In this document: positions 1 to 64,000 of the stretch, in pieces
Position numbering within the stretch: the stretch's first letter is position 1
Layout of the letters: the number at the start of each line of letters is the position of its first letter
Source of the DNA: Halobaculum halobium
Lineage (GTDB): Archaea; Halobacteriota; Halobacteria; Halobacteriales; Haloferacaceae
DNA length: 64,000 bases
Direction: 5' to 3'
Assembly: GCF_030127145.1 (NCBI RefSeq)
Contig: NZ_CP126158.1
Coordinates: forward strand, 1,550,001-1,614,000
Position numbers and translations under genes: made by a program
Notes under the pieces: model-generated
Seen by the model: only the letters and a program-made list of their open reading frames with translations
Told to the model about the DNA's origin: nothing
Databases searched by the model: none

Positions 1-1
1 C

Positions 2-250
2 GGCGTCACCGTGACCGTCGGCGGACTGGACGACGGCTTCTTCCTCGAGGACGACGGCGTCGGGATCCCGGCCGACCGGCGCGAATCGGTGTTCGAGGCG
101 GGCTACTCGACGAGCGAGGAGGGGACGGGCTTCGGACTCCGCATCGTCAAACAGGTGGTCACCGCCCACGGGTGGGAGATCCGCGCGTGCGACGGACGCG
201 ACGGCGGTGCCCGGTTCGAGGTGACGGGCGTGACGGCTGCCGACGAGTAG
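2..250 (+). CDS. Sensor histidine kinase, C-terminal part (truncated by window edge)
   Basis: Only the last 82 codons are present; the gene enters from the left edge and ends at TAG 248-250. The fragment is the ATP-binding half of a HATPase_c domain. The G1 box reads EDDGVGIP, followed by the F-box region and a G2 box GTGFGL with RIVKQVV after it, as in haloarchaeal two-component kinases. These residues bind ATP for autophosphorylation of a His located upstream, outside the window. Sensor domains and the phospho-acceptor His cannot be seen, so neither stimulus nor partner regulator can be named. The HalX response regulator at 19 kb is too far away to be assumed as partner. Confidence 0.9.
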
Positions 251-341
251 TGAGCGTCGTCCGGTCGAACGCGACTCCGGTCTCGCCCTGGCCGCCGAAC
301 CACGACACCTAAGCCGTCGACCCACACAACACACGATACTC

Positions 342-929
342 GTGCCCCGGTTCGCGTACCCCTGCCCCGGCTGTCGCACCACGAACAGCCTGCACGACGC
401 CGGCTGCGACTTCGAGGGGACCGAGTGGCACCACATCGAACAGGCGTACACCGACGTGCTCGCCGTCCTCGTCGACGGGGCCGTCACCGAGTCCGCGCTC
501 CAGCACGCCGTCCACGACGAGTGGTCCGGGCTTCACCGCGCCGCGCTGGACCTGCTCCAGCGCGAGGGCCGCGTCGAGGCGGACGGCGACACGCTCGGGC
601 TGCTTACCGCCGAGCGGTACCGCGAGGAGGTGTCCGAGCCCACCCGCGAGCCCATGGCGACCATCTATCGGGAGGGAAGCTACCCCGGGTGTCACGATAA
701 TTCCATTTTCGCGCTCGTGGCCTGGTACGAGATGGTCGGGCTGTCGTGGGCGGAGACCAGACAGAACGTGCTCGAGTGGCTCGATCGCTCGGGGACCTGG
801 GACCGGGGCGGGTTCGAGGAGTCGAGTCCCGAGCAGCTCGTCGACAGCAAGCGTCACGTGTACGAGGCCGGGTACGGCTGGAAGGAGAAGGCGCAGGCCG
901 CAAAGCGCGTGATCGAGCGACACGGCTGA
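342..929 (+). CDS. Conserved hypothetical protein with N-terminal zinc-type cysteines
   Basis: 195 residues, GTG start 342. The N-terminus carries CPGC followed nine residues later by another Cys and later by HH, which looks like a small metal site (C8, C11, C21, H30/H31). The middle (about 35-110) is helical and could be a winged-helix-like fold (an inference). The C-terminal 85 residues, from about NSIFALVAWYEMVGLSW to the end, form a compact helical domain rich in Trp. I do not recognise a named family; the combination looks like a conserved haloarchaeal protein, possibly nucleic-acid binding. Codon use is typical of the region. It sits alone between the kinase fragment and an opposite-strand exported protein, so the context gives no function. 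Confidence 0.75.
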   Translation: MPRFAYPCPGCRTTNSLHDAGCDFEGTEWHHIEQAYTDVLAVLVDGAVTESALQHAVHDEWSGLHRAALDLLQREGRVEADGDTLGLLTAERYREEVSEPTREPMATIYREGSYPGCHDNSIFALVAWYEMVGLSWAETRQNVLEWLDRSGTWDRGGFEESSPEQLVDSKRHVYEAGYGWKEKAQAAKRVIERHG

Positions 930-968
930 CCACGGTACCGCCGCCCGCAACGATCGGCCGTCCGCGCG

Positions 969-1721
969 CTACGCTCGCCAGCGGTTGAACGCGAGCGTCC
1001 CCACCCCGACCAGCGCCGCGACGACGCCGACAGCGGAGCCGACCAGCCCGAGCAGCAGCCCGTCGGGGAAGTCGAAGTCGTCGGTGTGGGAGGTCACCTC
1101 GACGGCGTAGTAGGTCCCGTCGCGCTCGACGATCGGCCGCTCGGGGACCGGCTCGTCGCTCCACGGTCGGTAGTCGTACGCCTCCTCGGAGACGGTCGCG
1201 TTGCGGATCTTCCGGAAGGTGCGCCGCTCGGCGGGCGGGAGCGAACTGTAGTCCGCGATCGACTGCTCGCGGACGACCGCGGCGATCTCGGAGTCGTTCG
1301 CGGCAGTCGCCGTGAGCTCCCCGTCGGCGACGTCGAAGGCGTAGTAGGTGTCGGACTCTGCCGTCACAAACGCGTAGTTCCGTTCGATCCGCCGGAGGTC
1401 GGCGGCGACCGCGTCCGATTCGACGGGCGCGGTGCCGTCGGCTATCGCGGTTTCGAGCGCTTCGCGCGTCCGATTCGGCGCGCGGTACTCCTCGCGCACG
1501 TGCCGGTACGCAAAGCTCGCGGGCCGAACGCTGTGGTCGACCGCGTAGCGATTCGCCAAGACCGTGTCGTTCGACACGTCGATCTCGGTCGCCGAGTAGC
1601 CCGCTGACGACCGGTGTCTGTCGGCGCCGCCGAGGTCGTCGAGCGCGAACGCGTACGCCGGGCCGGGTATCAAGAGGAGCCCGACGAGGACGACCGCGAG
1701 GGCGGTGCGATCGGAGGGCAT
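969..1721 (-). CDS. Exported, C-terminally membrane-anchored hypothetical protein
   Basis: About 250 residues from ATG 1721; an in-frame ATG nine codons upstream (1748) is possible but less likely, because the signal peptide begins cleanly at the inner start (MPSDRTALAVVLVGLLLIPG). After cleavage near AYA-FAL there is a roughly 190-residue acidic outside domain containing two similar segments, YYAFDVADGEL and YYAVEVTSH, that look like repeated beta-strand units. A single membrane helix lies at about 225-245 (GLLLGLVGSAVGVVAALVGVGTL), followed by a short basic tail NRWRA. The topology is signal peptide, outside domain, membrane anchor. I know no named family. Neighbours are on the opposite strand. 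Confidence 0.7.
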   Translation of the reverse strand: MPSDRTALAVVLVGLLLIPGPAYAFALDDLGGADRHRSSAGYSATEIDVSNDTVLANRYAVDHSVRPASFAYRHVREEYRAPNRTREALETAIADGTAPVESDAVAADLRRIERNYAFVTAESDTYYAFDVADGELTATAANDSEIAAVVREQSIADYSSLPPAERRTFRKIRNATVSEEAYDYRPWSDEPVPERPIVERDGTYYAVEVTSHTDDFDFPDGLLLGLVGSAVGVVAALVGVGTLAFNRWRA

Positions 1722-1806
1722 CGTCGGCAGTGGACGCAGGATCGACAAGTGTCTTGTCGTGAGAACCCGCCGCGACGGCTAAGTCACCGCCGCTCGACGA
1801 TCCGAC

Positions 1807-3275
1807 GTGCGCGCTCCCCGCGACGAGTCTTCCCCCGGTTCAGACGACGCAGCAACCGGTCCCGAAGAGCCCGCAAACGGCGCCAACCCCGTCAACGACG
1901 CCAACGGCGCCGACGAGGCCGCAGCCGGCCCAGCGGACACCGACGACGACGCTCGTGGCTCCCGTCGCGCGGTCGCGGTCGTGATCGGCGTCGTCTTCCT
2001 CGACCTGCTCGGCTTCGGCGTCGTCATTCCGATCCTCCCCTTCTACGTGCGTTCGTTCGGCGTCAGCGACGTGTTCATCGGGCTGATCGCCGCGGCCTAC
2101 TCCCTGGCGCAGTTCCTCGCGGCGCCGACGCTCGGCCGGATCTCCGACGAGCGCGGTCGCCGCCCCGTGATCACCTTCTCGGTCGCGATGGCCGGCGTCG
2201 CGTGGCTCGTCTTCGGCTTCGCGACGGAGATCGGCGCGATCGCCGGCACCGCGGCCGCCGTCGCGACGCTGCTGCTCTCGCGGACGCTCGCGGGCGCCGC
2301 CGGCGGCAACATCTCCGCCGCGCAGGCGTACATCGCCGACGTGACGCCGCGCGATCGTCGGGCGGGCGCGCTGGGCCTCGTCGGCGCCGCCTTCTCGTTG
2401 GGGTTCGTGTTCGGCCCCGCGCTGGGGGCGTCGCCGCCAGCGACCAGGTCGTCGCCGCCGCGGACGCCGTTCTCCCGGGGTTCGTCCCGACGACGCGGTT
2501 CACGCTCCCGAGCTTCCTCGCGGCGGGACTGTCGTTTCTCGCCGCGATCGCCGCGCTGCTCGTCTTGAACGAGCCCGACCGCACCCGCGCCACCGGCGCC
2601 CGGAGCAGGTCGCTGATCGACCAGTTCCGGACCGCCCTCGCGGACGACGCGCTCCGCCCGCTCGTCGCCTCCTACTTCGTCACTTCGGTCGCGTTCGCCG
2701 GTATCCAGGTGATGTTCATCCCCTTCGCGGCCGACTTCTACGGCTACGACGCGACCGCGGCGGCCGTCTTCCTCACGTACATCGGCGTGCTCGGCACGAT
2801 CAACCAGGGCGCGCTCGTCGGCCCGTTGGAGCGCCGCCTCGGCGCGGTCCGGCTGGCCGTGATCGGCGGCAGCGCGCTGGCGGCGGCGCTCGCGCTCCTC
2901 CCGTTCACCCCGCAGATCGGCGCCGCGCTCCCGCTCGCGGGCGACCCCGGGAGCGGACTGCTGTCTGGCCCGCTGCTGACGGGACCGACGGTCGCGCTGT
3001 TCGGCGTCGGCGCGCTGCTGTCGTTCGGTAACGGGGCGCTGAACGTCTCGCTGTCGACGCTGGTGTCTGAGCGCGCCAGCGACGAGACCCAGGGCGCGGC
3101 GTTCGGCGTCACGCAGGGCGCCGGCAGCCTCGGGCGGACCGTCGGCCCGCCGGTGGCCGCCTCGGCGTACGTGCTCGCGTACTGGTCGCCGTTCGTCGCC
3201 GGCGCGGTGCTGTTGGCTCCGGTGGTGTGGGTGCTGGCCCGCGGCGCGGCGACCGAACCGGCGGGGACCTGGTGA
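1807..3275 (+). pseudogene. MFS transporter, frame broken by one missing G
   Basis: Two overlapping frames together encode one 12-helix major facilitator transporter of about 489 residues. The first frame (GTG 1807) has a 50-residue acidic tail, then helices starting VAVVIGVVFLDLLGFGVVIP, and the family loop 2-3 signature LGRISDERGRRP. It runs to FGPALG. Sense then continues in the other frame from GVAASDQVV to the stop at 3273-3275. Adding one G to the run of five at 2424-2428 restores an uninterrupted protein; the total of 1469 bases is one short of a multiple of three. The fold resembles tetracycline-type or multidrug proton antiporters, but the substrate is unknown. As written the protein would be truncated after about six helices. 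It may be a sequencing error rather than a dead gene. Confidence 0.85.
2424..2428 (+). other. Frameshift site: G5 run, one G short
   Basis: The run follows codons for FGPAL. Inserting one G gives LGG-VAASDQ and joins the two halves of the MFS transporter. No alternative indel nearby is needed. Confidence 0.85.
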
Positions 3276-3389
3276 CCCCCGCGGGGCAGGCGCGGCGAGC
3301 GGCGCCCGGCCGGGATGCCCCGCGAGGCGTTCGACAGCCGGGTGGGAACGTCCCCGGGGGTATTAGCGGACGGGCGATGAGAGTCAGGT

Positions 3390-3749
3390 ATGCACTCGGG
3401 GCATCCCTCCACCCCGCAACGGGCGGCGAGTCGACTGTTGAGCACCCTCGCGGCCGCGGCCGTGATCGGCGCCGCGGCGGCGGTCCCCTCCCCGCGACCG
3501 TTCGTCGACCTGTTCGCGGCCGTCGCCGTCGCCGGCGCCGTCGCCGCCGCGATCGTCGGGTCTGGCGCTGCGTGGACAGACCGCGAGGCGGTGCTGTGGG
3601 GCGCCGCGGCGGCGATGATGGTCGTCGCGCTCGCGGCAGCGGCGACCGTCGGGTTCGTGTTCGCGCCCGCCGCGGCGTTCCTCCTGGGCGCCGCCCTGCT
3701 TTCGGGGACGCTCGGTGCGCCCGTCGACGGACGCGGTAGGTCGACGTGA
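3390..3749 (+). CDS. Small four-helix membrane protein, hypothetical
   Basis: 119 residues, ATG 3390. Four hydrophobic stretches rich in Ala, Gly and Val (about 18-34, 39-62, 70-93, 93-108) predict an integral membrane protein with a short Ser/Pro/Thr N-terminus and a basic tail ending GRGRST. No charged residues in the helices and no motif suggest a transport or enzymatic role. It lies just after the broken MFS gene on the same strand (114-base gap), and then faces a convergent HAD gene. The composition is so alanine-rich that a chance open frame is not excluded, but the hydrophobic periodicity supports a real gene. Confidence 0.55.
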   Translation: MHSGHPSTPQRAASRLLSTLAAAAVIGAAAAVPSPRPFVDLFAAVAVAGAVAAAIVGSGAAWTDREAVLWGAAAAMMVVALAAAATVGFVFAPAAAFLLGAALLSGTLGAPVDGRGRST

Positions 3750-3803
3750 GGCGGGCAGGCAGCGTCGCCGATCGGCGGTCGCTAGACGAATCACCGACGG
3801 CGA

Positions 3804-4510
3804 TCACCGCATCGAGTCGATAGCGCCCGGAACGTCCGCGGGACCGTCGACGTGAATCGCGTCCCAGCCGCGATCGCGCGCCCCGGCCACGTCGGCCTCC
3901 GCGTCGTCGCCGATCATCACCCGCCGGTCAGCGTCGATCAACGCCTCAGCGCGTTCGAACGGAGCCGGGTCGGGTTTGTGGGCGCCGACTTCGTAGCTGA
4001 CGACCGTCGCCTCGACGTGTTCTGTGAGCCCCGGGGCGTCGAGCTTCGCTCGCTGCCAGTCTGGAACGCCGTTCGTACAGACGCCGACGGCGACCCCCTC
4101 GGCGGCGGCGAGCGTCGCCAGCGACTCGCGAACCGCGGGCGGCGCCTCGGCCGCGTCGATCTCAGCGGCGCGCAGCGCCGCACGAACGTCCCGACTGCGG
4201 ACTCCCCGTCGCCGTCAGCGTCGGCGTCCGCAGTCGGGGCGGCAGCTGCGTTGGCGACAGCGTCCGAGTCGGCGTCGCCGTCGGCGCCGATCGCAGCGAG
4301 CGCGTCCGTCGCCGCACGGCGATACGGATCGGCCGCGAGGTCGCCGAAGTGATCGAAAAAGGCGTCGTGGTACGCGGCTCGGAAGCCGTCGATGTCGTCG
4401 ACGCCGGCGGCGTCGCAGGCGCGTGCCAGCACGGCGCCGTACTCCGGGGCGGCGACGAGCGTGCCGTCGAGGTCGAACCAGACGGCAGTGCGGGCGGTAC
4501 GGGCGGTCAT
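3804..4510 (-). pseudogene. HAD-superfamily hydrolase, frame broken by one missing base
   Basis: ATG 4510 opens with the HAD motif I VWFDLDGTLV. The frame then reads a helical cap into an Asp/Ala-rich stretch and loses sense. A second frame, entered between about 4214 and 4190, continues through VRAALRAAEIDAAE. It then shows motif III KPDPAPFERA and motif IV MIGDDAEADVAGARDRGWD, ending DSMR at TGA 3804-3806. The span of 707 bases is one short of a multiple of three; one added base gives a 235-residue phosphatase-like protein of the haloacid dehalogenase or phosphoglycolate phosphatase type. The frame entered has a TGA at 4215-4217, so the break must lie below that point. The GGGG (coding strand) at 4204-4207 is the best candidate site. 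The substrate cannot be told. Confidence 0.8.
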
Positions 4511-4547
4511 GGGACACTGAGAAACCGGGCGGCCGTTGGTGGGGTCG

Positions 4548-5291
4548 TCAGTCGCTCTGGATGCGCGGCGCGAGCATGTAGGTCACCTGCCCCAGCCCCT
4601 CGCCGAACTCGTAGTGCAGTTTGACGGGGAACTCCTCGCCGAGTTCGACGCGGACCTCGGCGTCCTTCGGAATGGCCTTGTTCATGTCCTTGAGGTAGTC
4701 GAGGCTGAACAGCGAGTCGGCGGGACCCGCCTGCAGGTCGATGAGGTCCTCGCGGTCGAGTCGGAGGTCCACGTCGTCGGTGTCGCCCTCCGCCTCGATG
4801 AAGAACGCCTCCTCGGCCTCGTCGACGCGCAGGCGGATGTGGTCCGACACCATGTCGGCGGCGGTGATCCCGCGGTCGAGCTGGGCGCCCTCGACGACGA
4901 TCTCCGCGGGGAGATCGAGGTCCGGAATGTCCGGCTCCTGACGGATGGAATCGGGGTCGATGAGCGCGAGTGTGTAGCTCAGGCCGTCGGTCTGGATGAG
5001 GAGCTTGCGGGTCTCCTCGTCGAGTTCCAACTGGATGAGATCGCCAGAGTCGGCCATCCCGGCGATGTCCTCCAGGCGGTTGAGGTTGACACCGATGACC
5101 CCTCCGTCGGCCTCGTAGGATTCGAACGCGGCGGCCTCGAGTGTGAGGTCGACCATGCCGACGTTGGCCGGGTCGACGGCGCGGATCGCGAGTTCGTCCT
5201 CGTTGAGCCGGATCTTGCACTCGTCGACCAGCACGCTCACCGAGTCGAGCGCGTCGCGGAGGGTAGACGCACTCACGATGGCCTTGAACAT
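4548..5291 (-). CDS. pcn: DNA polymerase sliding clamp PCNA
   Basis: 247 residues, the normal length of archaeal PCNA. ATG 5291 is chosen over an in-frame ATG 26 codons upstream because the family starts MFKAIVSA and because the TATA box lies 26 bases before it. Features of the two-domain clamp subunit include the first-domain segment [13 protein letters not shown], the interdomain connecting loop around [10 protein letters not shown], and the C-terminal strand [13 protein letters not shown] that packs the PIP-box partner groove. It forms a homotrimeric ring, loaded by RFC (one subunit, RfcC, is encoded at 45 kb), and tethers polymerases, ligase and nucleases to DNA. The protein is strongly acidic, as expected in a salt-in archaeon. 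It is monocistronic: the HAD gene downstream begins 38 bases later but has no visible coupling. Confidence 0.98.
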
Positions 5292-5316
5292 ATATCGCGG
5301 GCTACGAGTGTGCCCG

Positions 5317-5324
5317 TAAAAATA
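5317..5324 (-). promoter_or_regulatory. TATA box of pcn
   Basis: On the minus strand the sequence reads TATTTTTA inside an otherwise GC-rich stretch, 26-33 bases before the pcn ATG. That spacing predicts a leaderless or nearly leaderless transcript, usual in haloarchaea, and supports the start at 5291. Confidence 0.7.
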
Positions 5325-5440
5325 CCCGCGGTTCCCGTTCCAAGCGAGCCTCTCGATTCCGCGCCCCAACGAACGCGGACGACCGAGGACGCCCGAACCG
5401 GGGCCGTCAGTTCGCGCCCCGGTCTCGATAGGGTAGTGCG

Positions 5441-5449
5441 TAATTTAAA
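5441..5449 (+). promoter_or_regulatory. TATA box of the DUF1508-repeat gene
   Basis: TAATTTAAA lies 32-40 bases before ATG 5481 in an AT-poor background. Together with the pcn TATA box it makes a divergent promoter region of about 190 bases shared by the two genes. Confidence 0.65.
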
Positions 5450-5480
5450 GGAACCAGGACAGAACGTGGTAACAGACAAC

Positions 5481-7184
5481 ATGGCTGAACCTGAAACCGG
5501 TCCGCTCGTCTCGACGTATGAAAAACGGTTTGGAGAGCCCTTCACCACCGACGAGGTGTACGGCTACTGGCTGTTCGTTGCCGGGACGGTCGTGGCTGTC
5601 GTGGGGATGATGCTGTTTCTCACCTCGATGGGGGCGGGGAGAACCGGCGCCCGGGGGATCGCGTACCTCTTCTCCGGGGTCGGCCTCGCCACCGCGTTCG
5701 CCGGCCTCGTCGTCGGCCAGTCGTTCCATCGGACGGCGAAGCGACTGGTGTACGTCGGGCTCGTCGTCTGTCTGGCCGCGATGGCGTGGTTCCTCACCGC
5801 CTTCCCGCAGGAGTGGGCGCTCGATTCCGGAACCGCGCAGGGAGTCGTCGCCGTGTACACCCTCGGACTGGCGCTCATCACGCTCTCGGGTGCGCTCGCA
5901 CCGATCTCGGTGGGGCAGAGTCGGGCTCGGAAAGCGGTCGAGGAACAGCTCGTCGACGCCCGCGCCGACGACGAGGCCGACGACCGGCGCATCGAGGAGT
6001 TGGAGGCGGCAGTCGCAGAGCGCGACGATCAGATCGCGGCCCTCGAATCCGAGATAGCGGAGTCGAACGCGGAGACGGCAGCGGCTCGAACCGAGGCCGA
6101 AGCGGCGAGCGAGGAGACCGCCGCCGCCCGGGCGGAGACGGCGTCGGTGCGCGACGACCTCAACGCCGCGGCCTCCCACGTCAACGCGCTCTCGAAGAGT
6201 TCGGCCACGTTCGACGTGTACCGCGACAAAGCCGGCAAGTGGCGCTGGCGGCTCGTCCACCGAAACGGGAACATCATCGCCACCTCCGGCGAGAGCTACT
6301 CCAGCGACCGGACCGCCCGCCGCGGAATGCGCAGCGTCACGCGCAACGCGCTCGGGGCCGCAGTCGTGTGGCAGCGCGACGAGGAGGAGCCCGAGCCCAT
6401 CGCCGAGCCGGCCGCCGAGGAACCGTCCGCGCGATTCCAGCTGTATCGCGACGACAACGGCGAGTACCGGTGGCGGCTCCGCCACGACAACGGGAACACC
6501 ATCGCGGCCGGAACCCGCGGGTTCTCTTCGAAACGAAACGCCAAAGACGGCGTCGAGTCGGTTCGCTCGGGGATCGGACCGGCCGACTACCTGGAGTTCG
6601 ATCCCGCCGGAGTCGAGGTGTACGAGGACGCGGGCGGCGAGTTCCGCTGGCGACTCGTCCACCGCAACGGCAACATCCTCGGCGACTCCGGCGAGGGGTA
6701 CGCGAACCGGTCGAACGCCCGCAGAGCGGCCGACCGGTTCCAAGAGGCGGCCGGCGAGGCCGCCGTCGACGCCGACTCCGGCGTCCGGTTCGAGACGTAC
6801 GAGGACGCCGCTGGCGACCACCGCTGGCGACTCGTCGCCGCGAACGGCGAACCGATCGCCGACTCCGGGGAGGGGTACAGCTCCCGGTCGGCGCTGACGG
6901 AGGCCGTCGACCGCGTCCGCGAGTACGCACCCGACGCCGACCGGCTCACGATGGCCACGGCCGCTATCGAAGTGCACGAGGACGCCGGCGGCGAGTTCCG
7001 CTGGCGGCTCCGCCACCGCAACGGGACGATTCTCGGCACCTCCGGCGAGGGATACACATCGCGCTCGAAGGCCCTCGACGCCGTGAACAGGGTGAAGCGC
7101 CACGCGCCGAACGCGCCGGTCACAGAGGAGGGCGACGCTGCGGACGCAGAAGCAGACGGCGACGACCGCGGCGACGACGGGTAA
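5481..7184 (+). CDS. Membrane protein with coiled coil and five DUF1508 repeats
   Basis: 567 residues from ATG 5481. The N-terminal 145 residues hold about four membrane helices (for example GYWLFVAGTVVAVVGMMLFL). A long Ala/Glu heptad coiled coil follows at about 155-235. Five copies of a 45-50-residue module start near residues 243, 317, 376, 435 and 494. Each has an aromatic strand, a W/FRWRL core, N-G-N/E and SGEGYSSR-type ending, as in UPF0339/DUF1508 proteins (E. coli YegP, haloarchaeal HVO_2922). DUF1508 proteins are usually one- or two-repeat soluble dimers of unknown function; five copies on a membrane-anchored coiled coil is unusual. The tail is acidic. It is divergent from pcn, followed convergently by a DNA methylase. 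The biochemical role is unknown; a ligand- or polymer-binding scaffold is one inference. Confidence 0.9.
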   Translation: MAEPETGPLVSTYEKRFGEPFTTDEVYGYWLFVAGTVVAVVGMMLFLTSMGAGRTGARGIAYLFSGVGLATAFAGLVVGQSFHRTAKRLVYVGLVVCLAAMAWFLTAFPQEWALDSGTAQGVVAVYTLGLALITLSGALAPISVGQSRARKAVEEQLVDARADDEADDRRIEELEAAVAERDDQIAALESEIAESNAETAAARTEAEAASEETAAARAETASVRDDLNAAASHVNALSKSSATFDVYRDKAGKWRWRLVHRNGNIIATSGESYSSDRTARRGMRSVTRNALGAAVVWQRDEEEPEPIAEPAAEEPSARFQLYRDDNGEYRWRLRHDNGNTIAAGTRGFSSKRNAKDGVESVRSGIGPADYLEFDPAGVEVYEDAGGEFRWRLVHRNGNILGDSGEGYANRSNARRAADRFQEAAGEAAVDADSGVRFETYEDAAGDHRWRLVAANGEPIADSGEGYSSRSALTEAVDRVREYAPDADRLTMATAAIEVHEDAGGEFRWRLRHRNGTILGTSGEGYTSRSKALDAVNRVKRHAPNAPVTEEGDAADAEADGDDRGDDG

Positions 7185-7202
7185 TCCGAGTACGGTTTCG
7201 AT

Positions 7203-8072
7203 CTACTGGTACTCGGAGAGTGTTTTCCGGCGCTGCGTGCCTTCGGCGACGTTCGTGATCAGCACCTCCGCCACCTCGCCGCGGTTGTCGGCGTCGCTGT
7301 TGATCGCCCGCGTCGCCTCCACGACGTGGACGGTGAACTGCTCGACGCCCTCGTACAGTTCCGCGACCGGCGGCGAGTTCGAGAGGACGACCGAGACGCC
7401 CATCTCGTCGAGGTCGACCGCGAGGTCGCGGAGGCGTCGCTGGTCGTCGCGATCGAACCCCTCCGCGTGGTAGTCGGTGAAGTCAGCGGTGGTCGAGACG
7501 GGCTCGTAGGGCGGATCGAAGTACACCAGGTCGCCCGCGCTCGCCGCCTCGCGGACGTACTCGAAGTCCTCGTTGTGGATCGACGTGCCCTGGAGCGCAT
7601 CGTGAAGCGCGCGGACCCGGTCGGCCTGCACCCAGTCGGGGTTGGCGTAGCGACCGACCGGGACGTTGAACTCGCCGCTGTTGTTCTCGCGGTAGAGGCC
7701 GTTGAAGCAGGTCCGGTTGAGATAGATGAACAGCGAGGCCTCGCGGAGCCGCTCGGCGGCGGTTTTCTCGTCGACCTCGCGGAGTTCGTTGAAGTCGTCG
7801 CGGGCGTCGTAGTAGTACTCCTCGGAATGCTCGTGAGAGCGGTTCTCCGCGATCAGGTCGTCGGGGTCGCGGTCGCGGATGGTCTCGTACAGCGTCACCA
7901 AGCGGTCGTTGAGGTCGTTGATCGAGCCGCCGTCCGGTTCGATGTGGAAGTAGACGGCGCCGCCGCCGACGAACGGCTCGTGATAGCGCTCGAACTCGAC
8001 GGGAAACCGGCCCGTGATCTCCGAGAGCAGTTGGCGCTTCCCGCCGGCCCACTTGAGGATCGGCTCGACCAT
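7203..8072 (-). CDS. DNA adenine N6-methyltransferase (D12/Dam class)
   Basis: 289 residues, ATG 8072. The N-terminus ILKWAGGKRQLL is the SAM-binding motif I of the alpha class (D12) adenine methylases. The catalytic motif IV is YFDPPY at about residue 190, and LNRTCFNGLYREN is the conserved family segment before it. The target recognition region lies between these motifs. Length and order match Dam, M.EcoRV and M.DpnII-like enzymes. No restriction endonuclease or specificity gene is adjacent, so it looks like an orphan methylase, or one whose partner is elsewhere. The recognition sequence cannot be deduced. It is convergent with the DUF1508-repeat gene (18-base gap) and divergent from rlmE. 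Confidence 0.93.
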   Translation of the reverse strand: MVEPILKWAGGKRQLLSEITGRFPVEFERYHEPFVGGGAVYFHIEPDGGSINDLNDRLVTLYETIRDRDPDDLIAENRSHEHSEEYYYDARDDFNELREVDEKTAAERLREASLFIYLNRTCFNGLYRENNSGEFNVPVGRYANPDWVQADRVRALHDALQGTSIHNEDFEYVREAASAGDLVYFDPPYEPVSTTADFTDYHAEGFDRDDQRRLRDLAVDLDEMGVSVVLSNSPPVAELYEGVEQFTVHVVEATRAINSDADNRGEVAEVLITNVAEGTQRRKTLSEYQ

Positions 8073-8193
8073 CCTGTTGGCGAGACTCGCGCGTGGCTGG
8101 TCATAAAGCCTCTCAACCCGCGGCTCGGTCCGCGTCGTCGCCGCCGAGCGAACGAGTTACCCGCATCCACGCGAAACGCACGGGTAACTGACC

Positions 8194-8997
8194 ATGGCTC
8201 GCAAAGACGATTTCTACAACCGGGCAAAACAGGAGGGGTATCGCGCTCGCTCCGCCTACAAGCTCCGCCAGATCGACGAGGAGGTCGGCCTGTTCGACAC
8301 CGGCGACACCGTCGTCGACCTGGGCGCCGCCCCCGGCGGCTGGTTGCAGGTCGCCGCCGAGGAGGTGACCGAAGCCGGCCGCGTCGTCGGCGTCGACCTC
8401 CAGCGAATCGACGAGCTCGAGTTCCCCCACGTCGAGACCGTCCGCGGCGACATGACCGAGGAGCGAACCCGCTACTACCTCCGCAAGGCCCTCGGCGTCG
8501 ATCCGGATCCCGCGGACGACGCCGAACTCGAACGGCCCGTAGATCTGGTCGTCTCCGACATGGCGCCGAACATGACCGGCGAGTACCAGCTTGATCACGC
8601 CCGCTCGATCCACCTCTGCCGGCAGGCGTTCGACACCGCGCTCGAACTCCTGAAGCCGGGCGGCGACTTCGTCGTGAAGGTGTTCGACGGGCCCGACCTG
8701 GCCGACTTCCGCGCCGACGTGGAATCCGAGTTCCAGTACGTCCGGGCGTACACCCCCGAGGCGAGCCGGAAGCGCTCCTCCGAGCGGTACCTGATCGCTC
8801 GCGGACGCACCGACTCGCCAGTGAGCGAGGGAGATCGACTCACGGTCGAGGTGACCGACACCGGCGAGGAGGGCGACGGCGTCGCCCGCGTCGACGGGTA
8901 CACGCTGTTCGTCCCCGGCGCCGAGGCCGGCGAGACCGTCGAGATCGTCGTCGACGACGTGAAGCCGCGCTTCGGGTTCACCGAACGCGTCGACTGA
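8194..8997 (+). CDS. rlmE: 23S rRNA (uridine-2'-O-)-methyltransferase RlmE with TRAM domain
   Basis: 267 residues, ATG 8194. Residues 1-200 form a FtsJ/RrmJ fold: the SAM site DLGAAPGGWLQVA, catalytic Asp in VVSDMAPNMTG, catalytic Lys in GGDFVVKVF, and an N-terminal RSAYKL segment conserved in the family. The last 60 residues (GDRLTVEVTDTGEEGDG to RFGFTERV) are a TRAM beta-barrel, an RNA-binding addition common in haloarchaeal RlmE. The enzyme methylates the ribose of a conserved uridine in the A-loop of 23S rRNA, on the assembling large subunit. It is divergent from the adenine methylase across 121 bases. Start choice is supported by the family N-terminus ARKDDFYNRAKQEGYRARSA. Confidence 0.96.
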   Translation: MARKDDFYNRAKQEGYRARSAYKLRQIDEEVGLFDTGDTVVDLGAAPGGWLQVAAEEVTEAGRVVGVDLQRIDELEFPHVETVRGDMTEERTRYYLRKALGVDPDPADDAELERPVDLVVSDMAPNMTGEYQLDHARSIHLCRQAFDTALELLKPGGDFVVKVFDGPDLADFRADVESEFQYVRAYTPEASRKRSSERYLIARGRTDSPVSEGDRLTVEVTDTGEEGDGVARVDGYTLFVPGAEAGETVEIVVDDVKPRFGFTERVD

Positions 8998-9030
8998 GGG
9001 CGGACGGAGGCGGTGCGGTTCGGCCTGTTC

Positions 9031-9756
9031 TCAGGCGCTCACGCCCGACGACTCCGCCTCGTCGCGGCGAACGAGCGCGACGGCGGCGTACACCAGCGGC
9101 GTGTCGACCAGCGCGATGAGGAGCTTGAGGACGTACTGCCCGACGATGAGCGACACGAGCACCGGCGTGGGCAGCGCCGCGCCGACGCCGAGGACGGCGG
9201 GCGCGACCGCGAACGCGACGAGCGTGAACACGACCGTGTCGATGAGTTGACTCGACGCGGTCGAGCCGACGTTGCGCAGCCACAGCGCGTCGCCGTCGGT
9301 GAACTCGCGGATGCGGTGGAAGGCGATCACGTCCCAGTTCTGGCTGATCACGTAGGCGGCCAACGAGCCGAGCACGACGTTGCCCGAGAGGCCGAGCACC
9401 GTCTCGAAGGCGGCGGGGTCGACGGAGCCCTGCGCGGCGGGCGTCGCGATGGTCGCGAACACCAGCGCCAGCAGCACGAAGTTCATCCCGAACGCGACGT
9501 TCACCACTTTCCGAGCGTACGACTTGCCGTACAGCTCCGAGAGGCAGTCCGAGGCGAAGAAGGTGACCGCGTACGCGAGCGTCCCGCCGGGCGCGGTCAC
9601 CGCGCCCAGCACCGGGAGCGAGACGGCCAACAGCTTCGCGGAGATGACCTGCGCGGTGACCAGCGCCGACACGAACAGCGCGGTGAGCACGACCGCCGCC
9701 AGCGGGACCTGCAGCCGACGCGGTTCCGCGGGTTCGACGCCGCGGGCACCGCTCAT
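9031..9756 (-). CDS. Queuosine-precursor transporter family protein (YhhQ/VUT)
   Basis: 241 residues with six or seven membrane helices. The family signature is seen in LVTAQVISAKLLAV at the first helix, the conserved FFASDCLSELYGKSYARKVV loop and SQNWDVIAFHRI. These proteins (YhhQ, ECF-like S component or vitamin uptake transporter) move 7-cyano- or 7-aminomethyl-deazaguanine; in archaea this could feed archaeosine synthesis for tRNA. That substrate is inferred from bacterial members. The start ATG 9756 overlaps the stop of the CopG regulator by four bases (ATGA), so the two are translationally coupled. Confidence 0.9.
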   Translation of the reverse strand: MSGARGVEPAEPRRLQVPLAAVVLTALFVSALVTAQVISAKLLAVSLPVLGAVTAPGGTLAYAVTFFASDCLSELYGKSYARKVVNVAFGMNFVLLALVFATIATPAAQGSVDPAAFETVLGLSGNVVLGSLAAYVISQNWDVIAFHRIREFTDGDALWLRNVGSTASSQLIDTVVFTLVAFAVAPAVLGVGAALPTPVLVSLIVGQYVLKLLIALVDTPLVYAAVALVRRDEAESSGVSA

Positions 9757-9965
9757 TCGTCGGCCCCGCCCGCCGCGTCGCCGACGGCGTCGCTCTCGTC
9801 CTCCAGGCGACCGTGACGGGCGTCGATCTCGTCGAGCACGTCCAGCGTCTTGCGCACCGACGCGCGGATCGCGTCGCTCCGATTCACGAACTTCCCGTCG
9901 TCGCCGACGTGCTCGTCCAGATCGTCGAGGAGCTCACCGGGCATCTCGACGCTTATCTTGGGCAT
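9753..9965 (-). CDS. CopG-family ribbon-helix-helix regulator
   Basis: 70 residues. PKISVEMPGELLDDLDEHV is the N-terminal DNA-contacting strand and first helix; FVNRSDAIRASVRKTLDVL is the second helix with the typical NRSDAIR turn. It should bind DNA as a dimer of ribbon-helix-helix units. The last 20 residues are acidic and probably disordered. It is the first gene of a two-gene unit with the deazaguanine transporter, overlapping by four bases. The simplest inference is autoregulation of the pair, possibly in response to a purine-like ligand or metal, but no ligand pocket is visible. Confidence 0.88.
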   Translation of the reverse strand: MPKISVEMPGELLDDLDEHVGDDGKFVNRSDAIRASVRKTLDVLDEIDARHGRLEDESDAVGDAAGGADE

Positions 9966-10010
9966 ACCAGGATATTCGGAGGCGAATAATTGAACCTTCG
10001 CACTCGACTC

Positions 10011-10060
10011 CGGCTCGCGGCGGAGCGCCGGCTCGCGGCGGAGCGCCGGCTCACGCCGGG
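10011..10060. repeat. 18-bp tandem repeat between copG and tatC genes
   Basis: The unit CGGCTCGCGGCGGAGCGC occurs twice exactly (10011-10028, 10029-10046) and a third partial copy begins at 10047 (CGGCTCACGCCG). It lies 45 bases upstream of the CopG start and beyond the 3' end of the double TatC gene. It could be an operator array for the RHH regulator or simple slippage. Confidence 0.7.
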
Positions 10061-10115
10061 GGTACCGTTGGGCGGAGGACGGGCGCTGTCGGAACCGCGG
10101 GGCGAGTCGAAGCCC

Positions 10116-12908
10116 TCAGCGGGTCAGATCGACGGTCGGTTTGGCGAGGTTGCGCCGGCCACCGAGCGTCAGGACCCACAGGATCGCCAGCCCGACGCCG
10201 TACGCCGCCATCAGCGGGATCGTGACGAGGAACATCGTGAACACGTCCGCCGGGGTGAACAGCGCCGCCGCGAGCATGATCGCGATCGTCGCCTCGCGCC
10301 AGCGCGAGCGCATCGCCTGGTACGACACGCCGATGGTGTTGAGCAGGACCATCAAAACGGGCACGTCCGCGAGGAACCCGATCCCGACGGTGGTGAAGAA
10401 CACCAGCCACGCGAAGTCGCTGATGCGGTAGCTGATCACCATGCCTGCCGCCAGCGCGTCGCTCACGAGCCAGGAGATGACCGCCGGCGCGATGACGGTG
10501 TACCCGAGCGCGAGCCCGCCGAGCAGCCCCGCGAGCAGCGCGGCCACCCACCCGAACACGACCTGGCGACGCCCGCGGACGAAGCCGCGGTCCCGCAGCG
10601 CGGGCCACGCGTAGTACGCCATGAACGGGAGGACGGCCACGGCGCCCGCGATGGTCGAGATCTTCACCTCGAAGATGAGCGCTTCCACCGGGTGGAGCAC
10701 GATGACGCCGAAGTTCTCGGCGCCGACGCCGACGATCTCCTCGGGGATGCGGTTCACGAAGTTGTTCTTCACGTCGCCGATCCCGCCGAGGTAGAGGAAC
10801 GCGAACACGCTCGCGAGCGTGACCCCGAACACCGAGACCAGGATGAACAGCCGTGAACGCAGCGAGGCGGCGATGAACGCGAGGTCGTCGTAGTACCCGC
10901 CGATGTCCTCTTCGTCGCGGCCGCCGCCGGTGAGTCCTTCCAGGAACGTCCCGGTCGCGCGCGAGGCGCGGTCGCCGGCGTCGCTCGAGAGTCCCGGGAT
11001 CGAGGGGCCGCTCGAGCCGCCGGTGCCGCCGGTGCCGCCGGGCTCGTCTGCGGACGACTCGGCCGCTTCGTGGGCCGCCTGAAGCTCGTCGAAGCGATCC
11101 AGCACCGCGCGCGCCTTCGCCGAGTCTCCGGCGGCGGCCGCGCGGTCCGCGAGGTAGTTGGCTCGCCGCTCCGAGATGCCGTCGAACACCGCGTCGGGGG
11201 CGCGACGCACCTCCTCGGTGGTGAGTACCTCGACGTCGACGGCGTCGGGATCGGTGCCGGCGACGTACGCGAAGTAGACGGCGAGGATCCCGGCCAAGAG
11301 GAGGGCGACCCCGACGCCGGCGCCGACGAACGCGGCCAGCGCGGCGGTCCCGCTCACGCCGAGCACAGAGAGGACCCCCGCGGCGCTGGCGCCGTACTCC
11401 GCGAGCACCGAATCCGCGAGTTCGGGACGCTCGACCAGCACGTAGCCCGCGGCGGCGACGGTCCCTGCGATGCCGAGGAGGACGTTCCACAGCGATCCGA
11501 ACCGGCCGCGCCAGTCGACGAAGCCGGCGCCCCGCTGAATCACCCCGACGACGCCCACGTCGCCGGCGAACAGATCGCGCGGCGGGCCAGACCGTCCGAC
11601 TTCCGCTCCGTCCGCGGCCTCTTCTGCGGGCGAACCGGCGGTCCCAGCGGCCGCCGCCTCGTCGAAGCGGTCGAGGATCGCCTGCGCCTTGCCGGGCTCG
11701 TCGGCGTCCATCGCGGCGGAAGCCGCCTCGAGCGCCTCCGGTTCGGTCATGCCGTCGAACGCCTCCGGCGGGGCGGCGCGCACGCCCACCTCGTCCAGCG
11801 CCGAGAGGTCGATCGCGTCGGGGTCGCCCGCGTCGCCGCCGACGGCTGTGGTCTCGTCGAGTTCGGCGTACACGAAGTACGCCAGCGCGACGAGCGTAAG
11901 GGCGACGCCGACGCCCGCGGACAGCGCCGCCAGCGCCGGCGCCGCGAGGCCGGTGGCGAATCGATAGCTCGTCAGCCCCGTCCCCGCGACGGCGCCGTTG
12001 ACCGCCGCGGCGCCGCCGCGGGCGTAGAACAGGTACACCGCTGCGCCGGCGGCGACGCCGACGCCGGCGAGCACGTTCCAGTGGACCCGGGCGGTCGCGG
12101 CCGCGTCGATGCGCTCGCTGCCGCGCTTGGCGGTGACCACGACCTTCGCGAGGTACAGCGACGCCGCGTACAACAGCAGCAGCGGCGCCGCCCACATCAC
12201 CTGCGTGAACGGGTCCGGCGGCGAGAACACGGCGCCGAACACGAAGATACCGACGACGGCGTGGCGCCACTTCTCGCGGAACGTCTCGTAGGGGACGATC
12301 TCGGCGTACGAGAGCGCCGTAATGGCCAGCGGCATCTGGGCGGCGAAGCCGAACGAGAACGTGAGCAGCGCGATGAACTGCGCCCACTTCACGATGGAGT
12401 AGGTCGGGAGAATCCCCGCCGAGAGCGCGTTGTTCGCGAGGAACGCGAACATGAACGGGAAGAACACGAGGTAGCCGTAGGCGACGCCCCCGGCGAACAG
12501 CCCGACGGCGAGCACGAAGATGAGCGCGAGCTTCCAGCGGGCGACCGGCGCCTGCGGCCAAGCGCCCCGCTCGCGGAGCGCGTCCCGAGAGAAGTACAAC
12601 AGCGGCGGGACCCCGACGATGATCCCGACGATGAGGCCGATCTTCGCCTGGAGGAGGATCACGTCGAACGGCGTCTGCGCGATGATCTCGACCTCCTGAC
12701 CGGCGGCATCGCTGAGTTGGGCGCGCGTGACAGACTTGAGGAAGTCCCAGACGTACAGCCGGAGGGCGTAGAACGTCCCCATGAATCCGGCGAGGAAGAC
12801 GAGGAACACCTTCTGGAGGTCCTTCTGCGCAGACCTGAGCATCGCGCCGGCGGTGGCCCTGCCGTCCGCCAGCGTCTGTTGCGTGTCCTCGTCGAGCGCG
12901 CTCGACAT
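10116..12908 (-). CDS. tatC: Double-domain Sec-independent translocase subunit TatC (TatCt type)
   Basis: 930 residues from ATG 12908; in-frame codons upstream lack TatC similarity and the family start (SSALDEDTQQTLADGRATAG) fits. There are two complete TatC domains. The first covers about residues 25-260 with the FMGTFYALRLYVWDF and YLVFFPFMFAF helices. The second covers about 650-925 with ILVSVFGVTLASVFAFLYL and GFLADVPVLMVLL. They are separated by about 380 residues carrying extra membrane helices and two similar acidic linkers with the phrase AILDRFDEA / AVLDRFDEL. Such fused TatC proteins with 14 helices are known only from haloarchaea, where Tat is the main export route for folded proteins. 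It is divergent from the single-domain TatC at 13090, so the pair shares a 181-base promoter region. Confidence 0.96.
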   Translation of the reverse strand: MSSALDEDTQQTLADGRATAGAMLRSAQKDLQKVFLVFLAGFMGTFYALRLYVWDFLKSVTRAQLSDAAGQEVEIIAQTPFDVILLQAKIGLIVGIIVGVPPLLYFSRDALRERGAWPQAPVARWKLALIFVLAVGLFAGGVAYGYLVFFPFMFAFLANNALSAGILPTYSIVKWAQFIALLTFSFGFAAQMPLAITALSYAEIVPYETFREKWRHAVVGIFVFGAVFSPPDPFTQVMWAAPLLLLYAASLYLAKVVVTAKRGSERIDAAATARVHWNVLAGVGVAAGAAVYLFYARGGAAAVNGAVAGTGLTSYRFATGLAAPALAALSAGVGVALTLVALAYFVYAELDETTAVGGDAGDPDAIDLSALDEVGVRAAPPEAFDGMTEPEALEAASAAMDADEPGKAQAILDRFDEAAAAGTAGSPAEEAADGAEVGRSGPPRDLFAGDVGVVGVIQRGAGFVDWRGRFGSLWNVLLGIAGTVAAAGYVLVERPELADSVLAEYGASAAGVLSVLGVSGTAALAAFVGAGVGVALLLAGILAVYFAYVAGTDPDAVDVEVLTTEEVRRAPDAVFDGISERRANYLADRAAAAGDSAKARAVLDRFDELQAAHEAAESSADEPGGTGGTGGSSGPSIPGLSSDAGDRASRATGTFLEGLTGGGRDEEDIGGYYDDLAFIAASLRSRLFILVSVFGVTLASVFAFLYLGGIGDVKNNFVNRIPEEIVGVGAENFGVIVLHPVEALIFEVKISTIAGAVAVLPFMAYYAWPALRDRGFVRGRRQVVFGWVAALLAGLLGGLALGYTVIAPAVISWLVSDALAAGMVISYRISDFAWLVFFTTVGIGFLADVPVLMVLLNTIGVSYQAMRSRWREATIAIMLAAALFTPADVFTMFLVTIPLMAAYGVGLAILWVLTLGGRRNLAKPTVDLTR

Positions 12909-13089
12909 ACCAGATGAGAGCGACTTGCTGGTTATCAACCTTTTCAAGGAACGCGTCGCGTCGACGGCGACGAACGCGGCGACTGTTCGGCGGTCGGGGC
13001 GCCCACCCGCCCGACGGACGGCGGTGAGTGCCGCCGGTCGGTGAGGCAATCAGAAAAGGCCTATAACGGACCGGAGGCGAAGCCCACCC

Positions 13090-14580
13090 ATGACCGCGGA
13101 CTCGGATCCGCCGGACGAGCCGTCGGCCGAAGCCGACGGCGACCGCGACGCGGAGACGGTCGAGTCCGCAGAACCGCCTGAGCCCGCCGAATCCGACGGC
13201 GACCCGGCTCACGACGGTGCCGACACAGACGCCGACGACGCCCCGGACGACGCGGACGCGAATCCGGCCGACACGGAAGACGACCGGGACGCGGGTCCGG
13301 ATCCCAACGACGGCGATAGCGGCGACGACGACGGCGCTGACGAGGACGGCGACACCGACGGCGACACCAGCGCAGAGGACGGCGAGTCGTCGGAGGGACG
13401 GACCACCGACGAGGAACTGGGGATCGACCGCCGGAGTCCGTTCGAGGACGGCGACAACGGTGACGGGGTCAGTTCGGACGGGGACGGCGGACTCGACTCG
13501 GACGACGACCTGGACGATGACAGCGGCAACAGCGGCGACGGAGACAGCGGCAGTGGAGACGACGGAGACGGCGACGGTGACGGCGGGGTCGAACGCGACT
13601 CGTTGGAGCCGACTCCGATCGCCGGGGACACACAGGAGATCGACGGGTCGCAGCCGGTTCCCGACGCGGTCGCCGGCGAACGAACCGGGGAGGGCGGGGC
13701 TCCGGCCGCCAGCGGTGAGACTGCGGCCGCCAGCGGCGAAGGCGCGGCGACGAATGGTGGGGGCGCCATGACGGCGGCCCAGAAGGGGATGGACGCGGTG
13801 AACAAGGGTGTCGGCGCGCTCGGCGGCGAGGGCGGCGGCCCCGAATCCGACCAGGAGATGCCGCTGGCCGCGCACATCGAGGAGATGATGCGCCGTCTCG
13901 GCCTCGTGTTCGGCATCGCGGGTGTCGTCGTCGTCGCAGTGCTGTTGATCGGGACGGTGTCGCCGACGGTCCCCAGCGCCGAGCAGATCATCGAGTTCCT
14001 GTGGGACGCCCACGTCGGCTTCGAGCAGAACCGCCCCCGCGTGTACGGTCCGCTGGAGTTCCTACTCACGAAGCTGAAGGTCGCGTCGCTGGCCGGCCTG
14101 TTGGTCGGCCTTCCGGTGTTCGTCTACGAGACCTACCGGTTCATGCGTCCCGGCCTGTACCCGCACGAGCGGCGATACTACCTGGCTGCAGTGCCGACGA
14201 GCCTGATTCTGGGGATCATCGGGGTCGCGTTCGCGCACTTCATCGTCCTCCCGGTGATTTTCGATTACTTCATCAGCTACACCGAGGGGAGCGCCGAGTT
14301 GGCGTTCAGCCTCAAAGAGACGTTCAACCTCATCCTCCTGCTGATGGGCTACATGGCGATCGTCTTCCAGATTCCGCTGTTCATCCAGCTCGCAATCATG
14401 ATGGGGCTGGTGACCCGCGAGTGGATGGAGGACCGTCGGCTGCTGTTCTGGTCGGGGTTCGTCGGCCTGGCGTTCATCGTCTCGCCGGATCCGACCGGAA
14501 TGGCGCCGATCATCGTCGGCGCGACGATGATCGTGCTGTTCGAGGGGACGCTCGCGCTGTTGCGCTGGACCGGGAACTAG
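13090..14580 (+). CDS. tatC: Sec-independent translocase subunit TatC (TatCo type) with acidic N-terminal extension
   Basis: 496 residues, ATG 13090. Residues 1 to about 250 are a hydrophilic extension dominated by Asp, Glu, Gly and Ser, with no predicted fold. The TatC domain starts at about 253 with MPLAAHIEEMMRRLG and has the six usual helices, including the conserved PVFVYETYRFMRPGLYPHE loop and the FAHFIVLPVIFDYF segment. TatC recognises the twin-Arg signal peptide at the membrane. In halophiles the acidic extension faces the cytoplasm and may help with signal or chaperone interaction, which is inference. Pairing with the divergent double TatC matches the conserved haloarchaeal arrangement. 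Confidence 0.96.
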   Translation: MTADSDPPDEPSAEADGDRDAETVESAEPPEPAESDGDPAHDGADTDADDAPDDADANPADTEDDRDAGPDPNDGDSGDDDGADEDGDTDGDTSAEDGESSEGRTTDEELGIDRRSPFEDGDNGDGVSSDGDGGLDSDDDLDDDSGNSGDGDSGSGDDGDGDGDGGVERDSLEPTPIAGDTQEIDGSQPVPDAVAGERTGEGGAPAASGETAAASGEGAATNGGGAMTAAQKGMDAVNKGVGALGGEGGGPESDQEMPLAAHIEEMMRRLGLVFGIAGVVVVAVLLIGTVSPTVPSAEQIIEFLWDAHVGFEQNRPRVYGPLEFLLTKLKVASLAGLLVGLPVFVYETYRFMRPGLYPHERRYYLAAVPTSLILGIIGVAFAHFIVLPVIFDYFISYTEGSAELAFSLKETFNLILLLMGYMAIVFQIPLFIQLAIMMGLVTREWMEDRRLLFWSGFVGLAFIVSPDPTGMAPIIVGATMIVLFEGTLALLRWTGN

Positions 14581-14646
14581 CCCACCCGACCGCCGACCGC
14601 GGTCCCGAGACACGCTTTTGGCCTCCCCACGCCCAGTCCGGAGCGA

Positions 14647-15318
14647 ATGGGAACGATCCTGCTGTGTCGCCACGGCGAGACCACGTGGAACCGCGACCGC
14701 CGCGTCCAAGGGTGGGCGCCGACGGAGTTGACCGAGCGCGGCCGCGAGCAGGCCGACGCCCTCGCGGGGTTCCTCAATGACGAGTACGCCGTCGACCGGG
14801 TCGTCGCCTCCGACCTCGAACGCGCCGTCGAGACCGCCCGAGCGGTCTCTCGTTCGACGGCCGCGGAGGCGACGCTCGACGCCCGGTGGCGCGAGCGCGA
14901 CTTCGGCCGATTGCAGGGGCTCGCCTACGACGAACTGTTCGGCACGTACCCCGAGTACACGCTCTCTGCGATCGGCTACGCAGCCGCCGAAACAGTCCCC
15001 GAGAGCGGCGAGTCGCTGCTCGACATGCGAGCGCGGGCGCTGACCGCGTTTGCCGACCTTCGCGCCGAGCTCGGCGACGGCGAGACGGTCGCGGTCGTCA
15101 CTCACGGCGGCCCGCTGTACGTCGTGACCGGGGATATGAAGGGGATCGACGTGGTCGCGGCGGTGCTCGATCAGGACCAGGGAAACTGCGCGGTGAACGA
15201 GGTTCGGGTCGACGACGGGGACCGAGAATCCGGCGACGGCGACGCCCCCGTCGCCGAGGTAATCCGCGAGAACGTCACCGACTTCCTGCCGGAGGCGACG
15301 ACACAGGAGAACTACTGA
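14647..15318 (+). CDS. Histidine phosphatase family protein (phosphoglycerate-mutase-like)
   Basis: 223 residues, ATG 14647. The catalytic RHG motif is LLCRHGETTWN near the N-terminus (residues 4-14). The other active-site elements are the Glu in ARWRERDFGRLQG and the second His in VAVVTHGGPLYVV. This is the branch 1 histidine phosphatase fold, in which the first His is phosphorylated. The family includes cofactor-dependent phosphoglycerate mutases, alpha-ribazole phosphatase (CobC) and broad phosphatases. Neighbours do not identify the substrate. It begins 66 bases after the TatC gene on the same strand, and the acidic C-terminal 30 residues are variable. Confidence 0.9.
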   Translation: MGTILLCRHGETTWNRDRRVQGWAPTELTERGREQADALAGFLNDEYAVDRVVASDLERAVETARAVSRSTAAEATLDARWRERDFGRLQGLAYDELFGTYPEYTLSAIGYAAAETVPESGESLLDMRARALTAFADLRAELGDGETVAVVTHGGPLYVVTGDMKGIDVVAAVLDQDQGNCAVNEVRVDDGDRESGDGDAPVAEVIRENVTDFLPEATTQENY

Positions 15319-15375
15319 GCGGGGTCGGCCGGGCGGACGGGTCAGCAGCGATCCCGCGGCGCTGGGACCGGAGTC

Positions 15376-16262
15376 CTACGAGGTCGGATAGTCGCGCGCG
15401 AACACGTCCTCGACGACCGGTTCGCCGTCGCGGTGCACGCCGTTGTCGGCCTCGCCCTCGGGGCTGACGCTCCCGGTCTCGTACCCCTGGAGGTCGAGCG
15501 TGACGTGGTCGAAGCCGAGATCGAGCATGTGTTCGCGCGCGGCGGCGACGAAGTCGGGGTTCAGCGCCGCCTCCAACTCGTCGGCGCCGACCTCGATGCG
15601 CGCGAGGCCGTCGTGGTCGCGGACGCGGAACTGCGAGAACCCCCACGTCCGAAGGACCCGTTCGGCCTTCTCGATGCGCGTGAGGCGCTCCTCGGTCACC
15701 TCCAGTCCGGTCGGGATCCGCGAGGAGAGACACGCCATCGAGGGCTTGTCGGCGACGGCAAGATCGTAGTGGGCGGCGATAGCGCGCACCTCGTCTTTCG
15801 TGATTCCCGCCTGAAGCAGGGGAGAGACGACGTCGAGTTCCTCGACGGCCTGGAGGCCGGGGCGGTGACCCTCCCCGGGATCGGAGGCGTTTGTTCCGTC
15901 GCAGACGGTGCCGATCCCGCGTTCGCGGGCCGCCTCGTACATCCGCGAGAGGCGCATCGTCCGGCAGTGATAACAGCGGTCGTCGCCGTTGGCGACGAAG
16001 TCCGGGTCGTCCAGCTCGGAGAACTCGACGACTGCGTGGTCGATGCCGATGTCGTCGGCGACCCGTCGGGCGTCGTCCAACTCCTCGGTTGGGAGCGTCT
16101 CGCTTTTCGCGGTGCACGCGACTGCGTCGTCGCCGAGGGCGTCGCGCGCGAGCGCCGCGACGACCGACGAATCGACGCCCCCGAGAAGGCGACGAGCACG
16201 CCGTCGCGCTCCGCGAGCGCCTCCCGCGCGGCCGCCGCCTTCGCCGCAACGTCGTCGTCCAT
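15376..16262 (-). pseudogene. larE: LarE-type ATP-dependent sacrificial sulfur transferase, frame broken by one missing base
   Basis: The first frame starts ATG 16262 (MDDDVAAKAAAAREALAERD) and reaches VLVAFSG, then loses sense. The second frame carries the rest to TAG 15376-15378. Adding one C to the plus-strand run 16178-16182 (G on the coding strand) restores the PP-loop SGGVDSS and a 295-residue protein. Family marks in the second half are DRCYHCRTMRL, CDGTNASDPG, and KPSMACLSSRIP, whose Cys is the sulfur donor or cluster ligand. The CxxC plus Cys set resembles the iron-sulfur type of LarE. The enzyme makes the nickel-pincer cofactor or a related sulfur transfer to a pyridinium or nucleotide substrate. 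As written the protein would be cut after about 30 residues. It is convergent with the phosphatase gene. Confidence 0.87.
16178..16182 (-). other. Frameshift site in larE: C5 run (G5 on coding strand)
   Basis: The coding strand reads TTC TCG GGG GCG TCG; with one more G it reads TTC TCG GGG GGC GTC GAT, giving the ATP-pyrophosphatase PP-loop FSGGVD. The active-site motif makes this the most secure of the four frame breaks. Confidence 0.88.
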
Positions 16263-16401
16263 GGCCCGATTGACGTGACCGCCACGCAAAAGTCGTCCGA
16301 ACGCGGCGCGGGCCGCACGCGACGCCGTCGCGGAGGGACGCGCGGCTGCCTTAGACGGGTCGCCGTAACGTTCTCCATGCTGGACGGTCACATGGAACGA
16401 T

Positions 16402-16680
16402 GTGTCCACCCCTACTCCCGACGCGATCGACCCGGAGGACGTACGCGCGACCGACCACGCGGGCGTCCCCGCCGACATCGACGGCGCGTACCTGTTCGGG
16501 ATCAGCCGCGAGGGGACGCCGTTCTACTACGACGCCGACCGGAATCGCGTCGTCGAGGGCGACCGTCACGGCGGCGTCGCGGACGACTACGGCGTCGTCG
16601 ACAGCGTGGAATCCTTCGTCACTGATATCGAGGACCACGTCGGGTGGGACCTGCTCGGCAGTGCGGACGACGGGCCCTGA
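16402..16680 (+). CDS. Small acidic hypothetical protein
   Basis: 92 residues, GTG 16402. The protein is acidic, starting STPTPDAIDPEDVRATDHAGV, with a probable small beta region (GAYLFGISREGTPFYYDADRN) and a C-terminal helix around VESFVTDIEDHVGWDLL. No membrane helix or metal motif is seen. I do not know the family. It starts 140 bases from the divergent larE start and is followed by a 200-base gap before the MutS-family gene. Codon usage and acidity agree with a real haloarchaeal gene. Confidence 0.65.
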   Translation: MSTPTPDAIDPEDVRATDHAGVPADIDGAYLFGISREGTPFYYDADRNRVVEGDRHGGVADDYGVVDSVESFVTDIEDHVGWDLLGSADDGP

Positions 16681-16884
16681 CCAGTCCGTCGCGAGCGACG
16701 ACTTGAGCGCCGTCCCGGGCACGCGTCGCTACGCCCCCCGGTCGCGTTCTCGCGGTCTCCCACGGGTCGGGCTCGCCCTGCTCGCGGAGCACTTCGTTCC
16801 CCGCCCGCGTTCTCGTGGCCTCGCTTCGCTCGGCCACGCAGTCCCCGGCACGGTTTTGACCCCCGCCCCGGTATCGGGTGGCGA

Positions 16885-18921
16885 ATGGAGTTCACGTCGG
16901 TCCCGGGCGTCGGCGAGAAGACGGCCGATGCCCTCACGGAGCTCGACGGCGCGGAAGCGGCGCTGCGCCGCGGCGACGTGGCGACGCTCGCCCGGGCGGA
17001 CGGACTCACCGATGGTCGGGCGGCCGCCATCGCGCGCGGCGCAATCCGCGAGCGCCACGGCGATCCCGGCGGCTGGCTGGCGACCGACCGCGCCCGAGAG
17101 GTATACGAGGACGCGCTCTCGCTCCTCCAAGAGCGCGCCGTCACCGGCTACGCGGAGAAGCGCCTGCGAACGATCTACCCCTCCGCCGCGGAGTCGCGCA
17201 TCGAGGAGGTGCGCGAGTGGGCCGGTGAGGCGGTCGACCACGAGCCGACCGAGGCGGTGCTGTCGGCGCTTGCGGGCGTCGAGCAGCTCTCGGAGCCCCG
17301 CGGGCTTCGGGTGCGCGAGCGGGCGCTCGCGACCGCCGACGCCGAACGCTACGCGGCGGTGAACGACGCCTTCCCCGAGCTGTCGGTCGAAGTCGTCGAG
17401 GACACCCGCGACCTCGCGGAACTGGCGCGCTCGTACAGCACGGTGGTCGCGCTCGACGAGGAGTTCGCCGGCGTCGACGTCGACGGCGACGTGCGCGTCA
17501 TCACCGATCCCGAGGATCACCACGAGGAGGTCGTCCCCGAGCGCCTGCTCGCGTTTTTCGCGGAGAATCGCACGGCGCTGCTCGCGGCGCTCGACGTGCA
17601 CGAGGCCGCCGACATCGAGCCCGCCCTCGACCCCGAGGCGCTGCGGGACGCCCTCTCTCGACTCGACGACGACGGCACCGTCCGCGGCGACGAGGAGCTG
17701 ACCCGACTGGCGAACGCCGTCGACGACCTCGACGCCGCCGTCTCGACCGCCGAGTCCGTCGCCAACGACCACCTCCGCGACGCCATCCGCGAGCAGGACG
17801 TGACGATCGAGGGGACAGACTTCCTCTCGCTGGTCGAGCAGGGCGCCCGCGTCGACAGCCTGCTCTCGCGGGAACTGGCCGACGAGTACGACGCCGCGAT
17901 CCGCAGTGCGCGCGAACACCTCGTGGACGCGCTCCGACTGGCCGAAAGCGAGGCGGAGTTCACCGAACGGGTCTTCGCGGGCGACCCGACGTTCCCGACC
18001 GAGCACAACGAAGAGCCGCTGAACCGGCTGCGAACCGAGTTGAAGACCGCTCGCGATCGCCGGGCGGCGGCGCTCAAGTCGTCGCTCGCGACGGACCTGG
18101 CCGCCCTCCGGGAGCCCGCCGACGACCTCGTCGCCGACGCGCTCGAACTCGACGTGGAGCTGGCGGTCGCGCGCTTCGCCCGCGACTTCGACTGCGTCGT
18201 CCCCGAGCTCAACGACACGGGAGCGGGCTTCGCGATCGACGGGGGGCGATCGCCCTTGTTGGACGTCTCGTTCGAGGAGGCCGAACCCGTCAACTACGCG
18301 GTCTCGGGCGTCACCCTGCTGTCGGGCGTCAACTCCGGCGGCAAGACCTCCACGCTCGACCTCGTCGCGCTGATCGTCACGCTCGCGCACATGGGCCTTC
18401 CCGTCCCGGCCGAGTCGGCGCGCGTGGGGCGCGTCTCCGAGCTCCACTACTACGCGAAGTCGCAGGGGACGCTCGACGCCGGCGCGTTCGAGTCGACGCT
18501 GCGCGACTTCGGCGACCTCGTCTCGGGGGCGTCCGGGCGGCTCGTGCTCGTCGACGAACTGGAATCGATCACCGAGCCCGGCGCCTCCGCGAAGATCATC
18601 GCCGGCATCCTCGAAGCCCTCGACGAGCAGGGCGCGACCGGCGTATTCGTCTCCCACCTCGCCCGGCAAATCCGCGAGGCCGCGACCGTCGACGTCGCGG
18701 TCGACGGGATCGAGGCCGTGGGGCTGGAGGACGGCGAATTGGTGGTGAACCGCTCACCGAAAAAAGACCACCTCGCGCGGTCGACACCGGAGTTGATCGT
18801 CGAGAAGCTTGCGCGGGAGGCGGGCGGCGACGGTGCTGGCGGCGGCGACGGGTCCGGCGGTTCCGGGTCCACTGCGGGCACCGACGCCGCGTTTTACGAG
18901 GGGTTGCTGGAGAAGTTCTGA
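16885..18921 (+). CDS. MutS-family DNA repair ATPase with N-terminal helix-hairpin-helix
   Basis: 678 residues, ATG 16885. Residues 1-60 contain a helix-hairpin-helix (VPGVGEKTADALTEL) for non-specific DNA contact. A long helical lever/clamp-like region fills about 90-440. The C-terminal ABC-type ATPase has Walker A SGVNSGGKTSTL at about 483 (canonical MutS is GPNMGGKS), a signature region around AKSQGTLDAGAFESTLRD, and Walker B LVLVDELESITEPG. There is no N-terminal mismatch-recognition domain and no C-terminal Smr domain. It is therefore a MutS-related protein of the haloarchaeal MutS5 or MutS2-like kind, not MutS1. Its role in mismatch repair or recombination is uncertain. The 3' end contains a Gly/Ser-rich linker before the last AFYEGLLEKF segment. 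Confidence 0.88.
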   Translation: MEFTSVPGVGEKTADALTELDGAEAALRRGDVATLARADGLTDGRAAAIARGAIRERHGDPGGWLATDRAREVYEDALSLLQERAVTGYAEKRLRTIYPSAAESRIEEVREWAGEAVDHEPTEAVLSALAGVEQLSEPRGLRVRERALATADAERYAAVNDAFPELSVEVVEDTRDLAELARSYSTVVALDEEFAGVDVDGDVRVITDPEDHHEEVVPERLLAFFAENRTALLAALDVHEAADIEPALDPEALRDALSRLDDDGTVRGDEELTRLANAVDDLDAAVSTAESVANDHLRDAIREQDVTIEGTDFLSLVEQGARVDSLLSRELADEYDAAIRSAREHLVDALRLAESEAEFTERVFAGDPTFPTEHNEEPLNRLRTELKTARDRRAAALKSSLATDLAALREPADDLVADALELDVELAVARFARDFDCVVPELNDTGAGFAIDGGRSPLLDVSFEEAEPVNYAVSGVTLLSGVNSGGKTSTLDLVALIVTLAHMGLPVPAESARVGRVSELHYYAKSQGTLDAGAFESTLRDFGDLVSGASGRLVLVDELESITEPGASAKIIAGILEALDEQGATGVFVSHLARQIREAATVDVAVDGIEAVGLEDGELVVNRSPKKDHLARSTPELIVEKLAREAGGDGAGGGDGSGGSGSTAGTDAAFYEGLLEKF

Positions 18922-19009
18922 CACCGGGTCGGCCGGGAAACAGAGCGCCGGCGATCGGGAGGGGAACAGGGCGCCGGCGACCGTGGGCGCGGGGGCCGGG
19001 GCGGACGCC

Positions 19010-19672
19010 TCAGACGTACAGATCGGCGGGGGAGTCGTAACCGGCGTCTTCGAGGTCGCGGAACAGGAGCTCGTAGTCCTCGTGGTCGAGGCGTGCGTGC
19101 AGATCGTCGATTCCCGCCTCTAGCGCCTCGCGACGGCGGGCGAGCTCGCCGTACTCGCCGTCGGTCCGCACGACGCCCGAGTCCTCCAGAACCGCCTGCT
19201 TGTGCATCACCGCGAAGTACCGGCGGACCCGGTCGTCGTAGCGGGCGACCCGGACGAGCCGATCGACGGCGTCCAACAGTTCCGAACGGTCGACCGGCTT
19301 CTCCAGATACGCGTCGATCGGGAGGCCGACCACGTCGAGGTCGGCGCCGACGCCGGTGACCGCGGCGACGCGCACGTCGACGCCGGTCGCGCGGATCCGT
19401 TCGACCGTGTCGTCGCCGTGCAGCCCCGGCATCCGGCGGTCCAACAGCACCACGTCGACCGAGTCGTCGAGCACGTCGAGCGCCTCTGGCCCCGACGCCG
19501 CCGTCGACACGTCGTACTCACCGGCGAGCTGATCGGCGTACAGTTCCCGGATGTCGACCTCGTCGTCGACGACGAGGACGTGCGGACGCCCGGCGTCACT
19601 CGGGGACGATGACCGCGCGTCTCCCGCGGTCTTGTCCCTGTTCGTCTCGCCCCCCGCGCTCTCGTCCGTCAT
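19010..19672 (-). CDS. Response regulator with HalX domain
   Basis: About 220 residues; the start is taken at ATG 19672 (MTDESAGG), four codons inside a longer open frame. Residues 27-145 are a receiver domain: the acidic pair in VVDDEVDIRELY, the phospho-acceptor Asp in VVLLDRRMPGLHGDD, the Thr/Ser switch in AAVTGVG, and the Lys in YLEKPVDR. The last 70 residues (VMHKQAVLEDSG to YELLFRDLEDAGYD) are a HalX helical domain, found almost only in haloarchaea. Output is unknown because HalX has no DNA-binding fold; it probably relays to other proteins. There is no kinase next to it. A 10-bp direct repeat lies just upstream. Confidence 0.93.
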   Translation of the reverse strand: MTDESAGGETNRDKTAGDARSSSPSDAGRPHVLVVDDEVDIRELYADQLAGEYDVSTAASGPEALDVLDDSVDVVLLDRRMPGLHGDDTVERIRATGVDVRVAAVTGVGADLDVVGLPIDAYLEKPVDRSELLDAVDRLVRVARYDDRVRRYFAVMHKQAVLEDSGVVRTDGEYGELARRREALEAGIDDLHARLDHEDYELLFRDLEDAGYDSPADLYV

Positions 19673-20085
19673 TACCTGCCACAACGATCGATATCCTCGT
19701 CAATCCCGCCGACACGTTCGTCGGATTAAGTCGGATTCAGTCGGAGCGGATCGCAAGAGGTGGTCGGGATAGCCCAAAAGTAACGCGCAGTTGAAACGAC
19801 CGGCTCTCGATTCGGGTCGTCCCGCACTGCAAGCCGGCGGTACGATCGGCGTCGCCGTGGGCGTCCACACGCCGGTGAATCGTCTCAGTAGTGCATCGCC
19901 TCGCCGGTGTGCCGGCTCATTCTCGCGCTACCCCGTTCGCCCCCGTCGACGCGCGCTGCAGACCGGAGCGGTACTGAAACTGTATCCGGGTTCGATCGTG
20001 GGATGACGCGGTCACGACAGGGTTTTCACTTTCACTCCGGAACCGGGGAACGATTAAGTGGCCGGGCGAGGGAGGGTTCGGTATC
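19673..20085. other. 413-base gap between HalX regulator and orc gene
   Basis: No coding frame here has protein-like composition. It holds the 10-bp repeats near the regulator, and the promoter of orc: a TATA-like CGATTAAG at 20051-20058 preceded by TTTCACTTTCACT at 20024-20036. I found no clear origin recognition boxes in inverted orientation and no long AT-rich unwinding element, so I do not call an origin. Confidence 0.6.
19721..19750. repeat. Three 10-bp direct repeats upstream of the HalX regulator
   Basis: TCGGATTAAG, TCGGATTCAG and TCGGAGCGGA follow one another directly, sharing TCGGA every 10 bases, one helical turn. They end about 50 bases upstream of the regulator start and could be an operator read from one face of the helix. 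Confidence 0.55.
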
Positions 20086-21216
20086 ATGGCCGGGGACCCC
20101 GAAGACGGGATGCTGTCGTGGGACGAGTCCGTCTTCCGGGACGAGCACGTCTTCGAGATCGACTACGTCCCCGAGACGTTCCGACACCGAGAGAGCCAGT
20201 TAGAGTCCCTGAAATACGCGCTTCGACCGGCCGCTCGCGGGTCGCGTCCGCTCAACACCGTCGTCCGGGGCCCGCCCGGTACCGGGAAGACCACCTCGGT
20301 GCAGAAGCTGTTCTCGGAGCTTCGCGCGCAGACGGACGTGCGGACGGTCCGCGTCAACTGCCAGGTCGACTCCACCCGCTACGCGGTGTTTTCGCGGGTG
20401 TTCGAGGGAATCTTCGACTACGAGCCCCCCAGCTCCGGCATCTCGTTCAAGAAGCTGTTCGGCCAGATCGCCGACCGCCTCGTCGAGGACGACGAGGTAC
20501 TCGTCGTCGCGCTCGACGACGTGAACTACCTGTTCTACGAGAACGAGGCCTCCGACGCCCTCTACTCGTTACTTCGGGCCCACGAGGCCCACGCCGGCGC
20601 GAAGGTCGGGGTCATCTGCGTCTCCTCGGACCTCTCGCTGTCGGTCATCGAGGAGTTAGACTCGCGCGTGCAGTCGGTGTTCCGCCCGGAAGAGGTGTAC
20701 TTCCCGAAGTACGACGTGGACGAGGTGGTCGACATCCTCCGCGAACGGGCGAAGCGCGGCTTCCACGACGGCGTCCTCGGCGCCACCGAACTCGATACGG
20801 TCGCGGAACTGACCGCCGAGTCGGGCGACCTCCGGGTCGGCATCGACCTCCTGCGTCGGGCCGGGCTCAACGCCGAGATGCGTGCCTCCCGGACGATCAG
20901 CATCGAGGACGTGGAGGAAGCGTACGACAAGTCGAAGTACGTCCACCTCTCGCGCAGTCTCCGCGGACTCTCGGACTCGGAGACGGCGCTCGTGGAGGTG
21001 CTCGCGGAACACGACGGCGAGCAGGCCGGGTCGGTGTACGAGGCGTTCCACGACCGGACCGATCTGGGCTACACGCGCTACTCGGAGATCGTCAACAAGC
21101 TGGACCAGCTCGGGCTCGTGGAGACGGAGTACGCCGAGGTGGAGGGCCGAGGGCGCTCGCGGTCGATCTCGCTGACGTACGACCCCGAGCCGGTGCTGGA
21201 GCGGATCGAAGAGTAA
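20086..21216 (+). CDS. orc: Orc1/Cdc6 family replication initiation protein
   Basis: 376 residues, ATG 20086. The AAA+ core has Walker A RGPPGTGKTTSVQ at about 63-75 and Walker B VVALDDVNYLF at about 142-152 (the usual acidic pair, with Asn where many family members have an Ile/Asp). It also has sensor 1 GVICVSSDLS, and an arginine-rich sensor 2/lid region SGDLRVGIDLLRRAG. The last 80 residues (LSDSETALVEVLAEHDG to VLERIEE) are the winged-helix DNA-binding domain. It is slightly short for the family but complete. Haloarchaea carry many Orc paralogues; only those beside an origin initiate replication. No convincing origin boxes were seen upstream, so this copy may be an accessory or regulatory paralogue. 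Confidence 0.93.
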   Translation: MAGDPEDGMLSWDESVFRDEHVFEIDYVPETFRHRESQLESLKYALRPAARGSRPLNTVVRGPPGTGKTTSVQKLFSELRAQTDVRTVRVNCQVDSTRYAVFSRVFEGIFDYEPPSSGISFKKLFGQIADRLVEDDEVLVVALDDVNYLFYENEASDALYSLLRAHEAHAGAKVGVICVSSDLSLSVIEELDSRVQSVFRPEEVYFPKYDVDEVVDILRERAKRGFHDGVLGATELDTVAELTAESGDLRVGIDLLRRAGLNAEMRASRTISIEDVEEAYDKSKYVHLSRSLRGLSDSETALVEVLAEHDGEQAGSVYEAFHDRTDLGYTRYSEIVNKLDQLGLVETEYAEVEGRGRSRSISLTYDPEPVLERIEE

Positions 21217-21316
21217 TCAACGGGACGGAAAGCCGCCGACTGGCCGAAGGAGAACCGCCGAACAACGCGTCACACACATCCGAAAGACATACTCGGCCCA
21301 CGCGACACCCTCGGGT

Positions 21317-22330
21317 ATGGATGCCCACGATCTGATCACCCGGAACGCGACCGAGGTGGTCACCGAGGAGGAGGTACGCGCGCTAGCCGAGGACCCGGAC
21401 GGCAAGCGGGTGTACGTCGGATACGAGCCGTCGGGCGTCCTCCACATCGGACACATGCTGACGGCGACGAAGCTCATCGACCTGCAGGAAGCGGGCTTCG
21501 AGGTCGTCGTCCTCCTCGCGGACGTACACGCGTACCTCAACGACAAGGGGACGTTCGCCGAGATCCGCGAGACGGCCGAGCGCATGCGCGACCAGTTCCT
21601 CGCGTACGGTCTCGACGCCGAGTCGACGGAGTTCGTCTACGGCTCGGAGTTCCAGCTCGACGAGGAGTACGTCCTCGACACCCACGAACTGGAGGTGTCC
21701 ACGACGCTCAATCGCGCCCAGCGCGCGATGGCGGAGATCCAAGGCGGCGACACCGCGAAGGTGAGCCACCTAGTGTACCCACTGATGCAGGCGCTGGACA
21801 TCGTCTACCTCGATCTCGATCTCGCCGTCGGCGGCCTCGACCAGCGGAAGGTCCACATGCTCCACCGCGAGCAAATTCCCGCGATGGCCGGCGAGAGCGA
21901 CCACGACTACGAGGCCCGGCCGTGCCTGCACACGCCGATCCTTGCGGACCTCGACACCGGCGTCGGCAAGATGTCATCGTCGTCGGGCACGACCATCTCG
22001 ATGGAGGACTCCGCCGAGGACATCGCCGAGAAGATCAACGGCGCGTTCTGCCCGCCGACGCGCGATCCGGAACCGGACGACGAGGGGAACGAGCGCGAGA
22101 ACCCCGTACTCGAGATCTTCGAGTACTCGGTGTTCCCGCGCTTCGACACGGTCGTCGTCGAGCGCCCCGAGGAGTACGGCGGCGATCTCGAGTACGACGA
22201 CTATGAGTCGCTGGCGGCGGATCTGGAGTCGGGCGAGCTTCACCCCGCGGACGCGAAGGGCGCGCTCGCTGACTCCCTGAACGAGCTGATCGCTCCGGGG
22301 CGGGAAGTGCTGCGGGAACTCGACGCGTAA
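21317..22330 (+). CDS. tyrS: Tyrosyl-tRNA synthetase
   Basis: 337 residues, ATG 21317. This class Ic synthetase has the ATP-binding HIGH motif in YEPSGVLHIGHML (about 35-47) and the KMSSS loop in VGKMSSSSG at about 217. The tyrosine-recognition helix YPLMQALDIVYLDLDLAVGG and the QRKVHMLHRE segment separate it from TrpRS, giving the archaeal/eukaryal TyrRS form without a C-terminal S4 domain. It charges tRNA-Tyr, recognising the C1-G72 pair. The last third contains an acidic insertion (EPDDEGNERENP), a halophile trait. It starts 100 bases after orc with its own likely promoter. Confidence 0.97.
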   Translation: MDAHDLITRNATEVVTEEEVRALAEDPDGKRVYVGYEPSGVLHIGHMLTATKLIDLQEAGFEVVVLLADVHAYLNDKGTFAEIRETAERMRDQFLAYGLDAESTEFVYGSEFQLDEEYVLDTHELEVSTTLNRAQRAMAEIQGGDTAKVSHLVYPLMQALDIVYLDLDLAVGGLDQRKVHMLHREQIPAMAGESDHDYEARPCLHTPILADLDTGVGKMSSSSGTTISMEDSAEDIAEKINGAFCPPTRDPEPDDEGNERENPVLEIFEYSVFPRFDTVVVERPEEYGGDLEYDDYESLAADLESGELHPADAKGALADSLNELIAPGREVLRELDA

Positions 22331-22362
22331 GCGAGAGCGGCGACGACCCGACGCGGAGGCGA

Positions 22363-22542
22363 CTACGCGAACCCGAACTGCCGCATCAGGCTGGTTGCGA
22401 GGCCCTTCACCACGAGACCGGTGCCCGCGAGCACGAGCGCCAGGCCGACCGCGACGATCGGAGCCGACCACGCGACGAGCGCGAGGCCGGCAAACAGCAG
22501 GACGGCGCCGGCGACGCCGGCGGTGCCGAGTTTGTCGATCAT
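22363..22542 (-). CDS. Small two-helix membrane protein (DUF7470-like)
   Basis: 59 residues, ATG 22542 to TAG 22363-22365. Translation gives MIDKLGTAGVAGAVLLFAG, a first helix extending through LALVAWSA, a second helix IVAVGLALVLAGTGLVVKG, and a short amphipathic end LATSLMRQFGFA. Two membrane helices joined by a tight turn, with a conserved Lys near each end, match a small protein family widespread in haloarchaea. The function is unknown. It is convergent with tyrS (32-base gap) and divergent from the aIF1A gene. Confidence 0.75.
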   Translation of the reverse strand: MIDKLGTAGVAGAVLLFAGLALVAWSAPIVAVGLALVLAGTGLVVKGLATSLMRQFGFA

Positions 22543-22744
22543 ACCCGGTCGTGGCGGTAGCTCTTGAAAAGGCCGGCGGGTTCCGAGCGCGACCCTCGGT
22601 CTGTGATCGTCGCCGAAGTCACCCGGGGGTCGGTGTACCCACGGTCGCTTCGCTCACGGATCGTCACCCTCCCCGTTCGAATCGAGGTGCTCGCTGCCGC
22701 TCGTACCCGCCGAACTTAACTGTCGGACGCGAGAACACAGGAGT

Positions 22745-23035
22745 ATGAGCGACGGCGACGGGACCGGTCGCAAGAATCTCCGAATGCCCGACGACGACGA
22801 AGTGTTCGCCGAGGTGACCGAGATGCTCGGCGCCAACCGCGTGAAAGTCCGGTGCAACGACGGCGTCGAGCGCACCGCGCGCATCCCCGGCCGGATGCAA
22901 AAACGAACCTGGATCCGCGAGGGCGACCTCGTCCTGGTCAGCCCGTGGGACTGGCAAGACGAGAAGGCCGACATCGAACACCGCTACGAGAGCCAAGACG
23001 CCGATCAGCTGCGCGATGAAGGCCACATCGCCTGA
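22745..23035 (+). CDS. eif1A: Translation initiation factor aIF1A
   Basis: 96 residues, ATG 22745. The S1/OB-fold covers about residues 19-80 with the hallmarks [27 protein letters not shown] (in parts) and the basic segment [23 protein letters not shown]. The C-terminal tail ([20 protein letters not shown]) is the conserved extension that reaches the P site. The factor binds the A site of the 30S subunit during start-codon selection. It is followed after 82 bases by rio1 and then the KH gene, a typical archaeal cluster for initiation and small-subunit maturation. Confidence 0.97.
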
Positions 23036-23117
23036 GTTGGTCGACGCCGACGGCGACGACGCGGCGGCGTCTTCGGGTACCGGTGCTTTTCATGCCCGAG
23101 CGCGTACGTGGTAGTAG

Positions 23118-24047
23118 ATGACCGGAGAGTTCGGGTTCGTTGAACCCGACGAGGCGGACGCGCCGGGCGACGAGTGGGAGGACCTCGACCTGGCCGACAT
23201 CGCCCAGACCGAGGCCGACAAGATCGCCCGCAGACAGGACGACGAGTTCGACGAGTTCCGCAAGCGGATCAAGAACACCGAGCAGTTCAAAGTCGAGGCG
23301 TCGGTGTTCGACGACGCCACGCTCGCGGCGCTGTACAAACTCACCCGCGACGGCCACATCGCCGCGTTCGGCGGCCCGGTGTCCACCGGCAAGGAGGCGA
23401 ACGTGTACGAGGCGCTCGGCGCCGACGAGCGCGAGGTCGCCGCGAAGGTGTACCGGATCAACACCTCGAACTTCCGGCAGATGCGCGACTACCTCGAGGG
23501 TGACCCCCGATTCGAGGGGATCGGCTCCGACAAGAAGCAGGTCGTCGTCGCGTGGGTGCGCAAGGAGTTCTCGAACCTCTCGCGGGCCCGGAAGGCCGGC
23601 GTCCGCGTGCCGGAGCCGATCGCCGTCCAGCGCAACGTCCTCGTGATGGAACTGGTCGGCCACGCCGACGACCGCGCCCGGCGGCTCGCAGAGGTGAACG
23701 TCGAGAACCCTGAGACCGCCTTCGAGGTCGTCCGCGAGTACATGCGGCGCCTCTACGCGGCGGGGCTGGTCCACGGCGACCTCTCGGAGTACAACCTCAT
23801 CATCCACGACGGGGAACTGGTCGTCATCGACCTGGGACAGGCGGTGACGGTCCACCACCCGAACGCCGACGACTTCCTGAAGCGCGACTGCCGCAACGTC
23901 GCTTCCTTCTTTTCGCGACAGGGGCTCGATACCGATGCAGACGACCTCCACGAGTACGTCACCGCGCCCGAGGCGGAGCCGGCCGCCGAACCCGATCCCG
24001 CGACGGACCCGAACCCGGCCGACCGCGCCGGCGACGACGACGAGTAG
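23118..24047 (+). CDS. rio1: Serine/threonine kinase Rio1
   Basis: 309 residues, ATG 23118. The RIO kinase fold begins near residue 60. The P-loop is GPVSTGKEANVYEA, the ATP-binding Lys is in EVAAKVYRINTSNF, and the hinge is VLVMELVG. The catalytic loop is LVHGDLSEYNLI, and the metal-binding loop VVIDLGQAV replaces the DFG of normal kinases. STGKEA and IDxxQ place it in the Rio1 rather than Rio2 subfamily; there is no N-terminal winged helix. Rio1 acts as an ATPase in the last steps of 30S maturation. The last 35 residues are an acidic, Pro/Ala-rich tail. The KH protein that follows is another small-subunit assembly factor. Confidence 0.97.
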   Translation: MTGEFGFVEPDEADAPGDEWEDLDLADIAQTEADKIARRQDDEFDEFRKRIKNTEQFKVEASVFDDATLAALYKLTRDGHIAAFGGPVSTGKEANVYEALGADEREVAAKVYRINTSNFRQMRDYLEGDPRFEGIGSDKKQVVVAWVRKEFSNLSRARKAGVRVPEPIAVQRNVLVMELVGHADDRARRLAEVNVENPETAFEVVREYMRRLYAAGLVHGDLSEYNLIIHDGELVVIDLGQAVTVHHPNADDFLKRDCRNVASFFSRQGLDTDADDLHEYVTAPEAEPAAEPDPATDPNPADRAGDDDE

Positions 24048-24120
24048 CACGAGGTGACCGCAGTCGTCTGGTCTCGGTTCGCGCGTGTGACCCGCTGACG
24101 CGGCGGGTTCCCGAGGGAAC

Positions 24121-24127
24121 TCTTAAC
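24121..24127 (+). promoter_or_regulatory. Possible TATA element before the KH-protein gene
   Basis: TCTTAAC at about 26-32 bases before ATG 24153, in a GC-rich background. Weak alone, but the spacing matches the other promoters here and suggests the KH gene can be transcribed separately from rio1. Confidence 0.4.
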
Positions 24128-24152
24128 CACGTGCAGCAGGAATTCAGGCTGT

Positions 24153-24716
24153 ATGCAGCACGTGAAGGTTCCGCAGGACCGCATCGGCGTGCTCATCGGT
24201 GAGGGCGGCGAGACGATGCGGGAGATCGAAGACCGCGCCGAGGTTCGACTCGACATCGACTCCGAGTCGGGGTCGGTCGCCATCGACGCCGTCGGCGACC
24301 CGGTCGCCGGCCTGGTCGCTCCCGACATCGTCCGCGCCATCGGCCGCGGGTTCACGCCCGACTCGGCCCTCTCGCTGTTGGAGCACGACCTGCGACGGTT
24401 CGAGTTGGTCGACCTCGCATCGGAGACGCGAAACAAGAACGACCTCCAGCGCCAGAAGGGTCGCCTCATCGGCGAGAACGGCCGCACGCGAGAGCTGATG
24501 GAGGACCTCTCGGGCGCCGAAGTCGTCATCAAAGGGACGACCCTCGGCGTCATCGGCCAGCCCGAGGAGGTCGAGGCCGTCCGGCGCGCGACGGGGATGA
24601 TCCTCGACGGCGCCCCCCACGGCGCCGTCTACTCGTTCCTCGAGCGCAAGCACAACGAGATCCACGGTGCGCCCGACCTGTCGGCCCCGACGAACAACAC
24701 CGAGGAGCCGCGGTAA
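24153..24716 (+). CDS. KH-domain ribosome assembly protein (Dim2/Pno1-like)
   Basis: 187 residues, ATG 24153. There are two KH domains. The first (1-70) opens MQHVKVPQDRIGVLIGEGGE with the GxxG-type loop IGEGGE. The second (about 90-165) has the loop IGENGRTRELMEDLSG and VIGQPEEVEAVR. This tandem-KH layout without an exosome or S3 domain is the archaeal homologue of eukaryotic Dim2/Pno1, which binds the 3' end of 16S rRNA during 30S assembly. It lies 105 bases after rio1 and close to aIF1A, a conserved archaeal neighbourhood. The C-terminal tail is short and non-conserved. Confidence 0.93.
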   Translation: MQHVKVPQDRIGVLIGEGGETMREIEDRAEVRLDIDSESGSVAIDAVGDPVAGLVAPDIVRAIGRGFTPDSALSLLEHDLRRFELVDLASETRNKNDLQRQKGRLIGENGRTRELMEDLSGAEVVIKGTTLGVIGQPEEVEAVRRATGMILDGAPHGAVYSFLERKHNEIHGAPDLSAPTNNTEEPR

Positions 24717-24869
24717 CGCCCCGATCGGCGACAGTTCTACGCAGCGCGCGGCGACCGCGCCGCCGACGGTCCTGCGACTCGCGGTTCGGTATATAAACTC
24801 TCTTTGATAACCTCTCACACACGCTCGAATCAGGGTCGTGCGAGGTGTTGACGAGCATCTGCCGGAACC

Positions 24870-24877
24870 TTTTTATA
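24870..24877 (+). promoter_or_regulatory. TATA box (with BRE) of the thermosome gene
   Basis: TTTTTATA, preceded by the purine-rich CGGAACC, lies 28-35 bases before ATG 24905. It is the strongest core promoter in the window, as expected for an abundant chaperonin. A second TATA-like ATATAAA at 24791-24797 is further upstream and might drive a longer transcript. Confidence 0.75.
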
Positions 24878-24904
24878 GAATCGGAAACAATCAGAGAGTG
24901 ACTC

Positions 24905-26587
<1,683 letters not shown>

Positions 26588-26717
26588 AGTAGGCCCCCAG
26601 CCACCACCACCTCCATCGACGCCGACGCGAACCGCCGCTCGACCGATCTTCGATTCTTTCGACGCCGCGACCGCGAGCCGCAGCGCTCCGCGACGCGATC
26701 GCACCGAGAACAGGCCC

Positions 26718-26786
26718 GCCTAGAGCCCCGGATCCGTCTCGCTTACAGCCCTGGATCCGTCCCGCCTACAACCCTGGCACCACGCC
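26718..26786. repeat. Three 23-bp tandem repeats across a gene end
   Basis: Imperfect units at 26718-26740, 26741-26763 and 26764-26786 share CCTGGATCCGT-like cores. The innermost unit contains the last three codons (Pro-Gly-Leu) and stop of the minus-strand membrane protein ending at 26766; each further unit repeats a Pro-Gly-Leu-like and stop-like sequence in shifted phase. It looks like a tandem duplication of the gene's 3' end. Confidence 0.75.
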
Positions 26787-27158
26787 GCCGAGCAGCAGCA
26801 CGAGCGCGACGGTGAGCACGAACAGCCCCAGCGAGAACACGCGCAGTCGGGCCTGACGGCTCCGGGCCACGTCCGGCACGTCGGCGTTCGAGTCGCGTCC
26901 CCCCGGACCAGCGTTGCCGCCGAGGCCGAGGATCCCGCGCTGTTGCTCGCGCCCGCGGTCGGCCTCCGGCGGGCGCATCCCGCCCGTCTCCGAGACGAGC
27001 AGTCCGGCCAGCGTCGCCGCCGAGCCCATCGAGAGCGCGAGCACCGCCAGTCCGACGTCCCACCCGAGCAACCCCGCGACCACCGCGGCCGCGACGACTG
27101 TACCGACGGGGTACGCGACGCCGACCCGAGCGTACGCCAGCGCCCGTCGTCGCTCCAT
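26766..27158 (-). CDS. Membrane protein with three helices, hypothetical
   Basis: 130 residues; ATG 27158 (MERRRALAYARVGVAYPVG) is preferred over an in-frame upstream start because the added 23 residues are Arg/Ala-rich and lack helices. Two adjacent membrane helices lie at about 13-60 (YPVGTVVAAAVVAGLLGWDV, LAVLALSMGSAATLAGLLV). After an acidic, Gly-rich loop of about 45 residues a third helix, FSLGLFVLTVALVLLLGGV, ends the protein. No known family is apparent. It is convergent with the thermosome gene and divergent from the oxidoreductase. Its stop codon lies inside a 23-bp tandem repeat. Confidence 0.65.
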   Translation of the reverse strand: MERRRALAYARVGVAYPVGTVVAAAVVAGLLGWDVGLAVLALSMGSAATLAGLLVSETGGMRPPEADRGREQQRGILGLGGNAGPGGRDSNADVPDVARSRQARLRVFSLGLFVLTVALVLLLGGVVPGL

Positions 27159-27316
27159 GCGGGCTACTCGGGTCGGCCCGCCGATAGCCGTTGCGCCATC
27201 GCGCCGGGTCGCTTGCCGCCTGCGCACGCTGCCGCGACCAGCCGCCGCTCCCGATCGGCCGCCGTCTTCTCATCGCCGTCCGACGGTTTTTGGTCGTTCG
27301 ATGGTAACCGGGTGGT

Positions 27317-28864
27317 ATGACCAGTGAATCAGACGCGGTCGCCGACGCGACGGCCAGCGAAGGGTTCGACCGCGGGGACGCCCGTGCTCTCGCGGCCGAG
27401 CACACCGACACGATCGCGTCGCTCTCGGCGGGGCTCGCGGGCGACGGCGCTGCGACGACCCGCGAGGCCACCGGCGAGTGGCGCGTGCTGTTCCCCGGGG
27501 ACGTGGTGACGCCCGACGACGGCCGGTACGACGCCGCGCGCCGCGTCTGGAACGGATTCTGCGAGGCGTTCCCCGCGGCCGTCGCGTACCCGACCACCCC
27601 CGCGGGCGTCGCCCGCGTGGTCGACGCCGCCCGGGAGATGGGGATCGGGATCGCGACGCGCTCGGGCGGACACTCCTCAGTCGGGACGTCGACCGGCGAC
27701 GGGGTGCTTGTGTGCGACGTGGGCGCGATGCGAGCGGTCACAGTCGACCCAGACGCGGGGGTCGCCGTCGTCGAACCGGGCGCGACGATCGGCGAACTCG
27801 ACGCGGCAACGACCGACCACGGACTCGCGACCCCGCAGGGCGTCGCCCCGGAGGTCGGGGTGGCCGGGCTGACGCTCGGCGGCGGCACGGGCTACCTCTC
27901 GCGAGCGCACGGCCTCGCGTGCGATCGCCTCGTCCGCGCTGACCTGGTGACCGCCGACGGCGAGCGCGTCAGCGCGAACGCGGCGTCGAACTCCGATCTC
28001 TTTCGAGCGATCCGGGGCGCCGGCGGCGAGTTCGGCGTCGCCGTCGAACTCGAGTTCGACCTCGTGTCGGTCCCCGACGAACTGGCGATGTGCGACGCCT
28101 GGTTCGCCGTCGAAGACGCCGCCGAGCTCGCCGCGCTCCTGCGGGCGTACCGCCGGCTCCACCGAGCGGCTCCCCGCGAGACGAACGTCTCGCCGTACGT
28201 GACCCGGATTCCCGACGAGCCAGAGATCCCGGACGACTCCGTCGGAGCCCTGGCGCTGTGTGTCCTCGGCGCACACGGCGGCGATCCCGAGGACGGCGAA
28301 CGGGCGCTCGCGCCGTTTCGATCGCTCGCCGGCGACGACGTCGACCCGGTGTTCGATCGCGCCGAACGGGTGCCCTATCGGGAGCTACAGGCGTACCTCG
28401 GCGGCGACTCCGAGGCGGGAGGTCGGTATTACTGGAAGTCCGTCGCCGTCGAGTCGTTCACCGACGACCTCGTCGACCTCGTCGCCGACCGGATGGCGGC
28501 GCTGCCCGCGGACCCGGCCGCCGAATCCGACAGCACCGTCGTGGTCTGGCCGATGGGCGGCGCGATCGCGGATCTCGGCCCCGGCGACACCGCCGTTCCC
28601 GAGCGCGACGCCGAGGTCGTGTGTAACTTCGAGGCGTGCTGGTCCGACCCCGACGCGGACGACGCGCACGTCTCGTGGGCACTCGAGTCGGCCGAGCGGG
28701 TCCGCGAAGCCGGGACGGTGACGGGCGAACTCCCGAACTTCTCGGGCACCGAACGCGGCACGGCCGCCGCCCGCGACGTGTACGCCGACAACTACGGGTG
28801 GCTCCGCGAGACGAAGCGCGAGTGGGATCCCGACGGTGTGTTCTCCCCGAGCGGACGGCTGTGA
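27317..28864 (+). CDS. FAD-binding oxidoreductase, BBE (berberine-bridge) type
   Basis: 515 residues, ATG 27317. The FAD domain (PCMH type) begins near 75 (VWNGFCEAFPAAVAYP), has the covalent-flavin His in ATRSGGHSSVG, and the loop GVAGLTLGGGTGYLSRAHGL. The substrate domain follows. The last 45 residues (GTERGTAAARDVYADNYGWL to EWDPDGVFSPSGRL) are the BBE domain that completes the active site. Family members oxidise sugars, alkaloids or other alcohols using oxygen or another acceptor. A second covalent link through Cys is not obvious in this copy. Substrate unknown. No neighbour suggests a pathway. Confidence 0.9.
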   Translation: MTSESDAVADATASEGFDRGDARALAAEHTDTIASLSAGLAGDGAATTREATGEWRVLFPGDVVTPDDGRYDAARRVWNGFCEAFPAAVAYPTTPAGVARVVDAAREMGIGIATRSGGHSSVGTSTGDGVLVCDVGAMRAVTVDPDAGVAVVEPGATIGELDAATTDHGLATPQGVAPEVGVAGLTLGGGTGYLSRAHGLACDRLVRADLVTADGERVSANAASNSDLFRAIRGAGGEFGVAVELEFDLVSVPDELAMCDAWFAVEDAAELAALLRAYRRLHRAAPRETNVSPYVTRIPDEPEIPDDSVGALALCVLGAHGGDPEDGERALAPFRSLAGDDVDPVFDRAERVPYRELQAYLGGDSEAGGRYYWKSVAVESFTDDLVDLVADRMAALPADPAAESDSTVVVWPMGGAIADLGPGDTAVPERDAEVVCNFEACWSDPDADDAHVSWALESAERVREAGTVTGELPNFSGTERGTAAARDVYADNYGWLRETKREWDPDGVFSPSGRL

Positions 28865-28986
28865 GGCAGCGGGCGGAGAGACCGCCAGAACGGAGCGGTC
28901 TGTCACACACGATCATCCGTTTTGGGCCGTCTCACGCCCGATAGCTAGAGGATCGGAGTTATCCCTCCTGAGCACCTACGCGGGAT

Positions 28987-29184
28987 ATGGACGATCCCTC
29001 CACGCACATCCGCCGACCGCCCCCGAAGGACATGCTGTTCTGCCCCGAGTGCGATCACGCCGCGCCGGCCGACGGCGATTGGGTCGTACGCGACCGGGAC
29101 CGCGACGGCGTCGAGGCACTGACGTGCCCGGCCTGCGGCGCGACCCTGACGGTCCGCCGGCGGTTCGCCGCGATCGCCGCGTGA
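28987..29184 (+). CDS. Small zinc-ribbon protein
   Basis: 65 residues, ATG 28987. Two CPxC knuckles, FCPECDHAAP and LTCPACGATL, about 29 residues apart form one zinc ribbon. The N-terminus DDPSTHIRRPPPKDM is flexible. Such very short zinc-finger proteins are abundant in haloarchaea; several affect gene expression or stress responses, but this one has no known role. Its 3' end abuts the degraded membrane-protein gene on the opposite strand. Confidence 0.8.
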   Translation: MDDPSTHIRRPPPKDMLFCPECDHAAPADGDWVVRDRDRDGVEALTCPACGATLTVRRRFAAIAA

Positions 29185-29199
29185 CGCCACTGAACGGAG

Positions 29200-29468
29200 A
29201 CGTACACGAGGAACGCGATCGCGGCCGTCTCCAGCGACTGTAACGCCAGCATCGCTTCGACGGCCGCGAAAGGCAGTTCCGACCCGGAGAAGGAGTAGTA
29301 CAGCGCGAGCACGTTCTCCGCGAGCAGCAGCAGGGCGGACACGAGCGAGCCGAGCGTCTCCCGCGAGCGAATCTCGCCGTACGCCCGTGCTCAGCCGGCG
29401 ACGAGCGTCGCCAGCAGAACGACGTTCACCCAGGCCGACGCGCGGCCGAAGTCGAGCGTCGGCAGGAG
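29200..29468 (-). pseudogene. Degraded small membrane-protein gene with in-frame TGA
   Basis: One minus-strand frame encodes LPTLDFGRASAWVNVVLLA, then TLVAG, a stop (TGA 29391-29393), then ARAYGEIRSRETLGSLVSAL, LLLAENVLALYYSFSG and, via ALQSLETAAIAFLVYVSV, the end of a third helix. Read through, this is a plausible three-helix haloarchaeal membrane protein. The TGA falls where a Trp (TGG) would make sense. The start codon is not evident and the normal stop is also lost, since the frame runs on into antisense of the zinc-ribbon gene. It therefore appears dead rather than merely mis-sequenced. Its layout recalls the DUF7521-like protein at 35.2 kb. Confidence 0.6.
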
Positions 29469-29592
29469 GCCGAACTGCGACCCAAATCCGACCAGAGAGG
29501 GCGGCGATCGGTCGACGAGACGGGTCGCGTCCGGGAGGGGTGGGATCGCCGACACGATGGGGTTGAAGCCGCGGGCGGTCCTGGGACGCAGT

Positions 29593-30636
29593 ATGCGCGC
29601 AGCAGTGTTCCACGGCCCCGGCGACATCCGGGTCGAGGAGGTCGACAAGCCCGAGATAGAGGACCCGACCGACGCCATCGTCCGCGTGACCCACACCGCG
29701 ATCTGCGGGTCGGACCTGTGGTTCTACCGCGGCGAGAGCGACCGCGACGCCGGCACCGGCGTCGGCCACGAGCCGATGGGTGTCGTCGAGGAAGTCGGCG
29801 AGGACGTCCGCTCGGTCGAGCCTGGCGATCGCGTGCTCGCCCCGTTCGCCATCTCCTGCGGCTCGTGTGAGTTCTGTCGGAAGGGTCTGCACACCTCCTG
29901 TGTGAACCGCGACTCGTGGGGCGGCGACAACGGCGGCGCGCAGGGCGAGTTCGTCCGCTCGACGCACGCCGACGGCACGCTCGTCCGGGTTCCGGACCGC
30001 TACACCGACGACGAGGACGCGCTCGAATCGCTGCTCCCGCTCACCGACGTGATGGGCACGGGCCACCACGCGGCCCGCTCGGCGGGCGTCGAGGCCGGCG
30101 AGGACGCCGTCGTCGTCGGCGACGGCGCGGTCGGACTGTGCGGCGTCGCGGCCGCCCGCCGGCTGGGCGCCGAACGGATCGTCGCCGTCGGCCACCACGA
30201 GGACCGCCTCGACATCGCCGAGGAGTTCGGCGCCACCCACACGGTCGCCGAGCGCGGGGACGACGCGGTCGACGCGATACTCGATATCACCGACGGCGGC
30301 GCGAACCACGTGCTGGAGTGCGTGGGCGCCGCCTCCGCGATGGAAACGGCCGTCGAGGCGGCCCGTCCGGGCGGCACCGTCGGCTACGTCGGCGTTCCCC
30401 ACGGCATGGAGGGCGGCCTCGATCTCTTCCCGTTCTTCGGGGACAACGTCGCGCTGCGCGGCGGCGTCGCACCCGTCAGAGCGTACGCAGGGGAACTGAT
30501 GGCCGACGTGCTCCAGGGGACGCTCGACCCGTCCCCGATCTTCACCGAGACCGTTGGGCTGGACGGCGTTCCAGAGGGGTACCGCATGATGGACGAGCGC
30601 GAGGCGGTGAAGGTGCTCGTGAAGCCCTGGGAGTGA
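29593..30636 (+). CDS. Zinc-dependent alcohol dehydrogenase family protein
   Basis: 347 residues. ATG 29593 (MRAAVFHGPGDIRVEEV) is chosen over an in-frame ATG 12 codons upstream because the family begins here. Catalytic zinc ligands are Cys in TAICGSDLWFYRGE and His-Glu in GHEPMGVVEEVG. The structural zinc loop has four Cys in SCGSCEFCRKGLHTSC. The Rossmann motif is VVGDGAVGLCGVAAARRLGA, with an uncommon Gly/His pattern after it (VAVGHHEDRL) where the nucleotide 2' end is read, making NAD or NADP preference unclear. It belongs to the medium-chain (MDR) family near threonine and formaldehyde dehydrogenases. Substrate unknown. Confidence 0.9.
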   Translation: MRAAVFHGPGDIRVEEVDKPEIEDPTDAIVRVTHTAICGSDLWFYRGESDRDAGTGVGHEPMGVVEEVGEDVRSVEPGDRVLAPFAISCGSCEFCRKGLHTSCVNRDSWGGDNGGAQGEFVRSTHADGTLVRVPDRYTDDEDALESLLPLTDVMGTGHHAARSAGVEAGEDAVVVGDGAVGLCGVAAARRLGAERIVAVGHHEDRLDIAEEFGATHTVAERGDDAVDAILDITDGGANHVLECVGAASAMETAVEAARPGGTVGYVGVPHGMEGGLDLFPFFGDNVALRGGVAPVRAYAGELMADVLQGTLDPSPIFTETVGLDGVPEGYRMMDEREAVKVLVKPWE

Positions 30637-30718
30637 GGGGTCACAGAGTAGCCCGACTGGACCGTGTCGCGTGTTAGTAGGTGACAAACGCTAAGCCCCG
30701 GGGCGCGAACGTCTCTCC

Positions 30719-31450
30719 ATGGAGGTGGCAGAGCGGCCAACGTTCGAGACCGAGGTGAGCAAGCGGATCTACGAGTACGTCGAGCGACACGGCACCGCGA
30801 ACCGTCACGTCGTTCAGCAGACCGTCTCGGCGCCGGCCGAGGAGTTCGAGCGCGAACTCGACCGGCTGGAGTCCCGCGGGTACCTCGACGACGACGGCGG
30901 GACGCTCCGGGTCGCGCTCGACGTGGGCGCCGTCGAGGAGTACGAGACCGCCGGCACGTCGTTCACGATCCGACCGGCCCGTCAGGACGACTTCGAGGGA
31001 CTGGTCGCGGCGATCCGCGCGGTCACCGACGAGGAGACGTACGTCGTCGCCGAGAGTATCGCCGAGCAGTTGCTGTACGAGGAGACGGTGACGCGGCACA
31101 ACTCGGTGGAGTCGCGGCTGTTCTTCGTCGCCACGATCGACGAGGGTCTCGTCGGGTGGACGCACCTCGATCTGCCGCAGGTGTCGCGGGTGCGCGAGAC
31201 CGCGAAACAGACCGTGGGAGTCGTCCCAGAGTACCGTCGGTCGGGCATCGGCGGAAAGCTCCTCCAGCGCGGGCTCGACTGGGCCGAGGCCAACGGCTTC
31301 CGGAAGGTGTACAACAGCGTCCCGGTGACCAACGCCGCCGCGCTGGAGTTCCTCGGCGACAACGGCTGGGAGACGGAAGCGATCCGCCGCGACCACTACA
31401 CCATCGACGACGAGTACGTCGACGAGGCGATGATGGCGTACACGTTCTGA
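30719..31450 (+). CDS. GNAT-family N-acetyltransferase with N-terminal winged-helix-like domain
   Basis: 243 residues, ATG 30719. Residues 1-72 (FETEVSKRIYEYVERHG through LESRGYLDDDGGTLRVAL) look like a winged helix. Residues 83-243 are a GNAT domain with the acetyl-CoA motif A VGVVPEYRRSGIGGKLLQRG and the following NGFRKVYNSVPVTNAAALEFL, where the NAA tripeptide is a family mark. The fusion suggests a protein- or DNA-associated acetyltransferase whose activity could be targeted by the N-terminal domain; that is inference. It is followed by tRNA-Arg on the opposite strand. Confidence 0.88.
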   Translation: MEVAERPTFETEVSKRIYEYVERHGTANRHVVQQTVSAPAEEFERELDRLESRGYLDDDGGTLRVALDVGAVEEYETAGTSFTIRPARQDDFEGLVAAIRAVTDEETYVVAESIAEQLLYEETVTRHNSVESRLFFVATIDEGLVGWTHLDLPQVSRVRETAKQTVGVVPEYRRSGIGGKLLQRGLDWAEANGFRKVYNSVPVTNAAALEFLGDNGWETEAIRRDHYTIDDEYVDEAMMAYTF

Positions 31451-31576
31451 GGGGACGGACAGATCACAACGGTTGCTGTCGATCGGGACGCTGAGTCCGG
31501 CAAATGACGGGTGCTCACACACGCTCCGCAGTGCTCGCGCTGTTGTTCGCGAAGAAGCGCGCGGCGCGAGAAGTAG

Positions 31577-31649
31577 CGAGCGGCGAGGGATTTGAACCCC
31601 CGACCTCTTGGTCCGGAACCAAGCGTTCTGTCCGCTGAACTAGCCGCCC
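31577..31649 (-). tRNA. tRNA-Arg (anticodon CCG)
   Basis: 73 nt cloverleaf read on the minus strand. The acceptor stem GGGCGGC pairs with GCCGCTC (one G-U). The D arm has GTTCAGCGGACAGAAC, and the anticodon stem-loop CTTGG-TTCCGGA-CCAAG carries CCG, reading CGG. The T arm is GGGGG-TTCAAAT-CCCTC. The discriminator base is G. No CCA is encoded and no intron is seen. Both flanking genes avoid it. Confidence 0.95.
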
Positions 31650-31714
31650 TCACACCATCGTACCACAGCCCGGCGAATAAGCCTTCGGAACCGCCACAGG
31701 TCGACGTCGCGGCG

Positions 31715-33211
31715 TCACGCGCCACGCGCGTCGTCGGCCTCGTCGATGACCGCCTCCTTCCACGTCCCGCGGGTGAACCACGCCGCGGCGGCGACGGCGC
31801 CGATTATCTGGCCCGCGGTCATGCCGACCCAGATGCCGAACGGTCCGAGGTCGCCGGCGATCGCCAGCGCGTAGACGATCGGCACCCGACCAATCCACAG
31901 CGCGAGCAGCGAGAACGCCAGCGCCGTCTTCGTGTTACCCGCGCCGCGATAGGCGCCGAGGACGACCTGGAGTACGCCGATGAAGCCGAACTCGATCGCG
32001 CGGACGCCGATGTACTCGGCGCCAAGCCGGATCGTCTCGGCGGCCGCGTCCGTGCCCGTGGAGATGAAGACGGCGACGACCTCGTCGGCGAACGCCACCG
32101 CGAGCACGGCGACGACGAGCATCACGGCGGTCGCGACCTTCGCGGCGAGCCACGTCGCGCGCTCGGCGCGTTCGGGGTTGCCGGCGCCGAGGTTCTGTCC
32201 GACGATGGTGTTAGTGGCGCGGCCGAGCCCGAGCGCCGGGAGGAACACCAGCGAGACGAGGCGGTTCCCGAGCCCGTATGCGGCGACGACCTCCGGGCGG
32301 AACGTCACCACCATCGCGGTAAGCGTGATCAGTCCGAGCGCCGAGGCCGACTGCTCCATCGCCGAGGGAACCCCGACCCGGACGATCTGCACCACGAACC
32401 GACGCTGCGGGCGGAAGTCCGGCAGCCGGACCCGCGGCCCGGCGTCGGTGCCGAGGAGGACGTACAGCCCGACCACCGTCGCCACGGTCCGAGAGAGCAC
32501 CGTTGCCAGGGCCGCCCCCTGCACGCCGAGCCTGGGCACCGGGCCGACGCCGAAGATGAGCAGCGGGTCGATCACGACGTTGATCAGCACCGACAGCGCC
32601 ATCACGACCATCGGCGCGCGGGTGTTGCCGTACCCCCGCATCAGCGACGAGAACACGAAGAAGCCGAACAGGAACGGCAGCCCGAGGAAGAACACCTCCA
32701 TGTAGTCGGCCGCCAGGGGCACGACCTGCCCCGCCGTCGCCGGCGACGACGGGAGCACCGACAGCAGGTCGTCCGTGAGGAGGTAGCCGAGGACGCCGAA
32801 CGTCACCGCGACCGCCGTCACGACCGTGAGCGTCTGGCCCGCGACGGTGCCGGCGGTACGCGAGTGGCTGATCGTGTCCACCGGGTCCGAGTCGTCGCCA
32901 CCGCCGGTGCCGTCGGCGGCGTCGTCGGCGGCGTCCGGATCGCTCGCGCGCCCGGTGTACTGAGCGACGAGCGTCGAGCCGGCGACGTTGAGGCCGCCGC
33001 CGATGGAGATGAACAGGAAGACCAGCGGGAACGCGAGGCTGATCGCCGCGACCGCGTCCGTGGAGAACCGACCCAGCCAGAGCGTGTCGGTGAGGTTGTA
33101 TGCCACCTGTAGCAGCTGGGTCGCCACGATCGGCCACGCGAGGGCGAACATCGGCCGCGCCAGCGACCCCTCGGTGAGAGAGCCGGCGACGCGCTCGTCG
33201 GCATCGGTCAC
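31715..33211 (-). CDS. MATE family efflux transporter
   Basis: 498 residues, GTG 33211. Twelve membrane helices form two similar halves, each with the MATE start (PMFALAWPIVATQLLQVAYN and, in the second half, VGVPSAMEQSASALGLI). The family segments NLTDTLWLGRFSTDAVAAIS and GLGRATNTIVGQNLGAGN are both present. The protein exports cationic drugs or metabolites in exchange for sodium or protons. The hydrophilic loop between helices 3 and 4 (DPDAADDAADGTGGGDDSD) is a halophile-specific acidic insert. A second, more compact MATE lies at 59.4 kb. It shares no operon. Confidence 0.95.
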   Translation of the reverse strand: MTDADERVAGSLTEGSLARPMFALAWPIVATQLLQVAYNLTDTLWLGRFSTDAVAAISLAFPLVFLFISIGGGLNVAGSTLVAQYTGRASDPDAADDAADGTGGGDDSDPVDTISHSRTAGTVAGQTLTVVTAVAVTFGVLGYLLTDDLLSVLPSSPATAGQVVPLAADYMEVFFLGLPFLFGFFVFSSLMRGYGNTRAPMVVMALSVLINVVIDPLLIFGVGPVPRLGVQGAALATVLSRTVATVVGLYVLLGTDAGPRVRLPDFRPQRRFVVQIVRVGVPSAMEQSASALGLITLTAMVVTFRPEVVAAYGLGNRLVSLVFLPALGLGRATNTIVGQNLGAGNPERAERATWLAAKVATAVMLVVAVLAVAFADEVVAVFISTGTDAAAETIRLGAEYIGVRAIEFGFIGVLQVVLGAYRGAGNTKTALAFSLLALWIGRVPIVYALAIAGDLGPFGIWVGMTAGQIIGAVAAAAWFTRGTWKEAVIDEADDARGA

Positions 33212-33424
33212 GAGTACACTCCGTCACCCATCACGACAGTTCGGGGAGTGTTTACCCCTTCGAAGCCAGCGGCCGCCGAATCGAATCGAAGCGGGCAATT
33301 TCACCGACTGTGTGGGCAAACCGGCAGAACGACGACGCCGGCGAGAACGAGACGGAGGGAGCTGAGAGATCCGAGAGAACCCGCAAAAGTGCGGACGGTT
33401 CAGGCAGCGCAGACGGACCGGGAA

Positions 33425-34006
33425 CTACGGCGCTTCGCCGGTCTCGATCGTGAAGTCGTCCCGGGGGTACGCGACGCAGGTGAGCGTGTACCCATCGTCG
33501 AGTTCGGCGTCGCCGAGCATCTGCTGATTGTCGTGCTCGATGTACTCCTCGGAGTTGCCCCCGGAGGTGATCTGCCCGGCACAGGAGACGCACTGCCCCT
33601 GCCGGCAGGCGTAGGGGAGGTCCCAGCCGTGTTCCTCGCCCTGTTCGAGCACGGTCTCGTTGTTCGCGAGTTCGATCGTCTCGCCCTCTTTGACGAACTC
33701 GACCTCGAAGTACTCGATCTCGTCTTCGGGAATGTCGGCCGGACTCGTCGACTCCTCGGCCGCCGCGCCCTCCTCCAGTTCGCCCTCCTCGCCGGCGGCG
33801 ACCGCACCGGCGGGGACGCTTCCGCCCCCGATGGCGCGGCTCCCCGGCTCGGGGAACTCCGTCTCCTCGACGGTGGAGGCGCGTCGCTCGATGACCTCCT
33901 CGGAGATGTCCGCGGTGGCCTCCCAGCCGGTGCCGCGGGCGACGTGCAGCGCGACGAAGACCAACACGAGGCCCGCGCCGAACCCGATAGCCACGGGGTC
34001 TACCAT
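33425..34006 (-). CDS. Membrane-anchored 2Fe-2S ferredoxin
   Basis: 193 residues, ATG 34006. Residues 1-22 (DPVAIGFGAGLVLVFVALHV) are a single N-terminal membrane anchor. About 70 acidic and Ala/Gly-rich residues follow as a linker. The C-terminal 95 residues are a plant-type ferredoxin: cluster Cys at LPYACRQGQCVSCAGQ (C-x4-C-x2-C) and a fourth Cys in TLTCVAYP. Unlike the abundant soluble haloarchaeal ferredoxin, it is tethered, so it may shuttle electrons at the membrane surface. It lies between the MATE and gnd genes, all on the same strand, with gaps over 100 bases. Confidence 0.92.
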   Translation of the reverse strand: MVDPVAIGFGAGLVLVFVALHVARGTGWEATADISEEVIERRASTVEETEFPEPGSRAIGGGSVPAGAVAAGEEGELEEGAAAEESTSPADIPEDEIEYFEVEFVKEGETIELANNETVLEQGEEHGWDLPYACRQGQCVSCAGQITSGGNSEEYIEHDNQQMLGDAELDDGYTLTCVAYPRDDFTIETGEAP

Positions 34007-34123
34007 GATTCCGGCTTGGAAGCGGGGGGTAACAAGGGTTGTGATTATCCACCGACGGCGGGAGCCGTCGATACCGGGACGGCGAACGTGTTCGTCCCGT
34101 AGCCAGGCCTCGAACGGCGGGCC

Positions 34124-35086
34124 TTATTCGTCCTTTCGAGGGACGTCGTGACGTCCGAAGCCGTACCGCAGCCGACTCGCGAGCCGCCGGCCGAACCGCT
34201 CCTCGCGGGAATCGAACCGCTCGGCCAGCGCCTGGTAGATGAGCGGCACCGGCACCTCCTGTTCGAGCGCCTCCTGCACCGTCCAGGTACCGGTGGAGCC
34301 GCCCTCGATCCGGTCTGCCACGTCGCCCAGGTCGTTGCCTTCCTCGCGGAACGCCTCCTCACACAGTTCCAGCAGCCACGAACGGATCACCGCGCCGTTG
34401 TTCCACGTGCGCGCGACGGCCTCCAGGTCGAGGTCGTAGCGACCGTTGTGAAGCAGTTCGAATCCCTCGCCGTACGCCTGCATCAGCGCGTACTCGACGC
34501 CGTTGTGGACCATCTTCACGTAGTGGCCCGAGCCCGCGGGGCCCATCCAGTCGTGGCCCGCGGGGCCGGTTGCGACGGCGTCGAAGACGGGCGTCAGTTC
34601 CTCGTAGGCCCACTCGGGACCGCCGATCATCAGCGAGAATCCCAACTCCGCGCCGGCGGGGCCGCCGGACGTGCCGCAGTCGAGGTAGGCGGCATCCGTG
34701 GCCTCCGCGCGGCGGACGGAGTCCTCGAAGTGGGAGTTGCCGCCGTCGACGACCACGTCGTCGCCCGTGAGGTGCGACTCCAAGTCGTCGAGCGTGGCGT
34801 CCACCGGGTCGCCAGCGGGGACCATCAGCCAGATCCGGGCGCCGGCATCGCCGCCCTCACGGGTCGCTTCACTCCCCGTTCGGTTCGAGGGCTCGCTCAC
34901 CTCGCCCTCGAGTCTATCGTACAGGTCCCCAACAGAGTCCGCCGGTTCGGCACCGGCCTCGGCGGCCGCGGCGGTCGCCTCCGCCGAGAGGTCGAAGGCG
35001 ACCACGTCGTGGCCGGCGTCGAGGACGCGGTCGACGACGATCTGGCCCATCCGACCGAGTCCGATCACGCCGAGTTGCATGCTCAT
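34124..35086 (-). CDS. gnd: 6-phosphogluconate dehydrogenase, decarboxylating (short NAD-type)
   Basis: 320 residues, start ATG 35086 or 35080. The Rossmann motif is VIGLGRMGQIVVDRVLDAGHDVVAFD. Substrate motifs are DGGNSHFEDSVRR, CGTSGGPAGAELGFSLMIGG and VKMVHNGVEYALMQAYGEGF, whose Lys and Asn are catalytic. The length matches the short (about 300-residue) bacterial/haloarchaeal GndA type rather than the 470-residue dimeric enzyme. It converts 6-phosphogluconate to ribulose 5-phosphate and CO2, the pentose-making oxidative step demonstrated in Haloferax. The adenine-ribose end VVAFDLS suggests NAD, though this was not checked further. Confidence 0.95.
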   Translation of the reverse strand: MSMQLGVIGLGRMGQIVVDRVLDAGHDVVAFDLSAEATAAAAEAGAEPADSVGDLYDRLEGEVSEPSNRTGSEATREGGDAGARIWLMVPAGDPVDATLDDLESHLTGDDVVVDGGNSHFEDSVRRAEATDAAYLDCGTSGGPAGAELGFSLMIGGPEWAYEELTPVFDAVATGPAGHDWMGPAGSGHYVKMVHNGVEYALMQAYGEGFELLHNGRYDLDLEAVARTWNNGAVIRSWLLELCEEAFREEGNDLGDVADRIEGGSTGTWTVQEALEQEVPVPLIYQALAERFDSREERFGRRLASRLRYGFGRHDVPRKDE

Positions 35087-35178
35087 ACCGGCGCGTCGGC
35101 GAGGCGGGGCGTAGGCGTTGCGGTGTGGGCGGCGGCGCCGACGAGTTCCCCGCGCCTGACGATCTGACGCCGACTGCG

Positions 35179-35487
35179 TCAGTCAGTTCGAAGCCCGTAG
35201 AGCACGCTCACGAGTCCGAGGAGCTCCGCGATCTGCGTCGCCGCGCCGGCGTGGACCTCGCTGACTGCGGGAACGAGCAGGTAGACGCCGGCCGCGAGCG
35301 CCGGCACACCGAACAGGAGGACGAACCCGAGGGCAACGAACAGCATCGGGCGGGCGTCGTTGCGACGATACCCCCGGTAAGCGATGTAGCCGATCGTCAG
35401 TCCGAGCACGACGCCGAGGAGTTCGGACGCACCGAACACCGCCTGCGTGGGCGTGATATCGCCGAGTTGGAGCGCGGGCGCGACCAC
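35179..35487 (-). CDS. DUF7521-like three-helix membrane protein
   Basis: 102 residues, GTG 35487. There are three membrane helices (ELLGVVLGLTIGYIAYRGYRR, PMLFVALGFVLLFGVPALAA, AGAATQIAELLGLVSVLYGL) with the family loop YRGYRRNDARPM after the first. Proteins of this type are usually paired with a winged-helix regulator in haloarchaea, as here: it follows the regulator by one base. Function unknown; a membrane partner of the regulator is the inference from conserved pairing. Confidence 0.8.
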   Translation of the reverse strand: MVAPALQLGDITPTQAVFGASELLGVVLGLTIGYIAYRGYRRNDARPMLFVALGFVLLFGVPALAAGVYLLVPAVSEVHAGAATQIAELLGLVSVLYGLRTD

Positions 35488-35488
35488 G

Positions 35489-35833
35489 TTACATCTCCCC
35501 CACGAGGTCGGTGAACCGATCGGCCATGCTCGTTCTGCGGGTCACCTCCGCGTCGACGCCGTCGGCGGCGAGGTCGAAGGCGACGCGCTCGACGGTGGCC
35601 CGGTAGACGCCGCGGTGGTGGCCGTCTTCGTCGAGTCGGGTCCGCTCTTCTACCAGCCCGCGCTCGCGGAGCGATTCGAGCCGGCGGTAGACTGTCGGTT
35701 CGGAGACGCCGCAGACGTCGGCGAGTTCGCTCACCGGCACCGCCTCCTCCTGCGTGGCCACGAGGATGGTTCGCGTGCTGTCGTCCTCGATGGCGCCCGC
35801 GAGGGCGGCGGCGTCCGGTCGGTCATTCACCAC
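35489..35833 (-). CDS. Winged-helix transcriptional regulator (ArsR/HTH_20-like)
   Basis: 114 residues. Helix-turn-helix VPVSELADVCGVSEPTVYRRLESL covers about 33-56, followed by the wing GLVEERTRLDEDGHHRGVYRA. The N-terminal ALAGAIEDDSTRTILVATQ is the dimer helix typical of ArsR-type proteins; there are no metal-binding Cys. The C-terminus DRFTDLVGEM is short. It is transcribed with the membrane protein downstream. A TTTAAG element on the minus strand, about 25-30 bases before its start, is the likely TATA box and sits between it and the divergent CPBP protease gene. Confidence 0.85.
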   Translation of the reverse strand: MVNDRPDAAALAGAIEDDSTRTILVATQEEAVPVSELADVCGVSEPTVYRRLESLRERGLVEERTRLDEDGHHRGVYRATVERVAFDLAADGVDAEVTRRTSMADRFTDLVGEM

Positions 35834-35932
35834 CTCCGCGGTGCTGACCGCGAGTACTTAAATCGGCCCCACGGCTTCAGCCACTGTAGTCGCGGCTCGG
35901 GCTATACGCCGCACGAGCCCCATCGGTCGGAT

Positions 35933-36802
35933 ATGCAGGTCCCCGACGGCGTTCGGCCGGTCGTATCGTTTCTCGCGGTGACGTTCTCGTTCACCTGGGC
36001 GGCGTGGATCGCCGGACCGGTCCTCGCGGGCCCCGAGACACCAGCAGCGACGGCTCTGCTGTTCGTCGGCGGGTTCGGCCCGGCCGTGGGCGCGGTCGTC
36101 CGTCTCCGGTTGGAGAGGCGATCCGTCCGCGCGTGGCTCCGCCGACTCGTCAGGATCAGGGTCGCCCCTCGCTGGTACCTGCTCGCGCTCGGCGTGCCGG
36201 CGGCGATCGCGGCCGCGCACACCGTCGCGATCGTCGCGGACGGCGGGACGCTCGCCCCGTCGGTGCTCCCCGGGCGCCTCCCGACGGTCGCGGTCGCCGT
36301 CCTCGCGACCGCACTCGTCGGCGGTGGGCAGGAGGAGTTCGGCTGGCGGGGGTATCTCCTCCCGCGCCTCCGGTCACGGTTCGGTCCGCTCGCCGCGAGC
36401 GTCTTGCTCGGCGTCGTCTGGGCCGGGTGGCACCTCCCGCTGTACGTCGTCCCGGGCGCCTACGAGTGGGGGAACCCCTTCGGGCTGTACGTGCCGGTCG
36501 TCGTCGGACTGGCGGTGGTGTTCACCTGGCTGTTCGAGGGATCCGGCGGCGTCCTCCCCGTCGTCGTGCTCCTGCACGCCGGGATCAACAACGCCGCGTT
36601 GCTGGTCCCCGTCCCCCGGCGGACGCTCGCCGGAACGGGCGGCGCCGACGTGTACGCCGTCCAATTGGCCGCCGTCGCGACGGTCGTCCTCCTCATCCTC
36701 GCCGTCCGGGGTCCCTCGCTGGGGATCGACGACGGCGGTGGGTCCCCACATGAGGGGCTCGACTCGACTGAGAGCACCGACTCGCCGGCGGCCGGGCGCT
36801 GA
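35933..36802 (+). CDS. CPBP family intramembrane metalloprotease
   Basis: 289 residues; ATG 35933 is placed after an upstream open frame that lacks membrane helices. About seven to eight helices. The CPBP/Rce1 motif 1 is GGGQEEFGWRGYLLPRL (EE-x3-R), motif 2 VVWAGWHLPLY and motif 3 VVLLHAGINNAALL. The Glu pair and the two His form the zinc site inside the membrane. Relatives process prenylated CAAX proteins or act in bacteriocin immunity; in archaea the target is unknown. The start at 35933 is divergent from the winged-helix regulator across 99 bases. Confidence 0.92.
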   Translation: MQVPDGVRPVVSFLAVTFSFTWAAWIAGPVLAGPETPAATALLFVGGFGPAVGAVVRLRLERRSVRAWLRRLVRIRVAPRWYLLALGVPAAIAAAHTVAIVADGGTLAPSVLPGRLPTVAVAVLATALVGGGQEEFGWRGYLLPRLRSRFGPLAASVLLGVVWAGWHLPLYVVPGAYEWGNPFGLYVPVVVGLAVVFTWLFEGSGGVLPVVVLLHAGINNAALLVPVPRRTLAGTGGADVYAVQLAAVATVVLLILAVRGPSLGIDDGGGSPHEGLDSTESTDSPAAGR

Positions 36803-36855
36803 GCGTCCCCGTCCGAGACCGCGCGTTCTTAGACGCTGGGCGGGAAGGCGTACGC

Positions 36856-37959
36856 ATGGACGACCGAGTGCGAGAACACGCCGAGGTACTCGTCGACTGG
36901 AGCGCCCGCGTCGAGGCGGGCGACCAAGTCGTGATGGACGTCGCCGAGGGCGCTCACGACCTGGCGGTCGCGGTCGCCGCTGAACTGGGCGAGCGCGACG
37001 CGACGCTGCTCACGACGTACGGGTCCAGCGAGGTCGGCCGCGCGTTCCTCCGCGCCGGCGACGACGACCGCGAGTTCGCCCACAGCGAGCCGAAGTTGGC
37101 GATGCTGGAGGCCGCAGACGTGTACCTCCGGATCGGCGGCGGTCGCAACACCACCGCGCTGGCGGACGTGGACGGCGAGCGTCGACAGCGAGCGCGGAAG
37201 GCGACCGCGGCGACCCGCGAGGCGCGGATGGACACCGACTGGGTCTCCACCGTCCACCCGACGCGGTCGCTCGCCCAGCAGGCCGGGATGGCCGCCGAGG
37301 AGTATCGGGACTTCGTGTACGACGCCGTGCTCCGCGACTGGGAGTCGCTCGCCGACGAGATGGCGAACATGAAGGAGGTCCTCGACGCCGGCAGCGAGGT
37401 CCGCATCGAGAAGGAAGGGACGGATCTCACGATGTCCATCGAAGGCCGCACGGCGGTCAACTCCGCCGCGAGCGTCGCCTACGACTCCCACAACCTCCCC
37501 TCCGGCGAGGTGTTCACCGCGCCGCACGCGACCGAGGGCGAGGTGTACTTCGACGTGCCGATGACCATCGACGCACAGCGCGTGCAGGGCGTCTCGCTCA
37601 CCTTCGAGGGCGGCGAGGTGGTCGACTTCGCGGCCGAGCAGGGCGAGGGCGCCATCGCGGACGTACTCGACACCGACGAGGGCGCGCGCCGGCTGGGCGA
37701 ACTCGGGATCGGGATGAACCGCGGCATCGACCGCTTCACCGACTCGATCCTCTTCGACGAGAAGATGGGCGACACCGTCCATCTCGCGCTCGGCCGCGCG
37801 TACGACGCCTGCGTGCCCGAGGGCGAGTCCGGCAACGACTCGGCGGTCCACGTCGACATGATAACCGACGTGTCCGAGGACTCGCGGATGCTCGTCGACG
37901 GCGAGGTCGTGCAGCGCGACGGGACGTTCCGCTGGGAGGACGGCTTCGAGTCTGCGTAG
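36856..37959 (+). CDS. Aminopeptidase, peptidase family M29
   Basis: 367 residues, ATG 36856. N-terminal domain DRVREHAEVLVDWSARVEAGDQVV is the typical AmpS/PepS/AmpT start. The C-terminal metal domain has the Glu and His ligands in LTMSIEGR, NLPSGEVFTAPH, and DTVHLALGRAY, and AVHVDMITD near the end, in the M29 order. These are co-catalytic two-metal (zinc or cobalt) aminopeptidases, usually dimers, that release N-terminal residues in the cytoplasm. The length of 367 compares with about 400-410 in bacterial members. It lies 53 bases after the CPBP protease gene on the same strand and may share its transcript. Confidence 0.94.
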   Translation: MDDRVREHAEVLVDWSARVEAGDQVVMDVAEGAHDLAVAVAAELGERDATLLTTYGSSEVGRAFLRAGDDDREFAHSEPKLAMLEAADVYLRIGGGRNTTALADVDGERRQRARKATAATREARMDTDWVSTVHPTRSLAQQAGMAAEEYRDFVYDAVLRDWESLADEMANMKEVLDAGSEVRIEKEGTDLTMSIEGRTAVNSAASVAYDSHNLPSGEVFTAPHATEGEVYFDVPMTIDAQRVQGVSLTFEGGEVVDFAAEQGEGAIADVLDTDEGARRLGELGIGMNRGIDRFTDSILFDEKMGDTVHLALGRAYDACVPEGESGNDSAVHVDMITDVSEDSRMLVDGEVVQRDGTFRWEDGFESA

Positions 37960-38159
37960 GTCGGTTGAGTGTCGGCCGCGTCGGTTCTAGTTCCGACGTC
38001 GTCGCCGTGGCGTGGAGTTCGAAAGTCCAGCCCTGTTGAACCTCGGGCGGGTTCGATACCGACCGCCTGAAGCAGCCGGGAGGTAGCTACTCAGGCTGTC
38101 GAGTCGGAACAAGAGTCCGCAGCCACGCTCCGGGCTTGAGGCGGATACGGTGACGGTGA
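37960..38159. other. 200-base gap with dispersed inverted repeat
   Basis: No gene seen. GTTCCGAC at 37990-37997 is mirrored by GTCGGAAC at 38103-38110. A 20-codon plus-strand frame ending at 38137-38139 codes for a stretch starting EVATQAVESEQESAATL, which might be a transposase tail remnant. This is too short to call. The gap marks the left edge of the lower-GC region. Confidence 0.35.
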
Positions 38160-38813
38160 CTACCCTCGCATCAGATTCATCACTTCGTCGGCGACGTTCG
38201 GTTCGACAGCGACAACGTATCGGCCGCCGGGTGTCAGCGTCGTGTCCGAGCGGGCGATCCGATGACCGTCCTCATCGGAGACGATCAGCGCCCCCGCGGG
38301 AAACCGCACGTCTGTCAGTTGCTTTCCGGCCGCCGGGGCCCCCTCTGCGACGCGAACCAGCATGATATCGAGAGTGCCCGTCACGTCCGCTAGCGTCTGA
38401 ACGTCGCTGCCGACGACTTCGTTTGCCGCCACGCGCGCGCCGGCCCGTTCGGGGAAGACCACCGCGTCAACGAAGCGGGTATAGGCCTCGCCGGCGGCCC
38501 GGTCGATGCGCGCAACGGTCCGGACTCCGGGATGCAGCTCTGAAGCGGCCAGGCAGACCGCGAGATTCAGCCCTGTTTCACCCGTGAGCGCCGCGATCGT
38601 GTCGGCCTGGTCAATACCGGCCTGTTCGATGATGTCGGGGTTCGTCGAATCGCCCTGAATGACTGTCGCCATCCACTCGTCGGCGATGTCTGTGACGACC
38701 CGCTCGTCTTGTTCGATGATCGTTACGTCGTGTCCGAGGTCGGCGAGTATTTCGGCCGTCTGGAAGCCGACGCGCCCGCCGCCCGCGATGATGATGTCGA
38801 GAGTGCTGGTCAT
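38160..38813 (-). CDS. TrkA-N/RCK-domain potassium or transport regulator
   Basis: 217 residues, ATG 38813. A Rossmann NAD-binding domain (TrkA-N) covers 1-130: IIIAGGGRVGFQTAEILADLG and the acidic end VTIIEQDE. A TrkA-C (RCK_C) domain covers about 140-215 (LDIMLVRVAEGAPAAGKQ, LIVSDEDG). Such proteins gate ion or amino-acid transporters in response to NAD(H) or ligand. It follows an APC permease gene by five bases on the same strand, which argues that it regulates that permease rather than a Trk channel. GC looks lower than the surroundings. Confidence 0.92.
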   Translation of the reverse strand: MTSTLDIIIAGGGRVGFQTAEILADLGHDVTIIEQDERVVTDIADEWMATVIQGDSTNPDIIEQAGIDQADTIAALTGETGLNLAVCLAASELHPGVRTVARIDRAAGEAYTRFVDAVVFPERAGARVAANEVVGSDVQTLADVTGTLDIMLVRVAEGAPAAGKQLTDVRFPAGALIVSDEDGHRIARSDTTLTPGGRYVVAVEPNVADEVMNLMRG

Positions 38814-38818
38814 GGGGT

Positions 38819-40273
38819 TCAGTCTTCAACCTCCGGTGTGATTTCGGTGTCGGCGTCTGTCAGGTCGCGGTCCGGTTGCGCTCGCACTCTGTTGAGCGCG
38901 AGGTAGGCGACTCCGCCCAGCAGGATCCAGGCCACGCTGAGCACCAGAGCCAGTGGATCTGTCCGGATCAGGTACTCGACGAGCACCCCGGCTAGGATCA
39001 GGTTGAGGGCGACGCCGATCAGCGGGGGTGCCGGATAGAACGGCATCTCGTAGGGACGGTTCATGTTCGGTCGCTCCCGCCGGAGCCTGATCACGGCGAC
39101 GTTGACGATGATAAACGACAGCAGGAAGAACAAGCTCGCCATATTGCCGGCGCTCTGTGTGGGTAGTGCAACCGACCCGAGCATCACGACCGCGCTGGAG
39201 AGGATCGCCACGAACGGGGTCCCGTATCGGTGGTGGATCTGGCCGAAAGACGGTACCAACTGTCCCTCCCGACCCATCGAAAACGCCACCCGGGAGGAGG
39301 CGATCACGACCGCGTTGAGCGCGGTCAGCGTCGAGAAGACCGCTCCGAAGACGATGAGCGCCCCACCGTTCTGGATGATCGGCAGTCCGGTCGGCATAAA
39401 CGATGTCGCCGCCGCAGCGATGCCTGCTTCTCCGGCGTCGGCGAGCCCATCTGCGCCCAGCGTGCCGACGGCGACGGTTACGACTGCCAGATAGACGATC
39501 ACCGTCGCGATCAGGCTCGCGAAGATCGCTTTCGGGATGTTCTCCCGGGGGTTTTCGACTTCCTCGGTGACGGTTGTGATGAGGTCGTAGCCCTCGAACG
39601 CGATGAACGTGAGCCCCATCGCCGGCAGGATCGCGGTCGCGCCGGCCCCCTCGGGGAACAGCGGTTGAAACTCGGCCCCGGAGAACATCGGGGACGCGAG
39701 GCCGAAGCCGACGAACACGACCAGGATGCTCACCTTGACGATCGTGAAGACCGTCTCGGCGCTTCCGCTGGCAGCCGTTGAGACGGCGTTGAGCGCCACC
39801 AGACCGAGCACGGCGACGAACGCCAGGAGGAAAGCGAGCGGCACCCCCGCGTCGACGACCGGTACCACGACGGCACCCACTTCGTCTGGCGGGGGAACGA
39901 GTCCATAGACGTGCAACAGTTCGAGGAAGTTCGGCGCGAAGCCGAGCGCGTACAGCCCTCCCGCGATCATATAGGCGAACCAGAGCATCCAGCCCATGAT
40001 GAACGAGGAGAGGTCATCGAAGATCTCTCGAACGAAGGCGTATCCGCCGCCGCTTTTGGGGATCGAGGCGGCCAGTTCTGCATACGAGAGCCCGGTGAAC
40101 GCAGTGACGATGCCGTTCAGCGCGAAGACGAGGATCGCGGCCGGGCCGGCGATTTCGGCGGCCAGCCCGGTCAGCACGAAGATGCCGGCCCCGATCATCG
40201 CCCCCATACCGATCATCGTCGCGTCGAGCAACCCGAGCTCGGCCTCTGGAGATCGGGTCTGACTTCCGCTCAT
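38819..40273 (-). CDS. APC superfamily amino-acid permease
   Basis: 484 residues from ATG 40273 (MSGSQTRSPEAELGLLDA); an in-frame ATG three codons upstream is possible. Twelve helices, with the substrate motif of helix 1 GMGAMIGAGIFVLTGLAAEI, helix 6 GLTFIAFEGYDLITTVTEEVENP, and SRVAFSMGREGQL between helices 8 and 9. These mark the basic and neutral amino acid/polyamine antiporter branch. The C-terminal tail ends in an acidic DADTEITPEVED. A TrkA-type regulator follows immediately. Codon choice is less GC-extreme than in flanking genes. Substrate not predictable. Confidence 0.95.
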   Translation of the reverse strand: MSGSQTRSPEAELGLLDATMIGMGAMIGAGIFVLTGLAAEIAGPAAILVFALNGIVTAFTGLSYAELAASIPKSGGGYAFVREIFDDLSSFIMGWMLWFAYMIAGGLYALGFAPNFLELLHVYGLVPPPDEVGAVVVPVVDAGVPLAFLLAFVAVLGLVALNAVSTAASGSAETVFTIVKVSILVVFVGFGLASPMFSGAEFQPLFPEGAGATAILPAMGLTFIAFEGYDLITTVTEEVENPRENIPKAIFASLIATVIVYLAVVTVAVGTLGADGLADAGEAGIAAAATSFMPTGLPIIQNGGALIVFGAVFSTLTALNAVVIASSRVAFSMGREGQLVPSFGQIHHRYGTPFVAILSSAVVMLGSVALPTQSAGNMASLFFLLSFIIVNVAVIRLRRERPNMNRPYEMPFYPAPPLIGVALNLILAGVLVEYLIRTDPLALVLSVAWILLGGVAYLALNRVRAQPDRDLTDADTEITPEVED

Positions 40274-40924
40274 TACGCACACTCACCGCTTCGCTTGTCG
40301 TGCATCGTACGGTTCGATGACTTGGTTCGCCCGGTTAATCGCCGAGGGGAGTTCCGTATTATTGAGAACCGTCTCGCCGTTTGATAGATCCCTGCAGGAC
40401 TCCGCAGCGTTCGGACCCCGTTTTTGGCCGCGTGAGACCCACGAGTGAGCGGACCCGTCCGGCCGTGTTGCAACCCGGTGGGTGAGCGGGTTCGGTCGTC
40501 GTGTTGAATACAGCCTCATCGTTCAGATCGGTAGTGAGGCTGCCAGCCCGGGCGCTATCGGCCTGCTGTTCATCGGGAGCGTCCTCGGCCCGCCGGCCTA
40601 CGCCGCAGTGGTACGACGGTTCCCCGTGACTACTACTCGCACCGCAAGGGAACTTCCCCTGTAGAACCGACGAGATGGAGCCGGAACGGTTCGGAATGAG
40701 CTACACGTCGCCCGTAGCGAGGACGGTTGCTAGCCCGTACTGAACGATTCGAGAGTCCCCGAGAGTCGAGTAGCGGTCCCTCGTTCCCGGTGCGATAGGC
40801 GATTACAGCCGAATCGAGGTCCCGACCCGGTCGCCACGTCCCCAATCAGCACCGCGAGCGCGTCGAACAACCACGGGTCAGACCGTCGCGCTTAACCTCC
40901 GTCCACCACCACGGACACCCGATC
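40274..40924. other. 650-base gene-poor region upstream of priL
   Basis: No supported gene. A plus-strand frame at 40482-40664 codes LIVQIGSEAASPGAIGLLFI followed by more hydrophobic residues, which resembles a membrane helix and could be a leftover gene fragment, but no family is recognised. The GC content by eye is lower than the neighbours. The promoters of the APC permease (minus) and priL (plus) must lie here. Confidence 0.5.
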
Positions 40925-42025
40925 ATGGAGCCGCGCCACGCCCGGTACCCGTTCTTCGCGTCGGCCCGCGAGGCCGTCCGCGAATCGGGCGTCGACCTGG
41001 CCGCGCTCGTCGCCGACGGCGACCCCGCCGTGGACCGCGGGCGCGAACGGGTCGAGCGCGCGCTCACCGAGGGCACCGTCGAGGCCGACGACTCCCGCGA
41101 GTGGGACGCCCGCGACGAACTACTGTCGTACCCCATCGCGCGGATCCTCGTCTCGCTGCTCGACTCGCGTGCGGCCGTGGAAAAATACGCCGAGGCCGAG
41201 GCGGCCACGGCCTACCGGCGGTTCACAGCGGACCTCGAGCGCGCCCGCGACGACGGCGCCCGCCGGGACCCCGCCCGCGTCGGTCAAGACACCCTGTTGC
41301 GGGAGTTCGATCTGGCCGACGCCGTCCGCATCGAGGACCCGAAACCCGGGCAGGTTGAGGGCACGTGGCTCTGGCTCGGCGTCGGCGCGTACCTCGCGTA
41401 CGTCGACCCCGACTGGGGCGACGACTGGCGGCTCGTGAACCGCGAACTCGTCGACGGCGAGGTCCGCACCGAGCGCGAGGAGCTGTACCGGCTGATCCGG
41501 GAGGCCGTCGAGGACCGCGTCGGCGGGGGGTTGCCGTTCGAGGGCGTCGGCGATGAACTCGCGGACGAACTGGAGGCGGAGATAACCGACCTGCGCGACC
41601 TGCTGGCCGATCGGAGCGTCACCGCCGACCTCGACGTCGTCGCCCCCGAGCACTTCCCGCCGTGCATCGCGAAACTGCTGGGGCGGGCGCAGGGCGGAGA
41701 CGAGTTGGGGCACCACGAGCGCTTCTCGCTGCTGTCGTTTCTCGCGGGGCTCAACCTCGACGCCGAGGAGGCGGTCGCGCTCTCGGGGCTCGATCCCGAT
41801 CTCGTCGCCGAACGGTTCGCGTACCTCCGCGACGACTCCGGCGCGCAGTACCCGCCGCCGTCGTGTCGGACGCTCGGTGAGTACGGGATCTGCGAGAACG
41901 AAGACAACCACCGCAGCGTCGCACCCCATCCCCTGGAGTACTACAGCAGGCAACTGCGCGACGCCGACGAAGTCGTCGACTGGCGCGAGCGAGGCGAGTC
42001 GGACGCGGGCGACGCCGCCGCCTGA
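40925..42025 (+). CDS. priL: DNA primase large subunit PriL
   Basis: 366 residues, ATG 40925. The archaeal PriL start is PRHARYPFFASAREAVRES. The C-terminal iron-sulfur region begins EHFPPCIAKLL (first Cys), then PPPSCRTLGEYGIC (second and third Cys), and ENEDNHRSVAPHPLEYYSRQL. Archaeal and eukaryal PriL use four Cys for a 4Fe-4S cluster; the fourth normally precedes the HPxxYY motif, where this sequence has Arg (codon CGC 41912-41914). PriL pairs with the catalytic PriS (not in this window) to make RNA/DNA primers. It is monocistronic, followed by a convergent small membrane-protein gene. Confidence 0.95.
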   Translation: MEPRHARYPFFASAREAVRESGVDLAALVADGDPAVDRGRERVERALTEGTVEADDSREWDARDELLSYPIARILVSLLDSRAAVEKYAEAEAATAYRRFTADLERARDDGARRDPARVGQDTLLREFDLADAVRIEDPKPGQVEGTWLWLGVGAYLAYVDPDWGDDWRLVNRELVDGEVRTEREELYRLIREAVEDRVGGGLPFEGVGDELADELEAEITDLRDLLADRSVTADLDVVAPEHFPPCIAKLLGRAQGGDELGHHERFSLLSFLAGLNLDAEEAVALSGLDPDLVAERFAYLRDDSGAQYPPPSCRTLGEYGICENEDNHRSVAPHPLEYYSRQLRDADEVVDWRERGESDAGDAAA

Positions 42026-42110
42026 GCGAGACCCCCGAGTGAGCGACGGCACTGGCTACGTGGCGGTGCACTCGGGATTCGAGAACGCGAGTTCGCGACG
42101 CAGTCGATGG

Positions 42111-42317
42111 TTACTCGCCGCGGTCGAGGAGGACGCCGGCGACGGCCATCAGGAGGATGAACAGGCTGATCGCGGCGATGAGGTAGTAGGCGCCGACGTT
42201 CGAGAGGTTGTGGCCGTCGGTGTACTGGAGCCCGATCCCGACCAGAAGGCCGATGAAGACGACGACTGCGCCGACGGAGACGGCGATCATTCGGCGCATC
42301 TCGGCGTCGATTTCCAT
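42111..42317 (-). CDS. Small two-helix membrane protein (DUF7472-like)
   Basis: 68 residues; ATG 42317 (MEIDAEMRRMIAVSVGAVVV) is chosen over an upstream in-frame start nine codons earlier. Two helices (IAVSVGAVVVFIGLLVGIG and AYYLIAAISLFILLMAVAGVLL) are joined by the conserved loop QYTDGHNLSNVG. It ends DRGE. It is a small conserved haloarchaeal membrane protein of unknown role. Confidence 0.75.
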   Translation of the reverse strand: MEIDAEMRRMIAVSVGAVVVFIGLLVGIGLQYTDGHNLSNVGAYYLIAAISLFILLMAVAGVLLDRGE

Positions 42318-42414
42318 GCACCGGCGTATCCGTGGACCCGGCAAAAGGGCTTCGAAGCGCTCGCCCCCTCGACCGAGGGCTTAGGTCGATTCAGCGCGTA
42401 TTTTCAGCGATCAG

Positions 42415-43253
42415 ATGACGCCTGCACGCACCTCCGGCGGGCGACCAGATCGGAGGCACGACGACGCCGGCCGTGGCGGCCACGGCGACCGCCGTTCGCG
42501 CGACCGGACCGCATTTCCCGGGTCCACCTCTGACGGCTCGGACGGGCCGGGCGGCCCCCGTGCCCGGAGATCCAACGGCCGCGGCGGCGACGGTGTCGAG
42601 GGCCGCGACGCGGCTAGTCGCGACGCCGACCGCACCGAGCGCGCCCGAACGGAGCCGATGGCGGTGTACCCCTCCGTGACGACGACCGGTACCTGGTCGA
42701 CACCGAGGGCGGTACCTACGTCGTCGACCTCGCGAGCGATACCTGTACTTGCCCGGACCACGCGATCCGGCGAAACCGCTGCAAACACCTCCGGCGCGTC
42801 GACATGGAGGTCGGCATCGGCCGCGTACCCGCGCCCGGCGAGCGCGTCGCGGCCTGCGCCGTCTGCGGCGGCGGCGTGTTCGTCCGCGTCCGCGAATCCG
42901 GGGCGTTCCTGTGTGGCGATCACCGACCCGCCGTCGGATCGTTCGTCCGCGACCGCGAGGCCGACAGACTGCTCGTCGTTACCGGCGTCACGACGACCCG
43001 GGCCGACGAGTATCGGACGCGCGACGGGACGCGGATCAGCGACTACGAGACCAACGCCGACTACGGCGACCACGAGCCGGTGATCGAGGCGGTGTACGTC
43101 GGCAACGCGACGCGCTCTCCGGGACCGCTCGACGTGTCAGGGCGTCGGCGCTACGGCTTCCCGGCCTCGCGCCTGCGCCGGGTCGCGCCCGACGAGCGTC
43201 CGCACAAGCCCGTGATCGGGCTCCGGTCGGCTCGGCACGACGACGGCGCCTAA
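42415..43253 (+). pseudogene. SWIM zinc-finger protein, frame broken by one missing C
   Basis: The first frame (ATG 42415) runs through a basic, low-complexity N-terminus to TERARTEPMAVYP and then loses sense. The second frame supplies LRDDDRYLVDTEGGTYVV, the SWIM motif CTCPDHAIRRNRCKH (C-x-C-x(n)-C-x-H), a further CAVCGGG knuckle, a later Cys in FLCGDHRP, and the rest to TAA at 43251-43253. Adding one C to the run 42669-42672 gives a 279-residue protein. SWIM proteins bind DNA or proteins through one zinc; haloarchaea have several. As written the first frame would give a nonsense protein without the finger, while the second frame has a possible internal ATG at 42804 after the motif. Confidence 0.8.
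42669..42672 (+). other. Frameshift site in the SWIM gene: C4 run
   Basis: GTGTACCCCTCCG read with one extra C gives GTG TAC CCC CTC CGT GAC, that is VYPLRD, joining the halves. The position is bounded by loss of sense in the first frame within about ten codons. Confidence 0.75.
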
Positions 43254-43280
43254 TGCGGAGACGCGCCGTCGGGAGGCGTG

Positions 43281-43736
43281 TCACTCGGTCGGCGGCACCC
43301 CCAGCAGGCGGCGAGCGCGCTCGCGGACCCAAGCGGCCGCCGCCCCGCCCAGCGGTGTGAAACAGACGACCGCCGCGACGGGAATCGAGACGGCGCGAGC
43401 CGCGACGGTAGCCCACGCGCCGAGCCGGGCCCACGACAGCGCCAGCGCGACGATCAGGTGCACGACCAACTCGACGATCAAGTAGCCGACGCCGGCCCGG
43501 ATCGAGGGTCTGATTCCCGCGACCCACGCCCCACACACCACGGCCGTCGCGAGCAGGAGTCCGACGTCCCACCCCGAGAGAGCGAGTGTTCCGACCGCCC
43601 ATCCGTCGTACCCCAGGGTCGCCCGAGCGAGCCCCGCCCCGAGCCCGAAGAACGACGCCCCGACGAGCAACCAGACCGCGAGCAGGTGGCGGAGGGAGGA
43701 CGGTCGCGACGACGAACGGGGAGACGTGTCGCTCAC
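43281..43736 (-). CDS. Four-helix membrane protein, hypothetical
   Basis: 151 residues, GTG 43736. Four membrane helices at about 18-36, 49-72, 83-103 and 108-129, and a Ser/Arg-rich N-terminus; it ends with RERARRLLGVPPTE. No known motif. It follows hjc by 51 bases on the same strand and could be the last gene of an rfcC-asd-hjc run, though spacing leaves room for separate promoters. Confidence 0.7.
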   Translation of the reverse strand: MSDTSPRSSSRPSSLRHLLAVWLLVGASFFGLGAGLARATLGYDGWAVGTLALSGWDVGLLLATAVVCGAWVAGIRPSIRAGVGYLIVELVVHLIVALALSWARLGAWATVAARAVSIPVAAVVCFTPLGGAAAAWVRERARRLLGVPPTE

Positions 43737-43787
43737 GGGGCCGGGGTCGTCGTTCCCGCGGCAAGTGTCTTCCCGTCGCGAGAGCCG

Positions 43788-44276
43788 TTACAGCATCTCC
43801 TCGGCCTCTTCGGCCGAGAGGACTCCCTGCTCGACGGCGTTGAGCACCTCGGCGACGCTGGTGTCGGACTCCGTCTCCTCGCTGGCGGCGAGCAGGTCGT
43901 CGATGGTCTCGCCGTCCGCGAGCGCGGTCTCCTTCTTCACGCGGTAGTTCCCGCCGTCGGTGACGTACAGGTCGCCCGGGTGGAAGAAGTACCAGTCCTC
44001 TCGGTCGAAGCGGACGCCGATCTTCGGGGCGGCGCCGAAGTTGCGCGCGAAGTAGATGAGCGCCTCGACCTCCTCGCCGCGGAGGTAGATCGGATCGCCA
44101 GAGGAGGACTTCGCCTCGACCGCGTAGAACACCCGACCGTCGCCCGCGAGCACGTCCGGCAGTTCCCGGTCAGTCGACGAGCCGCTGGCGGGCGCACGCA
44201 TCACCGCGAAGCCGGCGTCGTGGAGCCTGTTGACGAGTTCGCGCTCCCGGCGGTCGCCCTTCGGGTTGCCCGGCAT
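43788..44276 (-). CDS. hjc: Holliday junction resolvase Hjc
   Basis: 162 residues; ATG 44276 is chosen because the archaeal family starts [20 protein letters not shown] and the upstream extension is non-homologous. The nuclease core shows the Glu in [10 protein letters not shown], the Asp in [12 protein letters not shown], and the catalytic EAK in [15 protein letters not shown], the archaeal Hjc metal-binding set. It cleaves four-way junctions symmetrically in homologous recombination and interacts with PCNA in other archaea. The C-terminal 40 residues ([20 protein letters not shown]) are an acidic helical tail beyond the usual 120-residue core. It lies 100 bases after asd. Confidence 0.95.
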
Positions 44277-44376
44277 GCACGAGAGTGAATGGGTGGCGGG
44301 CATAAGCGAGACGGTCGCACGGCGGTGCGGAGTGAAAGTGAACGTCGCGGCCGCCCCGACCCGCGACGGCGACGCG

Positions 44377-45078
44377 TCAGTCACGCCGGGCGATCACCGA
44401 CTCGCCCGCCCGGACGGCCTCACCGACGCGCACGCGGACGTCTTCAGGGTCGTACGCCGGCGGGAGCACCACGTCGGCGCGCGATCCGAAGGCGATGTAG
44501 CCGATCCGCTCGCCCCGTGTGAGCGCGTCTCCAGGCGAAACGTAGGGGGTGATCCGACGGGCGAACCAACCGGCGATGAGCGCGCCGTCGACGCGGTCCT
44601 CGTGGGTCGCAGCGTCCGCGTCGCTTCCTGCGGCGTCGGCGTCCACCCGGACGCCGTCAGTTGCCGCCCCGGAGTCGCCGGCGCCGGGATCGACCGTGTA
44701 CTCGACCCGCTCGTTTCGCTCGGACTCCTTTGCGAACGCGGGCTTGTGCGCGGCGCCGCGGTGGTCGAGGCGCGTCACCGTCCCGTCGGCTGGCGCGCGA
44801 CAGACGTGCACGTCGAAGGGGCTCATGAACACGCCGACGCGAACGCGGTCTCCGTCCGCGCGGATCACGGAGACGTGGCCGTCGGCCGGCGCGAGGACGC
44901 CCGCGCCCGCTGGCTCGCGCTCGGGGTCGCGGTAGAAGTACACCGAGAACGCGCCCACAGCGAGGAGCAGCAGCCCGAGCGGGGGCACGAGCGCAAGGAA
45001 CGGGACCGCGAGCGCGAACGGAACGAGCACGCGCCGCTCGCTCCCGGGTGCGAGATCGGGGATGGAGAGCGCGCTCAC
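44377..45078 (-). CDS. asd: Archaetidyl/phosphatidylserine decarboxylase
   Basis: 233 residues from GTG 45078 (RV)[15 protein letters not shown]. Two N-terminal membrane helices ([30 protein letters not shown], in part) precede the family domain: [23 protein letters not shown], and [17 protein letters not shown]. The self-cleavage motif is [14 protein letters not shown], where Gly-Ser is cut to form the pyruvoyl group. It converts archaetidylserine to archaetidylethanolamine. An acidic insertion around [15 protein letters not shown] is halophile-specific. Its GTG overlaps the rfcC stop by four bases (GTGA), so translation is coupled. Confidence 0.93.
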
Positions 45079-46130
45079 GCGTCCACGGGGTCGCGGACGG
45101 TCGCCTCGGTCGTCGTCCGACCCGCGCCCCACGCCGCGAGGAGGTGCGTGAGGTGGAGACGGTCGTCGCTCCCCTCGACGAGATCGAGGTCGATCTCGCC
45201 CGCCAGCGCGTGCAGTCGGGCAACCGCCTCCGGCGACGCGTCGGACTTCGAGCGCGCGACGCGGAGGATCTCCCGGAGCAGGTCGCCGCCCTCGTAGCCG
45301 TCGTCGTGGAGGAGGTCGTCGAGCGTCGAGCGGGCGTCCGTCAGATCTCTCGCCTGTGCAGCTTCCAGCGCCGCCAGCACCGCCTCGTCGGTGCCGACCT
45401 CGCCGAGGGTCTCGTAGGCCGCCGTCATCGTCACTTCGTCGTGTTCGACGGCCGTGGTCTGCGCAGAGAGGACGGCCTTCCGGAGGTCGCCCGCGGCCGC
45501 GCTGGCGACGAACTCCAGTCCGTCGTCGTCGTAGCCGACGCCCTCCGCCTCGCAGATCCCCCGGAGCACGTCGATCGCCTCGTCGGTTGTCGGCGCGCGG
45601 ACGGGCACCGGGAAGCAGCGCGAGCGGATCGGCGGGATCAGCTTCGCGGGCTGGCGCGTCGCGATGACGAACTGCGTCGTCCGATGGTACTGCTCCATCA
45701 CGCGCCGCAGCGCCTGCTGGAAGTCCTCGCGGATAGCCTCAGCGTTGTCCAGCAACACCGTCTTGTACGTGCCCGACATCGGCGCGTTCGCCGCCGACTC
45801 CTTGAGCACGCGGTTGATCATATCGCGTTTCGCCATGCGCGAGCGCCCCGTCAGGAACGACTCGAATCGGGGGTCTTCGCGGATCTCCTTTTTGCTCCGG
45901 CCGAAGAAGTCGGCGACGTTGATCTCGATGAGGTCGTTGTCCGGGTCGTCGTGGGCCGCCTCGGCGAGCGCGCGCACGGCGGCGGTCTTCCCCGACCCCG
46001 GTGGGCCCTGCACCACGAGGTTCATCGGTTCGTCCACCGCCCGCGAGAGTCGCTCGCGGACGTCCTCCTGCGGGAGGTCCGCGAGCGCGGGGGCGTGCGT
46101 GTCCGTCCACAGCGGGCCGTCCATTGACAA
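45075..46130 (-). CDS. rfcC: Replication factor C small subunit RfcC-type
   Basis: 351 residues, ATG 46130. The Walker A is VVQGPPGSGKTAAVRA, and the clamp-loader SRC motif is IPPIRSRCFPVPV. The Walker B is a diverged YKTVLLDNAEAIREDFQQAL (DNAE rather than DEAD). This divergence is usual in the second small subunit of haloarchaea, RfcC, which works with RfcA and RfcB to load PCNA. After the AAA+ domains (to about 220) follow the collar helices (LGEVGTDEAVLAALEAAQ and on). The four-base overlap with asd is notable because the two have unrelated functions. Confidence 0.94.
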   Translation of the reverse strand: MSMDGPLWTDTHAPALADLPQEDVRERLSRAVDEPMNLVVQGPPGSGKTAAVRALAEAAHDDPDNDLIEINVADFFGRSKKEIREDPRFESFLTGRSRMAKRDMINRVLKESAANAPMSGTYKTVLLDNAEAIREDFQQALRRVMEQYHRTTQFVIATRQPAKLIPPIRSRCFPVPVRAPTTDEAIDVLRGICEAEGVGYDDDGLEFVASAAAGDLRKAVLSAQTTAVEHDEVTMTAAYETLGEVGTDEAVLAALEAAQARDLTDARSTLDDLLHDDGYEGGDLLREILRVARSKSDASPEAVARLHALAGEIDLDLVEGSDDRLHLTHLLAAWGAGRTTTEATVRDPVDA

Positions 46131-46336
46131 CGGCTAGTTCCTCGCAGGGCTTGAACCCTGCCGTTCGAAGGACCGGCGACTCGGAGCAAACGCGACGACT
46201 GACCCCGTACGGAGCCGAGGAACTGACGCCGGAGCTGGCGTGTGAAGTAGTCGGAACGGTGTGTCGTGAAAAGCGGCGAGCGAAGTGGTTCGACCCGTGC
46301 GGTCGGTTCGGCGGTCGGCCCGCCCTCGGTTCGCGG

Positions 46337-46627
46337 TCAGTCGGCGGTCACTTCCGTCGGCGTCTGGTCGACGCCGCGGTCCGGCGTGGCCGCGCGGTAG
46401 ACGCCCCACGCGAACAGGACGGCCAGGCCGAGCAGGACCAGCCCGGTCCGCAGCGTCGGGTCGATGGCCGGGTTCGCGATCACGTCGCCCGCCTCGTTGG
46501 TCAGCGGTACGGGGCTGTACGGCTTGCCCGCGACGAGCTCGACGAGGCCGAGCCCCACGATGCCGAGCAGCATCAGTCCCGCGCCGAACGCCGTCGCAAT
46601 CTTGTCGGTGATGTCGAATTCTTTCAT
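46337..46627 (-). CDS. Two-helix membrane protein partner of DoxX protein
   Basis: 96 residues from ATG 46627 (MKEFDITDKIATAFGAGLML). There are two helices (ATAFGAGLMLLGIVGLGLVELVAG, in part, and LRTGLVLLGLAVLFAWGVYR) around a loop PYSPVPLTNEAGDVIANPAI. It begins 13 bases after the DoxX gene and appears to be a conserved partner: haloarchaeal DoxX/DoxD proteins are often followed by a small membrane protein like this. No enzymatic motif. Confidence 0.8.
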   Translation of the reverse strand: MKEFDITDKIATAFGAGLMLLGIVGLGLVELVAGKPYSPVPLTNEAGDVIANPAIDPTLRTGLVLLGLAVLFAWGVYRAATPDRGVDQTPTEVTAD

Positions 46628-46640
46628 TGGAGTCACCTCG

Positions 46641-47165
46641 TTAACCGAGCAGGTACCGGAGTTTGGGGTACGCTTTCACCACGTCGAGGCGCTCGATGAG
46701 CGCGTCCAGGCCGTAGTAGCGGCCGGCGGCGAACACCATCATCGTGGCGAACAGGAGCAGCCCCATCAGGTCGCTGTTGACGAGGCCGGTCCCGAAGCCG
46801 GCGTTGCCGACCCAGAACAGGGTCATGAAGATGACCCCGCCGAAGGCCGCCAGCCGGACGAACGCGCCGGCGATGAGCGCCAGGCCGATGAGCGTCTCGA
46901 ACAGCGGGACGCCCGGCGCGATGAGCCACGCGAGGTTGTTCCCCATCCACACCGGGATGGGACCGAGCGCGGTGCCGGTCATTCCCTGCATGTACGCCGG
47001 GCCGTACGTGAAGTTCAGGCCGCTCTCGATGAGTTTCGTCACGCCGGCGTGGAAGAACCACCACCCCGTGATGATCCGGAGCAGGGCGATCCAGTACGCG
47101 GCGAGCGGTCCGCCGATGTCGAAGCCGAAGTCCTCGGCCAGTGGGTTGGTTTTCGAATATGCCAT
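46641..47165 (-). CDS. DoxX/DoxD-family membrane protein
   Basis: 174 residues from ATG 47165 (MAYSKTNPLAEDFGFDIGG). Five or so helices: ALLRIITGWWFFHAGVTKL, the loop MGNNLAWLIAPGVPLFETLIG, and LMGLLLFATMMVFAAGRYYGLD are DoxX family marks. DoxD with DoxA forms the thiosulfate:quinone oxidoreductase of Acidianus, while most DoxX proteins have less certain redox-linked roles. No DoxA-like gene is adjacent, so a thiosulfate function is not assumed. The small membrane protein downstream forms the rest of the unit. Confidence 0.9.
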   Translation of the reverse strand: MAYSKTNPLAEDFGFDIGGPLAAYWIALLRIITGWWFFHAGVTKLIESGLNFTYGPAYMQGMTGTALGPIPVWMGNNLAWLIAPGVPLFETLIGLALIAGAFVRLAAFGGVIFMTLFWVGNAGFGTGLVNSDLMGLLLFATMMVFAAGRYYGLDALIERLDVVKAYPKLRYLLG

Positions 47166-47297
47166 GGGCCTCACCTCACAGATGTGGATTGGACGGCTAT
47201 CCCGGTATAAACGAGACCTGGTTCCCAGTCGCTGAAACCCGGCGAAAGTCTACGCGAGCAGTTCTATACTGCCCGATCGTTCATTCGCGTTCGCCGG

Positions 47298-49349
47298 TCA
47301 GACGGCGACCCGCAGCGTCGGGGCTCCCACGGCCGATTGCGTCTCGTCGTCGGACGCGTCGCCGTCGGTCTCAAACTCGCGTTCGAGTTCCGTTTCGTCG
47401 TCCGCGTCGGTCGCTTCGACGGTCAATTCAGTCGCGTTCGCGTCGACCGCGAACGTGGCGGTCCCGTTCGCGTCGGTGACGTACGCCTCCTCGATCTCGT
47501 CACCGTCGACCGTCTGTGTGACGTCGAGGGTCGCGTTCTCGACGGCCGACCCGTTGCGCGTCACCTCGACGGTCGCGTTCGCACCCGCGGAGACGTTGCC
47601 GACGAAGGTGGCGTTCAGGTCTGCGAGTGTGGCCTCGTCGTCCTCATCGTCGGGCTCGCGCGTTTCATTCTCGAACTCGCGTTCGAGTTCGACGTCATCA
47701 TCACCCGCGGTGACCTCGACGCTCAGCTCGGTCGCGTTCGCGTCGACCGCGAACGTGACGGTCCCGTTCGCGTCCGTGGTGTACGTCCCGCTCGTCTCGG
47801 TAGTGTCGAGCTCCTGTGTGACGTCGACGGTCGCATTCTCCACCGCCGAGCCGTTGCGCGTCACCTCGACGGTCGCGTTCGCGTCCGTCGAGACGTTCCC
47901 CACGAAGGAGGCGTTCAGGGGCGCCAGTTCGGCGTCGCCGCCCGCTTGCTTGTCGTCTTCCTCGTCCTCATCGACGTCCTCGATGGGCACCTCGTCGCCG
48001 GTTCCGGACTCGCTCACGACCGGCTTGAGAATGTACTTGCCCGAGTTACCTGCCTTAAATACCGACATGTCGTAGACGAAGTCCACGTCCTCGCCGTTGC
48101 CGACGGTGAACTCCTTGTTCAACTGGAGCTTGCTGGAGGGGAGCTTCACGGTCGTGGAGTCGCCGTTCTCCAGCGTCGCGTTGATCTCGCCGACGTAGAC
48201 GAACACCTTCGTGTACGTGCCGTTCTCGACGCCGAAGGTGCCGAGCTTCGTCGCGTTCGCGCCCGGCAGCGTCGTCAGATCGACCGTGCGGTCGTCGACG
48301 TCGTTCTCGACCCAGCCCGAGTCGTTGCCGGCCTGCTTCAGGCCGACGCTCGTGACGGTGACGTTGAGGTGGGCGAAGTCGCCCATTGCGTTCTGCTCGT
48401 CGCTGAGGTAGAAGTCCATCGAGGACTGTCCTGAGGCGTCCTCAGAGGCGTTCTCGCCGCGGTCAGGATCTTCAGTATCAGCTTCCTCGGTGTCAGCTTC
48501 CTCGGTGTCAGCTTCCTCGGTGTCAGCCTCCTCGGCGTCGGCGGCGTCATCGCCGTCGGCGGCGTCATTCTCGCCGGACTCGCCGCGCTCCTCGCGCTCG
48601 TCGTCCACGTCGCGGATCTCGACCTCGTCACCCGTGCCGGACTCGCCGGCGACGGGTTTGAGAATGTAGCCGTTCGGACCGCGCTCGAACACGGTCACGT
48701 CGAACACGAAGTCCACCTCTTCGCCGTTACCGACCGTGAACTCCTTGTTCAACTGGAGCTTGTTCGACGGCAGCTTCACGTCCGCCGAGGAGCCGTCGGT
48801 CAGCGTGCCATTCACCGAGTCGACCTCGACGAACACCTTCGTGTACGTGCCGTTGGGCACCGGAACCGAACCCAGCTTGGAGGCGTTGGCGCCCTGCAGC
48901 TCGGTCAAGTCGAGGGTGACGTTGTCGACCTCGTAAGTCACCTGCTCACCCGCTTCGTCAGCGTCCTCGGACTCAGGCGTCTCGGTCGACGCCGTGGTGA
49001 CTGCGGACTCGGTGGTCGTCCCGTTCGTCTCGTCGCCGTCGTCGGCGACCTCGGTGTCGGCGGCGGCGACCTCGGTGTCGTCGTCCGCGACCTCGGTATC
49101 GTCACTGCCGTCGTCCCCGCCGTCGGCTCGGACGAGCGTGACCTCCGTGATCGTGACGTTCAGGTGTTCGAACTGGTCGATCGCGTTCTGCTGATCGCTG
49201 ATGTAGAAGTTGACGGTGCCCCCGTCGTCCCCGCCGGCGGCGGTCGCGTCGCCTCCGTCGCCGGTGGAGGGAACGCCGCCCGCACAGCCGGCGAGCACCA
49301 ACATCAGGGCCGCGGCCGCGGCGGCCCAGCCACTCGTGTGTCGTGACAT
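47298..49349 (-). CDS. Lipoprotein with two DUF4382 domains and two Ig-like repeats
   Basis: 683 residues from ATG 49349; upstream in-frame sequence is unrelated. The signal peptide has the lipobox VLAGC (Cys22) in AAAALMLVLAGCAGG. A DUF4382 domain covers about 45-255 (FYISDQQNAIDQFEHLNVTI, LQGANASKLGSVPVPNGTYT). A second follows at about 305-475 (FYLSDEQNAMGDFAHLNVTV), then two 95-residue beta-rich repeats, ASFVGNVSTDANATVEVTRN and ATFVGNVSAGANATVEVTRN, of carboxypeptidase-regulatory or Ig type. Acidic linkers include four EEADT repeats. Many N-x-S/T sites suggest glycosylation outside the cell. Probably a surface-anchored adhesion or sensing protein; function unknown. Confidence 0.85.
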   Translation of the reverse strand: MSRHTSGWAAAAAALMLVLAGCAGGVPSTGDGGDATAAGGDDGGTVNFYISDQQNAIDQFEHLNVTITEVTLVRADGGDDGSDDTEVADDDTEVAAADTEVADDGDETNGTTTESAVTTASTETPESEDADEAGEQVTYEVDNVTLDLTELQGANASKLGSVPVPNGTYTKVFVEVDSVNGTLTDGSSADVKLPSNKLQLNKEFTVGNGEEVDFVFDVTVFERGPNGYILKPVAGESGTGDEVEIRDVDDEREERGESGENDAADGDDAADAEEADTEEADTEEADTEEADTEDPDRGENASEDASGQSSMDFYLSDEQNAMGDFAHLNVTVTSVGLKQAGNDSGWVENDVDDRTVDLTTLPGANATKLGTFGVENGTYTKVFVYVGEINATLENGDSTTVKLPSSKLQLNKEFTVGNGEDVDFVYDMSVFKAGNSGKYILKPVVSESGTGDEVPIEDVDEDEEDDKQAGGDAELAPLNASFVGNVSTDANATVEVTRNGSAVENATVDVTQELDTTETSGTYTTDANGTVTFAVDANATELSVEVTAGDDDVELEREFENETREPDDEDDEATLADLNATFVGNVSAGANATVEVTRNGSAVENATLDVTQTVDGDEIEEAYVTDANGTATFAVDANATELTVEATDADDETELEREFETDGDASDDETQSAVGAPTLRVAV
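48478..48537. repeat. Four 15-bp repeats encoding EEADT
   Basis: Units TCAGCTTCCTCGGTG at 48478-48492, 48493-48507 and 48508-48522 are identical and 48523-48537 differs at two positions. They code for the acidic linker between the two DUF4382 domains; the number can be expected to vary among strains. Confidence 0.85.
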
Positions 49350-49528
49350 CGTGTTCGGTCGGCGTGTCCCCGACGGCATATACCAGGCCGGCCACGAATC
49401 CGAATTCACTCGGAATTCACCCGGATTAATCCCGAGACGGCAGCGGATTCGGCTCCGGTACCCGTCTGCACCATCGGCGGTCGATGCGCTCCGACAGCGT
49501 TTCACCGACGGCACCAGCACGAACGGGT

Positions 49529-50461
49529 ATGATCAGGGTCACCTTCCTCGGGACGAGCGGCGCGGTGCCCACGGTGGAGCGCGCGCCCAGCGCGCTGTAT
49601 CTGAACCGCGAGGGCGACGAGTTCCTCTTCGACTGCGGGGAGGGGACCCAGCGCCAGATGATGCGCTTCGGCACGGGGTTCGGCTTCTCGCACCTGTTCG
49701 TCACGCACCTCCACGGCGACCACGTGCTGGGCATCCCGGGGCTGATCCAGAGCCTCGACTTCAACGACCGCGACGCGCCGCTGGCGATTCACGGCCCGCC
49801 GGGATCGAAGCGCCACCTCACGGAGTTGGTTCACGCGGCCGGCCACGACCCGACGTTCCCGGTGACGGTTCGCGAGGCGCGGCCCGGTTCGGTCGTTCTC
49901 GACTGCGAGGAGTACGAGATTCGGACGTTCGAGACGGAGCACCGCACGTCCTCGGTCGGCTACGCGCTCGTCGAGGACGATCGGAAGGGCCGGTTCGACC
50001 GCGAGAAGGCGGAGGAGGAGTTGGGGATCCCGCCGGGACCGGCGTACGGGAGGCTTCACGAGGGGCAGGCCGTCGAGTTGGACGACGGCCGCGTCATCGA
50101 GCCCGAACGGGTCGTCGGCCAGCCGCGGCCCGGTCGGCGCGTCGTCTACACCGGAGACACTCGCCCCGTCGACGCCACCGTCGAGGCCGCCGAGGACGCG
50201 GATCTGCTCGTCCACGACGCCACTTTCCTCGACGAGGACGGCGGCCGCGCCCGCGAGACGGCTCACTCGACCGCCGTCGAGGCCGCCCAGATCGCCGGGC
50301 GCGCTGGCGCGAAGCGGTTGGCGCTCACGCACCTCTCCTCGCGGTACGCGGGGCGGGCCCGGCGGTTGGAACGAGAGGCCGCCGGCGCGTTCGACGGCGA
50401 GGTGTGGTACCCCGACGACGGCGACGAGATCCGGGTCCCGTTCCCCGACAGCGAGGAGTGA
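49529..50461 (+). CDS. rnz: Ribonuclease Z (tRNase Z)
   Basis: 310 residues, ATG 49529 (MIRVTFLGTSGAVPTVERAP). Metallo-beta-lactamase fold with zinc motif II FVTHLHGDHVLGIPGL, motif I DCGEGTQRQ, motif III around EHRTSSVGYAL, the Asp of motif IV VVYTGDTRP, and His motif V LALTHLSSRY. The flexible exosite arm lies at about 140-185 (DDRKGRFDREKAEEELGIPPG). Short form, homodimeric, as in archaea. It removes the 3' trailer of tRNA precursors before CCA addition. The DUF460 gene begins 42 bases downstream on the same strand. Confidence 0.97.
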   Translation: MIRVTFLGTSGAVPTVERAPSALYLNREGDEFLFDCGEGTQRQMMRFGTGFGFSHLFVTHLHGDHVLGIPGLIQSLDFNDRDAPLAIHGPPGSKRHLTELVHAAGHDPTFPVTVREARPGSVVLDCEEYEIRTFETEHRTSSVGYALVEDDRKGRFDREKAEEELGIPPGPAYGRLHEGQAVELDDGRVIEPERVVGQPRPGRRVVYTGDTRPVDATVEAAEDADLLVHDATFLDEDGGRARETAHSTAVEAAQIAGRAGAKRLALTHLSSRYAGRARRLEREAAGAFDGEVWYPDDGDEIRVPFPDSEE

Positions 50462-50502
50462 CCGGCGCGGAGTTTTTACGCGACAGCCGCTAACACGCGG
50501 GC

Positions 50503-52470
50503 GTGAACGCCCGGACGAGCGCGCTCGACTCCCTCGTGTTCGGAGTCGACATTCAAAGCGGCGACATCCGGGGCGACGCGCCCTCCTACGCCCTCGTCGC
50601 CTTCGACGGCGAGTCGATCGAGCGGGACGTCGTCTCCCACCGAAAGCTTCGGCGACGGATCGAGGCCGACGAGCCGGCCGTCGTCGCCACCGACAACAGC
50701 TACGAACTCGCCGCGGACAAGGACGACCTCGTCCGCTTCCTGCGTGCGCTACCGCACGGGACCTCGCTCGTGCAGGTGACCGGCGCCGAGCGTCCGGAAC
50801 CGCTCTCGCGGGTCGCCTCCCGCCACGGCGTCCCGTACGGCAAGAAGCCGATGAAGGAGGCGGAGGCGAGCGCCCGCCTCGCGGCCGCGAACGTCGGCTA
50901 CGAGGTGACCGCGTTCACCGACACGACGACCGTGAAGGTGTCCAGGGGACGCTCGACGGGCAAGGGCGGGTGGAGCCAGGACCGCTACACCCGCCGGATC
51001 CACGGGAACGTGAAGCGTCGCACGCGCGAGGTCGAATCGGCGTTGGACGATGCGGGGCTCGACTACGAGGTCGACATCACGGAGAAGTACGGCGGCTACC
51101 AGAACGCCGTGTTCTCCGTCGCGGCGCGCCCGCAGGACATCCCGGTGAGCGCCGGCCGCGGGGGCGACACGCGGGTGGAGATCGACCGCGAGCGCCGCGA
51201 CGGCATCGAGTTCGAGCCCCTCGTCAAGCGACGCGACCGCGTGATCGTCGGCATCGATCCGGGAACGACGACCGCCGCCGCCGTCGTCGGCCTCGACGGC
51301 ACGGTCTTCGACGTGCACTCGACGCGGACCGCCGACACCGCCGAGATGATCGAGTGGCTCGTCGAGCGGGGTCGCCCGGTCATCGTCGCCGCCGACGTGA
51401 CGCCGATGCCCGAGACCGTCGAGCGATTCCGGCGGAGCTTCGACGCCGCCGGGTGGACGCCCGGCAGCGACCTCCCGGTCGACGAAAAGCTCCACCGCAC
51501 GCGCGAGGAGGCGTACGACAACGACCACGAGCGCGACGCCCTCGCGGCGGCGCTGTTCGCGTTCGATAGCCACGAAGACCAGTTCGAGCGCGTCGGTCGG
51601 CAGACTCCCGCCGGGATCGACCGCGCGGAGGTGATCGCTCGCGTCGTCGCCGACGAGCAGTCCGTCGAGGGGGCGCTTTCGGACCTGCGGGACGACGACG
51701 GCGAGGAGACCGACGAGTCCGGACCGGAGCCGCGCGAACTCACCGACGAGGAGAAGCGCATTCGCGATCTGGAGTCGCAGGTCGACCGGCTCGAGGCGCA
51801 CGTCGAGGACCTCAAGGCCGACCTGGACGAGAAGGACGAGGAGGTCGAGGAGTTGGAAGAACAACTGTCGGACGCCCGCCGCGAGGAACGGCTGGAGGCG
51901 CGTCGGGATCGGGAAGTCACGCGAATCCGCCGCGAGAACAGCCGGCTGGAGCGCGAGCGCGACGAGGCCGAGGAGACGGTCGAGGAGTTGGAGGAGAAAC
52001 TCGCGCGCATGAAGACGCTGTGGAAGCTGGATCACGACAACTTCGCGGACGTGTCGGTCGGGCGGGACCTCGTCCCCGTGAAGGCGGTCGAGCAGTTCAC
52101 GAAGCGCGCGATCGAGCGCGCCGACGAGCAGTACGGACTCGCCGCCGGCGACGTGGTGTACTTCCGCGACGCCTCCGGCGCGGGCCGCGCCACGGCAGAA
52201 CGGCTCGCGGAGACGGAGCCCCGGGTGGTGCTTCGGTCCGGCGGCCTGTCGGACGCGGCCGAGGAGGTGCTGTTCGAACACGCGATCCCCGTCGGTCCCG
52301 CCGACGACGTGACCATACAGGAGGTCGACGAACTCGCGGTCGCCCGCGAGAGCGACGTCGAGGCCGTGATCGACGACTGGGAGCGGCGCGCGGCCGAGCG
52401 CGAGCGCGAACAGACCGAGGCGATGGTGGACGAGATCATCTCCGAACACCGGGCGGGCGAGGCCGAGTGA
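50503..52470 (+). CDS. DUF460 family protein with RNase H-like fold and long coiled coil
   Basis: 655 residues, GTG 50503. The first half (to about 390) has a DUF460/COG2433 layout: VFGVDIQSGDI at the start, a basic segment RSTGKGGWSQDRYTRRIHGN, and a second RNase H-like strand set RVIVGIDPGTTTAAAVVGL with its acidic residues in DNDHERDALAAALFAF. A coiled coil runs about 405-500 (EEKRIRDLESQVDRLEAHVE, ARRDREVTRIRRENSRLERE). The last 150 residues form another domain. The family is archaea-specific and has no proven activity; a nuclease-like fold is visible (two IDxG-type segments). It follows rnz by 41 bases, which hints at RNA metabolism. Confidence 0.88.
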   Translation: MNARTSALDSLVFGVDIQSGDIRGDAPSYALVAFDGESIERDVVSHRKLRRRIEADEPAVVATDNSYELAADKDDLVRFLRALPHGTSLVQVTGAERPEPLSRVASRHGVPYGKKPMKEAEASARLAAANVGYEVTAFTDTTTVKVSRGRSTGKGGWSQDRYTRRIHGNVKRRTREVESALDDAGLDYEVDITEKYGGYQNAVFSVAARPQDIPVSAGRGGDTRVEIDRERRDGIEFEPLVKRRDRVIVGIDPGTTTAAAVVGLDGTVFDVHSTRTADTAEMIEWLVERGRPVIVAADVTPMPETVERFRRSFDAAGWTPGSDLPVDEKLHRTREEAYDNDHERDALAAALFAFDSHEDQFERVGRQTPAGIDRAEVIARVVADEQSVEGALSDLRDDDGEETDESGPEPRELTDEEKRIRDLESQVDRLEAHVEDLKADLDEKDEEVEELEEQLSDARREERLEARRDREVTRIRRENSRLERERDEAEETVEELEEKLARMKTLWKLDHDNFADVSVGRDLVPVKAVEQFTKRAIERADEQYGLAAGDVVYFRDASGAGRATAERLAETEPRVVLRSGGLSDAAEEVLFEHAIPVGPADDVTIQEVDELAVARESDVEAVIDDWERRAAEREREQTEAMVDEIISEHRAGEAE

Positions 52471-52818
52471 GTGGAACCGAACGCGACCCGGGAACGAAGC
52501 CCCAGAGAGCGGCAGTGAGGGCGAACGGTCGAGCGGTTCACGGCAGGTGGAGCGAGCGAGGTCCCCGAACGGAAACGACGGCCGCACGCACGGGCGCGAC
52601 GGCCAAACGTGTCCGACAGCTGAACGGCGTCAACGCTCCGGCACCCGCTCGTCTCCTCTGTGACGGGCGTGCGTCAGACAACTACGAACGGTTTCTCAGT
52701 TGTTTTCGAGCGGGAAAATCGAAGACGGCGCCGGAACAACCCCTCCGTTTCGACTGGAACGTGAGCGCGTACCACGATCCGAGTAAACAGGGGCGCCGGA
52801 GCGGCGAGTGCGTCCGCG
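52471..52818. other. 348-base gap between the DUF460 gene and ilvA
   Basis: I see no supported gene here. The frames are short or shadow neighbours. Two genes converge on it (DUF460 from the left, ilvA from the right), so it should contain both transcript ends. Confidence 0.6.
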
Positions 52819-54039
52819 TCAGTTGATGCGCGCGACTTCGTAGCCGCGGTCGCGGATCGCATCGAGGAGTTGGCCGGCGTGCTCGCGACCGGCGGCAGCG
52901 ACCTCGAAGACGAGGTACGCTTCGCCGACGCGCAGGTCCTCGACGGCCCGGTCGTGGCGGACGTGCCGGACGTTCGCGCCGCGGTCGGCAAGGACAGTCG
53001 AGAGCGTCGACAGCTCGCCGGGTTCGTCCTCGATGCGGACGCGCAGACGGAGGAGCTGGTCGCGGTCGGTCATGGCGTGTTCGAGCACGACGTCGAGCAT
53101 CGACATGTCGATGTTGCCGCCGCACAGCAGCGGGACGACCGTCTCGTCGGTCACGTCGACGCGACCGGACAGCAGGCCGGCGACGCTGGCGGCGCCGGCG
53201 CCCTCGACCAGCTGCTTGGCGCGCTGGAGCAGCGTGAGGATCGCGTGGGCGATCTCGTCGTCGCTGACGGTGACCACCTCGTCGACGTGGCGCTCGATGA
53301 GGTCGTAGGTGAGGTCTGCGACGCCGCCCGTGGCGATGCCGTCGGCGATGGTCCGCGTGTGCTCGCGGTCGACGGGCTCGCCCTTGTCGAGGCTCTCGGG
53401 GACCGTCGCAGCGTCCTCGGCCTGCACGCCGACGACGCGGACCTCGGGCGCGACGGCCGCGAGCGCGGTGGCGGTCCCGGCGATGAGCCCGCCGCCGCCG
53501 ATGGGGACGATCACGGTCTCCAGGTCGGGCACCTGTTCGGCGACCTCCAGCCCGAGCGTGCCCTGTCCGGCGACGATCGCGGGGTCGTCGTAGGCGTGGA
53601 CGAAGACGGATCCGGGCTCTTCGGCCAGATCCCGGGCGTGCGCGACCGCCTCCTGGAACTCCCGGCCGCGGAGGACGACCTCCGCGCCGTAGCCGCGGGT
53701 CGCATCGACCTTCGCCTGCGGGGCGTCTTCGGGCATGACGACCGTCGAGGGGATCCCGGCGTTCGAGGCCGCAAGCGCGACGCCCTGGGCGTGGTTGCCC
53801 GCGCTGGCGGCGACGACACGCTCGGCGTTGCCCTCGTCTGCGACGGCGGCGATCTTGGTCGAGGCGCCGCGGGTCTTGAACGACCCCGTGCGCTGGAGGT
53901 GCTCCATCTTCAGGCGAACGTCCGCGCCGCTCATCTCCGAGAGCGATCGGGAGCGCTCGACGGGCGTCTCGCGGACGACGTCGGGATCGAACCGCTCGCG
54001 CGCCCGCCGGATGTCGGTGACGGTGACGGGGTCGGGCAT
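52819..54039 (-). CDS. ilvA: Threonine ammonia-lyase (IlvA/TdcB type) with ACT domain
   Basis: 406 residues, ATG 54039. The PLP Lys lies in TGSFKTRGAS, the phosphate-binding Gly loop in IVPIGGGGLIAG, and VVASAGNHAQGVALAAS and QLVEGAGAASVAGLL are family marks. The last 80 residues (LLRLRVRIEDEPGELSTLS) are an ACT domain, as in catabolic or single-ACT biosynthetic forms, which can bind amino acids as effectors. It converts threonine to 2-oxobutyrate and ammonia, the entry to isoleucine, and may also act on serine. It lies downstream of pdhC on the same strand with a 97-base gap, in the place where haloarchaeal operons often carry the E3 gene. Confidence 0.95.
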   Translation of the reverse strand: MPDPVTVTDIRRARERFDPDVVRETPVERSRSLSEMSGADVRLKMEHLQRTGSFKTRGASTKIAAVADEGNAERVVAASAGNHAQGVALAASNAGIPSTVVMPEDAPQAKVDATRGYGAEVVLRGREFQEAVAHARDLAEEPGSVFVHAYDDPAIVAGQGTLGLEVAEQVPDLETVIVPIGGGGLIAGTATALAAVAPEVRVVGVQAEDAATVPESLDKGEPVDREHTRTIADGIATGGVADLTYDLIERHVDEVVTVSDDEIAHAILTLLQRAKQLVEGAGAASVAGLLSGRVDVTDETVVPLLCGGNIDMSMLDVVLEHAMTDRDQLLRLRVRIEDEPGELSTLSTVLADRGANVRHVRHDRAVEDLRVGEAYLVFEVAAAGREHAGQLLDAIRDRGYEVARIN

Positions 54040-54136
54040 GGCCGTTGCTCGCGGTGTCGCTATCGGGGTGCAAAAATTGCGCGGATCGCCGGTCGGTTAC
54101 GGGGACGCGAGCGCGGTCCCGGGCGGACGCTCCGAA

Positions 54137-55744
54137 CTACTCCAGGAGGAGGAGGCTCGGGTTCTCCAGCCGCTCCATCACGAAGTTCGTGAACCGACCG
54201 GCCTCCGCGCCGTCGATGACCCGGTGGTCGATCGACAGCGACAGCGGCAGCGTGTGCGCCGCGCGCACCTCGCCGTGCTCGGCGACGGGGCGCTCGTCGA
54301 TGGCGCCCAGCCCCATGATCGCCGTCTCGGGGTAGTTGATGATCGGGGTGGCGTACTCGCCGCCGATGGCGCCGAAGTTGGTGATCGTGAACGTGCCCCC
54401 CTGCATCTCCTCGCGCGTCACCTTTCGCTCGCGGGCGCGAGTGGCGAGGTCGTTGACCTCCTCGGCGAGCTCCAGAATCGACTTTTCGTCGACGTGCTTC
54501 ACGACGGGGACCATCAGCCCCGCGTCGGTCGCGACGGCGATGCCGAGATTGTACTCCTTCTTCAGGAGGATCTCCTCGTCGTCCTCGCGCAACTCGGAGT
54601 TGAGCGTCGGGAACTCCTTCAGCCCGGCCACGAGCGCCTTCATCACGAACGGCATGTAGCTGAGCTTCACGTCGCGCTCCTCGGCGCGCGCCTTCAGATC
54701 CGCGCGAGTGTCGACCAGCTCGTCGACGACCGCGGTGTCGTGGTGGGAGACGTGCGGCGCGGTGTACTTCGATTCGGCCATCTGCTTGCCGATGGTCCGA
54801 CGCACCCCCCGATACGGCACCGACTCCGGCTCTCGGGAGGCGGCGGCGCCGTTGCCCGTCTCGGCGGGAGCGGCGGGTGCGCCGGGGTCGTCGGCGCCGG
54901 CGGCCGACTCCGCGGCCTTCGCCTCTTTCACCGCCTGTGCGTACTGCCGGACCTGCTCGGTCGTCACGAACGCCTCGCCGTCGCGCGACTCGTCGGTCGG
55001 AACGTCGTCCAGGTCGACCCCGGCCTCCCCGGCGGCCTCGCGGGTCGCCGGCACCGCGAGCGTTCGGTCGCGACCCGCGGCTTCGACGGAGGAGGGCGTT
55101 GCGCCCGCGGCGGCCGCGCCGCCGGACTCGCCGTCGCCCGTCTTCGAGACGGCCGCTGTCTTGCTGCCGATGTCGACCTGTTTCGGCCCGGACGATCCCC
55201 CGTCGGCGCCGTCGTCTGCGGCGCCGCCCGACTCCGCGTGTGCGCGCACGTCGCCCTCGGTGACGCGACCACCGGGACCGCTGCCGTCGACGGCGCCGAT
55301 GTCGACGCCAAGTTCGCGGGCGAGGCGGCGCGCGGACGGCGGCGCGAACACGCGTCCCGACGACTCCGCGGCCGCCTCGGTGGCGGCGCCGTCGTCGGCG
55401 GGTGCGGTGTCGCGGTCCGATTCGGCCTCCGGTTCAGCTCCGGCATCCGGTTCGGGCTCCGCGGCCGGCGCCGGGCTCTCGCTCGGCTCGTCTTCTCCCT
55501 CCTCGGGCACGTTGTACGTGACGATCACGTCGCCGACGGGGACCATCTGGCCCGCCTCGACGTGCAGCTCTTTCACCGTCCCGTTGTACGGGGACGGGAC
55601 CTCCACGAGCGCCTTGTCGGTCTCGACCTCGGCGACCGGCTGGTCCTCGGTGACCGTGTCGCCGGGGGCGACCAGCCAGTTGACGAGTTCCCCTTCGGCG
55701 ACGCCCTCGCCGACGTCGGGGAGTTTGAACTCCTTCTCGGCCAT
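54137..55744 (-). CDS. pdhC: Dihydrolipoamide acyltransferase (E2) of a 2-oxoacid dehydrogenase complex
   Basis: 535 residues, ATG 55744. The lipoyl domain (1-80) has the lipoylated Lys in EVETDKALVEVPSPYNG. An acidic, Ala/Pro linker follows. A peripheral-subunit binding domain lies at about 138-175 (FAPPSARRLARELGVDIGAV, GPGGRVTEGDVR). A second PSBD-like segment follows near 232-280 (TLAVPATREAAGEAGVDLDD). The acyltransferase domain from about 305 ends with the active-site HRVIDGAEAG. Two subunit-binding domains are known in haloarchaeal E2. The E2 binds E1 (genes upstream, 3-base gap) and E3 (not adjacent). Confidence 0.95.
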   Translation of the reverse strand: MAEKEFKLPDVGEGVAEGELVNWLVAPGDTVTEDQPVAEVETDKALVEVPSPYNGTVKELHVEAGQMVPVGDVIVTYNVPEEGEDEPSESPAPAAEPEPDAGAEPEAESDRDTAPADDGAATEAAAESSGRVFAPPSARRLARELGVDIGAVDGSGPGGRVTEGDVRAHAESGGAADDGADGGSSGPKQVDIGSKTAAVSKTGDGESGGAAAAGATPSSVEAAGRDRTLAVPATREAAGEAGVDLDDVPTDESRDGEAFVTTEQVRQYAQAVKEAKAAESAAGADDPGAPAAPAETGNGAAASREPESVPYRGVRRTIGKQMAESKYTAPHVSHHDTAVVDELVDTRADLKARAEERDVKLSYMPFVMKALVAGLKEFPTLNSELREDDEEILLKKEYNLGIAVATDAGLMVPVVKHVDEKSILELAEEVNDLATRARERKVTREEMQGGTFTITNFGAIGGEYATPIINYPETAIMGLGAIDERPVAEHGEVRAAHTLPLSLSIDHRVIDGAEAGRFTNFVMERLENPSLLLLE

Positions 55745-55747
55745 GGG

Positions 55748-56749
55748 TTAGAACTCCGCGGCCTCCTTGATACCGTCGGCGACTCGCGCCGCGTTCGGGA
55801 GGTAGTAGTCCTCCAGCGCGTACAGCGGGTACGGCACGTCGTAGCCCGTGACGCGCTTGACCGGCGCCTCTTGATAGAGGAGAGCCTCCTCCTGCAGCGT
55901 CGCCGTGATCTCGCCCGCGAGCCCGCCCGTCTTGGGCGCCTCGTGGACGACGCACGCGCGCCCGGTCTTCTTGAACGACTCGACGATCGCCTCCCGGTCC
56001 ATGGGGGAGACGGTGCGCAGGTCGACGACCTCCGCGTCGATTCCCTCCTCGGTGAGCTCCTCGGCGGCTTCCATGGTCGGGCGCGTCATCGCGCCGTAGG
56101 TGAACACGGACACGTCCGAGCCCTCCCGACGGGTGACGGCCTCGCCGATCGGCACCTCGTAGTCGCCCTCGGGCACGTCGCCGCGGAAGGCGCGGTAGAT
56201 CAGCTTCGGCTCCATGAAGACGACCGGGTCGGGGTCGCGGATCGCCGAGATGAGCAGCCCCTTCGCGTCGTACGGGGTCGAGGGCATGACCACTTTCAGG
56301 CCGGCCTCGTGGGTGTAGAACGCCTCCTTCGACTCCGAGTGATGCTCGGGCGCGCGGATGCCGCCGCCGTAGGGCATGCGCAGCGTCATCGGGAGCGTGT
56401 AGCGGCTCCGCGAGCGCGTGCGCAGCCGGGCCATGTGGCTCACGATCTGGTCGAACCCGGGGTAGGCGAACCCGGAGAACTGGATCTCGGGGACCGGCTT
56501 CAGGCCCATCGCCGCCATCCCGACGGCGGTGCCGATGATCCCCGACTCCGCCAGCGGGGTGTCGATGACGCGGTCCTCGCCGAACTCGTCGTACAGGCCC
56601 TCGGTGGCGCGGAAGACCCCGCCGTTCTTGCCGACGTCCTCGCCCATGACGAGCACGTCGTCGTCCAACTCCATCTCGGTCGCGAGCGCGTCGCGGACCG
56701 ACTGTACCAGCGTCAGGTTCTGCGTGGCTTCGTGTTCTTGGGTGCTCAT
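55748..56749 (-). CDS. pdhB: Pyruvate (2-oxoacid) dehydrogenase E1 beta subunit
   Basis: 333 residues, ATG 56749. The TPP-pyrimidine (Pyr) domain has the conserved Glu in PLAESGIIGTAVGMAAMGLK and the region LPMTLRMPYGGGIRAPEHHS, while the C-terminal transketolase domain shows VFTYGAMTRPTMEAAEEL and VDLRTVSPMDREAIVES. It pairs with PdhA to form the heterotetrameric E1 that decarboxylates the 2-oxoacid and transfers the acyl group to lipoyl-E2. Gaps of 4 and 3 bases to pdhA and pdhC show a tight operon. Confidence 0.97.
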   Translation of the reverse strand: MSTQEHEATQNLTLVQSVRDALATEMELDDDVLVMGEDVGKNGGVFRATEGLYDEFGEDRVIDTPLAESGIIGTAVGMAAMGLKPVPEIQFSGFAYPGFDQIVSHMARLRTRSRSRYTLPMTLRMPYGGGIRAPEHHSESKEAFYTHEAGLKVVMPSTPYDAKGLLISAIRDPDPVVFMEPKLIYRAFRGDVPEGDYEVPIGEAVTRREGSDVSVFTYGAMTRPTMEAAEELTEEGIDAEVVDLRTVSPMDREAIVESFKKTGRACVVHEAPKTGGLAGEITATLQEEALLYQEAPVKRVTGYDVPYPLYALEDYYLPNAARVADGIKEAAEF

Positions 56750-56753
56750 GGTC

Positions 56754-57869
56754 TCACTCCTCGACGAACGCCTCGTCGCCGTGCGTCTCGCGCAACTGTG
56801 CGAACTCCTCGGCCTGTCGCCGGATCTCCGGGGTCTGCTCGGCGAACACGTGCTCGAACATCGAGTCGGGGTCCGGACGAACCGTCGACTCGGCGGCGTC
56901 GATGGCGTCGGCGACCTCCTCGCGGACAGACTCCTCGATCTCGGCGACGCGGTCGTCGTCGAGGATGCCCTGATTCCGCAGGAACTGCTCCAGCCGCGGG
57001 ATCGGGTCTTTCGCCTTCCACTTCTCCACCTCGCCCTCCTCGCGGTAGACGCTGGGGTCGTCGGCGGTCGTGTGCGCGCCGAATCGGTACTGCACCGCCT
57101 CGATGAGCGTCGGACGACGCTCGCCCTCCTCGGGGTCCTTCGCCTTCTCCAGCGCCTCGGTGGTCGCCTTGTAGACGGCCAAGGGGTCCATCCCGTCGAT
57201 CTGGACCCCCTCGAAGCCGTAGGCGACCGCCTTCTGGGCCAGGGTTTCGCTCGCGGTCTGCTTCTCGCGCGGGACCGAGATGGCCCACTGGTTGTTGTTA
57301 CAGAAGAATACGTTCGGCGTGTCGAACACGCCCGCGAAGTTCAATCCCTCGTGGAAGTCGCCCTCGCTCGTGGCGCCGTCGCCGAAGTAGCAGATGAACG
57401 CCTTCTCCGTGTCGCCGCCGTTCTTCAGCTTCTCGGCCCACGCCATCCCCGTCGCGTGGGGGATCTGGCTGGCGATCGGCACCGCGGGCGTGAAGACGTT
57501 CGCGTCCTCGGGGATGAGGCTCCCGCGTTCGTCGCCCATCCAGTACAGCAGCGTCTCCTTCAGCGGGAGACCGCGGACCATCGCCGCCCCGTGTTCGCGG
57601 TAGGAGGGAACCATCCAGTCGTCCTCGGCCAGCGCCATCGAGGAACCGACCTGTGCGCCCTCCTGCCCGGACAGCGGGGGGTACGTCCCCATCCGCCCCT
57701 GGCGCTGGAGCGACACCGCCCGCTCGTCGAAGTGGCGGGCGAGTTTCATGTGGCGGTACATCGCGACGAACTCGTCCTCGGAGAGGTCCGGGACGTCGCC
57801 GACGACGCCGCCCTCCTCGTCGAGGACCTGAACCATCCCGTCGCCGGGGTCGCGCTCGAGCGTGCTCAC
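56754..57869 (-). CDS. pdhA: Pyruvate (2-oxoacid) dehydrogenase E1 alpha subunit
   Basis: 371 residues from GTG 57869 (STLERDPGDGMVQVLDEEGG); the upstream open extension has no family match and overlaps the promoter. The TPP/magnesium motif is CYFGDGATSEGDFHEGLNFA, with the NN pair in NVFFCNNNQWAIS, and FDERAVSLQRQGRMGTYPPL is the N-terminal family segment. The phosphorylation-loop equivalent is YRFGAHTTADDPSVYR. In haloarchaea such complexes oxidise pyruvate only poorly and some act on branched-chain or other 2-oxoacids, so the substrate is uncertain. The lipA gene just upstream supports a lipoyl-dependent complex. Confidence 0.96.
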   Translation of the reverse strand: MSTLERDPGDGMVQVLDEEGGVVGDVPDLSEDEFVAMYRHMKLARHFDERAVSLQRQGRMGTYPPLSGQEGAQVGSSMALAEDDWMVPSYREHGAAMVRGLPLKETLLYWMGDERGSLIPEDANVFTPAVPIASQIPHATGMAWAEKLKNGGDTEKAFICYFGDGATSEGDFHEGLNFAGVFDTPNVFFCNNNQWAISVPREKQTASETLAQKAVAYGFEGVQIDGMDPLAVYKATTEALEKAKDPEEGERRPTLIEAVQYRFGAHTTADDPSVYREEGEVEKWKAKDPIPRLEQFLRNQGILDDDRVAEIEESVREEVADAIDAAESTVRPDPDSMFEHVFAEQTPEIRRQAEEFAQLRETHGDEAFVEE

Positions 57870-58192
57870 GGTACCCACCTTCGCATACCCGAACGCTGGC
57901 CGCCCCGCCTGATAGTGTTTTCGTAAATAGTTTACTGTGGACAGAAATACTGCCAAGAATTGGCAGGGCGTCGAGTCCGCCGCGAGTGAATCGGATGTTT
58001 GTCCGAGTGATGGGGGATATTTCCGAGGCAGCTTTGTGAACGACCGAAAAGGAGACGGTGTTCTTGACAATCGTTAATGCAGGTGCCGTGTCGGTCTGGT
58101 CCGGGAAGGCGACCCGCACGTCGCGAACGACGTGGCTCACGAACGCGAGTCCACGGAACAACGCTCGACCCGTGAGCGCCCGGGCGAGTGGG
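57870..58192. other. 323-base leader region between lipA and pdhA
   Basis: No gene seen. It contains the pdhA promoter with an AT-rich core (TGTTTTCGTAAATAGTTTAC on the plus strand) and the 7-bp palindrome. Because lipA ends at 58193 on the same strand, its terminator must also be here. Confidence 0.6.
57950..57966. promoter_or_regulatory. Inverted repeat upstream of pdhA (candidate operator)
   Basis: CTGCCAA-GAA-TTGGCAG is a perfect 7-bp-arm palindrome with a 3-base centre. It lies about 81-97 bases before the pdhA GTG, next to the AT-rich segment 57911-57950 that contains TATA-like sequences. Its shape and position fit a dimeric regulator acting on the operon. Confidence 0.55.
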
Positions 58193-59137
58193 TCAGTCGG
58201 CCGCGTGCGCGGCCTCGCGCGCCTCTTCGAGACTGGCGCCGTCGCGGGCGAGCGCCTCGACGAAAAACTCGCCCGCCTTGTACGACGAGCGCACCATCGG
58301 GCCGGAGGCGCAGTAGAGGAAACCCAGGTCCTCCTCGGCGACGCGCGCCCAGGTGTCGAACGCGTCCGGATGGACGTACTCGAACACGTCGAGGTGCGAG
58401 CGCGACGGCTGGAGGTACTGCCCGAGCGTGACGATGTCGACGCCGACGCCGCGCAGGTCCCGGAGGGTGCGATACACTTCGTGGTCGTACTCGCCGAGTC
58501 CGAGCATGACGCTTGTTTTCGTGCGGATGTCGGATTCGCGGTTTACCCGCTCCAGCACGTCGAGGGTCTGCTCGTAGTTCGCGCGGCGGTCGCGCACGGG
58601 CCACTGGAGGCGCTCGACGGTCTCGATGTTGTGGGCGATCACGTCCGGTTCGGCGTCGATGATCCGGTCGACAGCGTCGGGGTCGCCGCCGAAGTCGGGG
58701 ATCAGGACCTCGACGAGGATCGAGGGGTCGCGCCGCTTGATCGCGCGGATCGTCTCCGCGAAGTGGCGCGAGCCGCCGTCGGCGAGGTCGTCGCGGTCGA
58801 CGGAGGTGAGCACGACGTAGTCGAGCCCGATCTCCGCGACCGCGTCCGCGACGTTGGCTGGTTCGTCGGGATCCAGCGGGTTCATCCCGCCGGTCTCCAC
58901 GTCGCAGAAGTTACAGCCGCGCGAGCAGCGGTCGCCCATGAGCATGAACGTCGCCGTCCCCGGGCCGTCGCCGGGACCGCTCCCCCCGGACCAACACTCC
59001 CCGAGGTTCGGGCAGTTCGCCTCCTCACAGACGGTGTGGAGGTCGCGGTCGCGGAGGGTGGATCTGATCTCGGTGAAGCGCCGGCCGGACGGTGGGCGCA
59101 TCTTCAGCCAGTCCGGCTTCCGCCGCCGACTACTCAT
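58193..59137 (-). CDS. lipA: Lipoyl synthase
   Basis: 314 residues, ATG 59137. The auxiliary iron-sulfur cluster is bound by Cys in CEEANCPNLGEC (C-x4-C-x5-C), and the radical SAM cluster by CSRGCNFCDV (C-x3-C-x2-C). The C-terminal Ser ligand motif is MVRSSYKAGEFF. The enzyme inserts two sulfurs into octanoyl-E2 or octanoyl-GcvH, using the auxiliary cluster as sulfur source. A lipoyl-domain E2 is encoded 2.4 kb away on the same strand, its likely client. There is no lipoate ligase or LipB gene in the window. Confidence 0.97.
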   Translation of the reverse strand: MSSRRRKPDWLKMRPPSGRRFTEIRSTLRDRDLHTVCEEANCPNLGECWSGGSGPGDGPGTATFMLMGDRCSRGCNFCDVETGGMNPLDPDEPANVADAVAEIGLDYVVLTSVDRDDLADGGSRHFAETIRAIKRRDPSILVEVLIPDFGGDPDAVDRIIDAEPDVIAHNIETVERLQWPVRDRRANYEQTLDVLERVNRESDIRTKTSVMLGLGEYDHEVYRTLRDLRGVGVDIVTLGQYLQPSRSHLDVFEYVHPDAFDTWARVAEEDLGFLYCASGPMVRSSYKAGEFFVEALARDGASLEEAREAAHAAD

Positions 59138-59328
59138 GGGTTACACTTCGTCGCGGGGGCCAAAAGCGTGCGGTATACCCGGGGCAGTCGTCTCGGATCC
59201 GCGACGGGTCCGACGCGTGTCGAGCCCGCGACGCCGGTGGCACGGGCAGGGACGTGTAGCCGGCGGGAGCACGAACTCGAATGTCGAATCCGCGCATCGG
59301 ATATGATATCGTATTGAACCGATAGGGA

Positions 59329-59336
59329 TTTATTAT
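59329..59336 (+). promoter_or_regulatory. TATA box of the second MATE gene
   Basis: TTTATTAT lies 30-37 bases before ATG 59366 in a clearly AT-rich stretch (59300-59345), flanked by GC-rich sequence. The spacing matches a short-leader transcript. Confidence 0.65.
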
Positions 59337-59365
59337 CCCCCTAAGAGTGTGGAACAGACCCAGGA

Positions 59366-60778
59366 ATGTTCGAGGTCTCGCCCGAGGAAATAACCGACGG
59401 GCGGCTGGGGAGAGCGCTGGCGTTCCTCTCGGTCCCGATCGTCGCCCAGCAGCTCGCGGTCACCGCCCAGAGCATCGTTGACGTGCTCTGGCTCGGCCGC
59501 CTCAGCGGCGACGCCGTCGCCGCCGTCGGACTCGTGGCGCCGCTGATCGGCCTGATGACGGCGGCGGTCAGCGGCGTGTTCACCGGCGAACACGTGCTCG
59601 TCTCACAGCGTATCGGCGACGACGACGAACGCGGCGCAAGCCGGGCGGTGTTCCACGCGCTCATCGCCGGCGTCGCGGTGATGCTGGCGATGGTACTGAT
59701 TGCGACCCAGTTCGGCCGGGCGCTGACCGCGCTGTTCGATCCCGGAGCCGAGGTCGCACGGCTCGGCGCGATCTACCTCGGGACGATGGCGATCGCGTAC
59801 ACCGTCTCGACCGTCAGCGACGTGTTCGAGTACGGCTTCATCGGCGCGGGCGACTCCCGCACCCCGCTGCTGGTGAACCTCCTCTCGATCGGGATCAGCA
59901 TCGGGCTGGACCCGCTGCTCATCTTCGGGTTCGGCCCGATCCCCGGCTACGGGATCGCGGGCGCCGCCTACGCGACGGCGATCGGCTTCGGCGTCGGCGC
60001 GCTCGTCATGATCGCCGCCGCGCGCTCGGGGCGACGGGGGTTCACCTTCCGGCTGGACGCCGTCTCGCTCGACCGCGGGGAGTTCCGCCAGCTCGTCGCC
60101 GTCGGCGTTCCCAAGGTCGGGCAGGGCGTCGCCCGACAGGTCGCCCGGCTCGTGGTCGTCGCGATCGTGTCGGTCACCGGCGGCGCGGCCGCCCTCACGG
60201 CGTACACCGTCGGCGCGCGCGTCGCCACGGTCGTGTTCGTCCCTGCGGCCGCGATCGGCTCGGCCGGCACGACGCTCGTCGGACAGAACCTCGGCGCCGA
60301 CAAGCCCGCGCGGGCGACGCGAGCGACGTGGCTCGGCGTCGGCGTCGGCGCGATCGGTCTCGGCGCGATCGGCGTCGTTCAGTACCTCCTGCCCGAGGCC
60401 ATCGCGACGCTGTTCGTTCCCGGAATCGCCGGCGAGGCGCTGACGCTGACGGTCGCCTACCTCCAGATCCTCGCGTTCGGCTACTGGGCGCTCGGCACCA
60501 TCTGGACGGTCGAGGCCGGCTTCAACGGCGCCGGCCGCACCGACGTGAGCATGTACGCGACGATGCTGCAGTACTGGGCCGTTCGGGTGCCCGTCGCCGC
60601 CGTCGGCGCGTTCGTTCTCGGATGGGGCGCGCTCGGCCCGTTCTGGGCGGTGACGGTCTCGAACGTCGTCGCCGCCGTCGGGCTGGCGGGGTACTTCCGG
60701 TACTCGACCGCCGGCGGGCTGCACGAACGGGCAGCCGAAGACGCCGGCGGCGAGGGCGGGGTCGCGGCTGGCGACTGA
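59366..60778 (+). CDS. MATE family efflux transporter
   Basis: 470 residues, ATG 59366. Twelve helices in two halves: ALAFLSVPIVAQQLAVTAQ, the family segment SIVDVLWLGRLSGDAVAAVG, and in the second half FRQLVAVGVPKVGQGVARQ and SAGTTLVGQNLGADKPARA. It lacks the acidic loop insert seen in the other MATE of this window (31.7 kb). The ending is a short Glu/Gly-rich tail. The transporter exports organic cations or metabolites by sodium or proton exchange. It is monocistronic, divergent from lipA, convergent with uvrB. Confidence 0.95.
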   Translation: MFEVSPEEITDGRLGRALAFLSVPIVAQQLAVTAQSIVDVLWLGRLSGDAVAAVGLVAPLIGLMTAAVSGVFTGEHVLVSQRIGDDDERGASRAVFHALIAGVAVMLAMVLIATQFGRALTALFDPGAEVARLGAIYLGTMAIAYTVSTVSDVFEYGFIGAGDSRTPLLVNLLSIGISIGLDPLLIFGFGPIPGYGIAGAAYATAIGFGVGALVMIAAARSGRRGFTFRLDAVSLDRGEFRQLVAVGVPKVGQGVARQVARLVVVAIVSVTGGAAALTAYTVGARVATVVFVPAAAIGSAGTTLVGQNLGADKPARATRATWLGVGVGAIGLGAIGVVQYLLPEAIATLFVPGIAGEALTLTVAYLQILAFGYWALGTIWTVEAGFNGAGRTDVSMYATMLQYWAVRVPVAAVGAFVLGWGALGPFWAVTVSNVVAAVGLAGYFRYSTAGGLHERAAEDAGGEGGVAAGD

Positions 60779-60827
60779 TCCGTCCCGGGTGCGTTCGGGG
60801 CGGTACCGCGATCGAACCGTTCACGGT

Positions 60828-62918
<2,091 letters not shown>

Positions 62919-63228
62919 TGTGTGTGGTGTGGGGTGGGACACACTTGACGAGCGCGGTCGAGCGAACGAGCGAACAGCGTGAGCGAGTGAGTGAGACCGC
63001 GGGAAACGGCGGAGCGGCCCTGTGCCGCTCCGCCCATCGAAGAGACCGCGGAGAGTCGGCGGGATGCTTGCGGGCGCACCGTCCATGGAAGAGCGCGGTC
63101 GCCGCGATCCACTGCGCGGCCGAGCGAACGCCCGAGACTGCGACGACAGCGGCCGAGACCCGTCACGGACGCCGGCGACGTTCGCGACCGCCGAAACGCA
63201 TACCACCCGAAGCCGAGAACGACCGGAC
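62919..63228. other. 310-base divergent region between uvrB and a small gene
   Basis: No gene supported. It contains the perfect hairpin at 63008-63034 and repeated GAGCGAAC/GAGTGAGT words (62950-62996). The uvrB promoter (minus) and that of the DUF7553-like gene (plus) must be here. Confidence 0.6.
63008..63034. repeat. Perfect 11-bp inverted repeat (hairpin) upstream of uvrB
   Basis: GGCGGAGCGGC, five-base loop CCTGT, GCCGCTCCGCC. The stem has no mismatch and is entirely G-C except for one A-T pair. It is about 90 bases from the uvrB start and 195 bases before the small gene. Confidence 0.7.
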
Positions 63229-63501
63229 ATGACGCGACAACTCCTCGCAGACGCGGCGGAGCACGCCGACCGCGCGGCCGAGGCCGCCGACGGCGAGACC
63301 GCCGAGCGACTCGGCGGCGTCGCCGACGACCTCCGAGCGGTCGCCGACGAGAGCCGTTCGGGGCCCGACCACGGCTGGATGGCCAAGCGCATCAACACGG
63401 TTCGCGAGGCCGCTGACGGCGCGGATGCGGCGGTACGCGAGCACGCCGACGCGGCGGTCGAATCGATCAGCGAGTACCGCGAAGGCGTCGCCGGCGTCTG
63501 A
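63229..63501 (+). CDS. Small acidic helical protein (DUF7553-like)
   Basis: 90 residues, ATG 63229. All-helical prediction with repeated Ala/Asp heptads ([40 protein letters not shown]), and a conserved-looking Trp in [17 protein letters not shown] that probably packs a helix hairpin. It ends [10 protein letters not shown]. Small proteins of this type are common in haloarchaea with no known function. The cetZ gene starts 61 bases later on the same strand. Confidence 0.7.
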
Positions 63502-63562
63502 GCCTGCCGAACGGATCGGAACCGGGATCGCGATTTATCACTGACGGCGACAACGTCCGGCC

Positions 63563-64000
63563 ATGAAGGTGGGACTCGTCGCCGTCGGACAGGCGGGCGG
63601 CAAGATCGCCGACGCGCTGTTGCGGTACGAGCGAAACGCCGGCGCCGACATCGTCGCGGGCGCGGTCGCGGTCAACACCGCCCGCGCGGACCTGCTGGGG
63701 CTTCGGGAGGTCGACCCCGAGCGCCGCGTGCTCATCGGCGGCGACCGGGTGAAGGGCCACGGCGCCGGCGCGGACAACGAACTCGGCGCCGAGGTGGCGC
63801 GCGACGACGTCGACGAGATCCGGGACGCGATCGACGTGATCCCGACGAGCGACGTGGACGCGTTCCTCGTGGTCGCCGCGCTCGGCGGCGGCACCGGGTC
63901 CGGCGGCGCGCCGGTTATCTGTCGTGAGCTCCGCCGGATCTACGAGGAGCCGGTGTACGCGCTCGGCGTGCTCCCCGCCCGCGACGAGGGCGGCATCTAC
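63563..64000 (+). CDS. cetZ: CetZ tubulin/FtsZ-superfamily protein, N-terminal part (cut by window end)
   Basis: The first 146 codons of a tubulin-superfamily GTPase from ATG 63563; the 3' end lies beyond the window. [20 protein letters not shown] is the nucleotide-binding N-terminus, and [20 protein letters not shown] holds the GTP signature GGGTGSG. The CetZ subfamily marks, as opposed to FtsZ, are [12 protein letters not shown] and [19 protein letters not shown]. CetZ proteins control cell shape and motility in Haloferax. Different CetZ groups exist; without the C-terminal half the group cannot be assigned. Confidence 0.93.

Follow-up and report, generated by a model that had tools for sequence, protein, structure and literature searches.

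A conserved membrane-bound array of five differentiated UPF0339 (DUF1508/YegP) domains in haloarchaea

UPF0339/YegP proteins occur in bacteria and archaea and structures of them have been available since 2007-2008; to our knowledge, no function is known for this domain (DUF1508). In a 64,000-nucleotide stretch of the Halobaculum halobium genome, here called the window, an open reading frame (ORF) of 567 amino acids at 5481-7184 (+) places five such domains behind a membrane region. The initial annotation had read this design as a multivalent cytoplasmic binding platform at the membrane. The locus thus raises the question of what a membrane-bound series of UPF0339 domains may be built for, and whether its five copies are equivalent.

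By Pfam profile search, DUF1508 was detected five times in the protein (E 2.7e-80); the score for PF07411 (UPF0339/DUF1508) was 264.5 bits over five stretches against a curated cut-off of 22. The NCBIfam HVO_2922 family (NF041908, an equivalog) also gave five matches (E 8.9e-100; 326.7 bits, summed over the five repeats, against 90), and both searches confirm the UPF0339 identity originally assigned to the repeats. Residues 9-148 were assigned to DUF7139 (PF23600; E 5.4e-26; 91.4 bits against a curated cut-off of 30), and this match together with four membrane helices in the AlphaFold2 (AF2) model bears out the proposed membrane anchoring. The boundaries of the repeats (R1-R5) were set with a purpose-built repeat profile, and the gene has the following layout:

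5481..7184, + strand: whole gene, 567 aa, DUF7139 - coiled coil - five DUF1508 (UPF0339/YegP) repeats (Pfam, NCBIfam)
5505..5924, + strand: DUF7139 (PF23600), residues 9-148, four-helix membrane anchor (Pfam E 5.4e-26; helices in AF2 model)
5547..5627, + strand: predicted membrane helix 1, residues 23-49 (AF2 model)
5643..5720, + strand: predicted membrane helix 2, residues 55-80 (AF2 model)
5730..5801, + strand: predicted membrane helix 3, residues 84-107 (AF2 model)
5829..5903, + strand: predicted membrane helix 4, about residues 117-141, continuous with the coiled-coil helix 117-238 (AF2 model; membrane end estimated from sequence)
5913..6194, + strand: Ala/Glu-rich coiled-coil stalk, residues 145-238 (heptad test; helix in AF2 model)
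6204..6365, + strand: repeat R1, residues 242-295, basic with 11 K/R and 4 D/E (Pfam, own repeat profile)
6429..6590, + strand: repeat R2, residues 317-370 (Pfam, own repeat profile)
6606..6767, + strand: repeat R3, residues 376-429 (Pfam, own repeat profile)
6786..6944, + strand: repeat R4, residues 436-488, acidic (Pfam, own repeat profile)
6960..7121, + strand: repeat R5, residues 494-547 (Pfam, own repeat profile)

Each copy had been described as keeping an RWRL core and the turns NGN and SGEGY. The core is indeed present in all five repeats; NGN is found in R1-R3 but is NGE in R4 and NGT in R5, and SGEGY is found in R3-R5 but is SGESY in R1 and GTRGF in R2. Haloferax volcanii HVO_2922 (PDB 6q2z) has the same domain as each repeat (53.8 bits to R1), but is a free 60-residue single-repeat protein without membrane anchor or stalk. 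The array protein, with its membrane domain and five repeats, contains the HVO_2922 domain but is not an HVO_2922 orthologue. Apart from the array, the genome gave a single, weak DUF1508 match, in an ORF that also has a marginal match of the Mur-ligase type (L006; G000:C2, reverse strand); a clear free-standing HVO_2922 seems to be absent from H. halobium.

The AF2 model of the complete protein, calculated from an alignment of 41 relatives, had a mean pLDDT of 84.6 and a pTM of only 0.43, and the latter means that the model does not fix how anchor, stalk and repeats lie relative to one another. It contains three membrane helices, a fourth that runs on to residue 238, and then five β3-α units; this secondary structure and the matches to 2k8e, 2k49, 6q2z, 3bid and 2k7i agree with the β3-α YegP fold. 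In the best heptad register of the stalk, 12 of 13 hydrophobic residues are at a/d positions compared with 5.9 in shuffles, and 2,000 shuffled versions never gave as many; hydrophobic periodicity at 3.5 residues fell short of significance in a Fourier test (p 0.15). The a/d count and the helix in the model support the coiled coil that had been proposed. It is not essential to the family, since some relatives have stalks of only about 18-40 residues without heptads. The charges of the loops and of the segment following the fourth helix fit an N-in/C-in topology, which makes a cytoplasmic position of the repeats plausible. As fold relatives of DUF7139, LTC4 synthase, BAR and eisosome proteins were dismissed, their Z values of 7-9 being within the noise stated for helical bundles.

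DUF7139 itself is present in 181 of 195 members of the order, with weaker matches in three other families of the phylum, and serves haloarchaea generally as a membrane anchor to which several different tails are attached. The four-helix membrane domain is shared by proteins with a DUF7140 tail, such as the paralogue in the same genome (G000:C1:1965686), in which the DUF1508 repeats are replaced by a linker of low complexity and a short module rich in Cys. In this paralogue (L104, 5681-6742) the linker is rich in Ser/Thr/Gly and the 42-residue Cys-containing DUF7140 module (YCGxC...YCG...AC) is possibly metal-binding; relatives of it were seen in many Halobacteriales genomes. A sister family carries 13 divergent repeats on the same anchor (e.g. 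L106, 938 aa). Its tandem units also belong to the DUF1508 family, but differ from the five-repeat array by a period of about 58, a first repeat about 30 residues after the anchor and repeats that are all acidic on average. These proteins (L106, L105, L111, L145-L173; about 930-1000 aa) were counted by hand in about 41 of the 195 genomes, and insertions of 12-40 residues recur at a few of their junctions. DUF1508 was also observed in a soluble haloarchaeal fusion of an Amphi-Trp domain (PF20068) with two repeats (L113, 3487-4137).

For the spread of the five-repeat protein, genomes were counted by hand from the listing of a protein search in 195 Halobacteriales genomes and by reading a subset of the loci. 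About 46 of these genomes, belonging to 8 of the 17 families, had an intact DUF7139 - five DUF1508 protein, and a further 7 had a rearranged version. Roughly one in four of the haloarchaeal genomes sampled thus has this layout. The expectation that DUF1508 proteins normally have one or two repeats does not hold as a rule for haloarchaea, in which arrays of 5 and of 13 repeats are common. The array proteins of Halobaculum saliterrae and H. litoreum are 84 and 83% identical to that of H. halobium in their best segments; in another genome of the genus (G158), the search of the 195 genomes gave no five-repeat array. The distribution is patchy. When 43 proteins were placed in a tree, the Halobaculum clade grouped with family f17 (100/100 support) and not with its own family, and the starred branches require no fewer than three changes for f1 and f12 and four for f4; therefore, transfer or hidden paralogy has occurred.

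Within the array, the spacing of the repeats is partly fixed and partly free. Two linkers, R2-R3 and R4-R5, have a length of exactly 5 residues in each of the 43 distinct proteins; the distances from DUF7139 to R1 (18-107 residues), from R1 to R2 (11-83) and from R3 to R4 (-5 to 28) vary. The nearest repeat in a distant genome holds the same position in 166 of 215 cases, and confusions are mostly R2/R4, R3/R5 and R1/R5. Judged from these comparisons, the repeats are orthologous by position, and the five-copy array is therefore old and not a recent tandem expansion. Selection on every copy, as originally proposed, is supported by this positional orthology, the invariant count of five and the fixed linkers.

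Natural breaks of the array also preserve the positional identity of the repeats. R1-R3 and R4-R5 are encoded by two ORFs with an ATGA overlap in L116 (369-1918) and by two ORFs in L107 (5662-7431), and a second array copy in L115 (1957-3755) is split after R1 (R1 and R2-R5). In L109, two copies were lost, probably when R1 recombined with R3, and the array now consists of an R3-like repeat, R4 and R5; L123 has four repeats. Two frame breaks were observed in addition. In L114 (G003), a run of 11 G is located exactly at the break between stalk and R1 and may reflect an error of sequencing or a site of slippage (phase variation); in L138 (G101), the break is near a C5 run after DUF7139.

The repeats are also differentiated by charge. 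Over the 43 proteins, the mean net charge is +4.4 for R1, -2.2 for R2, -0.4 for R3, -7.0 for R4 and -0.1 for R5, and R1 is net positive in 41 of them, being near neutral in some deep lineages. For Pfam-confirmed proteins encoded next door in the same genomes, the mean for a length of 54 residues is -5.7, and a charge of +4 is reached in only 1.3% of windows of this size, so that a basic R1 is unusual in this acidic proteome. Closeness to the membrane was not supported as the cause, as the basicity of R1 rises with stalk length (Spearman 0.33, p 0.03, for sequences that are not independent). The strong differentiation by position, with R1 at +4.4 and R4 at -7.0, argues against five equivalent binding sites; the copies are not interchangeable sites.

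Models were compared with known folds by Foldseek and VIA-align, the second model being that of Halobellus R2-R5 (m02d3e7179388), which has an R3-R4 linker of about 20 residues. In the two models, the two-repeat proteins E. coli YegP (2k8e; Z 15.3/16.2) and SO_3888 (2k49; Z 14.8/15.6) matched over 112-117 residues; both are soluble, with two repeats only and no anchor, unlike the array protein. The repeat spacing of YegP, about 51 residues as read from the alignment, equals the R3-R4 spacing in most relatives. The 2k8e and 2k49 matches begin at the first residues of R3 in both models, and the VIA ranges extend into R5. A weaker match (Z 8.3, 100 residues, rmsd 2.3) was obtained between residues 63-186 of the Halobellus model, i.e. 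R3-R4, and 7b5h chain AD from the baseplate of a cyanobacterial contractile injection system. Part of this chain resembles the two-repeat YegP fold and is possibly an unrecognised YegP-like insert.

Because the 2k8e and 2k49 matches start at R3 and the 7b5h match spans R3 plus R4, the models favour R3 and R4 as a YegP-type pair, in which the exact packing is a prediction. The fixed linkers had suggested R2-R3 and R4-R5 as two YegP pseudo-dimers; this arrangement is not favoured, given where the matches began in both models. A non-covalent R3/R4 pair would explain why changes of the R3-R4 linker and gene fission are tolerated, with the linkers of R2 and R5 fixed. The array accordingly resembles a mobile R1 joined to a block of four repeats that is organised around an R3/R4 pair.

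Genomic context offers no obvious partner. The following features flank the gene upstream:

5292..5480, no strand assigned: divergent intergenic region, 189 bp, with TTTAAA at 5444-5449 as a possible TATA box for the array gene (sequence, by eye)
4548..5291, - strand: pcn (PCNA sliding clamp), divergent neighbour, linkage not conserved (NCBIfam; comparison of loci)

The divergent layout described for pcn and the array gene is present, with its 189-bp gap, but is not conserved among the loci of relatives. Among the loci tested, homologues of H. halobium pcn were found near the array in L097, L098 (both from Halobaculum) and L140 only, and a functional link to pcn was rejected on this ground. 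Downstream, a dam-family methyltransferase gene is convergent. In the loci sampled, no gene family recurs beside the array across lineages that would indicate an operon or a defence island; neighbours are mostly ordinary unrelated proteins (CysS, GatB, thermosome, DNA ligase, thiolase), and the array gene is solitary.

Our preferred reading, to which we give a probability of roughly 0.45, is that this solitary haloarchaeal protein is a membrane-tethered, probably oligomeric scaffold that would face the cytoplasm, pair R3 with R4 and bind partners. The four DUF7139 helices would fix the protein in the membrane, and the fourth would continue as a helix, probably in a parallel coiled coil, that sets two or more chains side by side in the cytoplasm. 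Each chain would carry the mobile basic R1 and then the block R2-R5, in which R3 and R4 may pack as a YegP-type pseudo-dimer and the fixed 5-residue linkers hold R2 and R5 to them. At the membrane, the array would thus form a rigid, position-specific surface for soluble partners, with R1 as the likeliest contact for an anionic one. That the array binds partners is predicted from its design.

Other readings assign the repeats a more specific or a different task. R1 might contact nucleic acid or a nucleotide-like polymer, the array holding this polyanion at the membrane, perhaps in DNA damage or other stress. That R1 is net positive in nearly all proteins and more basic with longer stalks, and hence not simply membrane-proximal charge, speaks for such a tether, as do the listing of HVO_2922 among perchlorate-induced genes in a DNA-repair section (PMC12175516) and the yegP homologues behind the DNA-damage regulators capK/capS in 57 operons (PMC13373217). 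However, no nucleic-acid-binding fold or motif was seen in the protein, molar KCl screens electrostatics, the charges of R1 could pair instead with the acidic stalk or R4, and R1 is near neutral in some deep lineages; we consider this role unlikely. The fuller version, in which the basic R1 and a four-repeat clamp of the YegP type sit on an oligomeric stalk as a tether for nucleic acid or another polyanion, is rather improbable; if true, it would give the widespread UPF0339/YegP domain a molecular role for the first time.

Similarly unlikely is a structural spacer or membrane organiser whose repeats associate with each other, R1 with a second R1 or with R4 from another chain, into lattices that bind no soluble ligand. 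The opposite charges of R1 and R4 and the multi-chain deposition of the single-repeat structures 6q2z (2 chains), 2k7i (2) and 3bid (8) would fit homo-association, but the patchy distribution and the transfers between families are unlike a core structural element. The same patchy, horizontally moved distribution would suit an accessory defence or stress-signalling protein with repeats that sense a small ligand, and yegP lies beside the immune regulators capK/capS (PMC13373217). Against this stand the mostly housekeeping neighbours in the sampled loci, with no defence island, and the lack of an effector domain in the protein by Pfam, which make such a function very doubtful.

In the literature found, no ligand, partner or phenotype was given for any DUF1508 protein, and no paper named DUF7139 or described the DUF7139 - five DUF1508 architecture. 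The parts were already known, as Pfam lists both domains and NCBIfam recognises the protein. New is the conserved membrane-bound, differentiated array of UPF0339 domains, an architecture without description in the papers found. Its five differentiated copies, invariant linkers, basic copy and gene splits provide concrete handles on UPF0339/YegP function, namely the charge of R1, the R3/R4 interface and the split partners, in organisms related to the tractable Haloferax.
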